Positions 1-41,598 of a stretch of DNA of 41,598 nt are shown in pieces. The position numbers were made by a program, and so were the translations under genes. Under the pieces are notes generated by a model, which saw only the letters and a program-made list of their open reading frames with translations, did no database searches and had not been told where the DNA came from. The DNA comes from Minisyncoccota bacterium (lineage in GTDB: Bacteria > Patescibacteriota > Minisyncoccia > Phycocordibacterales > UBA12079), in contig JAGLSI010000004.1 of assembly GCA_023135835.1 (NCBI GenBank), positions 1 through 41,598 of the forward strand, read 5' to 3'. Position 1 is the stretch's first letter. The number at the start of each line of letters is the position of its first letter.

Positions 1-436
1 CAACTTCGTTTGCGTTAAAACGCCCCTGAGTGGTATCGGTATTTTCTAGAATATTATCTGTTGTAAACAAACCTTCTTTTTTTGTTATTTTGAAAACTCC
101 ATCTGGGTTAGCAGAGGGGATTATTGTTAGAGATATGTTTTCAGGAATAATTTCAGTATTTGTTTTAAAATAATCTAACATTTCATAGGCAAGAAGAACA
201 GAGTTCCATTCATAGCCTCCATGAATTCCTCCAACAAAAAGAAGGTGTGTTTCTCCTTTTCCAAATGTGTAAGCTTCAATTTTTCGCTCTTCTACTGATG
301 AGCCAATTACTGTGTATTTAGGGGAATTATCTAAAACAGGAATTTCTTCTTCTTTGGTATTTAGAAAAATATAAAATGTAAATAAACCCACACAAAGTAA
401 GATGAGTAGAGTAATTGCTCCAATTCTTTGTTTCAT
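1..436 (-). CDS. M14-family zinc carboxypeptidase-like membrane protein (C-terminal part outside window)
   Basis: The start codon is at 436 on the minus strand and the gene runs off the left edge, so only about 145 residues are visible. Residues 1-24 form a hydrophobic anchor, which places the rest outside the membrane. The segment VGGIHGGYEWNS carries the His and Glu expected of the M14 zinc site, followed by IPSANPDG and GRFNANEV, the same blocks as in the adjacent gene at 451-1374. The two are tandem paralogues: the first 24 bases of the window recur almost exactly near 870-893. Unlike its neighbour it keeps the Glu in HGGYE, so it may be the active copy. The rest of the catalytic site cannot be seen. 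Confidence 0.75.
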   Translation of the reverse strand, partial: MKQRIGAITLLILLCVGLFTFYIFLNTKEEEIPVLDNSPKYTVIGSSVEERKIEAYTFGKGETHLLFVGGIHGGYEWNSVLLAYEMLDYFKTNTEIIPENISLTIIPSANPDGVFKITKKEGLFTTDNILENTDTTQGRFNANEV

Positions 437-450
437 AAAAAATTAATTTA

Positions 451-1374
451 TTAGTTGCTGTAATGGTTAATAATAGCTTTTATACCAGCTTGATTTTTCT
501 CCCATTCAATATCATTGTGAGTGCTAAGAAGAACAGAAATTGCTGGAATGTTTTCTTTAGCTAGCCAATTAACCATGTCTCCTGTAATTGCGTAAGAATC
601 AAATTCTTCATAACCCACATAGGTAGAAGCTTGAGCATAAATATTTGTTAATGCACGAGTTTTTGCTGATATTTCATTATTACAGCTTGAAGCATAAACT
701 CCTCCACCAGCACTATACCAAACTACCACAGCTTTTGGTTTGTTTTGTTCTATATAATTTTTTACTGCTTGAGCTTCTGGTTCAGAAAAAGCTTCTGTCC
801 CACCACTTACAGTTTTATTTTGCCATTTGCTGGTAGCTTCCCAATTACAATCAAAATTTCTATTAAGATCAACTTCGTTTGCGTTAAAACGCCCTGCGCT
901 CGTATCTATGTTTGTTGTAGGAGCATCAGCTAATTCAAATCGTTCTGCAGTTCCAATAATTTTATTTAATCCGTCTGGGTTTAGAGTTGGAATAACAGTC
1001 ACTTTTATTTCAGCAGGGTTGATGCTGGAGTCTAATTTTAAAGAATCTATTGTTTTATAAGCTAAAAGTGATGTTGCCCAACCATAGCCTCCATGAATCC
1101 CTCCGACAAATAGAATCTCTGTTTCTCCTTCGCCATAATGATAAGCAGTTATATCTAGTCCTTCAACAGATTTACCTATAATAGTCTGCTCTTTTTCTTT
1201 TTCATTAATTTGAGGATTTTCTTCTTCTCCTTCATTGTTTTGAGGTTGGATAGTATTGTCTATAATTGGTTGGTTTTGAGATGTATCTATATCGTAAGTT
1301 AATTGTTTATTTAGAAAATAAACACCAAACAAGACAACAAGAACAATTAATAAAGTTATAATGATATTTTTCAT
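451..1374 (-). CDS. M14 carboxypeptidase-like membrane protein, probable pseudoenzyme
   Basis: 307 residues. Residues 5-21 are a single membrane anchor, 30-63 an acidic low-complexity linker, and about 64-305 an M14 peptidase-like domain. The fold blocks are present: VGGIHGGYGW (90-99), LNPDG (131-135), GRFNANEVDLNRNFD (161-175) and a C-terminal HNDIEWEKNQAG segment. Key positions differ from the family pattern. Gly98 stands where the visible part of the paralogue has Glu (HGGYE), Tyr220 (VVWYSAGG) stands where a zinc-binding His is expected, and Leu282 (SVLLST) where the catalytic Glu is expected. His94 and Arg172 remain. Seen: these residues. Inferred: loss of peptidase activity, possibly a binding role. 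It lies 14 bp downstream of no other gene on its strand but directly upstream of its paralogue at 1-436, so the two are probably one operon. Confidence 0.8.
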   Translation of the reverse strand: MKNIIITLLIVLVVLFGVYFLNKQLTYDIDTSQNQPIIDNTIQPQNNEGEEENPQINEKEKEQTIIGKSVEGLDITAYHYGEGETEILFVGGIHGGYGWATSLLAYKTIDSLKLDSSINPAEIKVTVIPTLNPDGLNKIIGTAERFELADAPTTNIDTSAGRFNANEVDLNRNFDCNWEATSKWQNKTVSGGTEAFSEPEAQAVKNYIEQNKPKAVVVWYSAGGGVYASSCNNEISAKTRALTNIYAQASTYVGYEEFDSYAITGDMVNWLAKENIPAISVLLSTHNDIEWEKNQAGIKAIINHYSN

Positions 1375-1406
1375 GGTAAGTTTTAAGATTAATTTTAATA
1401 ATAAAA

Positions 1407-1415
1407 ATTATATCA
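1407..1415 (-). promoter_or_regulatory. Extended -10 promoter for the M14 pair
   Basis: On the minus strand this reads TGATATAAT, an extended -10 box, 32 nt upstream of the ATG at 1374. The same 9-mer is used in front of 14921, 21474 and 28751. Confidence 0.45.
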
Positions 1416-1550
1416 TAAATTTAAAAATAATTAGTGATTACAGCATTTTGAGCTTGCTTGTAGGTAGGCAGGCTCCGAACACTACTATTTAGTTGTTGTA
1501 AAAACAAGGAACTTTGATACTATTATATTAATATATTAACAATTAAATAA

Positions 1551-1578
1551 CCCTAATTCATTTAAAAATGATCGGGTA
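1551..1578 (+). repeat. 28-bp hairpin repeat, single unit upstream of the first binding protein
   Basis: One unit beginning CCCTAA and ending ATGATCGGGTA, 10 nt before the start codon at 1589. It is preceded by an ATTAACAATTAA-type AT-rich block and followed by AATAAAA, both also seen at the other copies (2719, 31694, 40267). Confidence 0.7.
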
Positions 1579-1588
1579 AATAAAAAAC

Positions 1589-2698
1589 ATGAATAAAACA
1601 ACAAATTGGATAGTAGGAATAATTATTATAGCAGTAGTAATTTGGTTTGGTTTTCTAAACAAACCTACAGAACCAGTTTCAACTGAGCCTATTAAGATTG
1701 GGGTAATTTTACCTCTAACAGGTGATGCTGCTAGTTATGGTCAAACAGCTCAAAGAGGTGTTGAATTAGCTGTTGAGAAAATTAAAAATGAAGATGGTAT
1801 TGATGTTGAAGTTATCTTTGAGGATAGTCAAATTGACCCTGCAAAAGCGGTTAGTTCTTTACAGAAATTAATAAATTTAGATAATATTGATTATGTTCTA
1901 GGTTTTTCTAGTGGAGAGACTTTAGCAATGTGTCCCATTTCTAATTTAAATGAAGTTATCTTGATGACTATTGGAACTTCTCCTGAGATAACGGGATGTG
2001 GAGATTATACCTTTAGGGATAGTCCTTCTGATATATATCAGGGAATAGTTTTAGCTGAAAAAGTTAGTGATAATAATTATGAAAATATAGCTTTAATCTA
2101 TATTAATAATGATTATGGAGTAGGATTAAAAACTGAATTTGAAAAGAATTTTGAAGGAAATATTTTGCTAACAGAATCTTTTGGTTTGGGAGAGACTGAT
2201 TTTAGAACTCAGTTAACAAAAATTAAAACAGCAGAACCCGAAGCAATTGTTCTTATTGGAATATTTCCAGAGGTAGGCCGTTTATTAAAACAAAGAGCAG
2301 AGTTAGATATTTTAGCTCCTATCTTTGGTTCAGAGGGTGTAAAAAATGATTCTTTATTTGAGGAGGTTCCTGCAGATATGTTGGATGATATTTATGCTAT
2401 TTTTACTGCTCAATATGAAGGTTCTGAATATCAAGAATTTAAAAATGCACATTTACAAAGATATGGAGAAGAATATGGGGCATTTTCTGATTATGTTTAT
2501 GATAATATTTTGACTTTAGTAGATGCAATCAAGCGATGTAAGGATTTTAATGATGTAGAATGTGTGAAAGAAAATATTTATAAAACAGATATCGTTGGAG
2601 CAACAGGCCGTATTGAATTTGATGAAAACGGTGATGTTATAAATAAACTTTATAGTTTATATAAAGTAGAGAATAACGAGTTTATTGAAGTTGAGTAA
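1589..2698 (+). CDS. Branched-chain amino acid/amide ABC transporter substrate-binding protein (LivK-like), copy 1
   Basis: 369 residues. Residues 8-23 form an uncleaved-looking membrane anchor ending WFGFLNK. There is no lipobox Cys, so the domain is probably tethered by the helix rather than by lipid. From about residue 33 the protein follows the periplasmic-binding-protein type I pattern: IKIGVILPLTGDAASYG, EVIFEDSQIDPAKAVSSLQKLI, the subdomain hinge GIFPEVGRLLKQ and a C-terminal GRIEFDENGDV block. Its likely role is to capture an amino acid, amide or small organic ligand at the cell surface for LivHMGF. It is first of three paralogues (2753, 6498). Its first 62 bases are identical to those of the next gene. 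The ligand cannot be predicted from sequence alone. Confidence 0.88.
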   Translation: MNKTTNWIVGIIIIAVVIWFGFLNKPTEPVSTEPIKIGVILPLTGDAASYGQTAQRGVELAVEKIKNEDGIDVEVIFEDSQIDPAKAVSSLQKLINLDNIDYVLGFSSGETLAMCPISNLNEVILMTIGTSPEITGCGDYTFRDSPSDIYQGIVLAEKVSDNNYENIALIYINNDYGVGLKTEFEKNFEGNILLTESFGLGETDFRTQLTKIKTAEPEAIVLIGIFPEVGRLLKQRAELDILAPIFGSEGVKNDSLFEEVPADMLDDIYAIFTAQYEGSEYQEFKNAHLQRYGEEYGAFSDYVYDNILTLVDAIKRCKDFNDVECVKENIYKTDIVGATGRIEFDENGDVINKLYSLYKVENNEFIEVE

Positions 2699-2718
2699 AA
2701 ATTGTTAATAATTAATAG

Positions 2719-2744
2719 CCCTAATCATTAAAGCTAAGCGGGCA
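2719..2744 (+). repeat. Degenerate copy of the 28-bp repeat upstream of the second binding protein
   Basis: 26-bp unit CCCTAATCAT...CGGGCA, in the same orientation and at about the same distance from the ATG (2753) as the copy at 1551. The inner palindrome is eroded (CTAAGCGGG in place of ATGATCGGG). Confidence 0.55.
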
Positions 2745-2752
2745 AGAAAAAC

Positions 2753-3853
2753 ATGAATAAAACAACAAATTGGATAGTAGGAATAATTATTATAGCAGTA
2801 GTAATTTGGTTTGGGTTTTTGAATAAAGCAGATGATCAAATACCTAGCGAAAAAGAAACTATTAAAATAGGGGTGTCTATTCCATTGAGCGGAGATGTTG
2901 CTTTTTTAGGAGAAGGAGTTAGAGACGCAATGCTTTTAGCTAAAGAAAACCTTGGTTATACAAAATATAATTATGAAATAATATTTGAAGATGATCAATT
3001 TAATTCAACAAATACACTAACTGCTGTGAATAAATTAATAAGTATTGATAAAGTTTCCGTAATTTCGTCTTTAGGTTCTAATCTTGGTAACGTTGTTTCT
3101 CCTATCGCAGAAGAAAATAAAATAGTTCATATAAATATAGGAGCTTCAGATTCTAATGTAGCAGAAGGTTATTATAATTTTATTCATTGGACACAACCAT
3201 CTGAGGAGGTTAGAATTCTTGTTGAGGAATTGAAAAAGAGGGGCATTAAAAAAGTAGGTATTTTTGTATGGAATCAACAAGGAATGGTTGCTGTAATTGA
3301 TGAATTTAAAAATAAAATAAAAGATACTAATATTGAAATAGTAGCAGAACAGGTACACAATGAAGGAGAAAAAGATTTTAGATCATCAATATTAAAAGTA
3401 AAATCAAGTGGTGCTGAAATTTATCTTTTAGCGACAAAGTCTCCTGAAGTTGAAATATTAACAAAGCAAATTAAAGAAGCCGGAATAAGTATACCTATTA
3501 CAGCTATTGAGTCTTTTGAACTTTCTGATCAAATAGATTTATTTGAAGGAAATTGGTTTGTTAGTGCAGCAAGTCCATTAAATAGTTTCAATAGTGAATT
3601 TAATGAAAAGTATGAAAGAAATCCTTCTTTTGGAGCTGCTAATGCTTATGATTTAATAAATTTAATAGTTATGGCTTCTGAGTCTAAAAAAACTTCTACA
3701 AAACCAACGACAGAAGAAATCGCTGAGGAATTACTTAAAATTAAAAGTTTCTTTGGAGCTTTGGGAGAATTAAATGTTATGGAAGATGGGATTATTTGGT
3801 CAGAAGCTTCAGCTAAAGAAATTAAAAACGGAGTGGTTGTTGAATTAGAATAA
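2753..3853 (+). CDS. LivK-like substrate-binding protein, copy 2
   Basis: 366 residues. Its N-terminal anchor is identical to copy 1 over about the first 25 residues, even at DNA level (62 bases), while the binding domain is strongly diverged. It starts IKIGVSIPLSGDVAFLGEG and continues with IIFEDDQFNSTNTLTAVNKLI and a type I binding-protein fold. Divergent ligand domains on a shared anchor suggest different substrates feeding one permease. It lies 54 bp after copy 1 and is followed by a strong terminator at 3871-3914, so copies 1 and 2 probably form one transcript separate from livHMG. Confidence 0.86.
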   Translation: MNKTTNWIVGIIIIAVVIWFGFLNKADDQIPSEKETIKIGVSIPLSGDVAFLGEGVRDAMLLAKENLGYTKYNYEIIFEDDQFNSTNTLTAVNKLISIDKVSVISSLGSNLGNVVSPIAEENKIVHINIGASDSNVAEGYYNFIHWTQPSEEVRILVEELKKRGIKKVGIFVWNQQGMVAVIDEFKNKIKDTNIEIVAEQVHNEGEKDFRSSILKVKSSGAEIYLLATKSPEVEILTKQIKEAGISIPITAIESFELSDQIDLFEGNWFVSAASPLNSFNSEFNEKYERNPSFGAANAYDLINLIVMASESKKTSTKPTTEEIAEELLKIKSFFGALGELNVMEDGIIWSEASAKEIKNGVVVELE

Positions 3854-3870
3854 TTTTTAAAATCCCAAGC

Positions 3871-3914
3871 TTACAAACAAAAAACTGCTTATATAGGCAG
3901 TTTTTTGTTTGTAA
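3871..3914 (+). terminator. Intrinsic terminator after the binding-protein pair
   Basis: Perfect 18-bp stem (3871-3888 with 3897-3914) with an 8-nt loop and a T-rich right arm. It is one half of a terminator-plus-promoter cassette repeated at 7634-7709. Confidence 0.8.
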
Positions 3915-3936
3915 ATAAATAATTTAGATGTATAAT
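3909..3936 (+). promoter_or_regulatory. Promoter of livHMG
   Basis: TATAAT at 3931-3936 with TTGTAA 16 nt upstream, overlapping the right arm of the preceding terminator. The ATG at 3948 is 11 nt beyond the -10 box, leaving a leader of only about 5 nt and no Shine-Dalgarno site. Confidence 0.6.
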
Positions 3937-3947
3937 TTATTTTAATT

Positions 3948-4811
3948 ATGGAAATTTTTATCCAATTAACTATTAATAGCATAATCGCTGGTTCAATTTA
4001 CGCTCTGATTGCTTTGGGCTTTAATTTAATTTTTGGGGTTTCTAAATTTTTTGACTTAGGTTATGGAACGATGGCGGTTGTTGGGGGTTATTCTGTATTG
4101 TATTTTGGGAAAATGTTGGGATGGAATATTTTTCTGAGTATTTTAATCGGAGTTATTTTAGCTGGTTTAATTGGTTTCTTAATTAATAAATTTATATATC
4201 AAACTCTTCGTCAAAGAAAAGCTTCAAATCTTGTGTTGATTATTGCTTCATTAGGTGTGTTTACAGTGATTCAAGCAGTAACAGCGATGTTATTTTCTAG
4301 TCAATTTCAAACTCTTTCCCAAAATATAGGGCAAAATACTTATAATATTTTTGGGGGAATAATTACTCAAATACAGTTAATTATTTTGATGTTTACTATT
4401 GTTATTATGTTAGCTTTGGCTTGGATGATGAAAAAGACAATGTTCGGTAAGGCTATAAAAGCTGTTGGTGATGATGAGGAAGTCGCTAAGATAGTTGGGA
4501 TTGATACAAATAAAATAATAGCTTATGTATTCTTTATTGGTTCTGCTATTGCTGGGCTAGCAGGTATTTTAATTGGTTTTGATACTGGGCTTGAACCAAT
4601 AATGGGAATGAAATTGATTTTAAAAGGGGTGGTGGCTTCTATAATTGGAGGGGTAGGAAATGTTTATGGTGGGGTAGCGGGAGCTTTCTTTTTAGGTTTT
4701 ATTGAAAATTTTGGCATTTGGAAATTATCAGGAGAGTGGCGAGAAGCTATTGCTTTTGTAGTTTTAATTTTGTTTCTTCTTTTTCGTCCACGGGGAATTT
4801 TTAAAAAATAA
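3948..4811 (+). CDS. livH: Branched-chain amino acid ABC transporter permease LivH
   Basis: 287 residues, strongly hydrophobic with about eight membrane segments. The N-terminus (NSIIAGSIYALIALGFNLIF) and C-terminal SIIGGVGNVYGGVAGAFFLG are characteristic of LivH-type permeases, and the EAA-like cytoplasmic loop lies around AVGDDEEVAKIVGID. It is one half of the channel that imports the ligand delivered by the anchored binding proteins. It ends 2 bp before livM, a tight operon. Length is normal for the family. Confidence 0.92.
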   Translation: MEIFIQLTINSIIAGSIYALIALGFNLIFGVSKFFDLGYGTMAVVGGYSVLYFGKMLGWNIFLSILIGVILAGLIGFLINKFIYQTLRQRKASNLVLIIASLGVFTVIQAVTAMLFSSQFQTLSQNIGQNTYNIFGGIITQIQLIILMFTIVIMLALAWMMKKTMFGKAIKAVGDDEEVAKIVGIDTNKIIAYVFFIGSAIAGLAGILIGFDTGLEPIMGMKLILKGVVASIIGGVGNVYGGVAGAFFLGFIENFGIWKLSGEWREAIAFVVLILFLLFRPRGIFKK

Positions 4812-4813
4812 TT

Positions 4814-5680
4814 ATGGAATATTTTATACATCTAGGAATCTTATTTACAATTTATACTATTTTAGCTGTTAGTTTAAATCTTGTGGTTGGTTATACTGGA
4901 CTTCTTTCTGTAACCCATGCGGCTTTTTATGGAATTGGAGCTTATACTACAGCCCTTTTATTAACGCAGACAGGTATTGGGTTTTTTACATCTATTGTTT
5001 TGGGGGTGGTTTTGACTGTTATTATAAGTTTCCTAATTGGGCTTGTATTAAGTAGATTTAGAGATGATTATTACGCTCTAGCTTCTTTAGGTTTTAATGT
5101 AATCGTGTTTAGTATTTTTCTTAATTGGCAGGAATTAACAAGAGGTCCTTTAGGTATTCCTGGGATTTCAAAACCTGAATTATTTGGGTTTAGTTTTTCT
5201 TCCAATTTTTCATATTTAATACTTACTATTATATTTGCAGTTTTAGTTTATCTTGTGTCATCTTTTATTGTTAATTCTTCTTTTGGAAGAGTTTTAAAAG
5301 CGATTCGTGAAGATGAAAAAGCTATACAAATCTTTGGATATAACACCCAATATTATAAATTGGTAATCTTTGTAATTAGTGCAGGGATGGCTTCCATCGC
5401 TGGTTCATTTTTTGCTTCGTATATAACATTTGTAGATCCTTCTTCTTTTTATATTATGGAATCAATTTTTGTTTTAACCATTATTATTTTAGGGGGTTTG
5501 GCAAATTTAAGAGGAGCTGTTTTAGGGGCTTTAATTTTAATTTTATTGCCAGAAGCTTTGCGTTTTGTAGGCTTTCCTTCAGATATAGCTGCTCAAATGA
5601 GACAAGTTATTTATGGATTAATCTTAATATTATTAATGTTATATCGTCCACAGGGATTAAAAGGGGAATATAAAATTTAG
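4814..5680 (+). CDS. livM: Branched-chain amino acid ABC transporter permease LivM
   Basis: 288 residues, multi-pass. Family blocks include LSVTHAAFYGIGAYTTALL near the N-terminus, RAIREDEKAIQIFGYN-like coupling-loop sequence (here KAIREDEKAIQIFGYN) and ILGGLANLRGAVLGA near the C-terminus. It is the second half of the membrane channel. It follows livH by 2 bp and precedes livG by 3 bp, so all three should be translated from one mRNA. Confidence 0.92.
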   Translation: MEYFIHLGILFTIYTILAVSLNLVVGYTGLLSVTHAAFYGIGAYTTALLLTQTGIGFFTSIVLGVVLTVIISFLIGLVLSRFRDDYYALASLGFNVIVFSIFLNWQELTRGPLGIPGISKPELFGFSFSSNFSYLILTIIFAVLVYLVSSFIVNSSFGRVLKAIREDEKAIQIFGYNTQYYKLVIFVISAGMASIAGSFFASYITFVDPSSFYIMESIFVLTIIILGGLANLRGAVLGALILILLPEALRFVGFPSDIAAQMRQVIYGLILILLMLYRPQGLKGEYKI

Positions 5681-5683
5681 AAT

Positions 5684-6421
5684 ATGAGTACTGTTTTAAA
5701 AACAAAAAAAATAACTAAGAATTTTGATGGTGTAAAGGCTGTTGATTCTTTATCTATTGAGATTAAAAAAGGAAAAATAACAGGGATTATTGGTCCAAAT
5801 GGTTCAGGCAAAACTACTTTAATTAATCTTTTAACAGGAATGTTTCCTTTTGACGCTGGGAGTATTTTTGTAAATGGCTCCAAGGAACTTTTCAAAATTA
5901 ATTCTTATGATATTAGAATTTTTAGAGTAACGAGGACTTTTCAAAATATTAGGCTTTTTGAGCAAATGACAGTTTTAGATAATATTTTAGTGGTACTTAC
6001 TAAAAGAAATATTTCAGGTTCTTTATTTGAAAAATATAAACAATTTCATTATGAACAGGCAAAGGTTGTTTTAGAAAAAGTGGGGCTTTGGGGTAAGAAA
6101 AATGAATTAGCAATTAATTTATCATATGGACAAAGAAAGCTTTTAGAAATGGCTCGTGTTTTAGCCACAAAAAGTGATATTTATTTCCTTGATGAACCTT
6201 TTGCTGGGCTTTTTCCTGAAATGGTGAAATTGATTTCAGAGATAATTAAAGAATTAAGACAACAAGGTAAAACAGTTATTTTAATTGAGCACGATATGAG
6301 TTTAATTCGCGAACTTTGTGATTATGTTTTTGTGATGGAAAGCGGACATTTATTAGCAGAAGGAAAAGCTAATGAAGTTTTAGAAAACAAAGAGGTTGTT
6401 GAAGCTTATTTGGGGGAATAA
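5684..6421 (+). CDS. livG: Branched-chain amino acid ABC transporter ATPase LivG
   Basis: 245 residues. Walker A GPNGSGKT at 37-44, signature LSYGQ at 146-150, Walker B IYFLDEP at 166-172, and the switch His in IEHD. The LSYGQ variant and the long segment between Q-loop and signature are typical of LivG rather than LivF. It hydrolyses ATP on the cytoplasmic face for import. Its stop is 77 bp before the third binding protein. Confidence 0.92.
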   Translation: MSTVLKTKKITKNFDGVKAVDSLSIEIKKGKITGIIGPNGSGKTTLINLLTGMFPFDAGSIFVNGSKELFKINSYDIRIFRVTRTFQNIRLFEQMTVLDNILVVLTKRNISGSLFEKYKQFHYEQAKVVLEKVGLWGKKNELAINLSYGQRKLLEMARVLATKSDIYFLDEPFAGLFPEMVKLISEIIKELRQQGKTVILIEHDMSLIRELCDYVFVMESGHLLAEGKANEVLENKEVVEAYLGE

Positions 6422-6497
6422 ATCTGTTTATTGCAAAAAAAAACAATTTTGCTATTATTTAACTAATATATTATTAATAATTAAATTAAAAAATAAG

Positions 6498-7613
6498 ATG
6501 AACAAAAAATTAAGTTGGGGAATAGGAATTATTGTGGCAATAGTAATAATTTGGTTTGGATTCTTTAATAAACCAAGTGAACCAGTTTCAACAGAACCGA
6601 TTAAGATTGGAGGTTTATTTGGACAAACAGGATTTGCGGCTTTTGCTGGGGAAGCATCAAAAAATGGTTTTATAATGGCGATTGAAGATTCAGGAATAGA
6701 TGTTGATTATGTAATAGAAGATTATAATTCAGATTTAAAAACAACAGTATCAGCCGCTAAAAAATTAATTGATATAGATAAAGTATCTGTTATTGTTGGT
6801 CCTGAATGGGTTGAGTTTGGAGAAGTAATAGTCCCTATTTCAGAAGAGACAGAAACTTTGTTTATTTCTCCTTGGATGAATTTAGAATTAGATTGGGCAA
6901 AGTCTCCTTATTATTTTTCAATGACACCAAGTAATCGAAATATGATAAGAGAAGAAATTAAATATATGGAGGATAAAGATATGAATAATATAATAATAAT
7001 TTATCATAACAATTCATTTGCATTGGCTAGTATAAATTTACTTAAGGATGAGTTATTAAAAAATAATAATATAAAAATAGTTGAAGAGGTAAAAGTAGGG
7101 CAAGACCAAACTGATTTTAGGACAGAATTAACTAAGATTAAAGAAAATAATCAGTATGATGTTATTTATACTGTATTTGCTACAGATGATGGACAAGGAG
7201 TTTTCAATAAGCAATTAAAAGAACTCGGAATTGATTCTCCTGTTTTCTTAAGTTTGGCTAGAGCAGAATCTAACATTTTATTAGAAAGTTTTGGGGAATA
7301 TACTAATGGAATGATTTATTCCAGTTTTATAAAAAACAAAAAAGGTGAAGATTTTAGTAAAAAATATGAAGAAAGATTTGGTGTAGAACCGCTCGCTTTG
7401 AGCGCAGCAGGAGCTTATGATGCTACTACATTGATATTAGAAGCAATGAAAAAAGGAGCTAGAACTTCCGAAGAGGTTAAGGAATATTTGTTAAAAATAA
7501 AAAATTATAAAGGATATTCAAATATAATTAATTTTAATGAAAGTGGTCAAGTAGTAGGTGGTAGTCCTGTTATAAAGAGAGTTAATGGAAATAATCCGGT
7601 AATTTTAAGATAA
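6498..7613 (+). CDS. LivK-like substrate-binding protein, copy 3
   Basis: The best start is the ATG at 6498 (MNKKLSWGIGIIVAI), because it restores the same anchor architecture as the other two copies; an upstream in-frame extension overlaps livG and looks artificial. 371 residues: anchor 6-22 ending WFGFFNK, linker PSEPVSTEPIKIG nearly identical to copy 1, then a type I binding domain with VEDYNSDLKTTVSAAKKLI-like sequence (here IEDYNSDLKTTVSAAK). No lipobox Cys. It sits between livG and livF, so all three binding proteins flank the permease genes. The ligand is unknown. Confidence 0.85.
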   Translation: MNKKLSWGIGIIVAIVIIWFGFFNKPSEPVSTEPIKIGGLFGQTGFAAFAGEASKNGFIMAIEDSGIDVDYVIEDYNSDLKTTVSAAKKLIDIDKVSVIVGPEWVEFGEVIVPISEETETLFISPWMNLELDWAKSPYYFSMTPSNRNMIREEIKYMEDKDMNNIIIIYHNNSFALASINLLKDELLKNNNIKIVEEVKVGQDQTDFRTELTKIKENNQYDVIYTVFATDDGQGVFNKQLKELGIDSPVFLSLARAESNILLESFGEYTNGMIYSSFIKNKKGEDFSKKYEERFGVEPLALSAAGAYDATTLILEAMKKGARTSEEVKEYLLKIKNYKGYSNIINFNESGQVVGGSPVIKRVNGNNPVILR

Positions 7614-7633
7614 AATAAACTGATAAAATTTTT

Positions 7634-7676
7634 TTACAACAAAAAACTGCTTACATGAGCAGTTTTTTGTTTGTAA
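7634..7676 (+). terminator. Intrinsic terminator between binding protein 3 and livF
   Basis: A stem of about 17 bp with one bulge, near-identical to the terminator at 3871-3914. The similarity continues into the promoter and start codon that follow. Confidence 0.78.
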
Positions 7677-7698
7677 ATAAATAGTTTAAATGTATAAT
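7671..7698 (+). promoter_or_regulatory. Promoter of livF (copy of the livH promoter)
   Basis: TATAAT at 7693-7698, 11 nt before the ATG at 7710, with the same surrounding bases as the livH promoter. Over about 77 bases the two cassettes differ at about six positions. Confidence 0.6.
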
Positions 7699-7709
7699 TT
7701 ACTTTAATT

Positions 7710-8444
7710 ATGGAAAACGAAATCCTATTACAATTAAAAAATGTGGCGGTGCATTATGGGGGAGTTAAAGCTCTTGATGGTGTTGATATTGCTTTGGATG
7801 AAGGTGAGATTGTAGCTCTAATGGGTCCAAATGGAGCAGGGAAGTCAACTGTGTTAAAAGCTTTATTTGGGTTAGCTCCAATTAAATCAGGAAAAGTGTT
7901 GTGGCACGAAGATGAAATTAATCCAATTCCACATAAAATTATTCAAAAAGGAATAGCTTTTGTTCCGCAAGGGAGAAGGGTTTTTACTCACCTAACTGTT
8001 GAGGAAAATTTAGAAATTGGAGGTTTTACTGTTCGTGATAAAGTAGAGTTAAAAAGAAGAATTAATGAAGTTATGGAAATGTTTCCTGTTTTAAGACAAA
8101 AAAGGAAAGCAAAATCAGGGACGCTTTCAGGAGGGCAACAACAAATGTTAGCTTTGGCTCGTGGTTTGATGACAGATCCTAAGATTTTACTTTTAGATGA
8201 ACCTTCTCTTGGTTTATCTCCTAAAATTGTAAAAGAAGTTTTTGCAAAAATTAAAGAAATAAATTTAAATCGTAAAACAGCCATTATGATTGTAGAGCAT
8301 AATATCAAGTCTTTATTGAGTATTGCTGATAGGGCTTATGTGCTAGATAAAGGAAAAGTTGTTGCTAAAGATACGGCAGAAAATATTACTAATAGTGATG
8401 TTTTAGAAAAAGTATTTATGGGGAAATACACAAAAAGTATCTAG
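7710..8444 (+). CDS. livF: Branched-chain amino acid ABC transporter ATPase LivF
   Basis: 244 residues. Walker A GPNGAGKST at 39-47, signature LSGGQQQM from 139, Walker B LLLDEPSLGLSP from 160, switch His in VEHN. VPQGRRVFTHLTVEENLEIG is a hallmark of LivF. It pairs with LivG as the second nucleotide-binding subunit. It has its own terminator-promoter cassette, so its dosage may be uncoupled from livHMG. An imperfect inverted repeat (ATTACAGCG ... CGTTGTAAT, 8450-8491) after the stop may end transcription. Confidence 0.92.
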   Translation: MENEILLQLKNVAVHYGGVKALDGVDIALDEGEIVALMGPNGAGKSTVLKALFGLAPIKSGKVLWHEDEINPIPHKIIQKGIAFVPQGRRVFTHLTVEENLEIGGFTVRDKVELKRRINEVMEMFPVLRQKRKAKSGTLSGGQQQMLALARGLMTDPKILLLDEPSLGLSPKIVKEVFAKIKEINLNRKTAIMIVEHNIKSLLSIADRAYVLDKGKVVAKDTAENITNSDVLEKVFMGKYTKSI

Positions 8445-8629
8445 TAATTACAGCGTTTGGAGTCTAAATTGTCTGCAGGCGTTGTAATTTATTTATTGTA
8501 ATTCTTTTTTAAGGTTGTAAGTAATTGTGTAATTTATGGCAAAATTTAAAATTCCTAGATAAGATTATTTATATAATCATATCATAAATTTAAATATACC
8601 TAATTATTGGATAGATAATTTTTACAAAG

Positions 8630-8838
8630 AAAAAAGCCACCAATAAGCTTTAGACGTCTTCAGCTTCACAAGGTCTTTCCCTTGTGTGTACGGGTAATTT
8701 CTTTCCCTCAGACTGTTTCCCTCGCCGGTACTTTAGTCTTATACAATTTGGTGACTTGGCCAATCTTTGCGTTTTTGCCGTATAGCTTGTACGGATTACA
8801 ATAAAAACGCGTGAGCAGTGTGGCCGAGTGGTCTGCTC
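8630..8838 (-). ncRNA. Candidate structured non-coding RNA of unknown family (about 205 nt)
   Basis: Read on the minus strand this has the layout of an independent RNA gene: a -10 box (TATAAA, 8850-8845), a predicted start at 8838, and an end in a run of six U after a closing helix. Visible helices in 5'-3' order are GAGCAG/CTGCTC (8838-8813 area); GCGTTTTT/AAAAACGC enclosing CCGTA/TACGG; a closing helix GTCACCAA (8755-8748) with TTGGTGGC (8643-8636), with a G-U pair only in the minus-strand RNA; AGACT/AGTCT; and CACAAGG/CCTTGTG. The motif AGGGAAA occurs three times in or beside hairpins. I compared it mentally with tmRNA, RNase P, SRP, 6S and common riboswitches and found none of their signature sequences. 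There is no protein-coding gene across it. Confidence 0.55.
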
Positions 8839-8844
8839 TAGATC

Positions 8845-8873
8845 TTTATACTTTCTGTTCGGTAGATTATCAT
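8845..8873 (-). promoter_or_regulatory. Promoter of the candidate RNA at 8630-8838
   Basis: On the minus strand: ATGATA (-35, 8873-8868), a 17-nt spacer, then TATAAA (-10, 8850-8845). The predicted start falls on the first base of the GAGCAG helix. Confidence 0.45.
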
Positions 8874-8932
8874 ATTTTTATTAAAAAGACAATAAAAACA
8901 ACCAACACTCTTGTGCAGGTTTTTAAGTTTTT

Positions 8933-8963
8933 AAAAAACTACTTTCCTTTTTTAGTAGTTTTT
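8933..8963 (-). terminator. Intrinsic terminator overlapping the end of the 40-residue basic protein gene
   Basis: On the minus strand AAAAACTAC pairs with GTAGTTTTTT. The left arm and loop are coding and the stop codon lies in the right arm. Confidence 0.6.
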
Positions 8964-9061
8964 CTTTTTGCTAACATTTCTCGTTTAATTGTAAGTCTTT
9001 TTACTGTTTTCTTTGAACGAGATGTTTTCTTTTTATCTAAACCAGTTCTTCTTTTTGCCAT
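8939..9061 (-). CDS. Small highly basic protein (40 residues)
   Basis: Starts with ATG at 9061 and ends with TAG at 8939-8941. The sequence begins MAKRRTGLDKKKTSRSKK and ends KRKTTKKGK; about 45% of residues are Lys or Arg, as in small ribosomal or nucleic-acid-binding proteins. I do not recognise a family. Support comes from a TATAAT box (9076-9071, minus) 9 nt before the ATG and from a terminator that overlaps the stop codon, giving a compact promoter-gene-terminator unit. An overlapping plus-strand reading frame across 8811-9272 has no such support. Confidence 0.6.
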   Translation of the reverse strand: MAKRRTGLDKKKTSRSKKTVKRLTIKREMLAKRKTTKKGK

Positions 9062-9070
9062 GATAGGTGT

Positions 9071-9076
9071 ATTATA
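9071..9076 (-). promoter_or_regulatory. -10 box of the small basic protein gene
   Basis: TATAAT on the minus strand, 9 nt before the ATG, so the leader would be only a few nucleotides long. Confidence 0.45.
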
Positions 9077-9107
9077 CACTATCTTATTAAAAATAAAAGT
9101 TAATATT

Positions 9108-9139
9108 AAAAAACACGGCTCAATTAAGCCGTGTTTTTT
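9108..9139 (-). terminator. Intrinsic terminator of the secreted coiled-coil protein gene
   Basis: Perfect 13-bp stem (AAAAAACACGGCT with its complement) and a 6-nt loop, A-rich on the left and T-rich on the right, so it can work in both directions. It lies 22 bp after the stop at 9161. Confidence 0.8.
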
Positions 9140-9160
9140 AATAAAATCTAAAGGTATTTG

Positions 9161-9805
9161 TTATCTTACTATTAGTCTATTTAACCAACCAAATAGAGAG
9201 AAACCTCTTTGTTCTTCTCCTACAGCTTCTTCTAGTTCAACTTTTATTTCTTCCATTGTTTGGATTTGTTGATCTAGTAAAACTTGGTCGCTAGAAATTT
9301 GAATTTGATTTCTTAATTCTTTTAATTCTTCTAGGTTTTGGTTGTGGTTTTCTAGGCGTTCCTCAACATCTTTTAGTTGCCCATAATTTGGACCAATTAA
9401 GAATTTAGCAAAACCGCTTCGTTGTTGTGCTGCTTGTAAAGCATCTTCCATTTGGTTTTGATTTTCGTTTTGGTTTTGAGCAAGAGTTCTAATTTGTGTT
9501 CCTAGCCCTGCGTTTCTTATTGCTATTCCTTCCATTTCTTGAACAGCGTTAGCTACACGGTTTCTTCTAGTAATTCCTTGAGAAGGGACTTCTTCATCTA
9601 CTCCTCCTTGGTTTCCTTCTCCTAGTAAAGCTCCTGTTGTTTCAACAGCTTGGCCTGTGCCTTGGTTCGTTTCTTTTAGTTCAGGGTTTTCCAGTCCTGT
9701 TCCAGCTTCGTGGATTCCTTGTTGTTCTTGTTGAGCATTACTAAAAGCAGGAGCTAGTAAAAATGCAAAAACAAATAACAAGGTAAATATATTTTTTGTT
9801 TTCAT
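9161..9805 (-). CDS. Secreted coiled-coil protein, conserved in Patescibacteria
   Basis: 214 residues. Residues 1-24 are a signal peptide with an AXA-like cleavage site (APAFSNA/QQ). Residues 25-80 are low-complexity, rich in Gln, Gly and Glu. RRNRVANAVQEMEGIA begins a helical region, followed by QNQNENQNQ and the distinctive FAKFLIGPNYGQLKDVEERLE segment, then a coiled coil to about 197. This block order resembles uncharacterised secreted proteins I associate with candidate-phyla bacteria; no function is known. It is transcribed alone, between a terminator at 9108 and the ABC unit's terminator at 9902. Confidence 0.8.
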   Translation of the reverse strand: MKTKNIFTLLFVFAFLLAPAFSNAQQEQQGIHEAGTGLENPELKETNQGTGQAVETTGALLGEGNQGGVDEEVPSQGITRRNRVANAVQEMEGIAIRNAGLGTQIRTLAQNQNENQNQMEDALQAAQQRSGFAKFLIGPNYGQLKDVEERLENHNQNLEELKELRNQIQISSDQVLLDQQIQTMEEIKVELEEAVGEEQRGFSLFGWLNRLIVR

Positions 9806-9901
9806 ATAATTTAAGTTGGATTAATTAATAATTAAGTAATAAGTAAAATTATAGCAGTATTTAATTTTTATGACTAGTCCTGTTTGGGTTTAATAAAAAA
9901 G

Positions 9902-9929
9902 TTAACGGCTACAGTTTCGTAGCCGTTAA
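9902..9929 (-). terminator. Intrinsic terminator of the ABC ATPase/permease operon
   Basis: 11-bp perfect stem (TTAACGGCTAC with GTAGCCGTTAA) and a 6-nt loop, followed on the minus strand by CTTTTTT. It is 43 bp beyond the ATPase stop codon. Confidence 0.8.
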
Positions 9930-9971
9930 AGTATTTTGATTGTTTTAAAGATTAATTTTATATAAAAATGA

Positions 9972-10643
9972 TTAACTTTCTTCTTGAATTTCTCCATCTT
10001 TTAACCAAATTACTCTATCAACATATTTTTTGTCATCTGGTTCGTGAGTAACCATAATGATAGTTTGCTTAAGTTCTTTGTTAAGTTTTTTAAATAATTC
10101 TAAGATAATTTTTGAAGACTCACTATCTAGATTAGCCGTAGGTTCATCAGCAAATAAAATTATAGGGTTGTTCACCAAAGCTCTAGCTATGGCAACTCTT
10201 TGTTGCTCTCCTCCTGATAATTCTCTAGGTAAATTATATAATTTATTTCCAAGCCCCACCTTTTTTAACATCTCAGAGGCTGTTTTTATATATACTTTTT
10301 TATCAATATTAGAAAGCATTAAAGGTAAATAAACTGATTCTAAGGCTGTTAGCTCAGGTAATAAAGCATAAGATTGAAATACATAACCTAATTTTTCTAA
10401 ACGGAATTTTGCACTTTGTTTTTTAGAAAACGACATTAAATTTGTTCCGTCTATTGTAATTTTCCCAGCACTAGGTCTGTCTAACAATCCAAGTTGGTGT
10501 AATAAAGTAGATTTTCCAGAACCACTGCGTCCCATTAAAGCAATAAATTCACCTTTCTCAATACTAAAATTAATATTTTTTAAGGCGTGTGTGGGAACTT
10601 TTCCTCCATATATTTTTTTTAAATTTTTTACTTCAATAATCAT
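9972..10643 (-). CDS. ABC transporter ATPase, MacB/LolD/FtsE-type
   Basis: 223 residues. Walker A GRSGSGKST from residue 38, Q-loop YVFQSYALLPELTALESV, signature [16 protein letters not shown], Walker B ILFADEPTANLD, switch His in VTHEP. This subfamily drives FtsX-like permeases that act on extracytoplasmic lipids, peptides or proteins instead of moving solutes through a pore. Its partner permease lies immediately upstream (gap 24 bp). No adaptor gene accompanies this pair, unlike the copy at 23991-27691. Confidence 0.88.
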   Translation of the reverse strand: MIIEVKNLKKIYGGKVPTHALKNINFSIEKGEFIALMGRSGSGKSTLLHQLGLLDRPSAGKITIDGTNLMSFSKKQSAKFRLEKLGYVFQSYALLPELTALESVYLPLMLSNIDKKVYIKTASEMLKKVGLGNKLYNLPRELSGGEQQRVAIARALVNNPIILFADEPTANLDSESSKIILELFKKLNKELKQTIIMVTHEPDDKKYVDRVIWLKDGEIQEES

Positions 10644-10667
10644 AAATATATAAATTATAAGGGAAGA

Positions 10668-11879
10668 CTATCCCCAGATTGATTTTAAAATACTTTCCCT
10701 TGCTCCGCGATATGCAGGGAAAAATCCACCTATTAGCGCAGCTACGATTAAGCTAATATTACTTATTCTGATAATATCAAATGTAACTTTTAATGACACC
10801 CATCCAATAGGGAAGTCTAAAGGGTTTGATATAAAAAATGGGCGAAGGATAAACAAAATAAACGATGCTCCTAGAACAACACCTACTATTCCATAAAATA
10901 AAGCTTGAATAACAAAATATAAAATAATAGTATTATCTCTCATTCCAATAGCTTTCAGTATTCCAATTTGCCTTCTTTTATTGACGACACTTACAAAGAT
11001 TATAATAAATATCGTAACCCCAGCTACAATTGTTCCAATTACACCAAGGATTATGCTAATCATAGCAAAGCTCATACTAGCACTTGAAGTGAAGCCCATT
11101 AAATCACTCCATTTTTGGATATCTTCATGAACCAAACCCAGATGTCTGATTTCATTTATATAATAATCTTCATTACCTACATCTTCAATTTTAATTAATA
11201 TTTCTGAGGCTATGTTGCGGACATTTAAAACAGATTCCATTTCTTTCTTTGTGATAAAAACCATTTGATCAACAGGAGTGCTTTTTGTACCAAAAATTCC
11301 TTTGACTGTGTATGTTCTTTTTATTCCGTTTCTGAAAGATATATCTATTTCATCACCAGTTGAAACATTAAGACTTAGGTGGTCTAGGCTTCCACCATAA
11401 CCACCTGCTATTTCTTTTCCAATTATTATTTGATCTCTATCGTTCTCTTCTAAATAAGAACCCTCTAGCATTGCTTCATGAATTTTTAAAACTGTTTTTT
11501 CATCTGAGACGTCTATAGATTTTAAAACCCAGTTTCCAGTTTTTACATCTTTGTTATCTTTGCGTTCATCATATTTAATAAGAGGGTTGTCTATGTAATG
11601 AGCAGAAACCCCAACAATTCCAGGAATAGTTTTAATTGAATCTATTGCTCGAGTATTTGTAATATATTTTTCGTCAATTTCTGGTTCAATTACTATATGA
11701 CTATATTGATTATCTATTGATTGGGTATTGATAGCATCTACTATTCCTCCAAAAACAGAAGAAATAAAAACAATATTAACATAAGCAAGAGTCATGATTA
11801 AAATTGTCATGGCTAATGTTCCTTTATTTCCTCGTTTGAGCGAAATGAAAGCTAAGAAAAATGCTGTTTTTATATTCAT
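10668..11879 (-). CDS. ABC transporter permease, MacB/FtsX family
   Basis: 403 residues. One N-terminal membrane segment (about 20-42), a large extracytoplasmic domain (about 45-265) and three C-terminal segments. VVNKRRQIGILKAIGMRDNTI is the conserved coupling region of this permease superfamily. It is first in a two-gene operon with the ATPase at 9972-10643. Substrate unknown; lipoprotein release, peptide export and cell-wall signalling are all possible. Confidence 0.85.
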   Translation of the reverse strand: MNIKTAFFLAFISLKRGNKGTLAMTILIMTLAYVNIVFISSVFGGIVDAINTQSIDNQYSHIVIEPEIDEKYITNTRAIDSIKTIPGIVGVSAHYIDNPLIKYDERKDNKDVKTGNWVLKSIDVSDEKTVLKIHEAMLEGSYLEENDRDQIIIGKEIAGGYGGSLDHLSLNVSTGDEIDISFRNGIKRTYTVKGIFGTKSTPVDQMVFITKKEMESVLNVRNIASEILIKIEDVGNEDYYINEIRHLGLVHEDIQKWSDLMGFTSSASMSFAMISIILGVIGTIVAGVTIFIIIFVSVVNKRRQIGILKAIGMRDNTIILYFVIQALFYGIVGVVLGASFILFILRPFFISNPLDFPIGWVSLKVTFDIIRISNISLIVAALIGGFFPAYRGARESILKSIWG

Positions 11880-12090
11880 CTTAAAAATTTAATATTATGT
11901 TTATATATAATATCAAATTATCTATTTTATTCCAATTTGATGAATTGTTAAAAAAGAAATTTGGAGAAGGTTACTTATTCTATTAAAATTTATTTTTTTA
12001 GTTAGATAATTTTTGAATTTAGGATTGAGATTTAATATTTATATAAGACTTTAATTTTCTCGTTTAACTTTGCTAAATCATTGCTTTATA

Positions 12091-12120
12091 TTGATAATAA
12101 GCATACTATTTACCTATATT
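12091..12120 (+). promoter_or_regulatory. Probable promoter of the zinc-ribbon protein gene
   Basis: TTGATA (12091-12096), an 18-nt spacer and TATATT (12115-12120), 17 nt before the ATG at 12138. The 258-bp divergent gap 11880-12137 otherwise shows only AT-rich sequence. Confidence 0.4.
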
Positions 12121-12137
12121 AGATAATATTTTAAATT

Positions 12138-12758
12138 ATGGGTAATTTTAACAAAGGAAAGAAATTTAATGGAGGAGGGGGCGGAAGAAGTTTCGGTGGT
12201 GATAGGGGTAGGAATAAAGGGTTCAGTAGTGGGAGAGATAGAGAACGTCCAACAATGCATAAGGCTGTATGTAGTGGTTGTGGAAATAATTGTGAAGTTC
12301 CTTTTCGACCAACAGGCAGTAAGCCCGTTTTTTGTAGTGATTGTTTTAAGGATAAGAGAGATGATAATCCAAGAGATTCTCGTGGAGGAGGAAGGGATTC
12401 AAAACCTCGTTTTGATAATAAAAGGTCATTCCAAGGTAGTGCTAAAGATACCCCAAACTACAAGTTTCAGTTTGAGATGTTGAACACTAAATTAGACAAG
12501 ATTCTTAAAATGCTAAATCTTGATGTTGCTGAAGAGATTGAAAAACCAAAAAGTAAGAAATTTGAAAAAGTGGTTAAAGAAGTTGATACAATTTCTCTTA
12601 AGAAGGCAATTAATAAAACGGAAGAAAAGAAGTCAGTTAAAAAGACTCCTAAGAAAAAAGTTGCTAAAAAAGAGGTTGTAAAAAAGAAGGTTTCTCCTAA
12701 GAAAACAACTACTTCCAAAAAAGTTGCCAAGAAAAAGGTAGGAGTTAAAAAAGGATAA
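12138..12758 (+). CDS. CxxC zinc-ribbon protein with Gly/Arg-rich N-terminus and histone-like Lys-rich tail
   Basis: 206 residues. Residues 1-38 are a Gly/Arg/Lys-rich RGG-like stretch. About 40-71 hold MHKAVCSGCGNNCEVPFRPTG followed by CSDCF, a four-Cys zinc ribbon known from small candidate-phyla and archaeal proteins. A short amphipathic segment (about 108-130, FQFEMLNTKLDKILKML) follows, then an Ala/Lys/Val repeat tail with many KKxVKK units, like histone H1 or AlgP tails. It probably binds RNA or DNA through the RGG and Lys tails. It is monocistronic with its own terminator. Confidence 0.72.
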   Translation: MGNFNKGKKFNGGGGGRSFGGDRGRNKGFSSGRDRERPTMHKAVCSGCGNNCEVPFRPTGSKPVFCSDCFKDKRDDNPRDSRGGGRDSKPRFDNKRSFQGSAKDTPNYKFQFEMLNTKLDKILKMLNLDVAEEIEKPKSKKFEKVVKEVDTISLKKAINKTEEKKSVKKTPKKKVAKKEVVKKKVSPKKTTTSKKVAKKKVGVKKG

Positions 12759-12791
12759 CGAAAAAGGTTTGGGAATATTTTTATAATAAAA

Positions 12792-12835
12792 AACAACAAA
12801 ATTTAAGGTTTTAATTAAGATTTTGTTGTTTTTTT
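12792..12835 (+). terminator. Intrinsic terminator of the zinc-ribbon protein gene
   Basis: AACAACAAAAT pairs with ATTTTGTTGTT (12820-12830), followed by a T run. Confidence 0.72.
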
Positions 12836-12843
12836 GTTGGGTA

Positions 12844-12897
12844 GGGAATAGAAAAACCGCACAAGAGAAAAATTGATTGGTTTTTCTTTGTGCGGTT
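12844..12897 (-). terminator. Terminator-containing 54-bp direct repeat, copy 1
   Basis: A 54-bp sequence identical to 13570-13623. It contains a long hairpin, AACCGCACAAGAGAAAAA with its complement (one bulge), around the loop TTGATTGG. Copy 1 lies between convergent genes, just beyond the stop of the 169-residue protein at 12929. Confidence 0.8.
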
Positions 12898-12928
12898 GTT
12901 TAGTTGAGAGTATCATAGTAGATTCTTG

Positions 12929-13438
12929 TTACTCCACAACGCATGTATTCCATTGTCCTAAGGAGGGATCTTTTTCCATCAATTTTGTTGTGGCTTCACA
13001 TTTTATCCAGCTGGTTGGTGCTGGCGCTATTTGCATATGGTCCGTGTGTCCTTTGCAGCAGCTTTCACTTAGACACGCAGCTCCTATTAACTCCACCTTA
13101 CCAATTGGACATTTCTCTACACTATCTGCTACCGTACCGTAATCAGAATTAGTGTTTCGGAGTTTTCGTTTGTAGAAATAACGTTTTAGTTTCATAGAAG
13201 TGTGGATATTACACGAGGTTTTTTTGTTGACAATTTCCCCATCAATCAAAAAAGCCTCGGCTCCTCCTCGTTGAGTAACACCAACAAGTTTTTTATGAGC
13301 CTCATCACCTCGAAGAAAATGAAGCCGCCCACATTTGTCACAAGCAAAAGCTGTTGAATAAGAACGGCAGCTTGTTCTTATTGAGAAGCCTTTGTTGATA
13401 TCAACAGTTCCTGAACAATCTTTTTGAGTACAATTCAT
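12929..13438 (-). CDS. Orphan Cys-rich protein with zinc-ribbon-like CxxC (Shine-Dalgarno-led)
   Basis: The ATG at 13438 (MNCTQKDCSGTV) is chosen because AGGAGG lies 8 nt upstream; a longer reading frame from 13477 would place the Shine-Dalgarno inside the gene. 169 residues with 13 Cys: MNCTQKDC near the N-terminus, FACDKCGRLHF around 28-38, and CLSESCCKGHTDHM in the C-terminal third. No signal peptide or membrane segment. The spaced Cys pairs suggest zinc binding. I recognise no family. Base composition is richer in GC than the neighbours, and it is bracketed by two copies of the 54-bp terminator repeat. Confidence 0.65.
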   Translation of the reverse strand: MNCTQKDCSGTVDINKGFSIRTSCRSYSTAFACDKCGRLHFLRGDEAHKKLVGVTQRGGAEAFLIDGEIVNKKTSCNIHTSMKLKRYFYKRKLRNTNSDYGTVADSVEKCPIGKVELIGAACLSESCCKGHTDHMQIAPAPTSWIKCEATTKLMEKDPSLGQWNTCVVE

Positions 13439-13569
13439 TTTAACTTCCTCCTGAATAATGATTTTTAAAAATAACAAATTAATCTATTTTAAATATATAA
13501 CTATTTATCAAATTAGTCAATGTTTAATCAGCTACTTAAATAAAGCTTTGATTTTTTATTTGTTGAAGA

Positions 13570-13623
13570 GGGAATAGAAAAACCGCACAAGAGAAAAATT
13601 GATTGGTTTTTCTTTGTGCGGTT
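13570..13623 (-). terminator. Terminator-containing 54-bp direct repeat, copy 2
   Basis: Identical to 12844-12897. It begins inside the stop codon of the 63-residue gene (13622-13813), so it terminates that transcript and stands upstream of the gene at 12929-13438. The same promoterless arrangement, gene then hairpin, occurs in both units. Confidence 0.8.
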
Positions 13624-13813
13624 ATATTAATTTAAAGCTTTTTCCTCCCGCTTGCATTCCAACACAAGCAGCCCCCATTAAATCTGACTTAGTAAGATTT
13701 GCCCCCATTACTACAAGAGCTAAATAAGGTTGGCTATCAGGAGCCTCTGCTTGAATAGCCTTTGTTACCTTATCAACATCTTCCGCATTTATCGCCATTA
13801 AAATTAAATCCAT
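13622..13813 (-). CDS. Small orphan protein, 63 residues (Shine-Dalgarno-led)
   Basis: Starts MDLILMAINAEDVDKVTKAI and ends GGKSFKLI. GGAGGT lies just upstream of the ATG at 13813. No membrane segment or signal; alternation of hydrophobic and charged residues suggests a small alpha/beta fold. Ala and Gly content is high for this AT-rich genome. It is preceded by a 17-codon reading frame with its own Shine-Dalgarno (13853-13906) and followed at once by the 54-bp terminator. Function unknown. Confidence 0.6.
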   Translation of the reverse strand: MDLILMAINAEDVDKVTKAIQAEAPDSQPYLALVVMGANLTKSDLMGAACVGMQAGGKSFKLI

Positions 13814-13852
13814 GATAACCTCCTCTCGTATAAGATTAAAAAATATAATTAC

Positions 13853-13906
13853 TTAGCGTTCTTGATCCCAATTAAACACGTGTGAAAAGAATTGTGCAAT
13901 TTTCAT
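13853..13906 (-). CDS. Possible 17-residue peptide upstream of the 63-residue gene
   Basis: Minus-strand ATG at 13906 preceded by AAGGAGGGA at Shine-Dalgarno distance. It encodes MKIAQFFSHVFNWDQER and then TAA, 39 bp before the next start codon. The strong ribosome site argues for translation, either as a small peptide or as a leader that affects the downstream gene. No homology can be judged at this size. Confidence 0.4.
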   Translation of the reverse strand: MKIAQFFSHVFNWDQER

Positions 13907-14080
13907 AATTCTATCCCTCCTTTTGAATTTAACTTACTACTTAAAATTTCAATCTGATTTATTTTTAACATTTTGTAATATAAAAATCAACAAAATACTC
14001 CGTTTTGTGGAGATATATAGAAAGTATGGTTTTGAATATGGGCTGGCTCTGTCTAGTAAGCGACGTTCGAACTCGTGGTA

Positions 14081-14686
14081 TTAATTATCAAATTTTAATT
14101 TAGAAAGAATTTGCTTAAAGATTTCTTCATTTTTACCTTCAAAAATTACTTTAAGTAGTGTATTTCCTTTTTTTACAATCCATACCCTCTGAGGGTTTTT
14201 CTGTTCTGGGCCAGGGTATATCCCTTCTGCCATTAAAATATCTAAATATTGATAATTTGAATTTTCTTTCGTTTCAAGGGATATATAATTAGCTGTAACG
14301 CTTGTTTGTGAATATTCTTCTAACGATATTTCTGATTTATGAACCCCAACTAATAGTTGGTCTTTAGTTATATCTGTTTCAATACTTTTATGTGCTATTC
14401 TGAAATTACGACTATCTTCGGTAGCTTTAATAATATTTCCTTCACTTTCAGCATCTTCAAAACCAACAAAGACGACATAGTCGCTAGGATAATTTAATTC
14501 AAATCCATACTCTTTATTTTTGTAAGTTTTCCAACCAATAGTTTCCTCTCTAGTAACTTTATTTTCTTCTTCGAAATACTCAGGGTCTCCATTTATTTCT
14601 TTTAATATTTTAGGAATAAAAATAATTACAACAACGATAATTACTACAGTTATTAAAACCCCAATCAAACTAAATTCTTTTTTCAT
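14081..14686 (-). CDS. Membrane-anchored protein with pilin-like N-terminus and PsbP-like domain
   Basis: 201 residues. KKEFSLIGVLITVVIIVVV at 2-20 resembles a type IV prepilin N-terminus (usual pattern G/FTLIExL), but the -1 Gly is Glu and the Glu at position 5 is Gly, so processing by a prepilin peptidase is doubtful and a simple anchor is likelier. About 50-201 begins WKTYKNKEYGFELNYPSDY, an opening common in PsbP/surface-lipoprotein-like domains of candidate-phyla proteins. Function unknown. It is monocistronic, next to the retron region but on the opposite strand. Confidence 0.7.
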   Translation of the reverse strand: MKKEFSLIGVLITVVIIVVVIIFIPKILKEINGDPEYFEEENKVTREETIGWKTYKNKEYGFELNYPSDYVVFVGFEDAESEGNIIKATEDSRNFRIAHKSIETDITKDQLLVGVHKSEISLEEYSQTSVTANYISLETKENSNYQYLDILMAEGIYPGPEQKNPQRVWIVKKGNTLLKVIFEGKNEEIFKQILSKLKFDN

Positions 14687-14885
14687 AATAACTTTAAATT
14701 AGCTTATATACGAAAATAATAACAAAATTATGAAGACTTGAACATAGTCAAATTTTTTTGCTCCATCTGTTAGACAAGTTCAGGACTTTAAACTGGAAGA
14801 AAATCAAAAGAGATTTGAAGTATAGTGGTATTTTAAAAGATTTCCCTAGATTAATACTTCAGAACTAATTTGGTAAAATTAAAAA

Positions 14886-14914
14886 TTGGATAGTTAAAAA
14901 AATAGTGATATAAT
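14886..14914 (+). promoter_or_regulatory. Promoter of the candidate retron RNA/reverse transcriptase
   Basis: TTGGAT (14886-14891), a 17-nt spacer, then TATAAT (14909-14914) with an extended TGA before it. The predicted start, about 14921, falls on the a1 repeat, as expected of a retron transcript. Confidence 0.6.
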
Positions 14915-14920
14915 AAACTT

Positions 14921-15131
14921 ATGTTTGTAAATTAAGACCGCTTTTATTTTTTACCTTTTTTTAAAAAAAGGTCTCTGGGTATTGACTATACTCTGTGTGA
15001 TTTTCATTAGGAATAATGTGTGTCATAAAGAGAGCTGTCTATCCCCTTATACATTGAGAGGTTAGTCTTTATAAGAGATATAAGGTATTGAGAGGTGACT
15101 ATCGAACACCAAAAATAACGTTTACAAACAA
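14921..15131 (+). ncRNA. Candidate retron msr-msd RNA
   Basis: TGTTTGTAAA (14922-14931) and TTTACAAACA (15121-15130) form a 10-bp inverted repeat, plus one G-U pair, that would bring the ends together like retron a1/a2. Inside lie a perfect 20-nt palindrome ACCTTTTTTTAAAAAAAGGT (14953-14972), the short hairpin CATTA-GGAA-TAATG, the stem CCTTATA/TATAAGG (15045-15051, 15079-15085) and a direct repeat ATTGAGAGGT (15053, 15087). Size, about 210 nt, and position upstream of a retron-type reverse transcriptase fit an msr-msd. The branching G and exact msd cannot be fixed by eye. A competing hairpin AAAATAAC/GTTATTTT (15112-15155) has a2 in its loop. The rest of the 557-bp gap holds the stem ACGTAAA/TTTACGT at 15181-15215. 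Confidence 0.5.
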
Positions 15132-15243
15132 TTTAACTTGGGTGGTTGTTATTTTCTACCCTCACATTAAATTATGGAATACGTAAATTTAATGATTGTT
15201 TACCTCATTTTACGTGAGTTAAATAAATAAAGACTAATACTCA

Positions 15244-16149
15244 GTGTATAAAGAAAAATCTATATATAATTCAAGAAAAAAGTTACTAAACTTTCTCGAA
15301 GTAAGAGAGAATTTTTTGTATAGTGATTTTTCTAAAAAGTATTTTTTAAAAGAACTACCAAAGAAAAATGGTGGTTTAAGGCCAATAAAACCTCCTGTTA
15401 AAAAACTAAAACTTATCCAAAGGAAAATACTTGATGTAATTTTAGTAAAACAGGAAGTCTTACCTTCTGTATATGGGTTAGATAAGAGTAAAGGAATTTT
15501 AGATAATGCTCGTAGACATCAAGTAAATTCTGATTATTATTTAGTTAATTTAGATATTGAGCAATTTTTCCCGAATGTTAAATATAAAACGGTCAAAAAA
15601 ATCTTTCGTAAATTAGGTTTTTCAAAAGATTGTGCAAATCTTTTAACTAAAATTTGTACAATAGATAAAAGTATTCCACAAGGTTCTCCTACAAGTCCTT
15701 ATTTATCTGCTCTGGCTTTGGAAAAATTAGATAAAAATATATTTAATTTTTGTAAAAAGAATAAATTTATTTTTACTAGATATTTTGACGATATAACAAT
15801 CTCAGGGGAAATAATTAGAGAGAAAAATATAGAATACATAGAAAATCAAATAAAAAAAGCGGGTTATATTTCTCATCCAGATAAGAAAAACTGGTTTAAA
15901 CCAAAGGAACAAAAAATAATAAATAATGTAATTGTATTTTCTGATTTTTTTGATGTAACAGATTCTTATAAAGAAAAGATTAGAAAGTCTTTTTTAGTAT
16001 ACAGAGAAAATAGAAATATAAGAGCTTGGAGAGTGTTTATAGGGAATATGGCTTTTTACATATATGTAAACAAAGATAAAGCTTTAAAATTATTTAAGGA
16101 TATTACAGGAGTTTCTTTTAAAGATAGAAATTTATTGGTAGCTTATTAA
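15244..16149 (+). CDS. Retron-type reverse transcriptase
   Basis: Start is GTG at 15244; an in-frame stop lies three codons upstream. 301 residues, the usual retron RT length. Conserved blocks in order: LRPIKPP, the retron-specific NAxxH motif in GILDNARRHQ (about 94-103), LVNLDIEQFFPNV, FRKLGF...LTKIC, IPQGSPTSPYLSALAL, and the catalytic YFDDITIS in place of the usual YADD. The retron VTG motif appears as INN in KIINNVIVFSD, and the C-terminal IRAWRVFIGNMAFYIY matches the thumb-like end of Ec86 RT. In retrons this enzyme makes the RNA-linked DNA that controls a toxic effector. Here the only candidate partners are the type III restriction genes 60 bp downstream. Confidence 0.88.
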   Translation: MYKEKSIYNSRKKLLNFLEVRENFLYSDFSKKYFLKELPKKNGGLRPIKPPVKKLKLIQRKILDVILVKQEVLPSVYGLDKSKGILDNARRHQVNSDYYLVNLDIEQFFPNVKYKTVKKIFRKLGFSKDCANLLTKICTIDKSIPQGSPTSPYLSALALEKLDKNIFNFCKKNKFIFTRYFDDITISGEIIREKNIEYIENQIKKAGYISHPDKKNWFKPKEQKIINNVIVFSDFFDVTDSYKEKIRKSFLVYRENRNIRAWRVFIGNMAFYIYVNKDKALKLFKDITGVSFKDRNLLVAY

Positions 16150-16171
16150 TTTAAATTTAAAAAATTTATGA

Positions 16172-16200
16172 TTGAAGTTAAAACCATTTCAAGGTAATAT
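16172..16200 (+). promoter_or_regulatory. Possible separate promoter of the mod gene
   Basis: TTGAAG (16172-16177), a 17-nt spacer, TAATAT (16195-16200), then 9 nt to the ATG at 16210. If used, the restriction-modification pair can be transcribed apart from the reverse transcriptase. Confidence 0.4.
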
Positions 16201-16209
16201 ATAAAAAAT

Positions 16210-18228
16210 ATGAAAAATTTAAATAAATATGATAAAGAGTATTTAATTAAGCTTCTAAAAGATGAAAAAGATTTTCCGTTAGATTATAAATATAAACTTT
16301 TTCCAACGAAGCAAAAAGAATATGAGCTTGCATATGAAGGAAAAATGAGAAAAGAAGATTTAATTGCAAATGAAGATGGTGTTTTTCCTGTTCCATTGCA
16401 AGTAGAAAAAGTCTTTAACGGAGATGAATATAAAATGTTTGATGATGATTGGAAAAATATGATTGTGTTTGGCGATAATCTACAATTTCTCAAAACGGTT
16501 TATGAAAACAAAGACCCTCTTATCAAAAACAAAGTAAAGGGAAAAGTAAAGCTTATTTATATTGACCCGCCATTTGCTACTGCCGATGAATTTAAAAATA
16601 AAGAAGGAGCAAAAGCGTATACCGATAAAAAGAAAGGCGCTGAATTTGTAGAATTTTTACGAAGAAGACTGATTTTAGCACGAGAGATTTTAGCTGATGA
16701 TGGATGTATCTTTGTACATTTAGATCAAAAAATGAGCCATTATATTAAAATTTTAATGGATGAAGTTTTTGGGAAACAAAGCTTTGTAAATGAAATAATT
16801 TGGGGATACAGAATTCAGGGAGTTGGTAAGAAATTTTGGGCTAGGAAACATGATACAATTTTTTATTATAGAAAATCAGGGAATTATACATTTTACCCTG
16901 AAAAAGAAAAAAATATTTACGAGAATCCTTTTATTGATACTAAAGTTCAGAAATCTATCATAGAAAAACTAAAGGAAAAAGACCGAAAAATTATAACAGA
17001 AAATTTAGATAATAATAACAGTATTCCGTATAGATATAAAAAATATCTTTTTGATACATACTATTCTGAAGTTTATGTTAGGGATGTTTGGGATTGTGAT
17101 TATACAAAACCTCTAATTAGTGGTTCAGCAGAATATTTTAACTATCCAACACAAAAACCAGAAGGATTATTTGCAAGAATAATTAAATCTACAACCAATA
17201 AAAATGACATTGTTTTAGATTTTTTTGGTGGTTCAGGTTCAACTATGGCAGTTGCAGAAAAACTTGGCCGTAAATGGATTACTTGTGATTTAGGCAAATT
17301 ATCTCACTATACTATGCAAAAAAGAATTTTGCAGATTCAAGATTCTAAAGATTTAGAAAATCTAAAAGAAAAATATGGAAAGAAAGCAAAAAGTTTTGTT
17401 ACTGCTCAGCTTGGTATGTATGATCTTAAAAAAGCATTAGATTTAGAATGGAAAAAATATCAAGAATTTGTATCAGGACTCTTTGAAGTAGAAGTTAAAA
17501 AAAATATAATTTCAGGATTTGAATTTGATGGGAAAAAAGGAGATTACCCTGTTAAAATATTTGATTATCGTAAATTTAAAGATTCTTCAATTAATGAAAG
17601 TTATTTGAAAGAAATGCATTCTGTTGTTGGTAAAAAAGCGAGCGGAAGAGTATATATAATATCACCTGCGAATTTTGTAGATTTCTTAACAAATTATCAT
17701 GATATTGATGGAATAAAATACTATTTCCTGAAAATCCCGTATCATGTTATTAAAGAATTGCACAAAATGCCTTTCCAAAAACTCCGACAACCACAAAGCA
17801 AGAAAAAAGTAAATGATCTTGATGAGGCGGTTGGTTTTCACTTTATTCGACATCCAGAAGTAAAATCACAACTCAAAAAGAATAAAAATGGTTTAAAAAT
17901 ACTTATCAAGAGTTTTATTAGTCATGAGCTTGAATCTGACAAAACGCAAGACGAAAAAGGGATGAAAAATTTTGAAACACTTTCGGCAGTTTTTGTTGAT
18001 AAGAACTATAACGGCAAAGCATTTGAAATGGACGAAGCTTTTTTTGCCGATGAATTATTACCGAAAAAATCAAAGAAAAGTGATGATGAAAACATAAAAA
18101 AAGAATTGAAAAAATTACAAAAAAAGGGATTGGAAATAAATCTTAAAAAATCTGAACTTGGAAAACAAATCATGGTGATTTATACGGATATTTACGGAAA
18201 TGATTTTACTGAAACTTTTGATATTTAA
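16210..18228 (+). CDS. mod: Type III restriction-modification DNA methyltransferase (Mod)
   Basis: 672 residues. The motif order is that of a beta-class N6-adenine methyltransferase: catalytic DPPF at 119-122 (LIYIDPPFAT), a target-recognition region about 190-310, then the S-adenosylmethionine site FFGGSGSTMAVAEKLGRKW from 338. The long C-terminal part (about 400-672) is typical of type III Mod subunits, which also dock Res. It methylates one strand of an asymmetric site; the site cannot be read from the sequence. It overlaps nothing, follows the RT by 60 bp and precedes res by 6 bp. The codon bias toward A and T matches the genome, so transfer, if any, is not recent. Confidence 0.93.
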   Translation: MKNLNKYDKEYLIKLLKDEKDFPLDYKYKLFPTKQKEYELAYEGKMRKEDLIANEDGVFPVPLQVEKVFNGDEYKMFDDDWKNMIVFGDNLQFLKTVYENKDPLIKNKVKGKVKLIYIDPPFATADEFKNKEGAKAYTDKKKGAEFVEFLRRRLILAREILADDGCIFVHLDQKMSHYIKILMDEVFGKQSFVNEIIWGYRIQGVGKKFWARKHDTIFYYRKSGNYTFYPEKEKNIYENPFIDTKVQKSIIEKLKEKDRKIITENLDNNNSIPYRYKKYLFDTYYSEVYVRDVWDCDYTKPLISGSAEYFNYPTQKPEGLFARIIKSTTNKNDIVLDFFGGSGSTMAVAEKLGRKWITCDLGKLSHYTMQKRILQIQDSKDLENLKEKYGKKAKSFVTAQLGMYDLKKALDLEWKKYQEFVSGLFEVEVKKNIISGFEFDGKKGDYPVKIFDYRKFKDSSINESYLKEMHSVVGKKASGRVYIISPANFVDFLTNYHDIDGIKYYFLKIPYHVIKELHKMPFQKLRQPQSKKKVNDLDEAVGFHFIRHPEVKSQLKKNKNGLKILIKSFISHELESDKTQDEKGMKNFETLSAVFVDKNYNGKAFEMDEAFFADELLPKKSKKSDDENIKKELKKLQKKGLEINLKKSELGKQIMVIYTDIYGNDFTETFDI

Positions 18229-18234
18229 TAGAAT

Positions 18235-20841
18235 ATGATTATGCAAGATATTAAAATTTACAAGCAAAAAGATTTAGTTTTGAATGTTTATCAAGACTAC
18301 GATCCGATCAAACTTGATTTGGACGCGTGGGATTCTTTTTTGAATAAACTTTGTACCAACAGAACTTATCAAGTGAAAGCAATAAAAAATGCTGTAATTT
18401 TTCTTGCCTCTGGAAGATATACTAATACAGAAATTTTAGTAGAAGAAAATTACAAAAAAAATGCAGAATTGCAGCTAAAATATTCTTCACTCGATGATTA
18501 TAAAAAACATTTACAACTTCCAAATAAACTTTTTGCAAATATTGATTTAGCAACAGGAACAGGAAAGTCGTATGTCATATACGGTATTGCTCAAATTATG
18601 CTTGGACTTGGTTTGGTAGATAAAGTTTTGGTTTTATGTCCGTCACTTACGATTGAAGACGGACTTATGGAAAAATTTGAAGGGTTAAGTGGAGATGCAA
18701 AACTTAAAAAAGTCATTCCATCAAAATCTCAATATAAAAATCCAAGTATTGTTGATGCTAATGTAACAGTAAAAAACGGCAGTATTTGTGTTGAAAATAT
18801 TCACGCAGTTTATGAAACAACAGGTTCGTCTATTAATGACAGTTTTAAAGGGCAAGGTGAAAGAGTTTTGGTTTTGAATGATGAATCACATCATATTTTT
18901 AATAAAATTTCTGGAAATAGTTCAGAAGCAAAAGGATTGAAACGTTGGAAAGAATTTTTGCTTAATCCCGATTTTAACTTCAAATATATTTTAGGTTTTA
19001 CTGGAACCGCATATTATGAAAATGAATATTTTAACGATATTATTTATCGCTATTCTTTAAGAGAGGCTATTGAAGATAGAATTGTAAAAAATATTGAATA
19101 TGTGCAAAAAGATGACAGTTCAGGAATTGACGAGAGATTTCAAAAAATATATCACAACCATAAAGAAAATTTTGATACATATTCAAAAATCAAACCATTA
19201 TCGATTTTGATTACAAGAGATATTAAAAAAGCAAAAAATCTTCGTGAAGATTTTTTGGACTTTCTTGGAAAGAAGGAAGGAATATCACGAGAAAGTGCCG
19301 AGGAAAAAGTTTTGATTGTTACCTCGCACAAAGACCATAAAGCAAATTTACCAAAACTAAAAACTGTTGACGAACTAGATGACCCCACAGAATGGATTAT
19401 CTCTGTTTCTATGCTTACTGAGGGTTGGGATGTAAAAAATGTTTTTCAAATTATTCCGTGGGAGGATAAGGCTTTTAATTCAAAACTTCTAATTGCACAA
19501 GTTTTAGGAAGAGGTTTGAGAATACCAGAAGCCTATAAAACACCACAGCCACGAGTTATAGTTTTTAATCATGATTCTTGGAGTAAAAATATTAAATCAC
19601 TTGTTGATGAAGTTTTGGAAATTGAAACAAGAATAATAAGCGAAATTATAAAAACTGGGACGAGAGCAAGATATAACTTTGATGTTTATAATTTAGATTA
19701 CACAAAAGAAGAAGTTGAAATTGCTCATAAACCGAATCCTGTCGTTAATTATTCTCGTATAGAAAAAGAAGGAATCAAACTTGACTCTCAAGTTATTAAA
19801 ACAGAGAAAGGAACATCCTATGAATCAATCGTAGGCGGAGCTGTGCGAGATAAAAATTATCTGATTGAATATGGTACATGGACAGTCCAAGAGATTGTTG
19901 AGCGAATTTATGAAGAATTTGAGATTAGAGACTGGGAGGGTAGAATTTTGCAACTTGGTAAAGAACAATACACACAGAACGATCTTCCTCCAAAAGAAAA
20001 AATAAAAGAAATCATTCTTAAATCAATGAAAAATGTTGAGATTAGAGGGGATAGAGTGATTGAAAAAAATGTGAATAAAATTTTAAATACTTTCGCTACT
20101 TTATTGCGAAAGAAAAGTAAAACAGTTATTCCAAAATTAAAAATTAATGATCCTGTTTTGATTTCTACAAAAAATATAATAAGAGAGAGTTCTGGAATTG
20201 GAAATTTTAGACGAGGATATTCCTTGTTTTACACAAATGACTGGGTAAATGAAATTATAAACAAGGAGCAAAAAGAGATTCTAAATCAAATTATCAATGA
20301 CGAAAGTTTGCCAAAAAGTGCTGACAAAAATCAAAATGAATTTTTATTCAAAACTCCTGTGAATGTTGTGTTTACGAATGCTGAACCAGAGAGAAAATTT
20401 GTAGAGAATTTATGTAAAAAAGATGTTGCAGAAAAAATTGAAAGTTGGCTTAAATCACGAGATAGAGGATTTTATGGAATTGAGTATAGTTTGCGATATG
20501 GAAGTAAAGAGTCAAAAACTAGAAAATATACTCATCCTACTTTTAATCCTGATTTTTTCATTAAAGTTAAAAAAGGTGATATTGAATATTTTTTGGTTGT
20601 TGAAATAAAGGCAGACAAAGATAATTGTGATGAAAATAAAGCAAAATATAAATATGCAAAAGAACATTTTGAACGATTGAATGAAAAATTGGCTAAACAA
20701 AACATTAAACAAAAATATATATTTCATTTTTTAAGTCCAAATGGGTATACAACGTTTTTTGAGTATTTGAAAGATAGGAGATTATTGAAAGGACAAAGTA
20801 AATTTAGGTGTGAGTTAGAAAATTTACTAGAAGAATCATAA
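18235..20841 (+). CDS. res: Type III restriction endonuclease subunit (Res)
   Basis: 868 residues, slightly short for the family. Superfamily 2 helicase motifs: I LATGTGKSYV (about 105-114), II LNDESHH (214-220), III GFTGTAYY, and VI region LIAQVLGRGLRIPE. The C-terminal PD-(D/E)xK nuclease shows PD at 772-773 and EIK at 790-792 (VVEIKAD). The start MIMQDIK is 6 bp after mod; the second Met is two codons later. With Mod it should translocate or slide on DNA and cut near unmethylated head-to-head sites. The gene appears intact, so the system is probably functional. It ends at a bidirectional terminator. Confidence 0.92.
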   Translation: MIMQDIKIYKQKDLVLNVYQDYDPIKLDLDAWDSFLNKLCTNRTYQVKAIKNAVIFLASGRYTNTEILVEENYKKNAELQLKYSSLDDYKKHLQLPNKLFANIDLATGTGKSYVIYGIAQIMLGLGLVDKVLVLCPSLTIEDGLMEKFEGLSGDAKLKKVIPSKSQYKNPSIVDANVTVKNGSICVENIHAVYETTGSSINDSFKGQGERVLVLNDESHHIFNKISGNSSEAKGLKRWKEFLLNPDFNFKYILGFTGTAYYENEYFNDIIYRYSLREAIEDRIVKNIEYVQKDDSSGIDERFQKIYHNHKENFDTYSKIKPLSILITRDIKKAKNLREDFLDFLGKKEGISRESAEEKVLIVTSHKDHKANLPKLKTVDELDDPTEWIISVSMLTEGWDVKNVFQIIPWEDKAFNSKLLIAQVLGRGLRIPEAYKTPQPRVIVFNHDSWSKNIKSLVDEVLEIETRIISEIIKTGTRARYNFDVYNLDYTKEEVEIAHKPNPVVNYSRIEKEGIKLDSQVIKTEKGTSYESIVGGAVRDKNYLIEYGTWTVQEIVERIYEEFEIRDWEGRILQLGKEQYTQNDLPPKEKIKEIILKSMKNVEIRGDRVIEKNVNKILNTFATLLRKKSKTVIPKLKINDPVLISTKNIIRESSGIGNFRRGYSLFYTNDWVNEIINKEQKEILNQIINDESLPKSADKNQNEFLFKTPVNVVFTNAEPERKFVENLCKKDVAEKIESWLKSRDRGFYGIEYSLRYGSKESKTRKYTHPTFNPDFFIKVKKGDIEYFLVVEIKADKDNCDENKAKYKYAKEHFERLNEKLAKQNIKQKYIFHFLSPNGYTTFFEYLKDRRLLKGQSKFRCELENLLEES

Positions 20842-20847
20842 AACATT

Positions 20848-20882
20848 AAAAAAGCCTGTTATTAAAAATGACAGGCTTTTTT
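20848..20882. terminator. Bidirectional terminator between res and the convergent hypothetical gene
   Basis: 12-bp perfect stem AAAAAAGCCTGT with ACAGGCTTTTTT and an 11-nt loop, A-run on the left and T-run on the right. Confidence 0.82.
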
Positions 20883-20899
20883 AAATTATTTAATAATGT

Positions 20900-21451
20900 T
20901 TAGTTTTTGAATTTTTGGATAGCTTCGGAGGCTTCTTGCTTAGTGAAGTCTTCTAAATTTGATTCCCATTTTACTATTTGCTCATCATCACTGATATTAG
21001 AATGTATCAGTTCTAAAAGATAACGTTTTTGGTTATTGGTTATCATTTTAGTAGTTTGATCTTTTCTATCTAAATCTTCAATAGAAAAAGGAGTAGCTTC
21101 TTTTTTGTTTGGACGTAGGAAATTAGATGTTCGTACTGTTTTTGCTACCGCATCTAATATAGAAGCTCCAAAGGCGAAACGTACTGCTCTTGTGATGAGT
21201 TTGTTATCTTTGTTGATTCGAGATGAACCTCTTCCAGATCCAATCACTTTATTATTAACTTTTAATAAACAAAGAAAAAAAATTAAACCAGGGGTTTTAA
21301 GTAAGGATAAATTTTCCTTATCTTCCTTAACAGATACGTTTATATCAAAGGAACCGATATTTTCTTCTATAATTTTCCGAACAGGATGGTCTTTTCGAGT
21401 ATAATCGAAATTTCTAGTTTCTAACTGTTGAGGAGAAAAGGGGTCAGCCAC
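20900..21451 (-). CDS. Hypothetical protein whose 5' end lies in a transposon terminal repeat
   Basis: 183 residues from a GTG at 21451. The first codons (MADPFSP) come from the left terminal repeat of the RAYT element at 21431-22161, so the native N-terminus may be lost or replaced. No ATG follows until near residue 138. The middle holds GSGRGSSRINKDN and LITRAVRFAFGASILDAVAK. The C-terminus (NNQKRYLLELI...FTKQEASEAIQKFK) matches a small helical motif seen at the ends of phage-type recombination and single-strand-binding proteins, which hints at a DNA-related role but proves nothing. The palindromic promoter at 21458-21475 could drive it. Confidence 0.6.
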   Translation of the reverse strand: MADPFSPQQLETRNFDYTRKDHPVRKIIEENIGSFDINVSVKEDKENLSLLKTPGLIFFLCLLKVNNKVIGSGRGSSRINKDNKLITRAVRFAFGASILDAVAKTVRTSNFLRPNKKEATPFSIEDLDRKDQTTKMITNNQKRYLLELIHSNISDDEQIVKWESNLEDFTKQEASEAIQKFKN

Positions 21452-21457
21452 CTTTTT

Positions 21458-21475
21458 ATGATATAATTATATCAT
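21458..21475. promoter_or_regulatory. Symmetric divergent promoter of the RAYT element
   Basis: Perfect 18-bp palindrome with TATAAT on both strands (plus 21462-21467, minus 21471-21466). The plus box is 6 nt from the transposase ATG; the minus box is 14 nt from the GTG of the neighbouring gene. Confidence 0.6.
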
Positions 21476-22148
21476 GCCAAGAAATATAAGAGTAGATGTT
21501 GGGGATCAGATATATCATGTGTTAAATAGAGCAAATGCTCGAGTGCAAATTTTTGATAATGATAAAGACTATAAGTTATTTGAGTCTATTCTTGAAGAAG
21601 CAAAAGAAAAATTTGATATGAGAGTTCTTTCTTACTCTATAATGCCAAATCATTGGCATTTAATTTTATATCCAAAAAATGAAGGAGACCTTTCTAAATT
21701 TATGGGATGGTTAAGTAATACACACACAAGGAGATGGCATGCTTTGAAAAAAACAACAGGACAAGGTCATTTATATCAAGGTAGATATAAATCTTTTTTG
21801 TGTCAGGATGATAATTATTTTATTGCTCTTGTTCGTTATGTGGAAAGAAACCCTAAAAAAGCCAATTTGGTTAAAAGAGCAGAAAATTGGAAATGGGGAA
21901 GTGTGTGGAGAAGAGTAAACGGAACAGCAAAACAAAAACAATTACTTTCAGAATGGCCAGTTTCCAAAACTAAGAACTACCTATTTTATTTAAATGAACC
22001 TCAAAATGAAAAAGAAGAACAATCTATACAGAATTCAATCTTAAGAAGCTCTCCTTTTGGTAAAAGTGATTGGGTTGAAAAGGTTGTAATGAAATTTAAT
22101 TTAGAATCAACGATTAGACCGAAAGGAAGACCTAAAAAAGGTGACTGA
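21474..22148 (+). CDS. REP-associated tyrosine transposase (Y1 HUH family)
   Basis: 224 residues. The N-terminal block VGDQIYHVLNRANARVQIFD is typical of RAYTs. The HUH motif is HWH in MPNHWHLILYP (about 58-68), and the catalytic Tyr lies in ALVRYVERNPKKANLV (about 122). GHLYQGRYKSFL is also conserved in the family. It nicks and joins single-stranded DNA at REP-like hairpins. The TATAAT box 6 nt before the ATG implies a leaderless message. The gene is intact. Confidence 0.92.
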   Translation: MPRNIRVDVGDQIYHVLNRANARVQIFDNDKDYKLFESILEEAKEKFDMRVLSYSIMPNHWHLILYPKNEGDLSKFMGWLSNTHTRRWHALKKTTGQGHLYQGRYKSFLCQDDNYFIALVRYVERNPKKANLVKRAENWKWGSVWRRVNGTAKQKQLLSEWPVSKTKNYLFYLNEPQNEKEEQSIQNSILRSSPFGKSDWVEKVVMKFNLESTIRPKGRPKKGD

Positions 22149-22191
22149 CCCCTTTTCTCCTAAGTCTTATCACAGAAGGAGAAAAATAAAA

Positions 22192-23451
22192 TTAATCTAC
22201 AAAAGTTAGGGCTGTTCCTGTTTTGTTGGCGCGACCAGTTCGCCCAATTCTATGAACATAGTCATCATAAGTTTCAGGTAAATCGTAATTAATTACATGG
22301 CTGACATCATTAATGTCTAAGCCTCTCGCAACCACATCAGTAGCGATTAAAGTTTGAACATTATCGCCTTTAAATCTTTTTAGAGACATTTGTCTTTGCC
22401 CGTGGCTCTTATTCCCGTGAATTGATTCTGTTTTAAATCCTTGTTTAGATAATCTTTTACTTAATCTTTCAACACCGTGTTTTGTTCTTCCAAACACAAG
22501 CACTTTGCTAAATTCAGGATTAGAAAGTAATTCTCCAAGCACTTTTAATTTATCTCGCCCTTCTAATCTAATAACATCTTGATTAATGTTTTTTGATGTA
22601 TCTTGAGTTTTAACTGAAATATTAATCGGGTTTTCAAGGAATTCATTAATTAGACCTTCAATAGTTGGTGACATAGTAGCTGAAAAGAAAAGAGTATGTC
22701 TTTCTTTTGGCATTTCTGAAATGATAAAACGCATATCATTAATAAATCCCATATCAAGCATTCTATCAGCTTCATCCAGTACGATTGTTTTAATATCGTT
22801 AAGTTTTAAAATTTTTCTTTTCATTAGATCCATAACACGACCCGGAGTTCCTATGATAAATTGGTTTGGTCTTTGAAGTTTCTTTATTTGTTTGTAAATT
22901 GGAGTTCCCCCGACACAGACTGTTGAATAAATCCTCATATTTTCTGTGAAAGACCTTAATTCCTCCTCTATTTGAATAGCTAGTTCTCTGGTAGGAGCCA
23001 AGATGATAACTTGCTCCGCTCTATTTAAAAGAATTTTATTAATTAAAGGAATAAGAAAAGCTGCTGTTTTACCTGTTCCTGTGTTTGCAAGACCGACGAT
23101 ATCTTTCTCTTGAAGGATAGGTGGTATTGTTTTGTCCTGAATTGGAGTCATTTCCTGATAATTTTTCTCGAGGATATTATTTTTTAAATTTACATCAATA
23201 GATAGTTCTGCAAAAGAATTATCTGGTATAAATTTTTCTTCTTCTTGTTCTGTTGAGGCAGCTTTGTTTATAAAAGTAGAAATATCTAATTTAACAGGCT
23301 TAGAGAAATTTCTTCTATTGCCTCCTCTTTTCCCATTAGAAAAACGCGGATTTCCTCCGTTTTTTGGTCTATTTCTAAATTTGTTTCCGCCACCAAAAGA
23401 TTTTCTTTTGGGCGATGAAGACCTAGAAGGTCTTGATTGTGTTTTATACAT
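22192..23451 (-). CDS. DEAD-box RNA helicase (RhlE/CsdA-like)
   Basis: The ATG at 23451 (MYKTQSRPSRSS) is preferred; an upstream in-frame start at 23499 adds a segment unlike the family. 419 residues: a basic Arg/Gly/Ser-rich N-terminal tail (1-50), then the helicase core with Q motif MTPIQDKTIPPIL, I ANTGTGKTA, Ia PTRELAIQ, Ib TPGR, II DEAD, III SAT, V TDVVARGLD and VI HRIGRTGR. It ends only a dozen residues after motif VI, so there is no C-terminal extension; substrate contacts are probably made by the N-terminal tail. Likely roles are RNA unwinding in ribosome assembly or decay. Confidence 0.92.
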   Translation of the reverse strand: MYKTQSRPSRSSSPKRKSFGGGNKFRNRPKNGGNPRFSNGKRGGNRRNFSKPVKLDISTFINKAASTEQEEEKFIPDNSFAELSIDVNLKNNILEKNYQEMTPIQDKTIPPILQEKDIVGLANTGTGKTAAFLIPLINKILLNRAEQVIILAPTRELAIQIEEELRSFTENMRIYSTVCVGGTPIYKQIKKLQRPNQFIIGTPGRVMDLMKRKILKLNDIKTIVLDEADRMLDMGFINDMRFIISEMPKERHTLFFSATMSPTIEGLINEFLENPINISVKTQDTSKNINQDVIRLEGRDKLKVLGELLSNPEFSKVLVFGRTKHGVERLSKRLSKQGFKTESIHGNKSHGQRQMSLKRFKGDNVQTLIATDVVARGLDINDVSHVINYDLPETYDDYVHRIGRTGRANKTGTALTFVD

Positions 23452-23717
23452 AATTGTTATATTTCTTTTAAACCGAGATTTACTTTTCTCACAATTCAAA
23501 AAGATTTGTTTCTTGCTAAAAAACGTTTTTTGATAAAACTTATTTTCGGTAGAAATTAGTTAGAAACTTGTTTTTAACAAGTTTGATATAGAAAAATAAA
23601 AAACCCTAAGTAAGGGCCCATATCTATACCTTATTAGTTACCTATATATAACCATAAAACACTTTAAAAATCAAGGAATCACATTGGATTAATTTTTAGG
23701 ATTTAATTATTTTGTTT
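23452..23717. other. Intergenic stretch with one small hairpin
   Basis: No gene is supported here. AAACTTGTT-TTT-AACAAGTTT at 23564-23584 is a perfect 9-bp hairpin of unknown role, about 110 bp upstream of the helicase start. The remainder is AT-rich. Confidence 0.4.
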
Positions 23718-23744
23718 CAGCGGCAGGACTCGAACCTGTGTGAC
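23718..23744 (-). other. tRNA 3'-end fragment (T-arm and part of acceptor stem)
   Basis: On the minus strand CACAGGTTCGAGTCCTGCCGCTG contains a T-arm (CAGG, loop TTCGAGT, CCTG) and an acceptor-like tail. No D-arm, anticodon arm or 5' acceptor strand is found upstream. It resembles the 3' end of the tRNA-Asn at 27767 but is not identical. Such fragments are typical scars of integration at tRNA genes. Confidence 0.55.
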
Positions 23745-23797
23745 AAGTGATTTTGCTTAATTTAATAAAATATGTTGTTATTTTTAGCTAAAAGGTA

Positions 23798-23938
23798 GTG
23801 ATAGATCTGTTTTTATCAGAAAAATTTACATCTCAAACTTTGGAAATGTATTCTGATAGAGATGTAAAAATCGTTTGGCATGACGGAGAATCACTTTTAG
23901 CAGGACTTCATTTTTTTAATACTGAAAGAAATAAGTAA
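23798..23938 (+). pseudogene. Short gene remnant (46 codons)
   Basis: An open frame from GTG 23798 to TAA 23938 that contains MYSDRDVKIVWHDGESLLAG. An in-frame stop lies seven codons upstream, and no ribosome site is visible. The segment VKIVWHDGESLLAGLHFF loosely recalls the C-terminus of F-ATPase delta subunits, but this match is weak. Next to the tRNA fragment it looks like the 3' end of a truncated gene. Confidence 0.35.
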
Positions 23939-23990
23939 TATATTCGTATTAATGTATAAAAGATAAGTATTAAAAATTAAATTAAATAAA

Positions 23991-25736
23991 ATGAAATTAA
24001 TCAAAAAAATAATTAGCTTATTGTTTTTTAACAAATTAATAGGTGTTGCTTTTGTTGGAGGATTGTTCTTGATGGGATATTTTGGATATTTCAATCTGAT
24101 AAATAATGAAGAAGAAGTAAGATATATTACTGAAAAAATAAACAAAGGAACATTAATTTCATCTCTTTCAGGAAATGGGCAAGTTTCAGCTTCTGACCAA
24201 ATAGATATAAAATTTAAAACTTTAGGAGAAATCATTTACATAGGAGTTGTAAATGGACAAGAAGTAAAAAAAGGAACTTTGTTGGCTCAGTTAGATACAA
24301 ATGATGCCCAAAAAGAAATTAGAGATGCAGAAGTTAATTTAGAAAGTGCTCAGTTAAATTTAGATAGAATTTTAACACCGGTTAGTGATTTAGATTTAAT
24401 GCAAGCAGAAAATAATTTATCTCAAGCTAAAGAATATAAAGTTAGCGTTGAAAATGCCTTAGATGAAATTTATGAAGAAGCTATAAATTCAGTTTCAAAT
24501 ACTTTTTTGGATTTTCCCTCTGTTGTGATAGGTCTTCAAAATATTTTATTTTCGGATGATTTATCCGGGAGTGGACAATGGAATATTTCTTATTACGGAG
24601 ACTCAATCAACTTTTACAATGAAAATTCAGACGGGATGAAAGATGCAACCTACGATTCATATATGAAAGCTGAAAAAATTTACGATATTAATTTTGAAAA
24701 TTTTAAAATCGTAAATCGTAATTCAGATCCCGAAGAAATAGAAGCTTTGGTTTTAGAAACATATAATACAGCTAAAAGTTTATCTGATGCGATTAAAGAT
24801 AGTAATAATTTAATTCAACTATATCAGGATGAATACGCTGAAAGAAATTTAACTCCTAAGCAATTATCTAGCTCCCATCTAAATTCTTTAAGTTCTTATA
24901 CTGGAACTGTGAATAACATTTTAAGTGAATTATTAAGTTTAAAAAACTCTATTAAAAATAAAAAGGAAGATATAATAAATGCTGAGAGAGATATTCAGGA
25001 AAAAACAAAAATTTATGAAGAGTTAGTAAATGGAGCAGATGAATACGATATTCGATCTCAAGAATTAATTGTTAAGCAAAGAGAAAACGCTTTAATAGAT
25101 GCTCAAGAAAATCTTTATGATTATTATATTTATGCTCCTTTTGATGGAGTGATTGCTAAAACAGAAATTAACAAAGGAGAGTTTGTTAATTCAAACTTGA
25201 CTGCTTTTATTCTTATTACAGATCAAAAAACGGCAGAAATTGTATTAAATGAAATAGAAATTGCTGATGTTGAAATTGGTCAAAAAGTTAATTTAAAATT
25301 GGACGCTGTTGAAGATTATGTTGCAGAAGGAACTGTTATAGAAATTGACACTATTGGGACAGTCAGTTCTGGAGTAGTTGATTATGGAGTAAGAATTGGT
25401 TTTGAATCTTCTAATGAAAAAATAAAACCAGGAATGAGTGTAAATGCGGAAATAATAATAGAAGAGAAAGAAGATGTTTTAATTGTTTCTAATTCGGCTA
25501 TATCCTATGTTCGGAATAAAGCATTTGTTCAAATATTAGAAAATGGTCAATTAAAAAAATTACCAGTAGAGGTAGGTATGATAACTGATTTAAAAACTGA
25601 AATTATAAGTGGTTTAAATGGGGGTACTGAAATAGTGATTGGAGAGGATTTATCTACAGAGCCAGTCAATCCTGAAAATAAACCTGAAGCTAGTCAAAGA
25701 GGAACAGGGAGTATGCAAATGATGAAAGCTATATAA
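23991..25736 (+). CDS. MacA-like membrane fusion (adaptor) protein
   Basis: 581 residues. One membrane segment at about 17-36. A split biotinyl-lipoyl domain (GEIIYIGVVNGQEVKKGTLLAQLDTNDA, about 77-104, and YIYAPFDGVIAKTEINKGEFVN, about 376-398) brackets a long helical hairpin of about 270 residues, longer than in E. coli MacA. Beta-barrel and membrane-proximal domains follow (PGMSVNAEI, about 482). It is first of a three-gene operon with the ATPase and permease. No outer-membrane TolC partner is seen, as expected for a cell with one membrane. The probable job is export of peptides or envelope components. Confidence 0.85.
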   Translation: MKLIKKIISLLFFNKLIGVAFVGGLFLMGYFGYFNLINNEEEVRYITEKINKGTLISSLSGNGQVSASDQIDIKFKTLGEIIYIGVVNGQEVKKGTLLAQLDTNDAQKEIRDAEVNLESAQLNLDRILTPVSDLDLMQAENNLSQAKEYKVSVENALDEIYEEAINSVSNTFLDFPSVVIGLQNILFSDDLSGSGQWNISYYGDSINFYNENSDGMKDATYDSYMKAEKIYDINFENFKIVNRNSDPEEIEALVLETYNTAKSLSDAIKDSNNLIQLYQDEYAERNLTPKQLSSSHLNSLSSYTGTVNNILSELLSLKNSIKNKKEDIINAERDIQEKTKIYEELVNGADEYDIRSQELIVKQRENALIDAQENLYDYYIYAPFDGVIAKTEINKGEFVNSNLTAFILITDQKTAEIVLNEIEIADVEIGQKVNLKLDAVEDYVAEGTVIEIDTIGTVSSGVVDYGVRIGFESSNEKIKPGMSVNAEIIIEEKEDVLIVSNSAISYVRNKAFVQILENGQLKKLPVEVGMITDLKTEIISGLNGGTEIVIGEDLSTEPVNPENKPEASQRGTGSMQMMKAI

Positions 25737-25752
25737 AAAATTTAACAAAAAT

Positions 25753-26463
25753 ATGATTGAATGTAAAAATCTTACAAAAATATATAAAACAGGTAATACA
25801 GAAACGAGAGCTCTTTGGGATGTTTCTTTTAAAATTAAAGAAGGTGAATTTGTGGCGATTATAGGTCCATCAGGATCGGGAAAATCTACTTTAATGCATA
25901 TGTTGGGAGCTTTAGATACTCCTACAAGTGGAGAATATTTTTTAGATGGAAATGATGTTTCTAATTTTAGTGATGATGAATTAGCTGTAATACGCAAGAA
26001 AAAAATAGGTTTTGTATTTCAAGCCTTTAACCTTTTACCCAGAGCTTCAGTTTTAAGAAATATTTACCTTCCGTTAGTATATGAGGAAATTCCTAGAGAA
26101 AAAAGATATGAAATGGCAGACAAAGCGTTAAAAAATGCAGGTTTAGATAAAGAACATTATAATCATTTATCTAACCAATTATCTGGAGGACAAATGCAGA
26201 GAGTGGCTATAGCTCGTGCTTTAGTTAATAACCCGGCTTTAATTTTAGCTGATGAACCAACTGGGAATTTAGATTCTAAAACAGGAGAAGTTATTTTGGA
26301 TACTTTCAAAAAATTAAATAAAGAAGGTCGAACAATTATTTTAATTACTCATGAAAAATATATTGCTGAACATGCAGATAGAGTTATTACAATAAAAGAT
26401 GGAGAAATAGAAAACGATTCTAGAAAATCCAACCAAAAGAAAATTAAAAATATCAAAGAATAA
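25753..26463 (+). CDS. ABC transporter ATPase, MacB-type
   Basis: 236 residues. Walker [10 protein letters not shown] from 38, Q-loop [21 protein letters not shown], signature [16 protein letters not shown], Walker [17 protein letters not shown], switch His in [12 protein letters not shown]. It begins 16 bp after the adaptor and ends 4 bp before the permease. It is more canonical than the ATPase at 9972-10643, and the two systems are separate paralogues. Confidence 0.92.
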
Positions 26464-26467
26464 TATT

Positions 26468-27691
26468 ATGTTAATTAGTGATATATTTGAAGAAACTTTT
26501 TTTGCTGTACTTTCTAATAAAGTCCGTTCTGGATTAACAGCTTTAGGGATAATAATAGGGATAGCTTCTGTTGTTACAATGATATCTATTGGACAAGGAA
26601 CGGCTTATGATATTTCCACTAAGATTGAATCCCTAGGTTCTAATTTATTAACTGTTTCTCCCGGAGCCACTAAAGTTATAGGAATGAATGCTAAATCAGC
26701 AACGGGTTCTGCCGACACTCTGGTAATTGGAGATGCCGATGCCATAGAAGAAAAAATTCAAGGTATAATTTCTGTAGCTCCTGAAGTATCTTCTAGACAA
26801 CAAGTAATTATAAAGGGCTCAAATACTAATACAAATATTTATGGAGTAACAGAAACCTACCCTCAAGTAAAAAATGTAGAAATAGAATTAGGAACCTTTA
26901 TCACAGAAAATAATATAAGAAGAACTTCTAAGGTAGCTGTACTTGGGCCTGAAACACGAGATAATTTATTTGGGATAGGAGTTAACCCTGTGGGAGAAAT
27001 TATTAGAATTGGAAGTTTAGATTTTGTAGTTATTGGAGTAACTATAGCTAAAGGAGGATCTGGTTTTGGGAGTTCAGATGATTTGATTTATATTCCTATC
27101 AATACAGCGCAACATTATTTAACAGGAAGCGATTCTGTTAATAATATAAATATTCAAGTGGAAGATGAAGAAAAAATGACTTTAGTAGAAGAAGAAATAA
27201 CTACTTTGTTACTAGCGAGACATGGCATTTCTAACATTGATGATATAGATTTTAACATAATGAATCAAGCTGATATTTTAGATACTGTTTCTGAAATAGC
27301 TGGGACAATGACATTATTGTTGGGGGCTATAGCAGGGATTTCTTTGTTGGTAGGAGGGATAGGAATTATGAATATGATGCTTACTACTGTTACTGAAAGA
27401 ACTAGAGAAATTGGGTTAAGAAAAGCTTTGGGAGCTCAAAATAAAGATATTATTTTACAGTTTTTATCTGAATCGGTTGTGTTAACTTTTGTAGGAGGAG
27501 TTTTGGGAATTTTATTGGGATGGGCAGCTTCTAGTTTTGTTATGAAAATAAGTGATACGACTACTATCATTACTACTTGGTCAATTATTTTATCTTTTGG
27601 AGTTTCTGCTTTTATTGGAATTGTTTTTGGTTATTATCCAGCACGGCGGGCAGCTTCTTTTAATCCTATTACAGCTTTAAGATATGAGTAA
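26468..27691 (+). CDS. MacB-type ABC transporter permease
   Basis: 407 residues. N-terminal membrane segment at 20-40 (LTALGIIIGIASVVTMISIG), MacB-like extracytoplasmic domain 45-275, and three C-terminal segments. The conserved block GIMNMMLTTVTERTREIGLRKALGA and the end FGYYPARRAASFNPITALRYE are diagnostic for MacB. Together with the two genes upstream it forms a tripartite-like exporter in which MacB works as a mechanotransmission pump. Confidence 0.92.
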   Translation: MLISDIFEETFFAVLSNKVRSGLTALGIIIGIASVVTMISIGQGTAYDISTKIESLGSNLLTVSPGATKVIGMNAKSATGSADTLVIGDADAIEEKIQGIISVAPEVSSRQQVIIKGSNTNTNIYGVTETYPQVKNVEIELGTFITENNIRRTSKVAVLGPETRDNLFGIGVNPVGEIIRIGSLDFVVIGVTIAKGGSGFGSSDDLIYIPINTAQHYLTGSDSVNNINIQVEDEEKMTLVEEEITTLLLARHGISNIDDIDFNIMNQADILDTVSEIAGTMTLLLGAIAGISLLVGGIGIMNMMLTTVTERTREIGLRKALGAQNKDIILQFLSESVVLTFVGGVLGILLGWAASSFVMKISDTTTIITTWSIILSFGVSAFIGIVFGYYPARRAASFNPITALRYE

Positions 27692-27726
27692 TAACATAAT
27701 AGACAGAAGAGATTAAGTAAAAGTTA

Positions 27727-27758
27727 AACCCCAATGCTATCGCATTAGGGTTTTATTG
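27727..27758 (+). terminator. Terminator of the MacAB-like operon
   Basis: AAACCCCAATGC pairs with GCATTAGGGTTT (one mismatch) around the loop TATC, then T-rich sequence. Confidence 0.75.
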
Positions 27759-27766
27759 TTTTTTGC

Positions 27767-27838
27767 TCCGGCGGCAGGGCTCGAACCTGCGACAAATTGA
27801 TTAACAGTCAATTGCTCTACCAACTGAGCTACGCCGGA
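27767..27838 (-). tRNA. tRNA-Asn (GTT anticodon)
   Basis: Minus-strand cloverleaf: acceptor TCCGGCG/CGCCGGA, D-arm GCTC/GAGC, anticodon stem ATTGA/TCAAT with loop CTGTTAA (anticodon GTT), T-stem GCAGG/CCTGC. The discriminator is G and CCA is not encoded. The exact 3' end is certain to within one base. Confidence 0.92.
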
Positions 27839-28034
27839 ATATAGTTTATTTTATATTTATTTACTAAATATAAATGAATATAAAACTGATATGTATTTTA
27901 TCAAAAAAAAGCTAAAAGTCCAATAAAAGTTATCAAGGACTCTTGACTAATTTGAAAATACTAGTAGTATAATGAGCAGAAGTCCTTTGATGTAGAGGAC
28001 CATTTTAAACTTTTTGACGGATAGGAGATTTCAC

Positions 28035-28646
28035 ATGAAAAAACTCATTTTGTTGGTCAGTTTGTTCATTTTTTTTGCGATGGCGATATTGGTTTCCCCA
28101 GTATCTGCGAAACAAGATAAGTGTGCGACGATTCCGTCTGGGCAGATTTATGATTCTGCCGGTAACGTTATTGAGGTCGGGTATGATCAGTGGGGGTATA
28201 ATTATCAAGGTCGTCTATTCAATGGTGGATATTGCGACTCTTATCGTGGTGCCGCTTGGTGTCAAATTTATGCCGACATAAATCTTATTATGAAATGGAA
28301 CGATGCCTGGTTGTCCAACAAGGATTGCGACGGCGACGGCCTACTTGATCGTCATTTTGGTTATCCAAATTATATCGGTTCTGGTGCATGGCTTACCAAT
28401 CATCAGTCGGGTATGGTGGAAGTTGGCGGGAAGATGCGGCAATGGAATTACTTTGTAAAAATTGTTGCCGTAAATCCTTCCGACTACGCTGAAGACGGAT
28501 ACTGGTACACCCAAGAGGGTGAAGAAATCGGTCAGGTAATTTGGGGGCAATTTGCTATTATCATGCAAGTTTCCAATGACCCGTCTGTTGGTGAACATGG
28601 GGTACTCTATCAAAGCCCTGTCCGAGTTGGTCTCGGAAATTGGTAG
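28035..28646 (+). CDS. Secreted orphan protein with Ca-binding-like loop
   Basis: The ATG at 28035 (MKKLILLVSLFIFF) is chosen because AGGAG lies 7 nt upstream; an upstream TTG start would put it inside the gene. 203 residues: signal peptide 1-25 (cleavage after VSA), then an unknown domain rich in Trp, Tyr and Gly with Cys pairs (CATIP, GYCDSYRGAAWC). NKDCDGDGLLDRHFG (about 96-110) looks like a calcium-binding DxDxDG loop. Codon use is clearly richer in G and C than the neighbours, which suggests acquisition. It is a single gene with its own terminator. Similar secreted proteins occur in environmental bacteria, with no assigned function. Confidence 0.75.
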   Translation: MKKLILLVSLFIFFAMAILVSPVSAKQDKCATIPSGQIYDSAGNVIEVGYDQWGYNYQGRLFNGGYCDSYRGAAWCQIYADINLIMKWNDAWLSNKDCDGDGLLDRHFGYPNYIGSGAWLTNHQSGMVEVGGKMRQWNYFVKIVAVNPSDYAEDGYWYTQEGEEIGQVIWGQFAIIMQVSNDPSVGEHGVLYQSPVRVGLGNW

Positions 28647-28675
28647 GATATAACAGCTTTTAGTTGTTGTAGGTA

Positions 28676-28710
28676 ACAGCGGAATGTTTTCACATTCCGC
28701 TGTTTTTTTA
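28676..28710 (+). terminator. Terminator of the secreted orphan gene
   Basis: 11-bp perfect stem ACAGCGGAATG with CATTCCGCTGT, a 6-nt loop and seven T. Confidence 0.85.
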
Positions 28711-28735
28711 TTTTCTATTTTCTCTTTTTTAATTA

Positions 28736-28744
28736 TGATATAAT
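28736..28744 (+). promoter_or_regulatory. Extended -10 promoter of the PEBP gene
   Basis: TGATATAAT with the ATG (28751) 6 nt beyond, so the message should start at or next to its start codon. Confidence 0.6.
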
Positions 28745-28750
28745 TATGTA

Positions 28751-29440
28751 ATGATAAAAAGAAAAAAATACTTAAGTTTATTTATAATTATTATAATTTT
28801 ATTAATTTTTACCTTAATTATCACAAATAAAGAGGACGATAGTTTATCAGAAGAAACAGCAGAAAGAACTTCTGATGATTATAAAATAACGGAGGATATG
28901 GTGATATTAAATGTTTTTAATGAAGAAGGTTTTCAGGTGGAGTCTGTTCAAGAAGATGATTTATCTAAAGAAGTTAATTTAAAAATTAATACCCTAACTT
29001 TATTTAGTCCTGATTTTTTGAACTTAGAAAGTATTCCGTCTCAATTTACTTGTGATGGAGATAATATAAATCCTAATTTAGAAATTGCAGGAATAGTTGA
29101 AGATGCAAAATCATTAGTTTTAATAATGGAAGATATAGATGCTCCTGATGGAATATGGGACCATTGGATAAAGTTTAATATTCCAGTAGATACTAGGATT
29201 ATAAATGAGGCAGAGCTAGTTCAGGGGATTTCAGGAAAAGGAACAGGTGGAAGTTTAGATTATTCAGGTCCATGTCCTCCTGAAGGGAAACATCAGTATG
29301 TTTTTAAGCTTTATTCTCTTGATGTGGAGTTGATTTTACCAGAAGGAAGTTCTAAGGAAGAAGTTGAAACTGCTATGGAAGGACATATTTTACAAGAAGC
29401 GGAGTTAATAGGAGTTTATGAAAGAACAATTAGTCTTTAA
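28751..29440 (+). CDS. YbhB/YbcL family (PEBP-like) membrane-anchored protein
   Basis: 229 residues. Membrane anchor 5-24 with an acidic linker to about 75, then a PEBP domain: IPSQFTCDGDNINPNLEI, LVLIMEDIDAPDGIWDHWIKFNIP, and GPCPPEGKHQYVFKLYSLD, which form the conserved anion-binding pocket (Asp-Pro-Asp region, His, and GxCPP). The biochemical role of the bacterial family is poorly defined. Leaderless-type promoter and no operon partner. Confidence 0.9.
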   Translation: MIKRKKYLSLFIIIIILLIFTLIITNKEDDSLSEETAERTSDDYKITEDMVILNVFNEEGFQVESVQEDDLSKEVNLKINTLTLFSPDFLNLESIPSQFTCDGDNINPNLEIAGIVEDAKSLVLIMEDIDAPDGIWDHWIKFNIPVDTRIINEAELVQGISGKGTGGSLDYSGPCPPEGKHQYVFKLYSLDVELILPEGSSKEEVETAMEGHILQEAELIGVYERTISL

Positions 29441-29495
29441 GGGTAAAGAATTAAAAATTTAATTTTTAAGATTATTTATTTTTTGTAAGTTATGA

Positions 29496-29548
29496 GGGAC
29501 TTGTCCCGTTAGAGATAATTTACTGAAAGTAAGTTATCTCTAACGGGA
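29496..29548 (+). promoter_or_regulatory. Long hairpin ending on the start codon of the YggU gene
   Basis: 29504-29523 pairs with 29529-29548: a 20-bp stem (15 perfect Watson-Crick pairs, TCCCGTTAGAGATAA with its complement, plus TTTAC/GTAAG) with loop TGAAA. The last paired base is the A of the ATG. A competing small hairpin GGGAC-TT-GTCCC (29496-29507) uses the same left arm. Confidence 0.6.
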
Positions 29549-29784
29549 TGTATATAAAAGTAAAAGTTTTTCCTAAAGCAAAAAAAGAAGAGCTAAAAAA
29601 GATAAATAAAGAGGGGAATTGTTTTGAAATAAGAGTGAAAGAAAAAGCAGAAAAGAATTTAGCTAATACTAGGGTTTTAGAGTTATTGTCTGAGTATTTT
29701 GAAATAAATAAAAAAGATATAAGTATTATTAATGGACATCATCATTCTGTAAAGTTGTTAAGAATTAGAGATGGTGTATTATAG
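29548..29784 (+). CDS. YggU/DUF167 family protein
   Basis: 78 residues. Family blocks are VKVFPKAKKEE, FEIRVKEKAEKNLANTRVLELLSEYFEINKKDISIINGHHHSVKLLRI (full-length pattern of UPF0235 proteins). It is a small cytosolic protein of unknown function. The start codon is enclosed in the hairpin described at 29496-29548. No Shine-Dalgarno. Confidence 0.85.
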   Translation: MYIKVKVFPKAKKEELKKINKEGNCFEIRVKEKAEKNLANTRVLELLSEYFEINKKDISIINGHHHSVKLLRIRDGVL

Positions 29785-29821
29785 TAGTAATATAAATTAT
29801 TAATTAATAAATTTAAAATTT

Positions 29822-30193
29822 ATGGATAATAATATTAAGATAAATTCTATAGACGTAGAGATTACAGAGGAGCTTAGAGTCTATATAAATAAAAAACTGA
29901 AAAGAATCAAGAAGTTTATTGATTTTAATGATCCAAGTGTGAGTGCTGATATTAGGTTAATAAAAGACTCAAAAGGGCAGAGTACAGGTAAGTTTTACAG
30001 AGTAGAGTTAAGTATAATGACTGCTGGTAAGAAATATGGGGTTAATGCCAGTGGGAATAGTCCTTACCAAGCAATTGATCAGGTAAAGGATTTAATTTTT
30101 AGGAAGATTTCAGAGCATAAGGATAAAAAGCAAAATTTATTCAAAAAAGGTGGAGCAAAGATTAAAAGTTTTTTAAAAAAGTTTAATAAATAA
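29822..30193 (+). CDS. hpf: Ribosome hibernation promoting factor, short HPF/RaiA-type
   Basis: 123 residues. Beta-alpha-beta-beta-beta-alpha pattern of HPF: VEITEELRVYINKKLKRIKKF, RVELSIMTAGKKYGVNASG and SPYQAIDQVKDLIFRKI. The Lys-rich tail (about 100-123) lacks the dimerisation domain of long HPF. It binds the 30S decoding region in stationary phase. It is followed 5 bp later by the cyclophilin gene. Confidence 0.9.
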   Translation: MDNNIKINSIDVEITEELRVYINKKLKRIKKFIDFNDPSVSADIRLIKDSKGQSTGKFYRVELSIMTAGKKYGVNASGNSPYQAIDQVKDLIFRKISEHKDKKQNLFKKGGAKIKSFLKKFNK

Positions 30194-30198
30194 TAAGT

Positions 30199-30819
30199 AT
30201 GCAATTTTTAGAGACAATAGGAGGAAGAATTACAGTTTTTTTGGGTTTATTATTAATAATTGGAGTAATGACATATTCAAATTTTATGGACAATACAAAT
30301 AATATAGATATTATTGACGATGTAAATGCAGAAACAGGTGAGTTGGTAATTTTTAAGACTAATATGGGTAGTTTTGAGATTAAATTAAATAAAGAAACCC
30401 CTAAAACAGTTGATAATTTTAAAAAATTAGTAAATGAAGGTTTTTATGACGGGGTGAAATTCCATCGGATTATTCCAGGTTTTATGATTCAGGGAGGTGA
30501 TCCTTTAACTAAAGATGATACAGCTGAAGCTATGTGGGGCACTGGAGGTCCAGGATATATGTTTGAAGATGAGATTGGAGTAAATAATTCAAATGTTATA
30601 GGAACTATTTCAATGGCAAACGCTGGTCCAAATACAAACGGAAGTCAATTCTTTATAAATACAGCTGATAACGGCATGCATTTAGATAATAAACATACAG
30701 TTTTTGGAGAAGTGGTTAGTGGAATGGAAGTGGTTAAAGCGATTGAAGCAGTAGAGACAAAAGAAAAAGATATTCCTGTGAGTCCTGTTATTATAGAAAG
30801 TATTCGTTTAGTGGAATAA
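30199..30819 (+). CDS. Membrane-anchored cyclophilin peptidyl-prolyl isomerase
   Basis: 206 residues. Anchor at 10-26, short linker, and cyclophilin domain from about 46: FKTNMGSFEIKLNKETPKTVDNF, FHRIIPGFMIQGGDP (catalytic Arg in FHR), MANAGPNTNGSQFFINTAD, HTVFGEVVSGMEVVKAIE. It should catalyse prolyl isomerisation of secreted proteins at the outer face, perhaps together with the DsbA-like protein just downstream. Confidence 0.93.
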   Translation: MQFLETIGGRITVFLGLLLIIGVMTYSNFMDNTNNIDIIDDVNAETGELVIFKTNMGSFEIKLNKETPKTVDNFKKLVNEGFYDGVKFHRIIPGFMIQGGDPLTKDDTAEAMWGTGGPGYMFEDEIGVNNSNVIGTISMANAGPNTNGSQFFINTADNGMHLDNKHTVFGEVVSGMEVVKAIEAVETKEKDIPVSPVIIESIRLVE

Positions 30820-30844
30820 ATAAATTTTAGAAATTCAGAATTAA

Positions 30845-30875
30845 AAAAAGGGTTCGCCTACAGCGAACCCTTTTT
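30845..30875. terminator. Bidirectional terminator between cyclophilin and DsbA-like genes
   Basis: 13-bp perfect stem AAAAAGGGTTCGC with GCGAACCCTTTTT around the loop CTACA, shared by convergent genes. Confidence 0.85.
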
Positions 30876-30888
30876 ATTTAATTTTATA

Positions 30889-31596
30889 CTATAAAGAGTT
30901 TTGGTCGGTTAAAATCATATTAATCATGCCTTCAACAGCGTCGTAAGGCTGAGCTCCGTTAATTGGGAAAACTTCTCCTGATTCTAGGAATACGATAGAA
31001 GTAGGAGTTCCTGTTACTCCAAGATCAACTCCGTTTTGAAAATCATCTTGAACTTTCTTTTCAATTTCTTCATTTTCTAAACAAGCATTAAATTCTTCTT
31101 CATTTAAACCTAATTCAATAGCTATTGTAGGAAGTTCCTCAACAGTAATCCAACTAGTTGATGTTGTTTCAAATATTTTTTCAGTCATTTCCCAGAATTT
31201 ACTTTCTCCTCCTAGAGAACCTGCACATTCAGAAGCAGCAGCTTTTATTTCTGTTGGTGCTCCGTGAACTGGAAATTGTCTAAATGTCCAAGCGACTATT
31301 CCATCTTTAGCATATTTATCTGTAATTCCAACCATTGTGTCATGAAAAGTTTTACAATAAGGACATTCAAAATCACTAAATGTTATTATTTTAATTTTAG
31401 CGTTCGGGTCTCCTAGAATATGGTCTGTTGCTTTAAAACTAACTTCAATAGGTGTTTCTGTTGGTATTTCTTGATTAGGGTTGTTTGTAGGATCGTCAGG
31501 TGTTGAATTAGGGTTATTATTTGAGTAAAATCCCCAGCCAATTAAAGCTCCTGCGATTATTATTGCTAACGGTACTATGTATTTGTTATCGTCCAT
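30889..31596 (-). CDS. DsbA-like (thioredoxin-fold) thiol oxidoreductase, membrane-anchored
   Basis: 235 residues. Anchor at 8-25, Asn/Pro-rich linker, then a DsbA/BdbD-type domain: DPNAKIKIITFSDFECPYCKTFHDTM with the CPYC active site (about 77-80), a helical insertion, and the cis-Pro loop GVTGTPTSIVF. Likely oxidises or isomerises disulfides in exported proteins. The tandem 28-bp repeat array lies about 100 bp upstream. Confidence 0.9.
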   Translation of the reverse strand: MDDNKYIVPLAIIIAGALIGWGFYSNNNPNSTPDDPTNNPNQEIPTETPIEVSFKATDHILGDPNAKIKIITFSDFECPYCKTFHDTMVGITDKYAKDGIVAWTFRQFPVHGAPTEIKAAASECAGSLGGESKFWEMTEKIFETTSTSWITVEELPTIAIELGLNEEEFNACLENEEIEKKVQDDFQNGVDLGVTGTPTSIVFLESGEVFPINGAQPYDAVEGMINMILTDQNSL

Positions 31597-31693
31597 ATTT
31601 TTGAGTGAGGATTTATAGAAATGGTTATGATAATAAGTATTTCTATATAATCCGAGCGAGGTAATTATATGCTCGCTTCATATATTTTTATTT

Positions 31694-31775
31694 ACCCGAT
31701 CATCTTTTGGTGATTTAGGGTACCCGATCATCTTTTGGTGATTTAGGGTACCCGATCATTTTTAATGATTTAGGA
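31694..31775 (-). repeat. Array of three 28-bp hairpin repeats upstream of the DsbA-like gene
   Basis: Units at 31694-31721, 31722-31749 and 31750-31775. On the minus strand each reads CCCTAAATCA...TGATCGGGTA. The first two are identical; the third has a changed stem (CATT/AATG for CATC/GGTG) that still pairs. Left of it a hairpin AGCGAG/CTCGCT lies in the leader. The array begins just after the exonuclease stop codon. Confidence 0.8.
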
Positions 31776-31790
31776 TTATTAATTGTTAAT

Positions 31791-32366
31791 TTAAAATAAT
31801 AATGAATTAGTTATTATTTCCGTTCCTTTTTCCTCCCATAATGAAGTATCTAATTTGATTTCTTTTAGAACCCCATTGTCTTTATATTTTAACAGATTAT
31901 TTTTAATTGCATAGTTATATATTTCCTTTGTAATTTTTACATCGTCTAAGCAATATTTTCTGATTTTTTCTATTTCTCCATTTTTCCACCAAGTGATAGC
32001 TTCCAATCCATGTCCACTTTTTCCTTTCCCTAAAGTAGCTTCGGCAATATTGTCTAGTTTTATTCTACGCCCGATAGTATTATGGATTTCTTTTAAAATA
32101 TCAAGACTTTTTATATTTTTTAAATCCCCATGATAATGTTTATTTAATAGGGGAATATCAAAATGATCAGAATTAAAACCAACAAGCATGTCTGCTTTTT
32201 CTATTAGAGTGAAAAGTCTATCAAAATCATCTTCTAAAAAAGAATCATATTCATCAGTTTCTGAGTCATGGGTGCAGACAATAGAGATGTCTAGTTTCTC
32301 AGGAGTATTTTCACCAATGTCTTCAAAAGTGTTTTTTGTTTCTATATCAAAAGTAATTTTTCGCAT
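31791..32366 (-). CDS. Ribonuclease H-like 3'-5' exonuclease (DEDD fold)
   Basis: 191 residues. Exo I motif FDIETKN (Asp7, Glu9), Exo II around LVGFNSDHFDIPLL, and Exo III in YCLDDVKITKEIYNYA. This pattern fits the RNase_H_2/YprB-type predicted exonucleases rather than DnaQ proofreading subunits. The gene is apparently complete. Substrate (DNA or RNA) unknown. Confidence 0.82.
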   Translation of the reverse strand: MRKITFDIETKNTFEDIGENTPEKLDISIVCTHDSETDEYDSFLEDDFDRLFTLIEKADMLVGFNSDHFDIPLLNKHYHGDLKNIKSLDILKEIHNTIGRRIKLDNIAEATLGKGKSGHGLEAITWWKNGEIEKIRKYCLDDVKITKEIYNYAIKNNLLKYKDNGVLKEIKLDTSLWEEKGTEIITNSLLF

Positions 32367-32424
32367 GATTTGTATATTTTATCTGATATTAAAGTATTAA
32401 ACAAGAAAAAATAAAAACAAAAAA

Positions 32425-32448
32425 CCCCCGACTAATTAAAGTCGGGGG
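32425..32448 (-). terminator. Terminator downstream of the 91-residue orphan gene
   Basis: CCCCCGACT pairs with AGTCGGGGG, followed on the minus strand by TTTTTTG. The 3' untranslated region 32449-32560 holds G-tracts (seven G at 32444-32450, nine G at 32468-32476) and the AAGGGG/CCCCTT element. Confidence 0.75.
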
Positions 32449-32560
32449 GGTGGCGCTTGTTACAGCAGGGGGGGGGTAAGAAAGTTCTTATCCTTTTCCA
32501 AGCCCTTATTTTTTAAGGGGAGGTCTAATTACCTTTGCGAACCAGTCTGCTTGTTAAAGG

Positions 32561-32836
32561 TTATTTATCTCTGAAAGCTTTTCCAGTAAGATGTTTTTTG
32601 TCGCTAGAAGTATCCTTTTTGTCAAATTGAGATTGATCAATCATTTCTTCGAACATCTCCTTAACGATAGGGTTTAGAAACACAAATGCTTCCTCCAGGG
32701 AGATATCCAGTTTTTTAGCAAAGCGTCCTACACTTCTTCGGTATTCTTCCGCAGAAACAATTTTTATTTCCCCTTGACTCAAGAGAGCCTCTTTTAAAGT
32801 CTCTCTCGTTAACATATTCCTTCTTTCATCATCCAT
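32561..32836 (-). CDS. Orphan small helical protein (Shine-Dalgarno-led)
   Basis: The ATG at 32836 (MDDERRNMLTRETLK) has AAGGAGGTT 6 nt upstream, which decides the start against a longer frame from 32851. 91 residues, charged, mostly helical, no membrane segment. KIVSAEEYRRSVGRFAKKLDISLEEAF could be a small DNA-binding-like or docking domain, but no family is recognised. It has a 110-nt 3' region ending at the terminator 32425-32448. Confidence 0.65.
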   Translation of the reverse strand: MDDERRNMLTRETLKEALLSQGEIKIVSAEEYRRSVGRFAKKLDISLEEAFVFLNPIVKEMFEEMIDQSQFDKKDTSSDKKHLTGKAFRDK

Positions 32837-32958
32837 AATAACCTCCTTCAAAGAACTTTGCCATAAACCTTATGACTTAGGGTAGTTAAAATAGTTCTAA
32901 CTACAATTATATAATACATTATATATCATATATTGTAAATAATTTTAAAGGTTTTAAA

Positions 32959-34236
32959 TTAAAGTAATATTTTAGCAATATCTTCTTTTTTAACTTCAGT
33001 TTCTGTACCACTCTTTAGATTTTTGATTTTGAATTTTTCGTTTTTTATCTCATCTTCTCCTATACAAAGAACAAAAGGAATCTTGTTTTTATCAGCTTTG
33101 GTAATTTGGTCACCCACTTTTTTACCTGAGAAATCAACAGCTACATTTATATTTTCTTTTCTTAGGTCAGAAGCTAATTGATTTGCGTAATCTAAATATT
33201 CTTCACTAAGTGTACAAATATATAAGTTAGCAGGGGATTTATATTCAGGCAAAAGATCTCTAGAACTTAGAAATTCTTGGATAGTCATATCTCCCATTCC
33301 AAATCCTACAGCAGGAATTTTTTCTTCTCCAAAAATGTCTAATAAATCATCATAACGCCCACCTCCGAATAAAGAACGATTGTTTTCTGGATCAGTATCA
33401 AAGAATTCAAATACTATGCCTGTGTAATAATCAAAGCCTCTAGTTAGTAGTTGATCGATTTCTACATTTATTCCTATTTTTTGTAATTTATTTTTTAAAT
33501 CTTCGCAAATTTTAGAACCGGGATTATTTTTATCAAGTATTTTTAATTCTCCATTATTAAGTTTTTTTATTAAAATTGTAAACTTTTCTTTACCCAATAC
33601 TTCATCAAGCCGTTTATTAAAATCTTCTTCTGGGATTTTACCAAATCTATCAATTATTTTTATAGTTTTATTTATTTTTTCTTTGTCTTGTTCGTCAATT
33701 GCTTCACAAATAATTTTTGCTAACATTCCTACATAATTAATTCTAATTACAAAATCTTCATCTTTAGCACCGAGTGATTTCATTATTTCATAAGCTAAAG
33801 AAATAGTTTCTATTTCAGCTTCAATACCTTTAACACCAAAGATATCAACATTTAACTGCCAAAATTCTCTACCACGTCCTTTTTGAGGTCTTTCATATCT
33901 GAAAAAGTTTTGGATTGAGTACCAACGAACAGGATAAGTTAATTCTCTTCGTTTTTTAGCAATTAGACGAGCAACACTCGGCGTCATTTCTGGTCGCATT
34001 GTTACCATTCTTTCTCCGCGGTCTTTAAATGTATAGGTTTGTTCAGATACTATTTCTTCTCCTGATTTTGATTCATATAAAGCTGTTGGCTCTAAAATCG
34101 GAGTATTGTATTCTTCGTAACCAAAAGATTTGGATATTTTTGCCATTTTATCAAAAACAAAATTTTGCATAGCTAAATCCTCAGGATAAAAATCCCTAGC
34201 TCCTCTATATGAGTCTTTTGATATTTTATTGTTCAT
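32959..34236 (-). CDS. hisS: Histidyl-tRNA synthetase
   Basis: 425 residues, normal length. Class II motifs: motif 1 region AMQNFVFDKMAKISKSFGYEE, motif 2 FRYERPQKGRGREFWQ, histidine motif LTRGFDYYTGIVFE, GGGRYDDL, motif 3 AVGFGMGDM. C-terminal anticodon-binding domain from about 330. Ligates His to tRNA-His. Monocistronic. Confidence 0.95.
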   Translation of the reverse strand: MNNKISKDSYRGARDFYPEDLAMQNFVFDKMAKISKSFGYEEYNTPILEPTALYESKSGEEIVSEQTYTFKDRGERMVTMRPEMTPSVARLIAKKRRELTYPVRWYSIQNFFRYERPQKGRGREFWQLNVDIFGVKGIEAEIETISLAYEIMKSLGAKDEDFVIRINYVGMLAKIICEAIDEQDKEKINKTIKIIDRFGKIPEEDFNKRLDEVLGKEKFTILIKKLNNGELKILDKNNPGSKICEDLKNKLQKIGINVEIDQLLTRGFDYYTGIVFEFFDTDPENNRSLFGGGRYDDLLDIFGEEKIPAVGFGMGDMTIQEFLSSRDLLPEYKSPANLYICTLSEEYLDYANQLASDLRKENINVAVDFSGKKVGDQITKADKNKIPFVLCIGEDEIKNEKFKIKNLKSGTETEVKKEDIAKILL

Positions 34237-34304
34237 CGCTGTTAATTTTACCTAAAATATATATAATTAACAAGAACTAAATATATAAATTTATTAAGTT
34301 AAAA

Positions 34305-35084
34305 ATGGAAAAAAAATTAAAACTTTATAAAAAAATATCAGAAACACCTTTAGAGTGTATTGAAAGATTTAAGAAAGATAATCCTGAATATCAAGATGAC
34401 CCTAATACTTCGCATAGGCAAGTTAAGATGACCTATGCTGGTCGTTTGGACCCTATGGCGGAAGGGGAGCTTTTAGTGTTGGTGGGAGAAGAGTGTAAGA
34501 AAAAAGAAGAATATTTAGGATTGGATAAAGAATATGAAGTTGATATTTTATTTGGTTTTTCTACTGATACCTATGATACATTAGGTTTAATAAATCACTT
34601 GGGGGTAGCACCCCCAAGTGATTATGATGTAATGGGACATGTGGGGAAAGTGGGGCGGTTTTTGAATAAGTTGGTAGGGAAGCGAGAACAGGAATATCCT
34701 CCTTTTTCATCTAAAACCGTAGATGGAAAACAATTATTTCAAATTACTAAAGATGATGAATTAACTGATGTTGAAATTCCTAAAAAAGAAATTGAAATTT
34801 ATGAGACAGAACTATTAAAAAACTATTATATTTCAGGGCGAGATTTAAAAGGAGATATTATGAAAAGAATTTTATTAGTTTCAGGTGATTTTCGCCAAGA
34901 AGAAATTTTAGAGAATTGGAATAAAGAATTAGAAGGAAGAGAAGAAGAACAGTTTTTAATTTCAAAAATTAGAGTTAAGTGTTCAAGTGGAACTTATATG
35001 AGGTCTATTGCTCAAAATCTTGGAGAATTTCTGGAAATTCCAGCTTTGGCTCTGAAAATTAAAAGGATAAATATTTTTTCTTAA
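34305..35084 (+). CDS. truB: tRNA pseudouridine-55 synthase TruB
   Basis: 259 residues. Catalytic Asp49 in YAGRLDPMAEG, YEVDILFGFSTDTYDTLG, KTVDGKQLF, and RVKCSSGTYMRSIA. Makes pseudouridine 55 in the T-loop of tRNAs. Residues about 97-107 (NHLGVAPPSDY) are encoded by a perfect 13-bp hairpin (34593-34623) that looks like an in-frame insertion just after the TDTYDTLG motif. There is no PUA domain at the C-terminus. Confidence 0.9.
   Translation: MEKKLKLYKKISETPLECIERFKKDNPEYQDDPNTSHRQVKMTYAGRLDPMAEGELLVLVGEECKKKEEYLGLDKEYEVDILFGFSTDTYDTLGLINHLGVAPPSDYDVMGHVGKVGRFLNKLVGKREQEYPPFSSKTVDGKQLFQITKDDELTDVEIPKKEIEIYETELLKNYYISGRDLKGDIMKRILLVSGDFRQEEILENWNKELEGREEEQFLISKIRVKCSSGTYMRSIAQNLGEFLEIPALALKIKRINIFS
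34593..34623 (+). repeat. Palindromic insertion inside truB
   Basis: AATCACTTGGGGG (34593-34605) pairs perfectly with CCCCCAAGTGATT (34611-34623) around TAGCA. It is in frame and its G/C runs contrast with the AT-rich gene. Confidence 0.65.
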
Positions 35085-35190
35085 AGACCTTTACCTATAT
35101 GGTTAGATATAGTATTATATTAAGTAGAGAGTCAAGAAAATTAAATTAATTTTCTGAAAAACTAAAATAAAAGAAAACGGGGAGGAAAAA

Positions 35191-35652
35191 ATGATTAAAA
35201 AAAATGGAAGTTTGCAGCTCAAAGATAAGAATTTCAGAGTTAATTCTGAAGGGTGGACATCGTTGGTTGCTAATCAAGGAATCGTTTGTCTCCAAAATCC
35301 CGAAGGAGATGTTTGGGAGTTTGTAGAAGGGGTTTCTGAGGAACTTGTTGGTGAACAGCTTTTTGCTTCTTCTGCTAGAATGCGAGAAACTAAAAAAGCA
35401 GGAGAGTTGATGCCAACAGATGAAGAGTGGAGTATTCTTTTAAGATCAAGGGAGGATATTTGTAATTTGGTTTTTGCTGGTTTCCGTTTCAGTAACGGGG
35501 CTTTTCGCTGCCTCAATGACCAAGCTTTTTTTGGATCATCTTCTGTCTCAGATATTGGTGTTTGGGGTCGTAACTTATATTCTGACACCCTTGTTGTTAC
35601 TCGTTTCAAAAGCATTACAGGAGGAGTGTCTATTCGTTGTCTGGATATGTAG
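35191..35652 (+). CDS. FGE/C-type-lectin-like orphan protein (variable-protein type fold)
   Basis: 153 residues from an ATG with GGGGAGG 6 nt upstream. The C-terminal half (about 95-153) reads FAGFRFSNGAFRCLNDQAF, GSSSVSDIGVWGRNLYSD, then GGVSIRCLDM. This 'GxR ... SSS ... W ... GxSxRC' pattern is that of the formylglycine-generating-enzyme/C-type-lectin-like domains found in Fibrobacter paralogous proteins and diversity-generating-retroelement targets. No signal peptide. No template repeat or matching reverse transcriptase is visible nearby. Single gene with its own terminator. Function unknown; ligand binding is plausible. Confidence 0.65.
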   Translation: MIKKNGSLQLKDKNFRVNSEGWTSLVANQGIVCLQNPEGDVWEFVEGVSEELVGEQLFASSARMRETKKAGELMPTDEEWSILLRSREDICNLVFAGFRFSNGAFRCLNDQAFFGSSSVSDIGVWGRNLYSDTLVVTRFKSITGGVSIRCLDM

Positions 35653-35685
35653 AGAATGGACAAATTATTCCGGTTTTGTTGTTAT

Positions 35686-35723
35686 AACTTCAGTTGCTAT
35701 TATAGGCAGCTGAAGTTTTTTCT
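35686..35723 (+). terminator. Terminator of the lectin-like gene
   Basis: AACTTCAG (35686-35693) pairs with CTGAAGTT (35710-35717), with TGC/GCA extending the stem, then a T-rich run. Confidence 0.75.
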
Positions 35724-35771
35724 TTTTTATTACATTCTAATATTCTTAAGAATATTAGAATGTAATAAAAA
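35724..35771. repeat. Perfect 48-bp palindrome
   Basis: All 24 pairs are complementary about the centre 35747/35748 (…ATATTCTT|AAGAATAT…), with no spacer. It lies between the terminators of convergent genes and is almost purely A+T. Confidence 0.85.
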
Positions 35772-35772
35772 G

Positions 35773-35810
35773 AAGTTAAAAAAGGACGGCGAAGCCGTCC
35801 TTTTTAACTT
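35773..35810 (-). terminator. Terminator of the membrane protein gene at 35846-36319
   Basis: AAGTTAAAAAAGGACGGC pairs with GCCGTCCTTTTTAACTT around GAA (one bulge). GC-rich tip and a T tract on either strand, so it may act both ways. Confidence 0.8.
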
Positions 35811-35845
35811 ATAAATAAGTTAGATTTATATTTTTGGAAAATAAT

Positions 35846-36319
35846 TTAGATTTCTAAAATACTTCCACCCGTTTTTAGAAATACATCTAAGATTTCTCTT
35901 TGTCCAACTGCGATAATTAAATCATTAGCTATAGACATTAAGAATATTGCTACCACAAACGCTACAATTGTTATCAAGATTTTCTGATCTTTCTTCCAAA
36001 CCATATTTTTCCAGATATTAGGTAATACAGGAATCATTGATAATGAAATAACAAAAGGCATTGATAGAGCTACCACAAATACTGCCCCCCAAATTACATG
36101 AGATAGAGATAATAGAGTTGTAGTTACTGTAAATGTTCTAAAAATAAATCTTATTGCTAAGAAAATATTATCTATATAGAAAATTGCAAAATATAGGAAC
36201 AAAAACAAATATGGGATTGTTAATAAAGATTCCCATTTTGATGTGAAATAGAATCTCTTTAATGATTGCATTAAAGTTAATTCTTCTTCAACGGCTTCTT
36301 GATGATTTATAATATTCAT
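35846..36319 (-). CDS. Hypothetical membrane protein with three to four helices
   Basis: 157 residues. Hydrophilic N-terminus, then membrane segments at about 34-52, 70-95 and 115-140. The motif YIDNIFLAIRFIFRTFTVTTT connects the first two. No family recognised; similar small multi-pass proteins are frequent in this kind of genome. No Shine-Dalgarno, monocistronic. Confidence 0.7.
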   Translation of the reverse strand: MNIINHQEAVEEELTLMQSLKRFYFTSKWESLLTIPYLFLFLYFAIFYIDNIFLAIRFIFRTFTVTTTLLSLSHVIWGAVFVVALSMPFVISLSMIPVLPNIWKNMVWKKDQKILITIVAFVVAIFLMSIANDLIIAVGQREILDVFLKTGGSILEI

Positions 36320-36527
36320 ATAATAATTTTAATTTATCTAGCTAATTGATTAATTAGGTAAGAAATTTATAATTAACAGAATTATATAGGTATAGTTAAA
36401 AAAAGTCAATAGATAAAAGCAATTAATATATAAAGAAGTGTTTTTTATTTACTTTTGTTTTGGTTTGTGTATTATTAAAGATAGATAAGTAATTTTGAAA
36501 TTTTTTAAAAATAAAGGGGGTAGAGAG

Positions 36528-37229
36528 ATGGAAGCTAATGAATTTTGTAAGTGGGTGATGCCTATCTGGGCAATATTTGCTGTATTTTTTTCATTTTTCT
36601 TAGCTATAAAGGAGACTTCTATGAAAAAGAAAAATCTTTCTGAGATTAAAGATACTAAGGGTTCTTTAATTGAAAAAGGGGTAATTGTAGGGATGGCTGA
36701 TCCCGACGGAAATTTCCAAAATTATCAAGGTTTGGTAATTAATCCAGATTTTGATGTAAATAACGATGGATATTCTGTGGCTGTATTTTTTAGCACAGAA
36801 GTTCCTCAAGTTTTATTTCATTGTAAAGATCTAGGGGGATCTTTCGGTTTTAATGAATGGGACGATAAACACAAGAAACAATGTCCTGAAATTTTGTTTA
36901 ATTCTGATATATGGAAACAATGTCCAAGGATTTGTTTTTTTCAGCCAATGGAGCTTGTCGTTACTAATCGTTGGTATTTAAAACATTTAATTGAGCGATT
37001 ATTTCATGGTGAGTACAGTAATTGGTACGAAAAAGAAACTCTCGTACCTGAAAATCATACTTGTCAAATAGAGAGTTGTTCTTGTTTAGCTACAGATTTA
37101 ACCCTGATTAATGTTTGGGGTTCAGTTTGTCCGATTTACACTTGCTGTTCTTGTTTTGAAGAACATAACGGAACTAAGGTTGACGAACTCCCAGACCTTA
37201 AAAGAGTTTGTGAGTTGGAACTGAGTTGA
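36528..37229 (+). CDS. Orphan membrane-anchored protein with Cys-rich C-terminus (Shine-Dalgarno-led)
   Basis: The ATG at 36528 (MEANEFCKWVMP) follows AGGGGGT; a TTG-started extension from 36495 would overlap that site. 233 residues: membrane segment at about 10-27, unknown middle domain with VAVFFSTEVPQVLFHCKD, and a terminal cluster of ten Cys (CQIESCSC, VCPIYTCCSCFEEHNG) that looks zinc-binding. It lies alone between terminators. Nothing in it identifies a function. Confidence 0.65.
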   Translation: MEANEFCKWVMPIWAIFAVFFSFFLAIKETSMKKKNLSEIKDTKGSLIEKGVIVGMADPDGNFQNYQGLVINPDFDVNNDGYSVAVFFSTEVPQVLFHCKDLGGSFGFNEWDDKHKKQCPEILFNSDIWKQCPRICFFQPMELVVTNRWYLKHLIERLFHGEYSNWYEKETLVPENHTCQIESCSCLATDLTLINVWGSVCPIYTCCSCFEEHNGTKVDELPDLKRVCELELS

Positions 37230-37234
37230 GTATA

Positions 37235-37277
37235 AGGAGCTTGGGGTTTTTAATAGAAACCCTAAGCTCCTGTTTTT
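37235..37277 (+). terminator. Terminator of the Cys-rich orphan gene
   Basis: AGGAGCTTGGGGTTT pairs with AAACCCTAAGCTCCT (one mismatch), then GTTTTTT. Confidence 0.82.
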
Positions 37278-37302
37278 TATATAAAGTGAATGTTTTAGGA
37301 AT

Positions 37303-37329
37303 TTACTTGGTAACTTGATTACCAAGTAA
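37303..37329. repeat. Perfect 11-bp hairpin upstream of lepA
   Basis: TTACTTGGTAA, loop CTTGA, TTACCAAGTAA. It ends 49 bp before the lepA start and lies upstream of the predicted promoter, so it may be an operator or a palindromic repeat. Confidence 0.5.
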
Positions 37330-37362
37330 CAGTATTTTTTTAAAGACTAACGAAGGAAGATG

Positions 37363-37371
37363 TGTTAAACT
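37363..37371 (+). promoter_or_regulatory. Extended -10 promoter of lepA
   Basis: TGTTAAACT ends 7 nt before the ATG at 37379; no Shine-Dalgarno. Confidence 0.45.
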
Positions 37372-37378
37372 ATCCTAA

Positions 37379-39163
37379 ATGAAATTACGGAATATCAGGA
37401 ACTTTTCAATAATTGCTCACATTGACCATGGTAAATCTACTTTGGCTGATAGAATGCTTGAAGTAACCAATACTATTGAAGAGAGGAAAATGAAGGACCA
37501 ACTTTTAGATACTATGGAGCTTGAACGAGAGCGAGGCATTACTATTAAAATGCAACCAGTTAGAATGGAGTATAAAGACTATATTTTAAATTTAATTGAT
37601 ACTCCTGGGCATATTGACTTCTCTTATGAAGTTTCAAGAGCTTTACGAGCAGTAGAGGGTTCTATTTTATTAGTAGATGCTACTCAAGGAGTGCAGGCTC
37701 AAACATTAACAACTTTAAATATGGCGAAAGAATTAGGAATTCCTATTATTCCTGTTTTGTCTAAGGTTGATTCCCCTTTAGCTTTAGTTGATGACGTGAA
37801 AGAAGAAGTAGCTAATTTATTAGATTGTAGTATTGATGATATTTATGAAACTTCAGGAAAGACAGGGGAAGGTGTGGCTGAGCTTTTAGATGGAATTTTA
37901 GAAAAAGTCTCTGAACCAATTATGGAATTTGATGGTGCAAATGATTTTAGAGCTTTAGTTTTTGATTTTAAATATTCTACCCATAAGGGAATTATTGTTT
38001 ATGTACGGGTGCTTGACGGAGAAATTTCTAAAAATAATTCTTTAATTTTTCGTGGGGCTAAAGAGAAATTCAATTCTTTAGAAGTAGGGATTTTTTCTCC
38101 AGAAGAAGAAGCTAGGGAATCTTTGAAAGCAGGTGAGATAGGTTATATCGTTACTGGAATTAAAAAACCAGGGGTAGCTTCTGTTGGGGACACTATTACT
38201 TTAACAAAAAATATTTTACCCGCATTAAGTGGTTATGAAAAACCAAAAGCCGTAGTGTGGGCTTCAATTTATCCAGAAGATTCTGATGATTTTAATACTT
38301 TACGTTTGTCTTTGAGTAAACTGCAGTTATCAGATGCTTCTTTTACTCATGACGAAGAGTCTTCAGGTGCTTTAGGAAGAGGTTTCCGTTGTGGTTTTTT
38401 AGGAATGTTACATTTAGAGATTATTACAGAAAGATTGCGTAGAGAATTTGGGATTGAATTGATTGTAACCCATCCAAGTATTTCTTATGAAGTTCATTAT
38501 AAAAAAGGAGAAACAAAAATGATTTACTCTCCTGTATTTTTCCCAGAACACGGAGAAGAAGAAAAGGTTTTAGAGCCTTGGATTTCTTTAAAAATAATGG
38601 TTCCTGGTGATTATTTAGGGAATATTACGCAGTTGTTTTATGAGCATGAAGTAATTATGGGAAGTTCTGAAGATTTTGGAGATGGAAGATTGTCTATTTC
38701 GGCAGAAATGCCTTTACGAGAATTAATGCGAAATTTCTTTGATGATTTGAAAAGTGCTTCTTCTGGGTATGCTTCTTTGGCTTATGAAATGTTAGACTAT
38801 CGTTTAGCTGATGTGGTTAGAATGGATATTTTAGTAGCAGAAGAATCTGTGGCTGCTTTTTCACGGATTGTGGCTAGAAAAAGAATGCAAGAAGAGGCTG
38901 AAAAAACAGTTGAAAAATTATTTAAGGTTTTGCCAAAACAAATGTTTGTAACCAAGATTCAAGCTAAGGCAGATGGAAGAATTATTGCATCTAAAAGATT
39001 GTCTGCTATGAAAAAAGATGTTACAGGTCATTTATATGGAGGAGATATTACTAGAAAAATGAAATTAAGAGAGAAACAGAAAAAAGGAAAAAAGAAGATG
39101 CTTTCTCAGGGAAGAGTAAATATTTCTCAAGATGTGTTTTTGAAGATGATGAAAGGCGATTAG
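37379..39163 (+). CDS. lepA: Elongation factor 4 (LepA) GTPase
   Basis: 594 residues, full length. G1 AHIDHGKST (13-21), switch I with ERERGITIKMQ, G3 DTPGHIDFSYEV, G5 TSGKTGEGV. The family's NKxD is SKVD here (128-131). Domain II, EF-G-like domains, the LepA-specific C-terminal domain (RIIASKRLSAMKKDVTGHLYGGDITRK) are all present. EF4 promotes back-translocation or assists ribosome assembly under stress. Leaderless-type promoter; 23 bp later a membrane protein gene begins with its own promoter. Confidence 0.95.
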   Translation: MKLRNIRNFSIIAHIDHGKSTLADRMLEVTNTIEERKMKDQLLDTMELERERGITIKMQPVRMEYKDYILNLIDTPGHIDFSYEVSRALRAVEGSILLVDATQGVQAQTLTTLNMAKELGIPIIPVLSKVDSPLALVDDVKEEVANLLDCSIDDIYETSGKTGEGVAELLDGILEKVSEPIMEFDGANDFRALVFDFKYSTHKGIIVYVRVLDGEISKNNSLIFRGAKEKFNSLEVGIFSPEEEARESLKAGEIGYIVTGIKKPGVASVGDTITLTKNILPALSGYEKPKAVVWASIYPEDSDDFNTLRLSLSKLQLSDASFTHDEESSGALGRGFRCGFLGMLHLEIITERLRREFGIELIVTHPSISYEVHYKKGETKMIYSPVFFPEHGEEEKVLEPWISLKIMVPGDYLGNITQLFYEHEVIMGSSEDFGDGRLSISAEMPLRELMRNFFDDLKSASSGYASLAYEMLDYRLADVVRMDILVAEESVAAFSRIVARKRMQEEAEKTVEKLFKVLPKQMFVTKIQAKADGRIIASKRLSAMKKDVTGHLYGGDITRKMKLREKQKKGKKKMLSQGRVNISQDVFLKMMKGD

Positions 39164-39171
39164 TTTTTTTA

Positions 39172-39180
39172 TGTTATAAT
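39172..39180 (+). promoter_or_regulatory. Extended -10 promoter of the gene at 39187
   Basis: TGTTATAAT, 6 nt before the ATG; message predicted leaderless. Confidence 0.55.
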
Positions 39181-39186
39181 ATCTTT

Positions 39187-39597
39187 ATGAAATTAAAATT
39201 ATCACCAAGTTGGGTTAAGCCTCTTTTTATTACTTCATTAATATTAATTTTAATCTTTGCTTGTTTAGCAACTTTTATTTTTACAACAAGTGTTGATTTA
39301 AGTGTTTTAGCAGGATTTCTTTATTTGGTATACATCGGAATAATTATAGGTATGTGGCTTTTAGGGTTTCTGAATAAATACTTGGTTATTAAGAATGTAA
39401 AATGGTTAGCAAATATTCTTTCTTCTATACCAATTATTGCTATAGTTGGATATTTTGGAGGAGCATTTATTTGGCAAATATTATATTACCCTGAATTATT
39501 AGGTTCGTTTTCTGTAAATAGTTTTTTCTTAATTCCTGTATTAATTATAATAATATATTCTATTATTTCATTAGTATTAATTAATAAGAAAAATTAA
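39187..39597 (+). CDS. Hypothetical four-helix membrane protein
   Basis: 136 residues. Membrane segments at about 13-34, 40-62, 74-96 and 108-132, with short loops. No motif recognised. It is transcribed by its own promoter and ends at the GC-rich terminator 39613-39644. Confidence 0.7.
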   Translation: MKLKLSPSWVKPLFITSLILILIFACLATFIFTTSVDLSVLAGFLYLVYIGIIIGMWLLGFLNKYLVIKNVKWLANILSSIPIIAIVGYFGGAFIWQILYYPELLGSFSVNSFFLIPVLIIIIYSIISLVLINKKN

Positions 39598-39612
39598 TAT
39601 TTAGATTTATAT

Positions 39613-39644
39613 AAAGGGCGGGAGGCTTTGCCTCCCGCTCTTTT
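39613..39644 (+). terminator. GC-rich intrinsic terminator
   Basis: GCGGGAGGC-TTT-GCCTCCCGC with flanking AAAG and CTTTT. Confidence 0.85.
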
Positions 39645-39648
39645 ACAC

Positions 39649-39677
39649 TTGATACATAATACTAGATACTTTATACT
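39649..39677 (+). promoter_or_regulatory. Promoter of the 32-residue membrane protein gene
   Basis: TTGATA (39649-39654), 17-nt spacer, TATACT (39672-39677), then 6 nt to the ATG. The best sigma-70-type promoter with a leaderless start in the window. Confidence 0.65.
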
Positions 39678-39683
39678 TATCTT

Positions 39684-39782
39684 ATGTTTGATAAAAAAAA
39701 TCAAAAAATAATTAAGGTGTTGTGGGCTGTGATTGGAGTTTTAGTAGCGATTAGTATGGTTTTGATATATATCCCTTTTTAA
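39684..39782 (+). CDS. Small single-pass membrane protein (32 residues)
   Basis: Begins MFDKKNQKIIKVLWAVIGVL and ends IYIPF: a basic N-terminus followed by one membrane helix, hence probably N-in. Support comes from the near-consensus promoter 6 nt upstream and a hairpin terminator directly after the stop. Similar tiny proteins are frequent in candidate-phyla genomes; function unknown. Confidence 0.6.
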   Translation: MFDKKNQKIIKVLWAVIGVLVAISMVLIYIPF

Positions 39783-39788
39783 ATTTTT

Positions 39789-39811
39789 AAACTATCAGTT
39801 GATAGTTTTTT
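39789..39811 (+). terminator. Terminator after the 32-residue gene
   Basis: AAACTATC pairs with GATAGTTT around AGTT, followed by a T tract. It sits 10 bp upstream of the next start codon. Confidence 0.55.
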
Positions 39812-39820
39812 ATTTTTATT

Positions 39821-40213
39821 ATGTCTTACTTTAATAAAAAACAGAAAAATATAAGTCAGATGTTTTATTCTTGGCCTGCTATTTTAATATTGCTTTTTAT
39901 TTCTTTATTTTTAGCCAAAGGTGTCTTTAATAGTTATCAAGAAAAAAGTAGATCTAAAATAAATAGGGTTGAATCAGAATTTATTTATAATGAGTTAAAA
40001 GAAACAGAAAGTTCAATTTTGTCTGAAATTGAATCTTTAAAAACAGAAAAAGGTATAGAAATTGAGTTAAGAGACAAGTTTAGGTTAGTGAAGGACGGAG
40101 AGCAGATGGCAGTGATTATAAATACAGAAGAAGCGGTAAATTATGAGATGGGGGATTCCTATGATAAAAATATTTTTAGTAAATTCATAAATTTTTTAAA
40201 AGATAAGTTTTAA
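39821..40213 (+). CDS. Septum formation initiator-like protein (FtsB/DivIC)
   Basis: 130 residues. One membrane segment at about 18-36, then a coiled coil (about 45-80) and the block KGIEIELRDKFRLVKDGEQMAVII, which is typical of FtsB/DivIC (TxxGxExxxRxxxxLxxxGE). It would act in the divisome FtsQBL complex. It is longer than E. coli FtsB at the C-terminus. Confidence 0.8.
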   Translation: MSYFNKKQKNISQMFYSWPAILILLFISLFLAKGVFNSYQEKSRSKINRVESEFIYNELKETESSILSEIESLKTEKGIEIELRDKFRLVKDGEQMAVIINTEEAVNYEMGDSYDKNIFSKFINFLKDKF

Positions 40214-40266
40214 TTTTGTAATTTAAAATAAAAAAAGGTAGAATAAACCAATTAATAATTAATAAT

Positions 40267-40348
40267 CCTAGGTCATTAAAGATGATCGGGCACCCTAAAT
40301 CACTAAAAAATGATCGGGCACCCTAAATCACTAAAAAATGATCGGGTA
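40267..40348 (+). repeat. Array of three 28-bp hairpin repeats upstream of the glutaredoxin gene
   Basis: Units at 40267-40292, 40293-40320 and 40321-40348. The last two differ only at the penultimate base (CA/TA ending). The first has GGTCATT...GATGATC, which pairs with wobble pairs. AATAAAAAT then leads to the ATG at 40358. Flanking AT-rich sequence matches the other loci. Confidence 0.8.
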
Positions 40349-40357
40349 AATAAAAAT

Positions 40358-40588
40358 ATGAAAGTAGTAATGTATTCAACACCAACTTGCGGTTATTGTA
40401 ATATAGCAAAAGATTTTTTTGATGAAAACGGAATTGAAGTAAAAGTTTTTGATGTTTCTGTTGATGAGGAAAAAAGACAAGAATTAATAGAAAAAAGTGG
40501 GCAAATGGGAGTGCCTGTTATTGAAATAGGAGAAGAAGTTGTAATTGGTTTTGATCAAGCAAAAATTACTCAACTACTAGGTCTTTAA
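40358..40588 (+). CDS. Glutaredoxin-like protein (NrdH/YruB type)
   Basis: The ATG at 40358 (MKVVMYSTPTCGYC) is the start; an upstream in-frame start at 40310 lies inside the repeat array. 76 residues: active site CGYC at 11-14, the cis-Pro loop MGVPVIEIGEEVVIGFD and C-terminal QLLGL complete the fold. Cytosolic dithiol redox carrier, perhaps for ribonucleotide reductase. Preceded by the 28-bp repeat array and followed by tRNA-Arg. Confidence 0.9.
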   Translation: MKVVMYSTPTCGYCNIAKDFFDENGIEVKVFDVSVDEEKRQELIEKSGQMGVPVIEIGEEVVIGFDQAKITQLLGL

Positions 40589-40625
40589 TTAAAAACTTGA
40601 ATGCTTTTATCTGTATTCAAGTAAT

Positions 40626-40697
40626 GTCCTTGTAGTTCAATGGATAGAACAGACCCCTCCTAAGGGTCAGATATAGGTTCGATTCCTATCAAGGACA
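40626..40697 (+). tRNA. tRNA-Arg (CCT anticodon)
   Basis: Acceptor GTCCTTG/CAAGGAC, anticodon stem GACCC/GGGTC with loop CTCCTAA, T-arm ATAGG-TTCGATT-CCTAT. Discriminator A; CCA not encoded. Confidence 0.93.
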
Positions 40698-40737
40698 CAT
40701 TTTAATAGATTACTAAATTCCACAAAATTTTTAATTA

Positions 40738-40746
40738 TGGTAAAAT
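40738..40746 (+). promoter_or_regulatory. Extended -10 promoter of the gene at 40754
   Basis: TGGTAAAAT, 7 nt before the ATG. Confidence 0.4.
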
Positions 40747-40753
40747 TAATATA

Positions 40754-41068
40754 ATGGATCCAGAAGATAAAAAAATAATAAGAGATAATTTAGAAATTGC
40801 TCAAGATAATCAGAAGATGCTAAAAAAAATGCGTCGTAGTATGATTTTAGGTGGATTTATTCGTATAATTTATTGGGTAATTATTATTAGTCTTTCTCTA
40901 GGGGCTTATTATTATCTTCAACCATATATTGATAGTGCGAGAGAAACTTTGCATCAAATTCAAGGAGGAGTTAATGTTGTTTCTGACGGGGTAACTACAA
41001 CTACTCAGTATACAGGAGATGTAGTAGATTCTGTATTAGATTTTGGAAAAAGTATAATAGAGTTTTAA
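40754..41068 (+). CDS. Conserved candidate-phyla single-pass membrane protein
   Basis: 104 residues. A charged N-terminus with a short helix (DNLEIAQDNQKMLKKMRRS), a membrane segment at about 37-57, and a C-terminal amphipathic part (YIDSARETLHQIQGG). This organisation resembles a small family I associate with Patescibacteria; no function known. It begins 56 bp after tRNA-Arg and ends 18 bp before the next gene. Confidence 0.72.
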   Translation: MDPEDKKIIRDNLEIAQDNQKMLKKMRRSMILGGFIRIIYWVIIISLSLGAYYYLQPYIDSARETLHQIQGGVNVVSDGVTTTTQYTGDVVDSVLDFGKSIIEF

Positions 41069-41086
41069 AAATTTATTTAACTATAT

Positions 41087-41452
41087 ATGAATAATATAAA
41101 GATTGCGTCAACTTTAGTTTTTACAACAGGGGTTCTTCATTTAATCATCGATTTTCTTTTCATAGGATTGATTTTTATATTTCGAAATGGTTCTCCTTTT
41201 TTTGGAGGGCCTCCCAGTTTAGAAAGAATATTTTTTGGGATTTTTGTAGCAATTATTTTTACAGGAATGGGAATCATGCTTATTATTTCTTCTAAATGGA
41301 TAAAAAATCCTAAGACTCAAGACAAAGGAGCTGTCGTTTCTTTAGTTTTAGGGATTTTGAATATTGGGATAGTTATAGGGTTCTTGGCGATAATAGGAGG
41401 TATTATGGCTTTATTAAAAAATAAAAATAATAATTGTTTAAAAAAGAGTTGA
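41087..41452 (+). CDS. Hypothetical DUF4064-like membrane protein
   Basis: 121 residues, three or four membrane segments: about 8-30, 48-68 and 82-110. A Gly/Phe/Pro-rich loop (FRNGSPFFGGPPS) joins the first two, and VVSLVLGILNIGIVIGFLAIIGGIMAL resembles the C-terminal part of small DUF4064-type proteins. The family link is tentative. Probably cotranscribed with the gene 18 bp upstream. Confidence 0.65.
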   Translation: MNNIKIASTLVFTTGVLHLIIDFLFIGLIFIFRNGSPFFGGPPSLERIFFGIFVAIIFTGMGIMLIISSKWIKNPKTQDKGAVVSLVLGILNIGIVIGFLAIIGGIMALLKNKNNNCLKKS

Positions 41453-41491
41453 AAAATATATATAATAGAGTATTATACAGCAAGTAGAAAT

Positions 41492-41564
41492 GCTGAGGTA
41501 GCTCAGTTGGTAGAGCATTCGCCTGAAGAGCGAAGGGTCGGCGGTTCGAGCCCGCCCCTCAGCA
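41492..41564 (+). tRNA. tRNA-Phe (GAA anticodon)
   Basis: Acceptor GCTGAGG/CCTCAGC, D-arm GCTC/GAGC, anticodon stem TTCGC/GCGAA with loop CTGAAGA, T-arm GGCGG-TTCGAGC-CCGCC. Discriminator A; CCA not encoded. TATAAT-like boxes lie 15-30 nt upstream. Confidence 0.95.
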
Positions 41565-41570
41565 CAAAAT

Positions 41571-41593
41571 AAATCCGCGTCTAGCGGATTTTT
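41571..41593 (+). terminator. Terminator after tRNA-Phe
   Basis: AAATCCGC-GTCTA-GCGGATTT followed by TT. Confidence 0.7.
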
Positions 41594-41598
41594 GTGTG

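Follow-up and report, generated by a model that had tools for sequence, protein, structure and literature searches.

A probable genus-restricted structured RNA gene on an intergenic minus strand of a Patescibacteria genome

The stretch of DNA analysed here (41,598 nucleotides, referred to as the window) is contig C30 of an incomplete Minisyncoccota genome of 572,592 bases in 35 contigs. Its intergenic region 8857-8630 carries, on the minus strand, a candidate non-coding RNA (ncRNA) of about 205-225 nt, the parts of which follow one another as promoter-like boxes, leader, 5' hairpin, second hairpin, closing helix enclosing the core and U6 tract (Table 1). The gene upstream encodes a 40-aa lysine/arginine-rich protein (MAKRRTGLDKKKTSRSKKTVKRLTIKREMLAKRKTTKKGK), which is conserved across much of the order and was not matched by any model of Pfam or NCBIfam. 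The RNA is followed by a convergent livF-like ABC gene. It belongs to a branched-chain amino acid type ABC transporter cluster (1589-8444) with three substrate-binding proteins and has no close orthologue in G003, the second species of the genus discussed below. The GC content, which was claimed from the letters alone to exceed that of the surroundings, is indeed 43% in the region and 46% in its core compared with 29.4% in the whole genome, and the level of the core is matched by just 0.5% of the 205-nt windows of the genome.

Table 1 Features of the candidate RNA locus (window coordinates; paired arms are given in minus-strand order)
Feature	Position	Strand	Description
Promoter-like boxes	8864-8892	-	TTGTCT (8892-8887), 17-nt spacer, TAATCT (8869-8864), TG extension
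Candidate ncRNA gene	8630-8857	-	88.8% identity over 214 nt to G003 contig C2, 19053-19263; fold z-score; no conserved ORF
5' hairpin	8813-8838	-	GAGCAG/CUGCUC with 14-nt loop; stem invariant; the two species score 125 and 120 bits with the R2 model
Candidate pseudoknot	8758-8825	-	loop GGCCA (8825-8821) with UGGCC (8762-8758); G-C to G-U in the homologue, pairing kept
Second hairpin	8769-8810	-	GCGUUUUU/AAAAACGC; inner CCGUA/UACGG (8794-8778)
Core domain	8634-8757	-	10-bp closing helix 8757-8748/8643-8634; encloses helix 8739-8735/8714-8710, hairpin 8686-8667 and hairpin 8666-8645; R1 model 168 and 176 bits
Helix AGACU/AGUCU	8710-8739 (8739-8735/8714-8710)	-	loop bears GUACC and GAGGGAAA; invariant, so covariation uninformative
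Candidate pseudoknot GUAC (8731-8728)/GUAC (8691-8688) and GGG/CCC (8707-8705/8694-8692)	8688-8731	-	invariant; a sequence possibility only
Hairpin CACAAGG/CCUUGUG	8667-8686	-	compensatory changes in two pairs (A-U to G-C; G-C to A-U)
Hairpin AAGCU/AGCUU	8645-8666	-	invariant
U6 tract, terminator-like 3' end	8630-8635	-	UUUUUU kept in the homologue; flank diverges beyond
40-aa basic protein gene	8939-9061	-	directly upstream of the RNA in both species; separate gene with own hairpin (about 8921-8900) and U-tract

A search with blastn over 148 relatives gave one strong match, in G003. Identity between the two sequences reaches 95-98% at places in the core and drops to 50-65% past the U-tract, and it is lost sharply at both edges of the RNA. 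No reading frame is conserved between the two species, the frames being broken by indels and stops. The −35 and −10 boxes proposed in the sequence-only reading are weak promoter-like elements, and their counterpart in G003, TTGTTT-17-TATTCT, retains both register and spacer, although the boxes score under the threshold of the consensus scan; TATGAT at 8874-8869 is an alternative −10 element. The 5' end would lie about 7 nt past the −10 box and is more likely to be near 8857 than near 8838, the end suggested previously. The conserved part begins at about 8840, and the leader between the boxes and the 5' hairpin is unconserved (13-48% identity to G003). The U-run assigned to a terminator does follow the closing helix, but this is not a simple terminator hairpin, as the arms of the helix enclose about 100 structured nucleotides, and the 3' end is absent from the output of the consensus scan.

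The minus-strand sequence folds with moderate stability (z −2.51 against dinucleotide shuffles, 3 of 200 of which were equally good), which upholds the nested helices read from the sequence. The fold of the plus strand taken alone is equally or more stable (z −3.17), so that the energy of a single sequence cannot set the strand. The consensus fold of the two species reached z −4.5 for the minus strand versus z −3.9 for the plus strand. The argument that a G-U pair in the closing helix fixes the orientation gained comparative support, since the U-G pair of the window is C-G in the homologue. Altogether, three G-U swaps between the species are tolerated only by the minus-strand RNA. In the second hairpin an A-U pair became G-U and was kept (inner helix), and one G-C pair became A.C and was lost. 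The candidate pseudoknot between the 5' loop and 8762-8758 contains just one varying pair. The longest invariant runs sit largely in unpaired junctions, as is expected for a folded RNA with a partner.

For the 61 proposed pairs, 99.2% of the pair cells are paired across the two species, and both pairs that changed on both sides lie in the hairpin 8686-8667. When the partners were slid, pairing fell from 99% to 31-42%, a difference that is in part circular, the two sequences being those from which the structure had been derived. The number of pairs changed on both sides was equalled in 126 of 500 shufflings and is therefore not significant, with two sequences from one genus. The check for covariance in the homologous region thus provided two compensatory pairs, three G-U swaps and 99% pairing, but covariation that is not significant by itself.

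Many intergenic segments of the window genome align with G003 at 85-95%, and by score the RNA would take about the sixth place of the 343 intergenic segments compared. Identity alone is consequently no proof of selection, because many intergenic segments are equally conserved, and the argument rests instead on the sharp edges, the GC content and the changes compatible with the predicted structure. The same background, together with the non-significant covariation, is what an explanation by non-functional DNA in which two close species have simply not diverged would draw on. We consider such an undiverged spacer distinctly improbable, since the immediate flanks go down to 13-65% identity, the GC content lies in the top 0.5%, and both z-scores (of the single fold and of the consensus) and the structure-compatible substitutions speak against it.

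No known RNA family was found at the locus. Rfam 15 at gathering score detected only tRNAs across the window, and at E<=10 over 8450-9160 the region was touched only by chance matches to SNORD46 and psRNA6. The Rfam search, put forward earlier as a way of recognizing a known family, therefore produced no credible match, and the absence of any signature of the common families was confirmed. It is extremely unlikely that the RNA is a strongly diverged universal RNA (RNase P RNA, tmRNA, SRP RNA, 6S RNA) or a fragment of rRNA, an explanation that is largely refuted. RNase P RNA (RF00010) has separate matches elsewhere in all four genomes of the genus (E 1e-7 or better, below gathering score). The tmRNA model (RF00023) did not match the RNA, and a tmRNA is present elsewhere in three of the four genomes, including the RNA-carrying G003 (on its contig C9); none was found in the incomplete window genome. 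There was no match to 6S RNA either, and the predicted fold consists of several hairpins and a multibranched core as opposed to a single long hairpin with a central bubble. The element AGUACC..GAGGGAAA resembles domain I of 23S rRNA by eye, which would favour an rRNA fragment, but the local similarity to 23S and 16S rRNA is at the level of shuffled RNA (36 of 200 and 73 of 200 shuffles as good). That no small SRP RNA (RF00169) was found in any of the four genomes (G000-G003) might suggest that the candidate fills this place; against this, no Ffh was detected with the E. coli protein in either carrier of the RNA (G000, the window genome, and G003), and the genus lineage may lack SRP. A universal RNA, moreover, would be expected also in G001 and G002, the other two genomes of the genus, which lack the candidate.

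All three AGGGAAA copies noticed in the sequence are present (8722-8716, 8708-8702 and 8682-8676), but only two of the three are conserved, the third being AGGAGAAA in the homologue. Such repeated GGGA-containing motifs recall the protein-sequestering RNAs of the CsrB/RsmZ type, although the candidate keeps two of three as AGGGAAA and tblastn found no CsrA in either carrier genome, so that a CsrA sponge was rejected. The negative results for CsrA and for Hfq in both carriers come from single queries against incomplete genomes and are weak. CRISPR-associated RNAs (tracrRNA, scoutRNA) were also rejected, since no array came to light when both genomes, except for masked stretches, were scanned for exact repeats.

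The order of genes around the RNA differs between the two species. The gene of a secreted coiled-coil protein lies upstream of the RNA in the window and downstream of it in G003, and the unit of the 40-aa protein gene and the RNA has thus changed place relative to this gene. In other relatives, the same 40-aa gene does not have the RNA after it. A cis-acting leader is marked by a conserved downstream gene on the same strand, and here the downstream gene is not the same in the two species. This change of gene order makes cis-regulation unlikely and action in trans likely, as judged from the genome comparison. An attenuator or riboswitch of the coiled-coil gene of G003, displaced in the window genome, is accordingly very unlikely. 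In G003 the RNA with its U-tract does share the strand of that gene and precedes it by about 110 nt, but in the window, where the coiled-coil gene is upstream and only the convergent gene follows, the RNA has not decayed, and the coiled-coil gene of G003 has its own promoter-like TTGATA...TATAAT past the U-tract.

A base-pairing antisense sRNA that regulates mRNAs, its fold serving merely as a stabiliser, is unlikely too. In its favour, sRNAs typically have such a size, a promoter of their own and a U-tract, and the long unpaired, conserved purine-rich stretches could pair. Joint duplex energies do not beat those of shuffled RNA, which makes antisense action less likely. Over 343 orthologous gene starts the best joint duplex had −80.6 kcal/mol, in comparison with an average of −78.0 for the tops of 10 column-shuffled RNAs; pairing to mRNAs was thus no better than shuffles. 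Moreover, the E. coli Hfq query finds nothing in either carrier genome. The candidate shares size, promoter, U-tract and narrow distribution with lineage-specific intergenic sRNAs ending in U-tracts, and differs from them in that its U-tract follows a long-range closing helix and that it gives no antisense signal. The loop 8832-8819 could form 13 base pairs, one of them a wobble, with the D-arm of the tRNA-Ser(CGA) of the window genome. This match of the 14-nt 5' loop is not kept by any tRNA-Ser of G003, and binding of tRNA-Ser was rejected, the match being treated as chance.

The distribution of the RNA was followed with covariance models of the core (R1) and of the 5' domain (R2). R1 found only the window genome and G003 among 297 relatives and, at a lax cut-off, in the family of 11 genomes; among 384 genomes drawn evenly from the class it found only the window genome. 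The R2 scan agreed with R1 in detecting the same two genomes only. The conservation expected of an RNA gene is hence present but narrow, covering two species. The RNA is missing from G001 and G002, and its absence from these two congeneric genomes and from about 300 relatives argues that it is not a core RNA. Weak R1 hits (about 22 bits) in three members of the order were rejected as their helices are broken, the ten pattern hits in GTDB genomes that were not self-matches were ascribed to chance, and the pattern hits in G002 near GAGGGAAGCAGTC are unrelated. Phage records, plasmid records and viral contigs contained no match to the RNA; the pattern hits in viral contigs misfit the model, and a viral or plasmid origin was rejected.

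Among known RNAs, the kind that comes closest in size and complexity is the raiA motif/ModT (RF03072), although the candidate fails the test of its model. This free-standing RNA of about 210 nt has a housekeeping promoter, helices and pseudoknots and conserved unpaired junctions, and acts in trans (PMC11706538, PMC11751092). The candidate resembles it in size, free-standing position, own promoter-like boxes, several helices, candidate pseudoknots and conserved junctions, and would resemble it in trans action. Unlike raiA, however, which occurs in over 2,500 species of Bacillota and Actinomycetota, it occurs in two species; its core is closed separately and comes after two 5' hairpins; and the RF03072 model gave no hit at E<=10 over 8450-9160.

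Taken together, a minus-strand gene for a structured RNA of no recognised family remains the best reading of the locus, given that there is no credible Rfam match, that a homologue exists in a second species with substitutions that preserve the structure, strand-specific G-U swaps and no conserved ORF, and that the promoter-like and U-tract flanks are conserved. The region 8857-8630 is probably a new, genus-restricted family of structured ncRNA of a known general kind. We propose, with roughly an even chance of being right, a free-standing gene that would be transcribed from its own weak housekeeping-type promoter into an RNA of about 205-225 nt ending at the U-tract behind the closing helix. 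The folded RNA, to which a protein or the ribosome would bind, most likely acts in trans as a regulator of the RNP type, working like raiA/ModT and not like an antisense sRNA. The comparison of the two genomes demonstrates conservation of sequence and fold, the strand, the lack of a conserved frame and the changed gene context; transcription, the exact ends, trans action, protein binding and function we infer, and the binding partner is a matter of pure conjecture. In a bolder version, to which we give a slim chance, the candidate would represent a new class of RNA, compact and pseudoknotted, that arose within one genus of ultra-small Patescibacteria and would serve as an abundant RNP or catalytically, in bacteria where neither Hfq nor CsrA nor components of SRP were detected.

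Little is known about the regulatory RNAs of Patescibacteria. A genus-restricted structured RNA in genomes where Hfq and CsrA were not found would offer a compact test case of how an RNA originates and works in minimal, host-dependent bacteria; if untranscribed, it would be merely a conserved spacer.

The window also contains, at 15244-16149, a retron-type reverse transcriptase (RVT_1; best PADLOC model RT_III-A, 3.7e-60) with YFDD and NAxxH-like motifs. It is immediately followed by a type III-like restriction-modification pair (16210-18228 and 18235-20841) and is absent from G003. No Rfam match was found in the stretch upstream of it. Despite the presence of this enzyme, a retron ncRNA was rejected as an identity of the candidate, since the reverse transcriptase is 6.4 kb away and G003 retains the RNA without it. 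Finally, an 88-nt direct repeat (12810-12897 and 13536-13623, 89% identical) occurs in the window, and a related 47-nt piece was found on contig C16.
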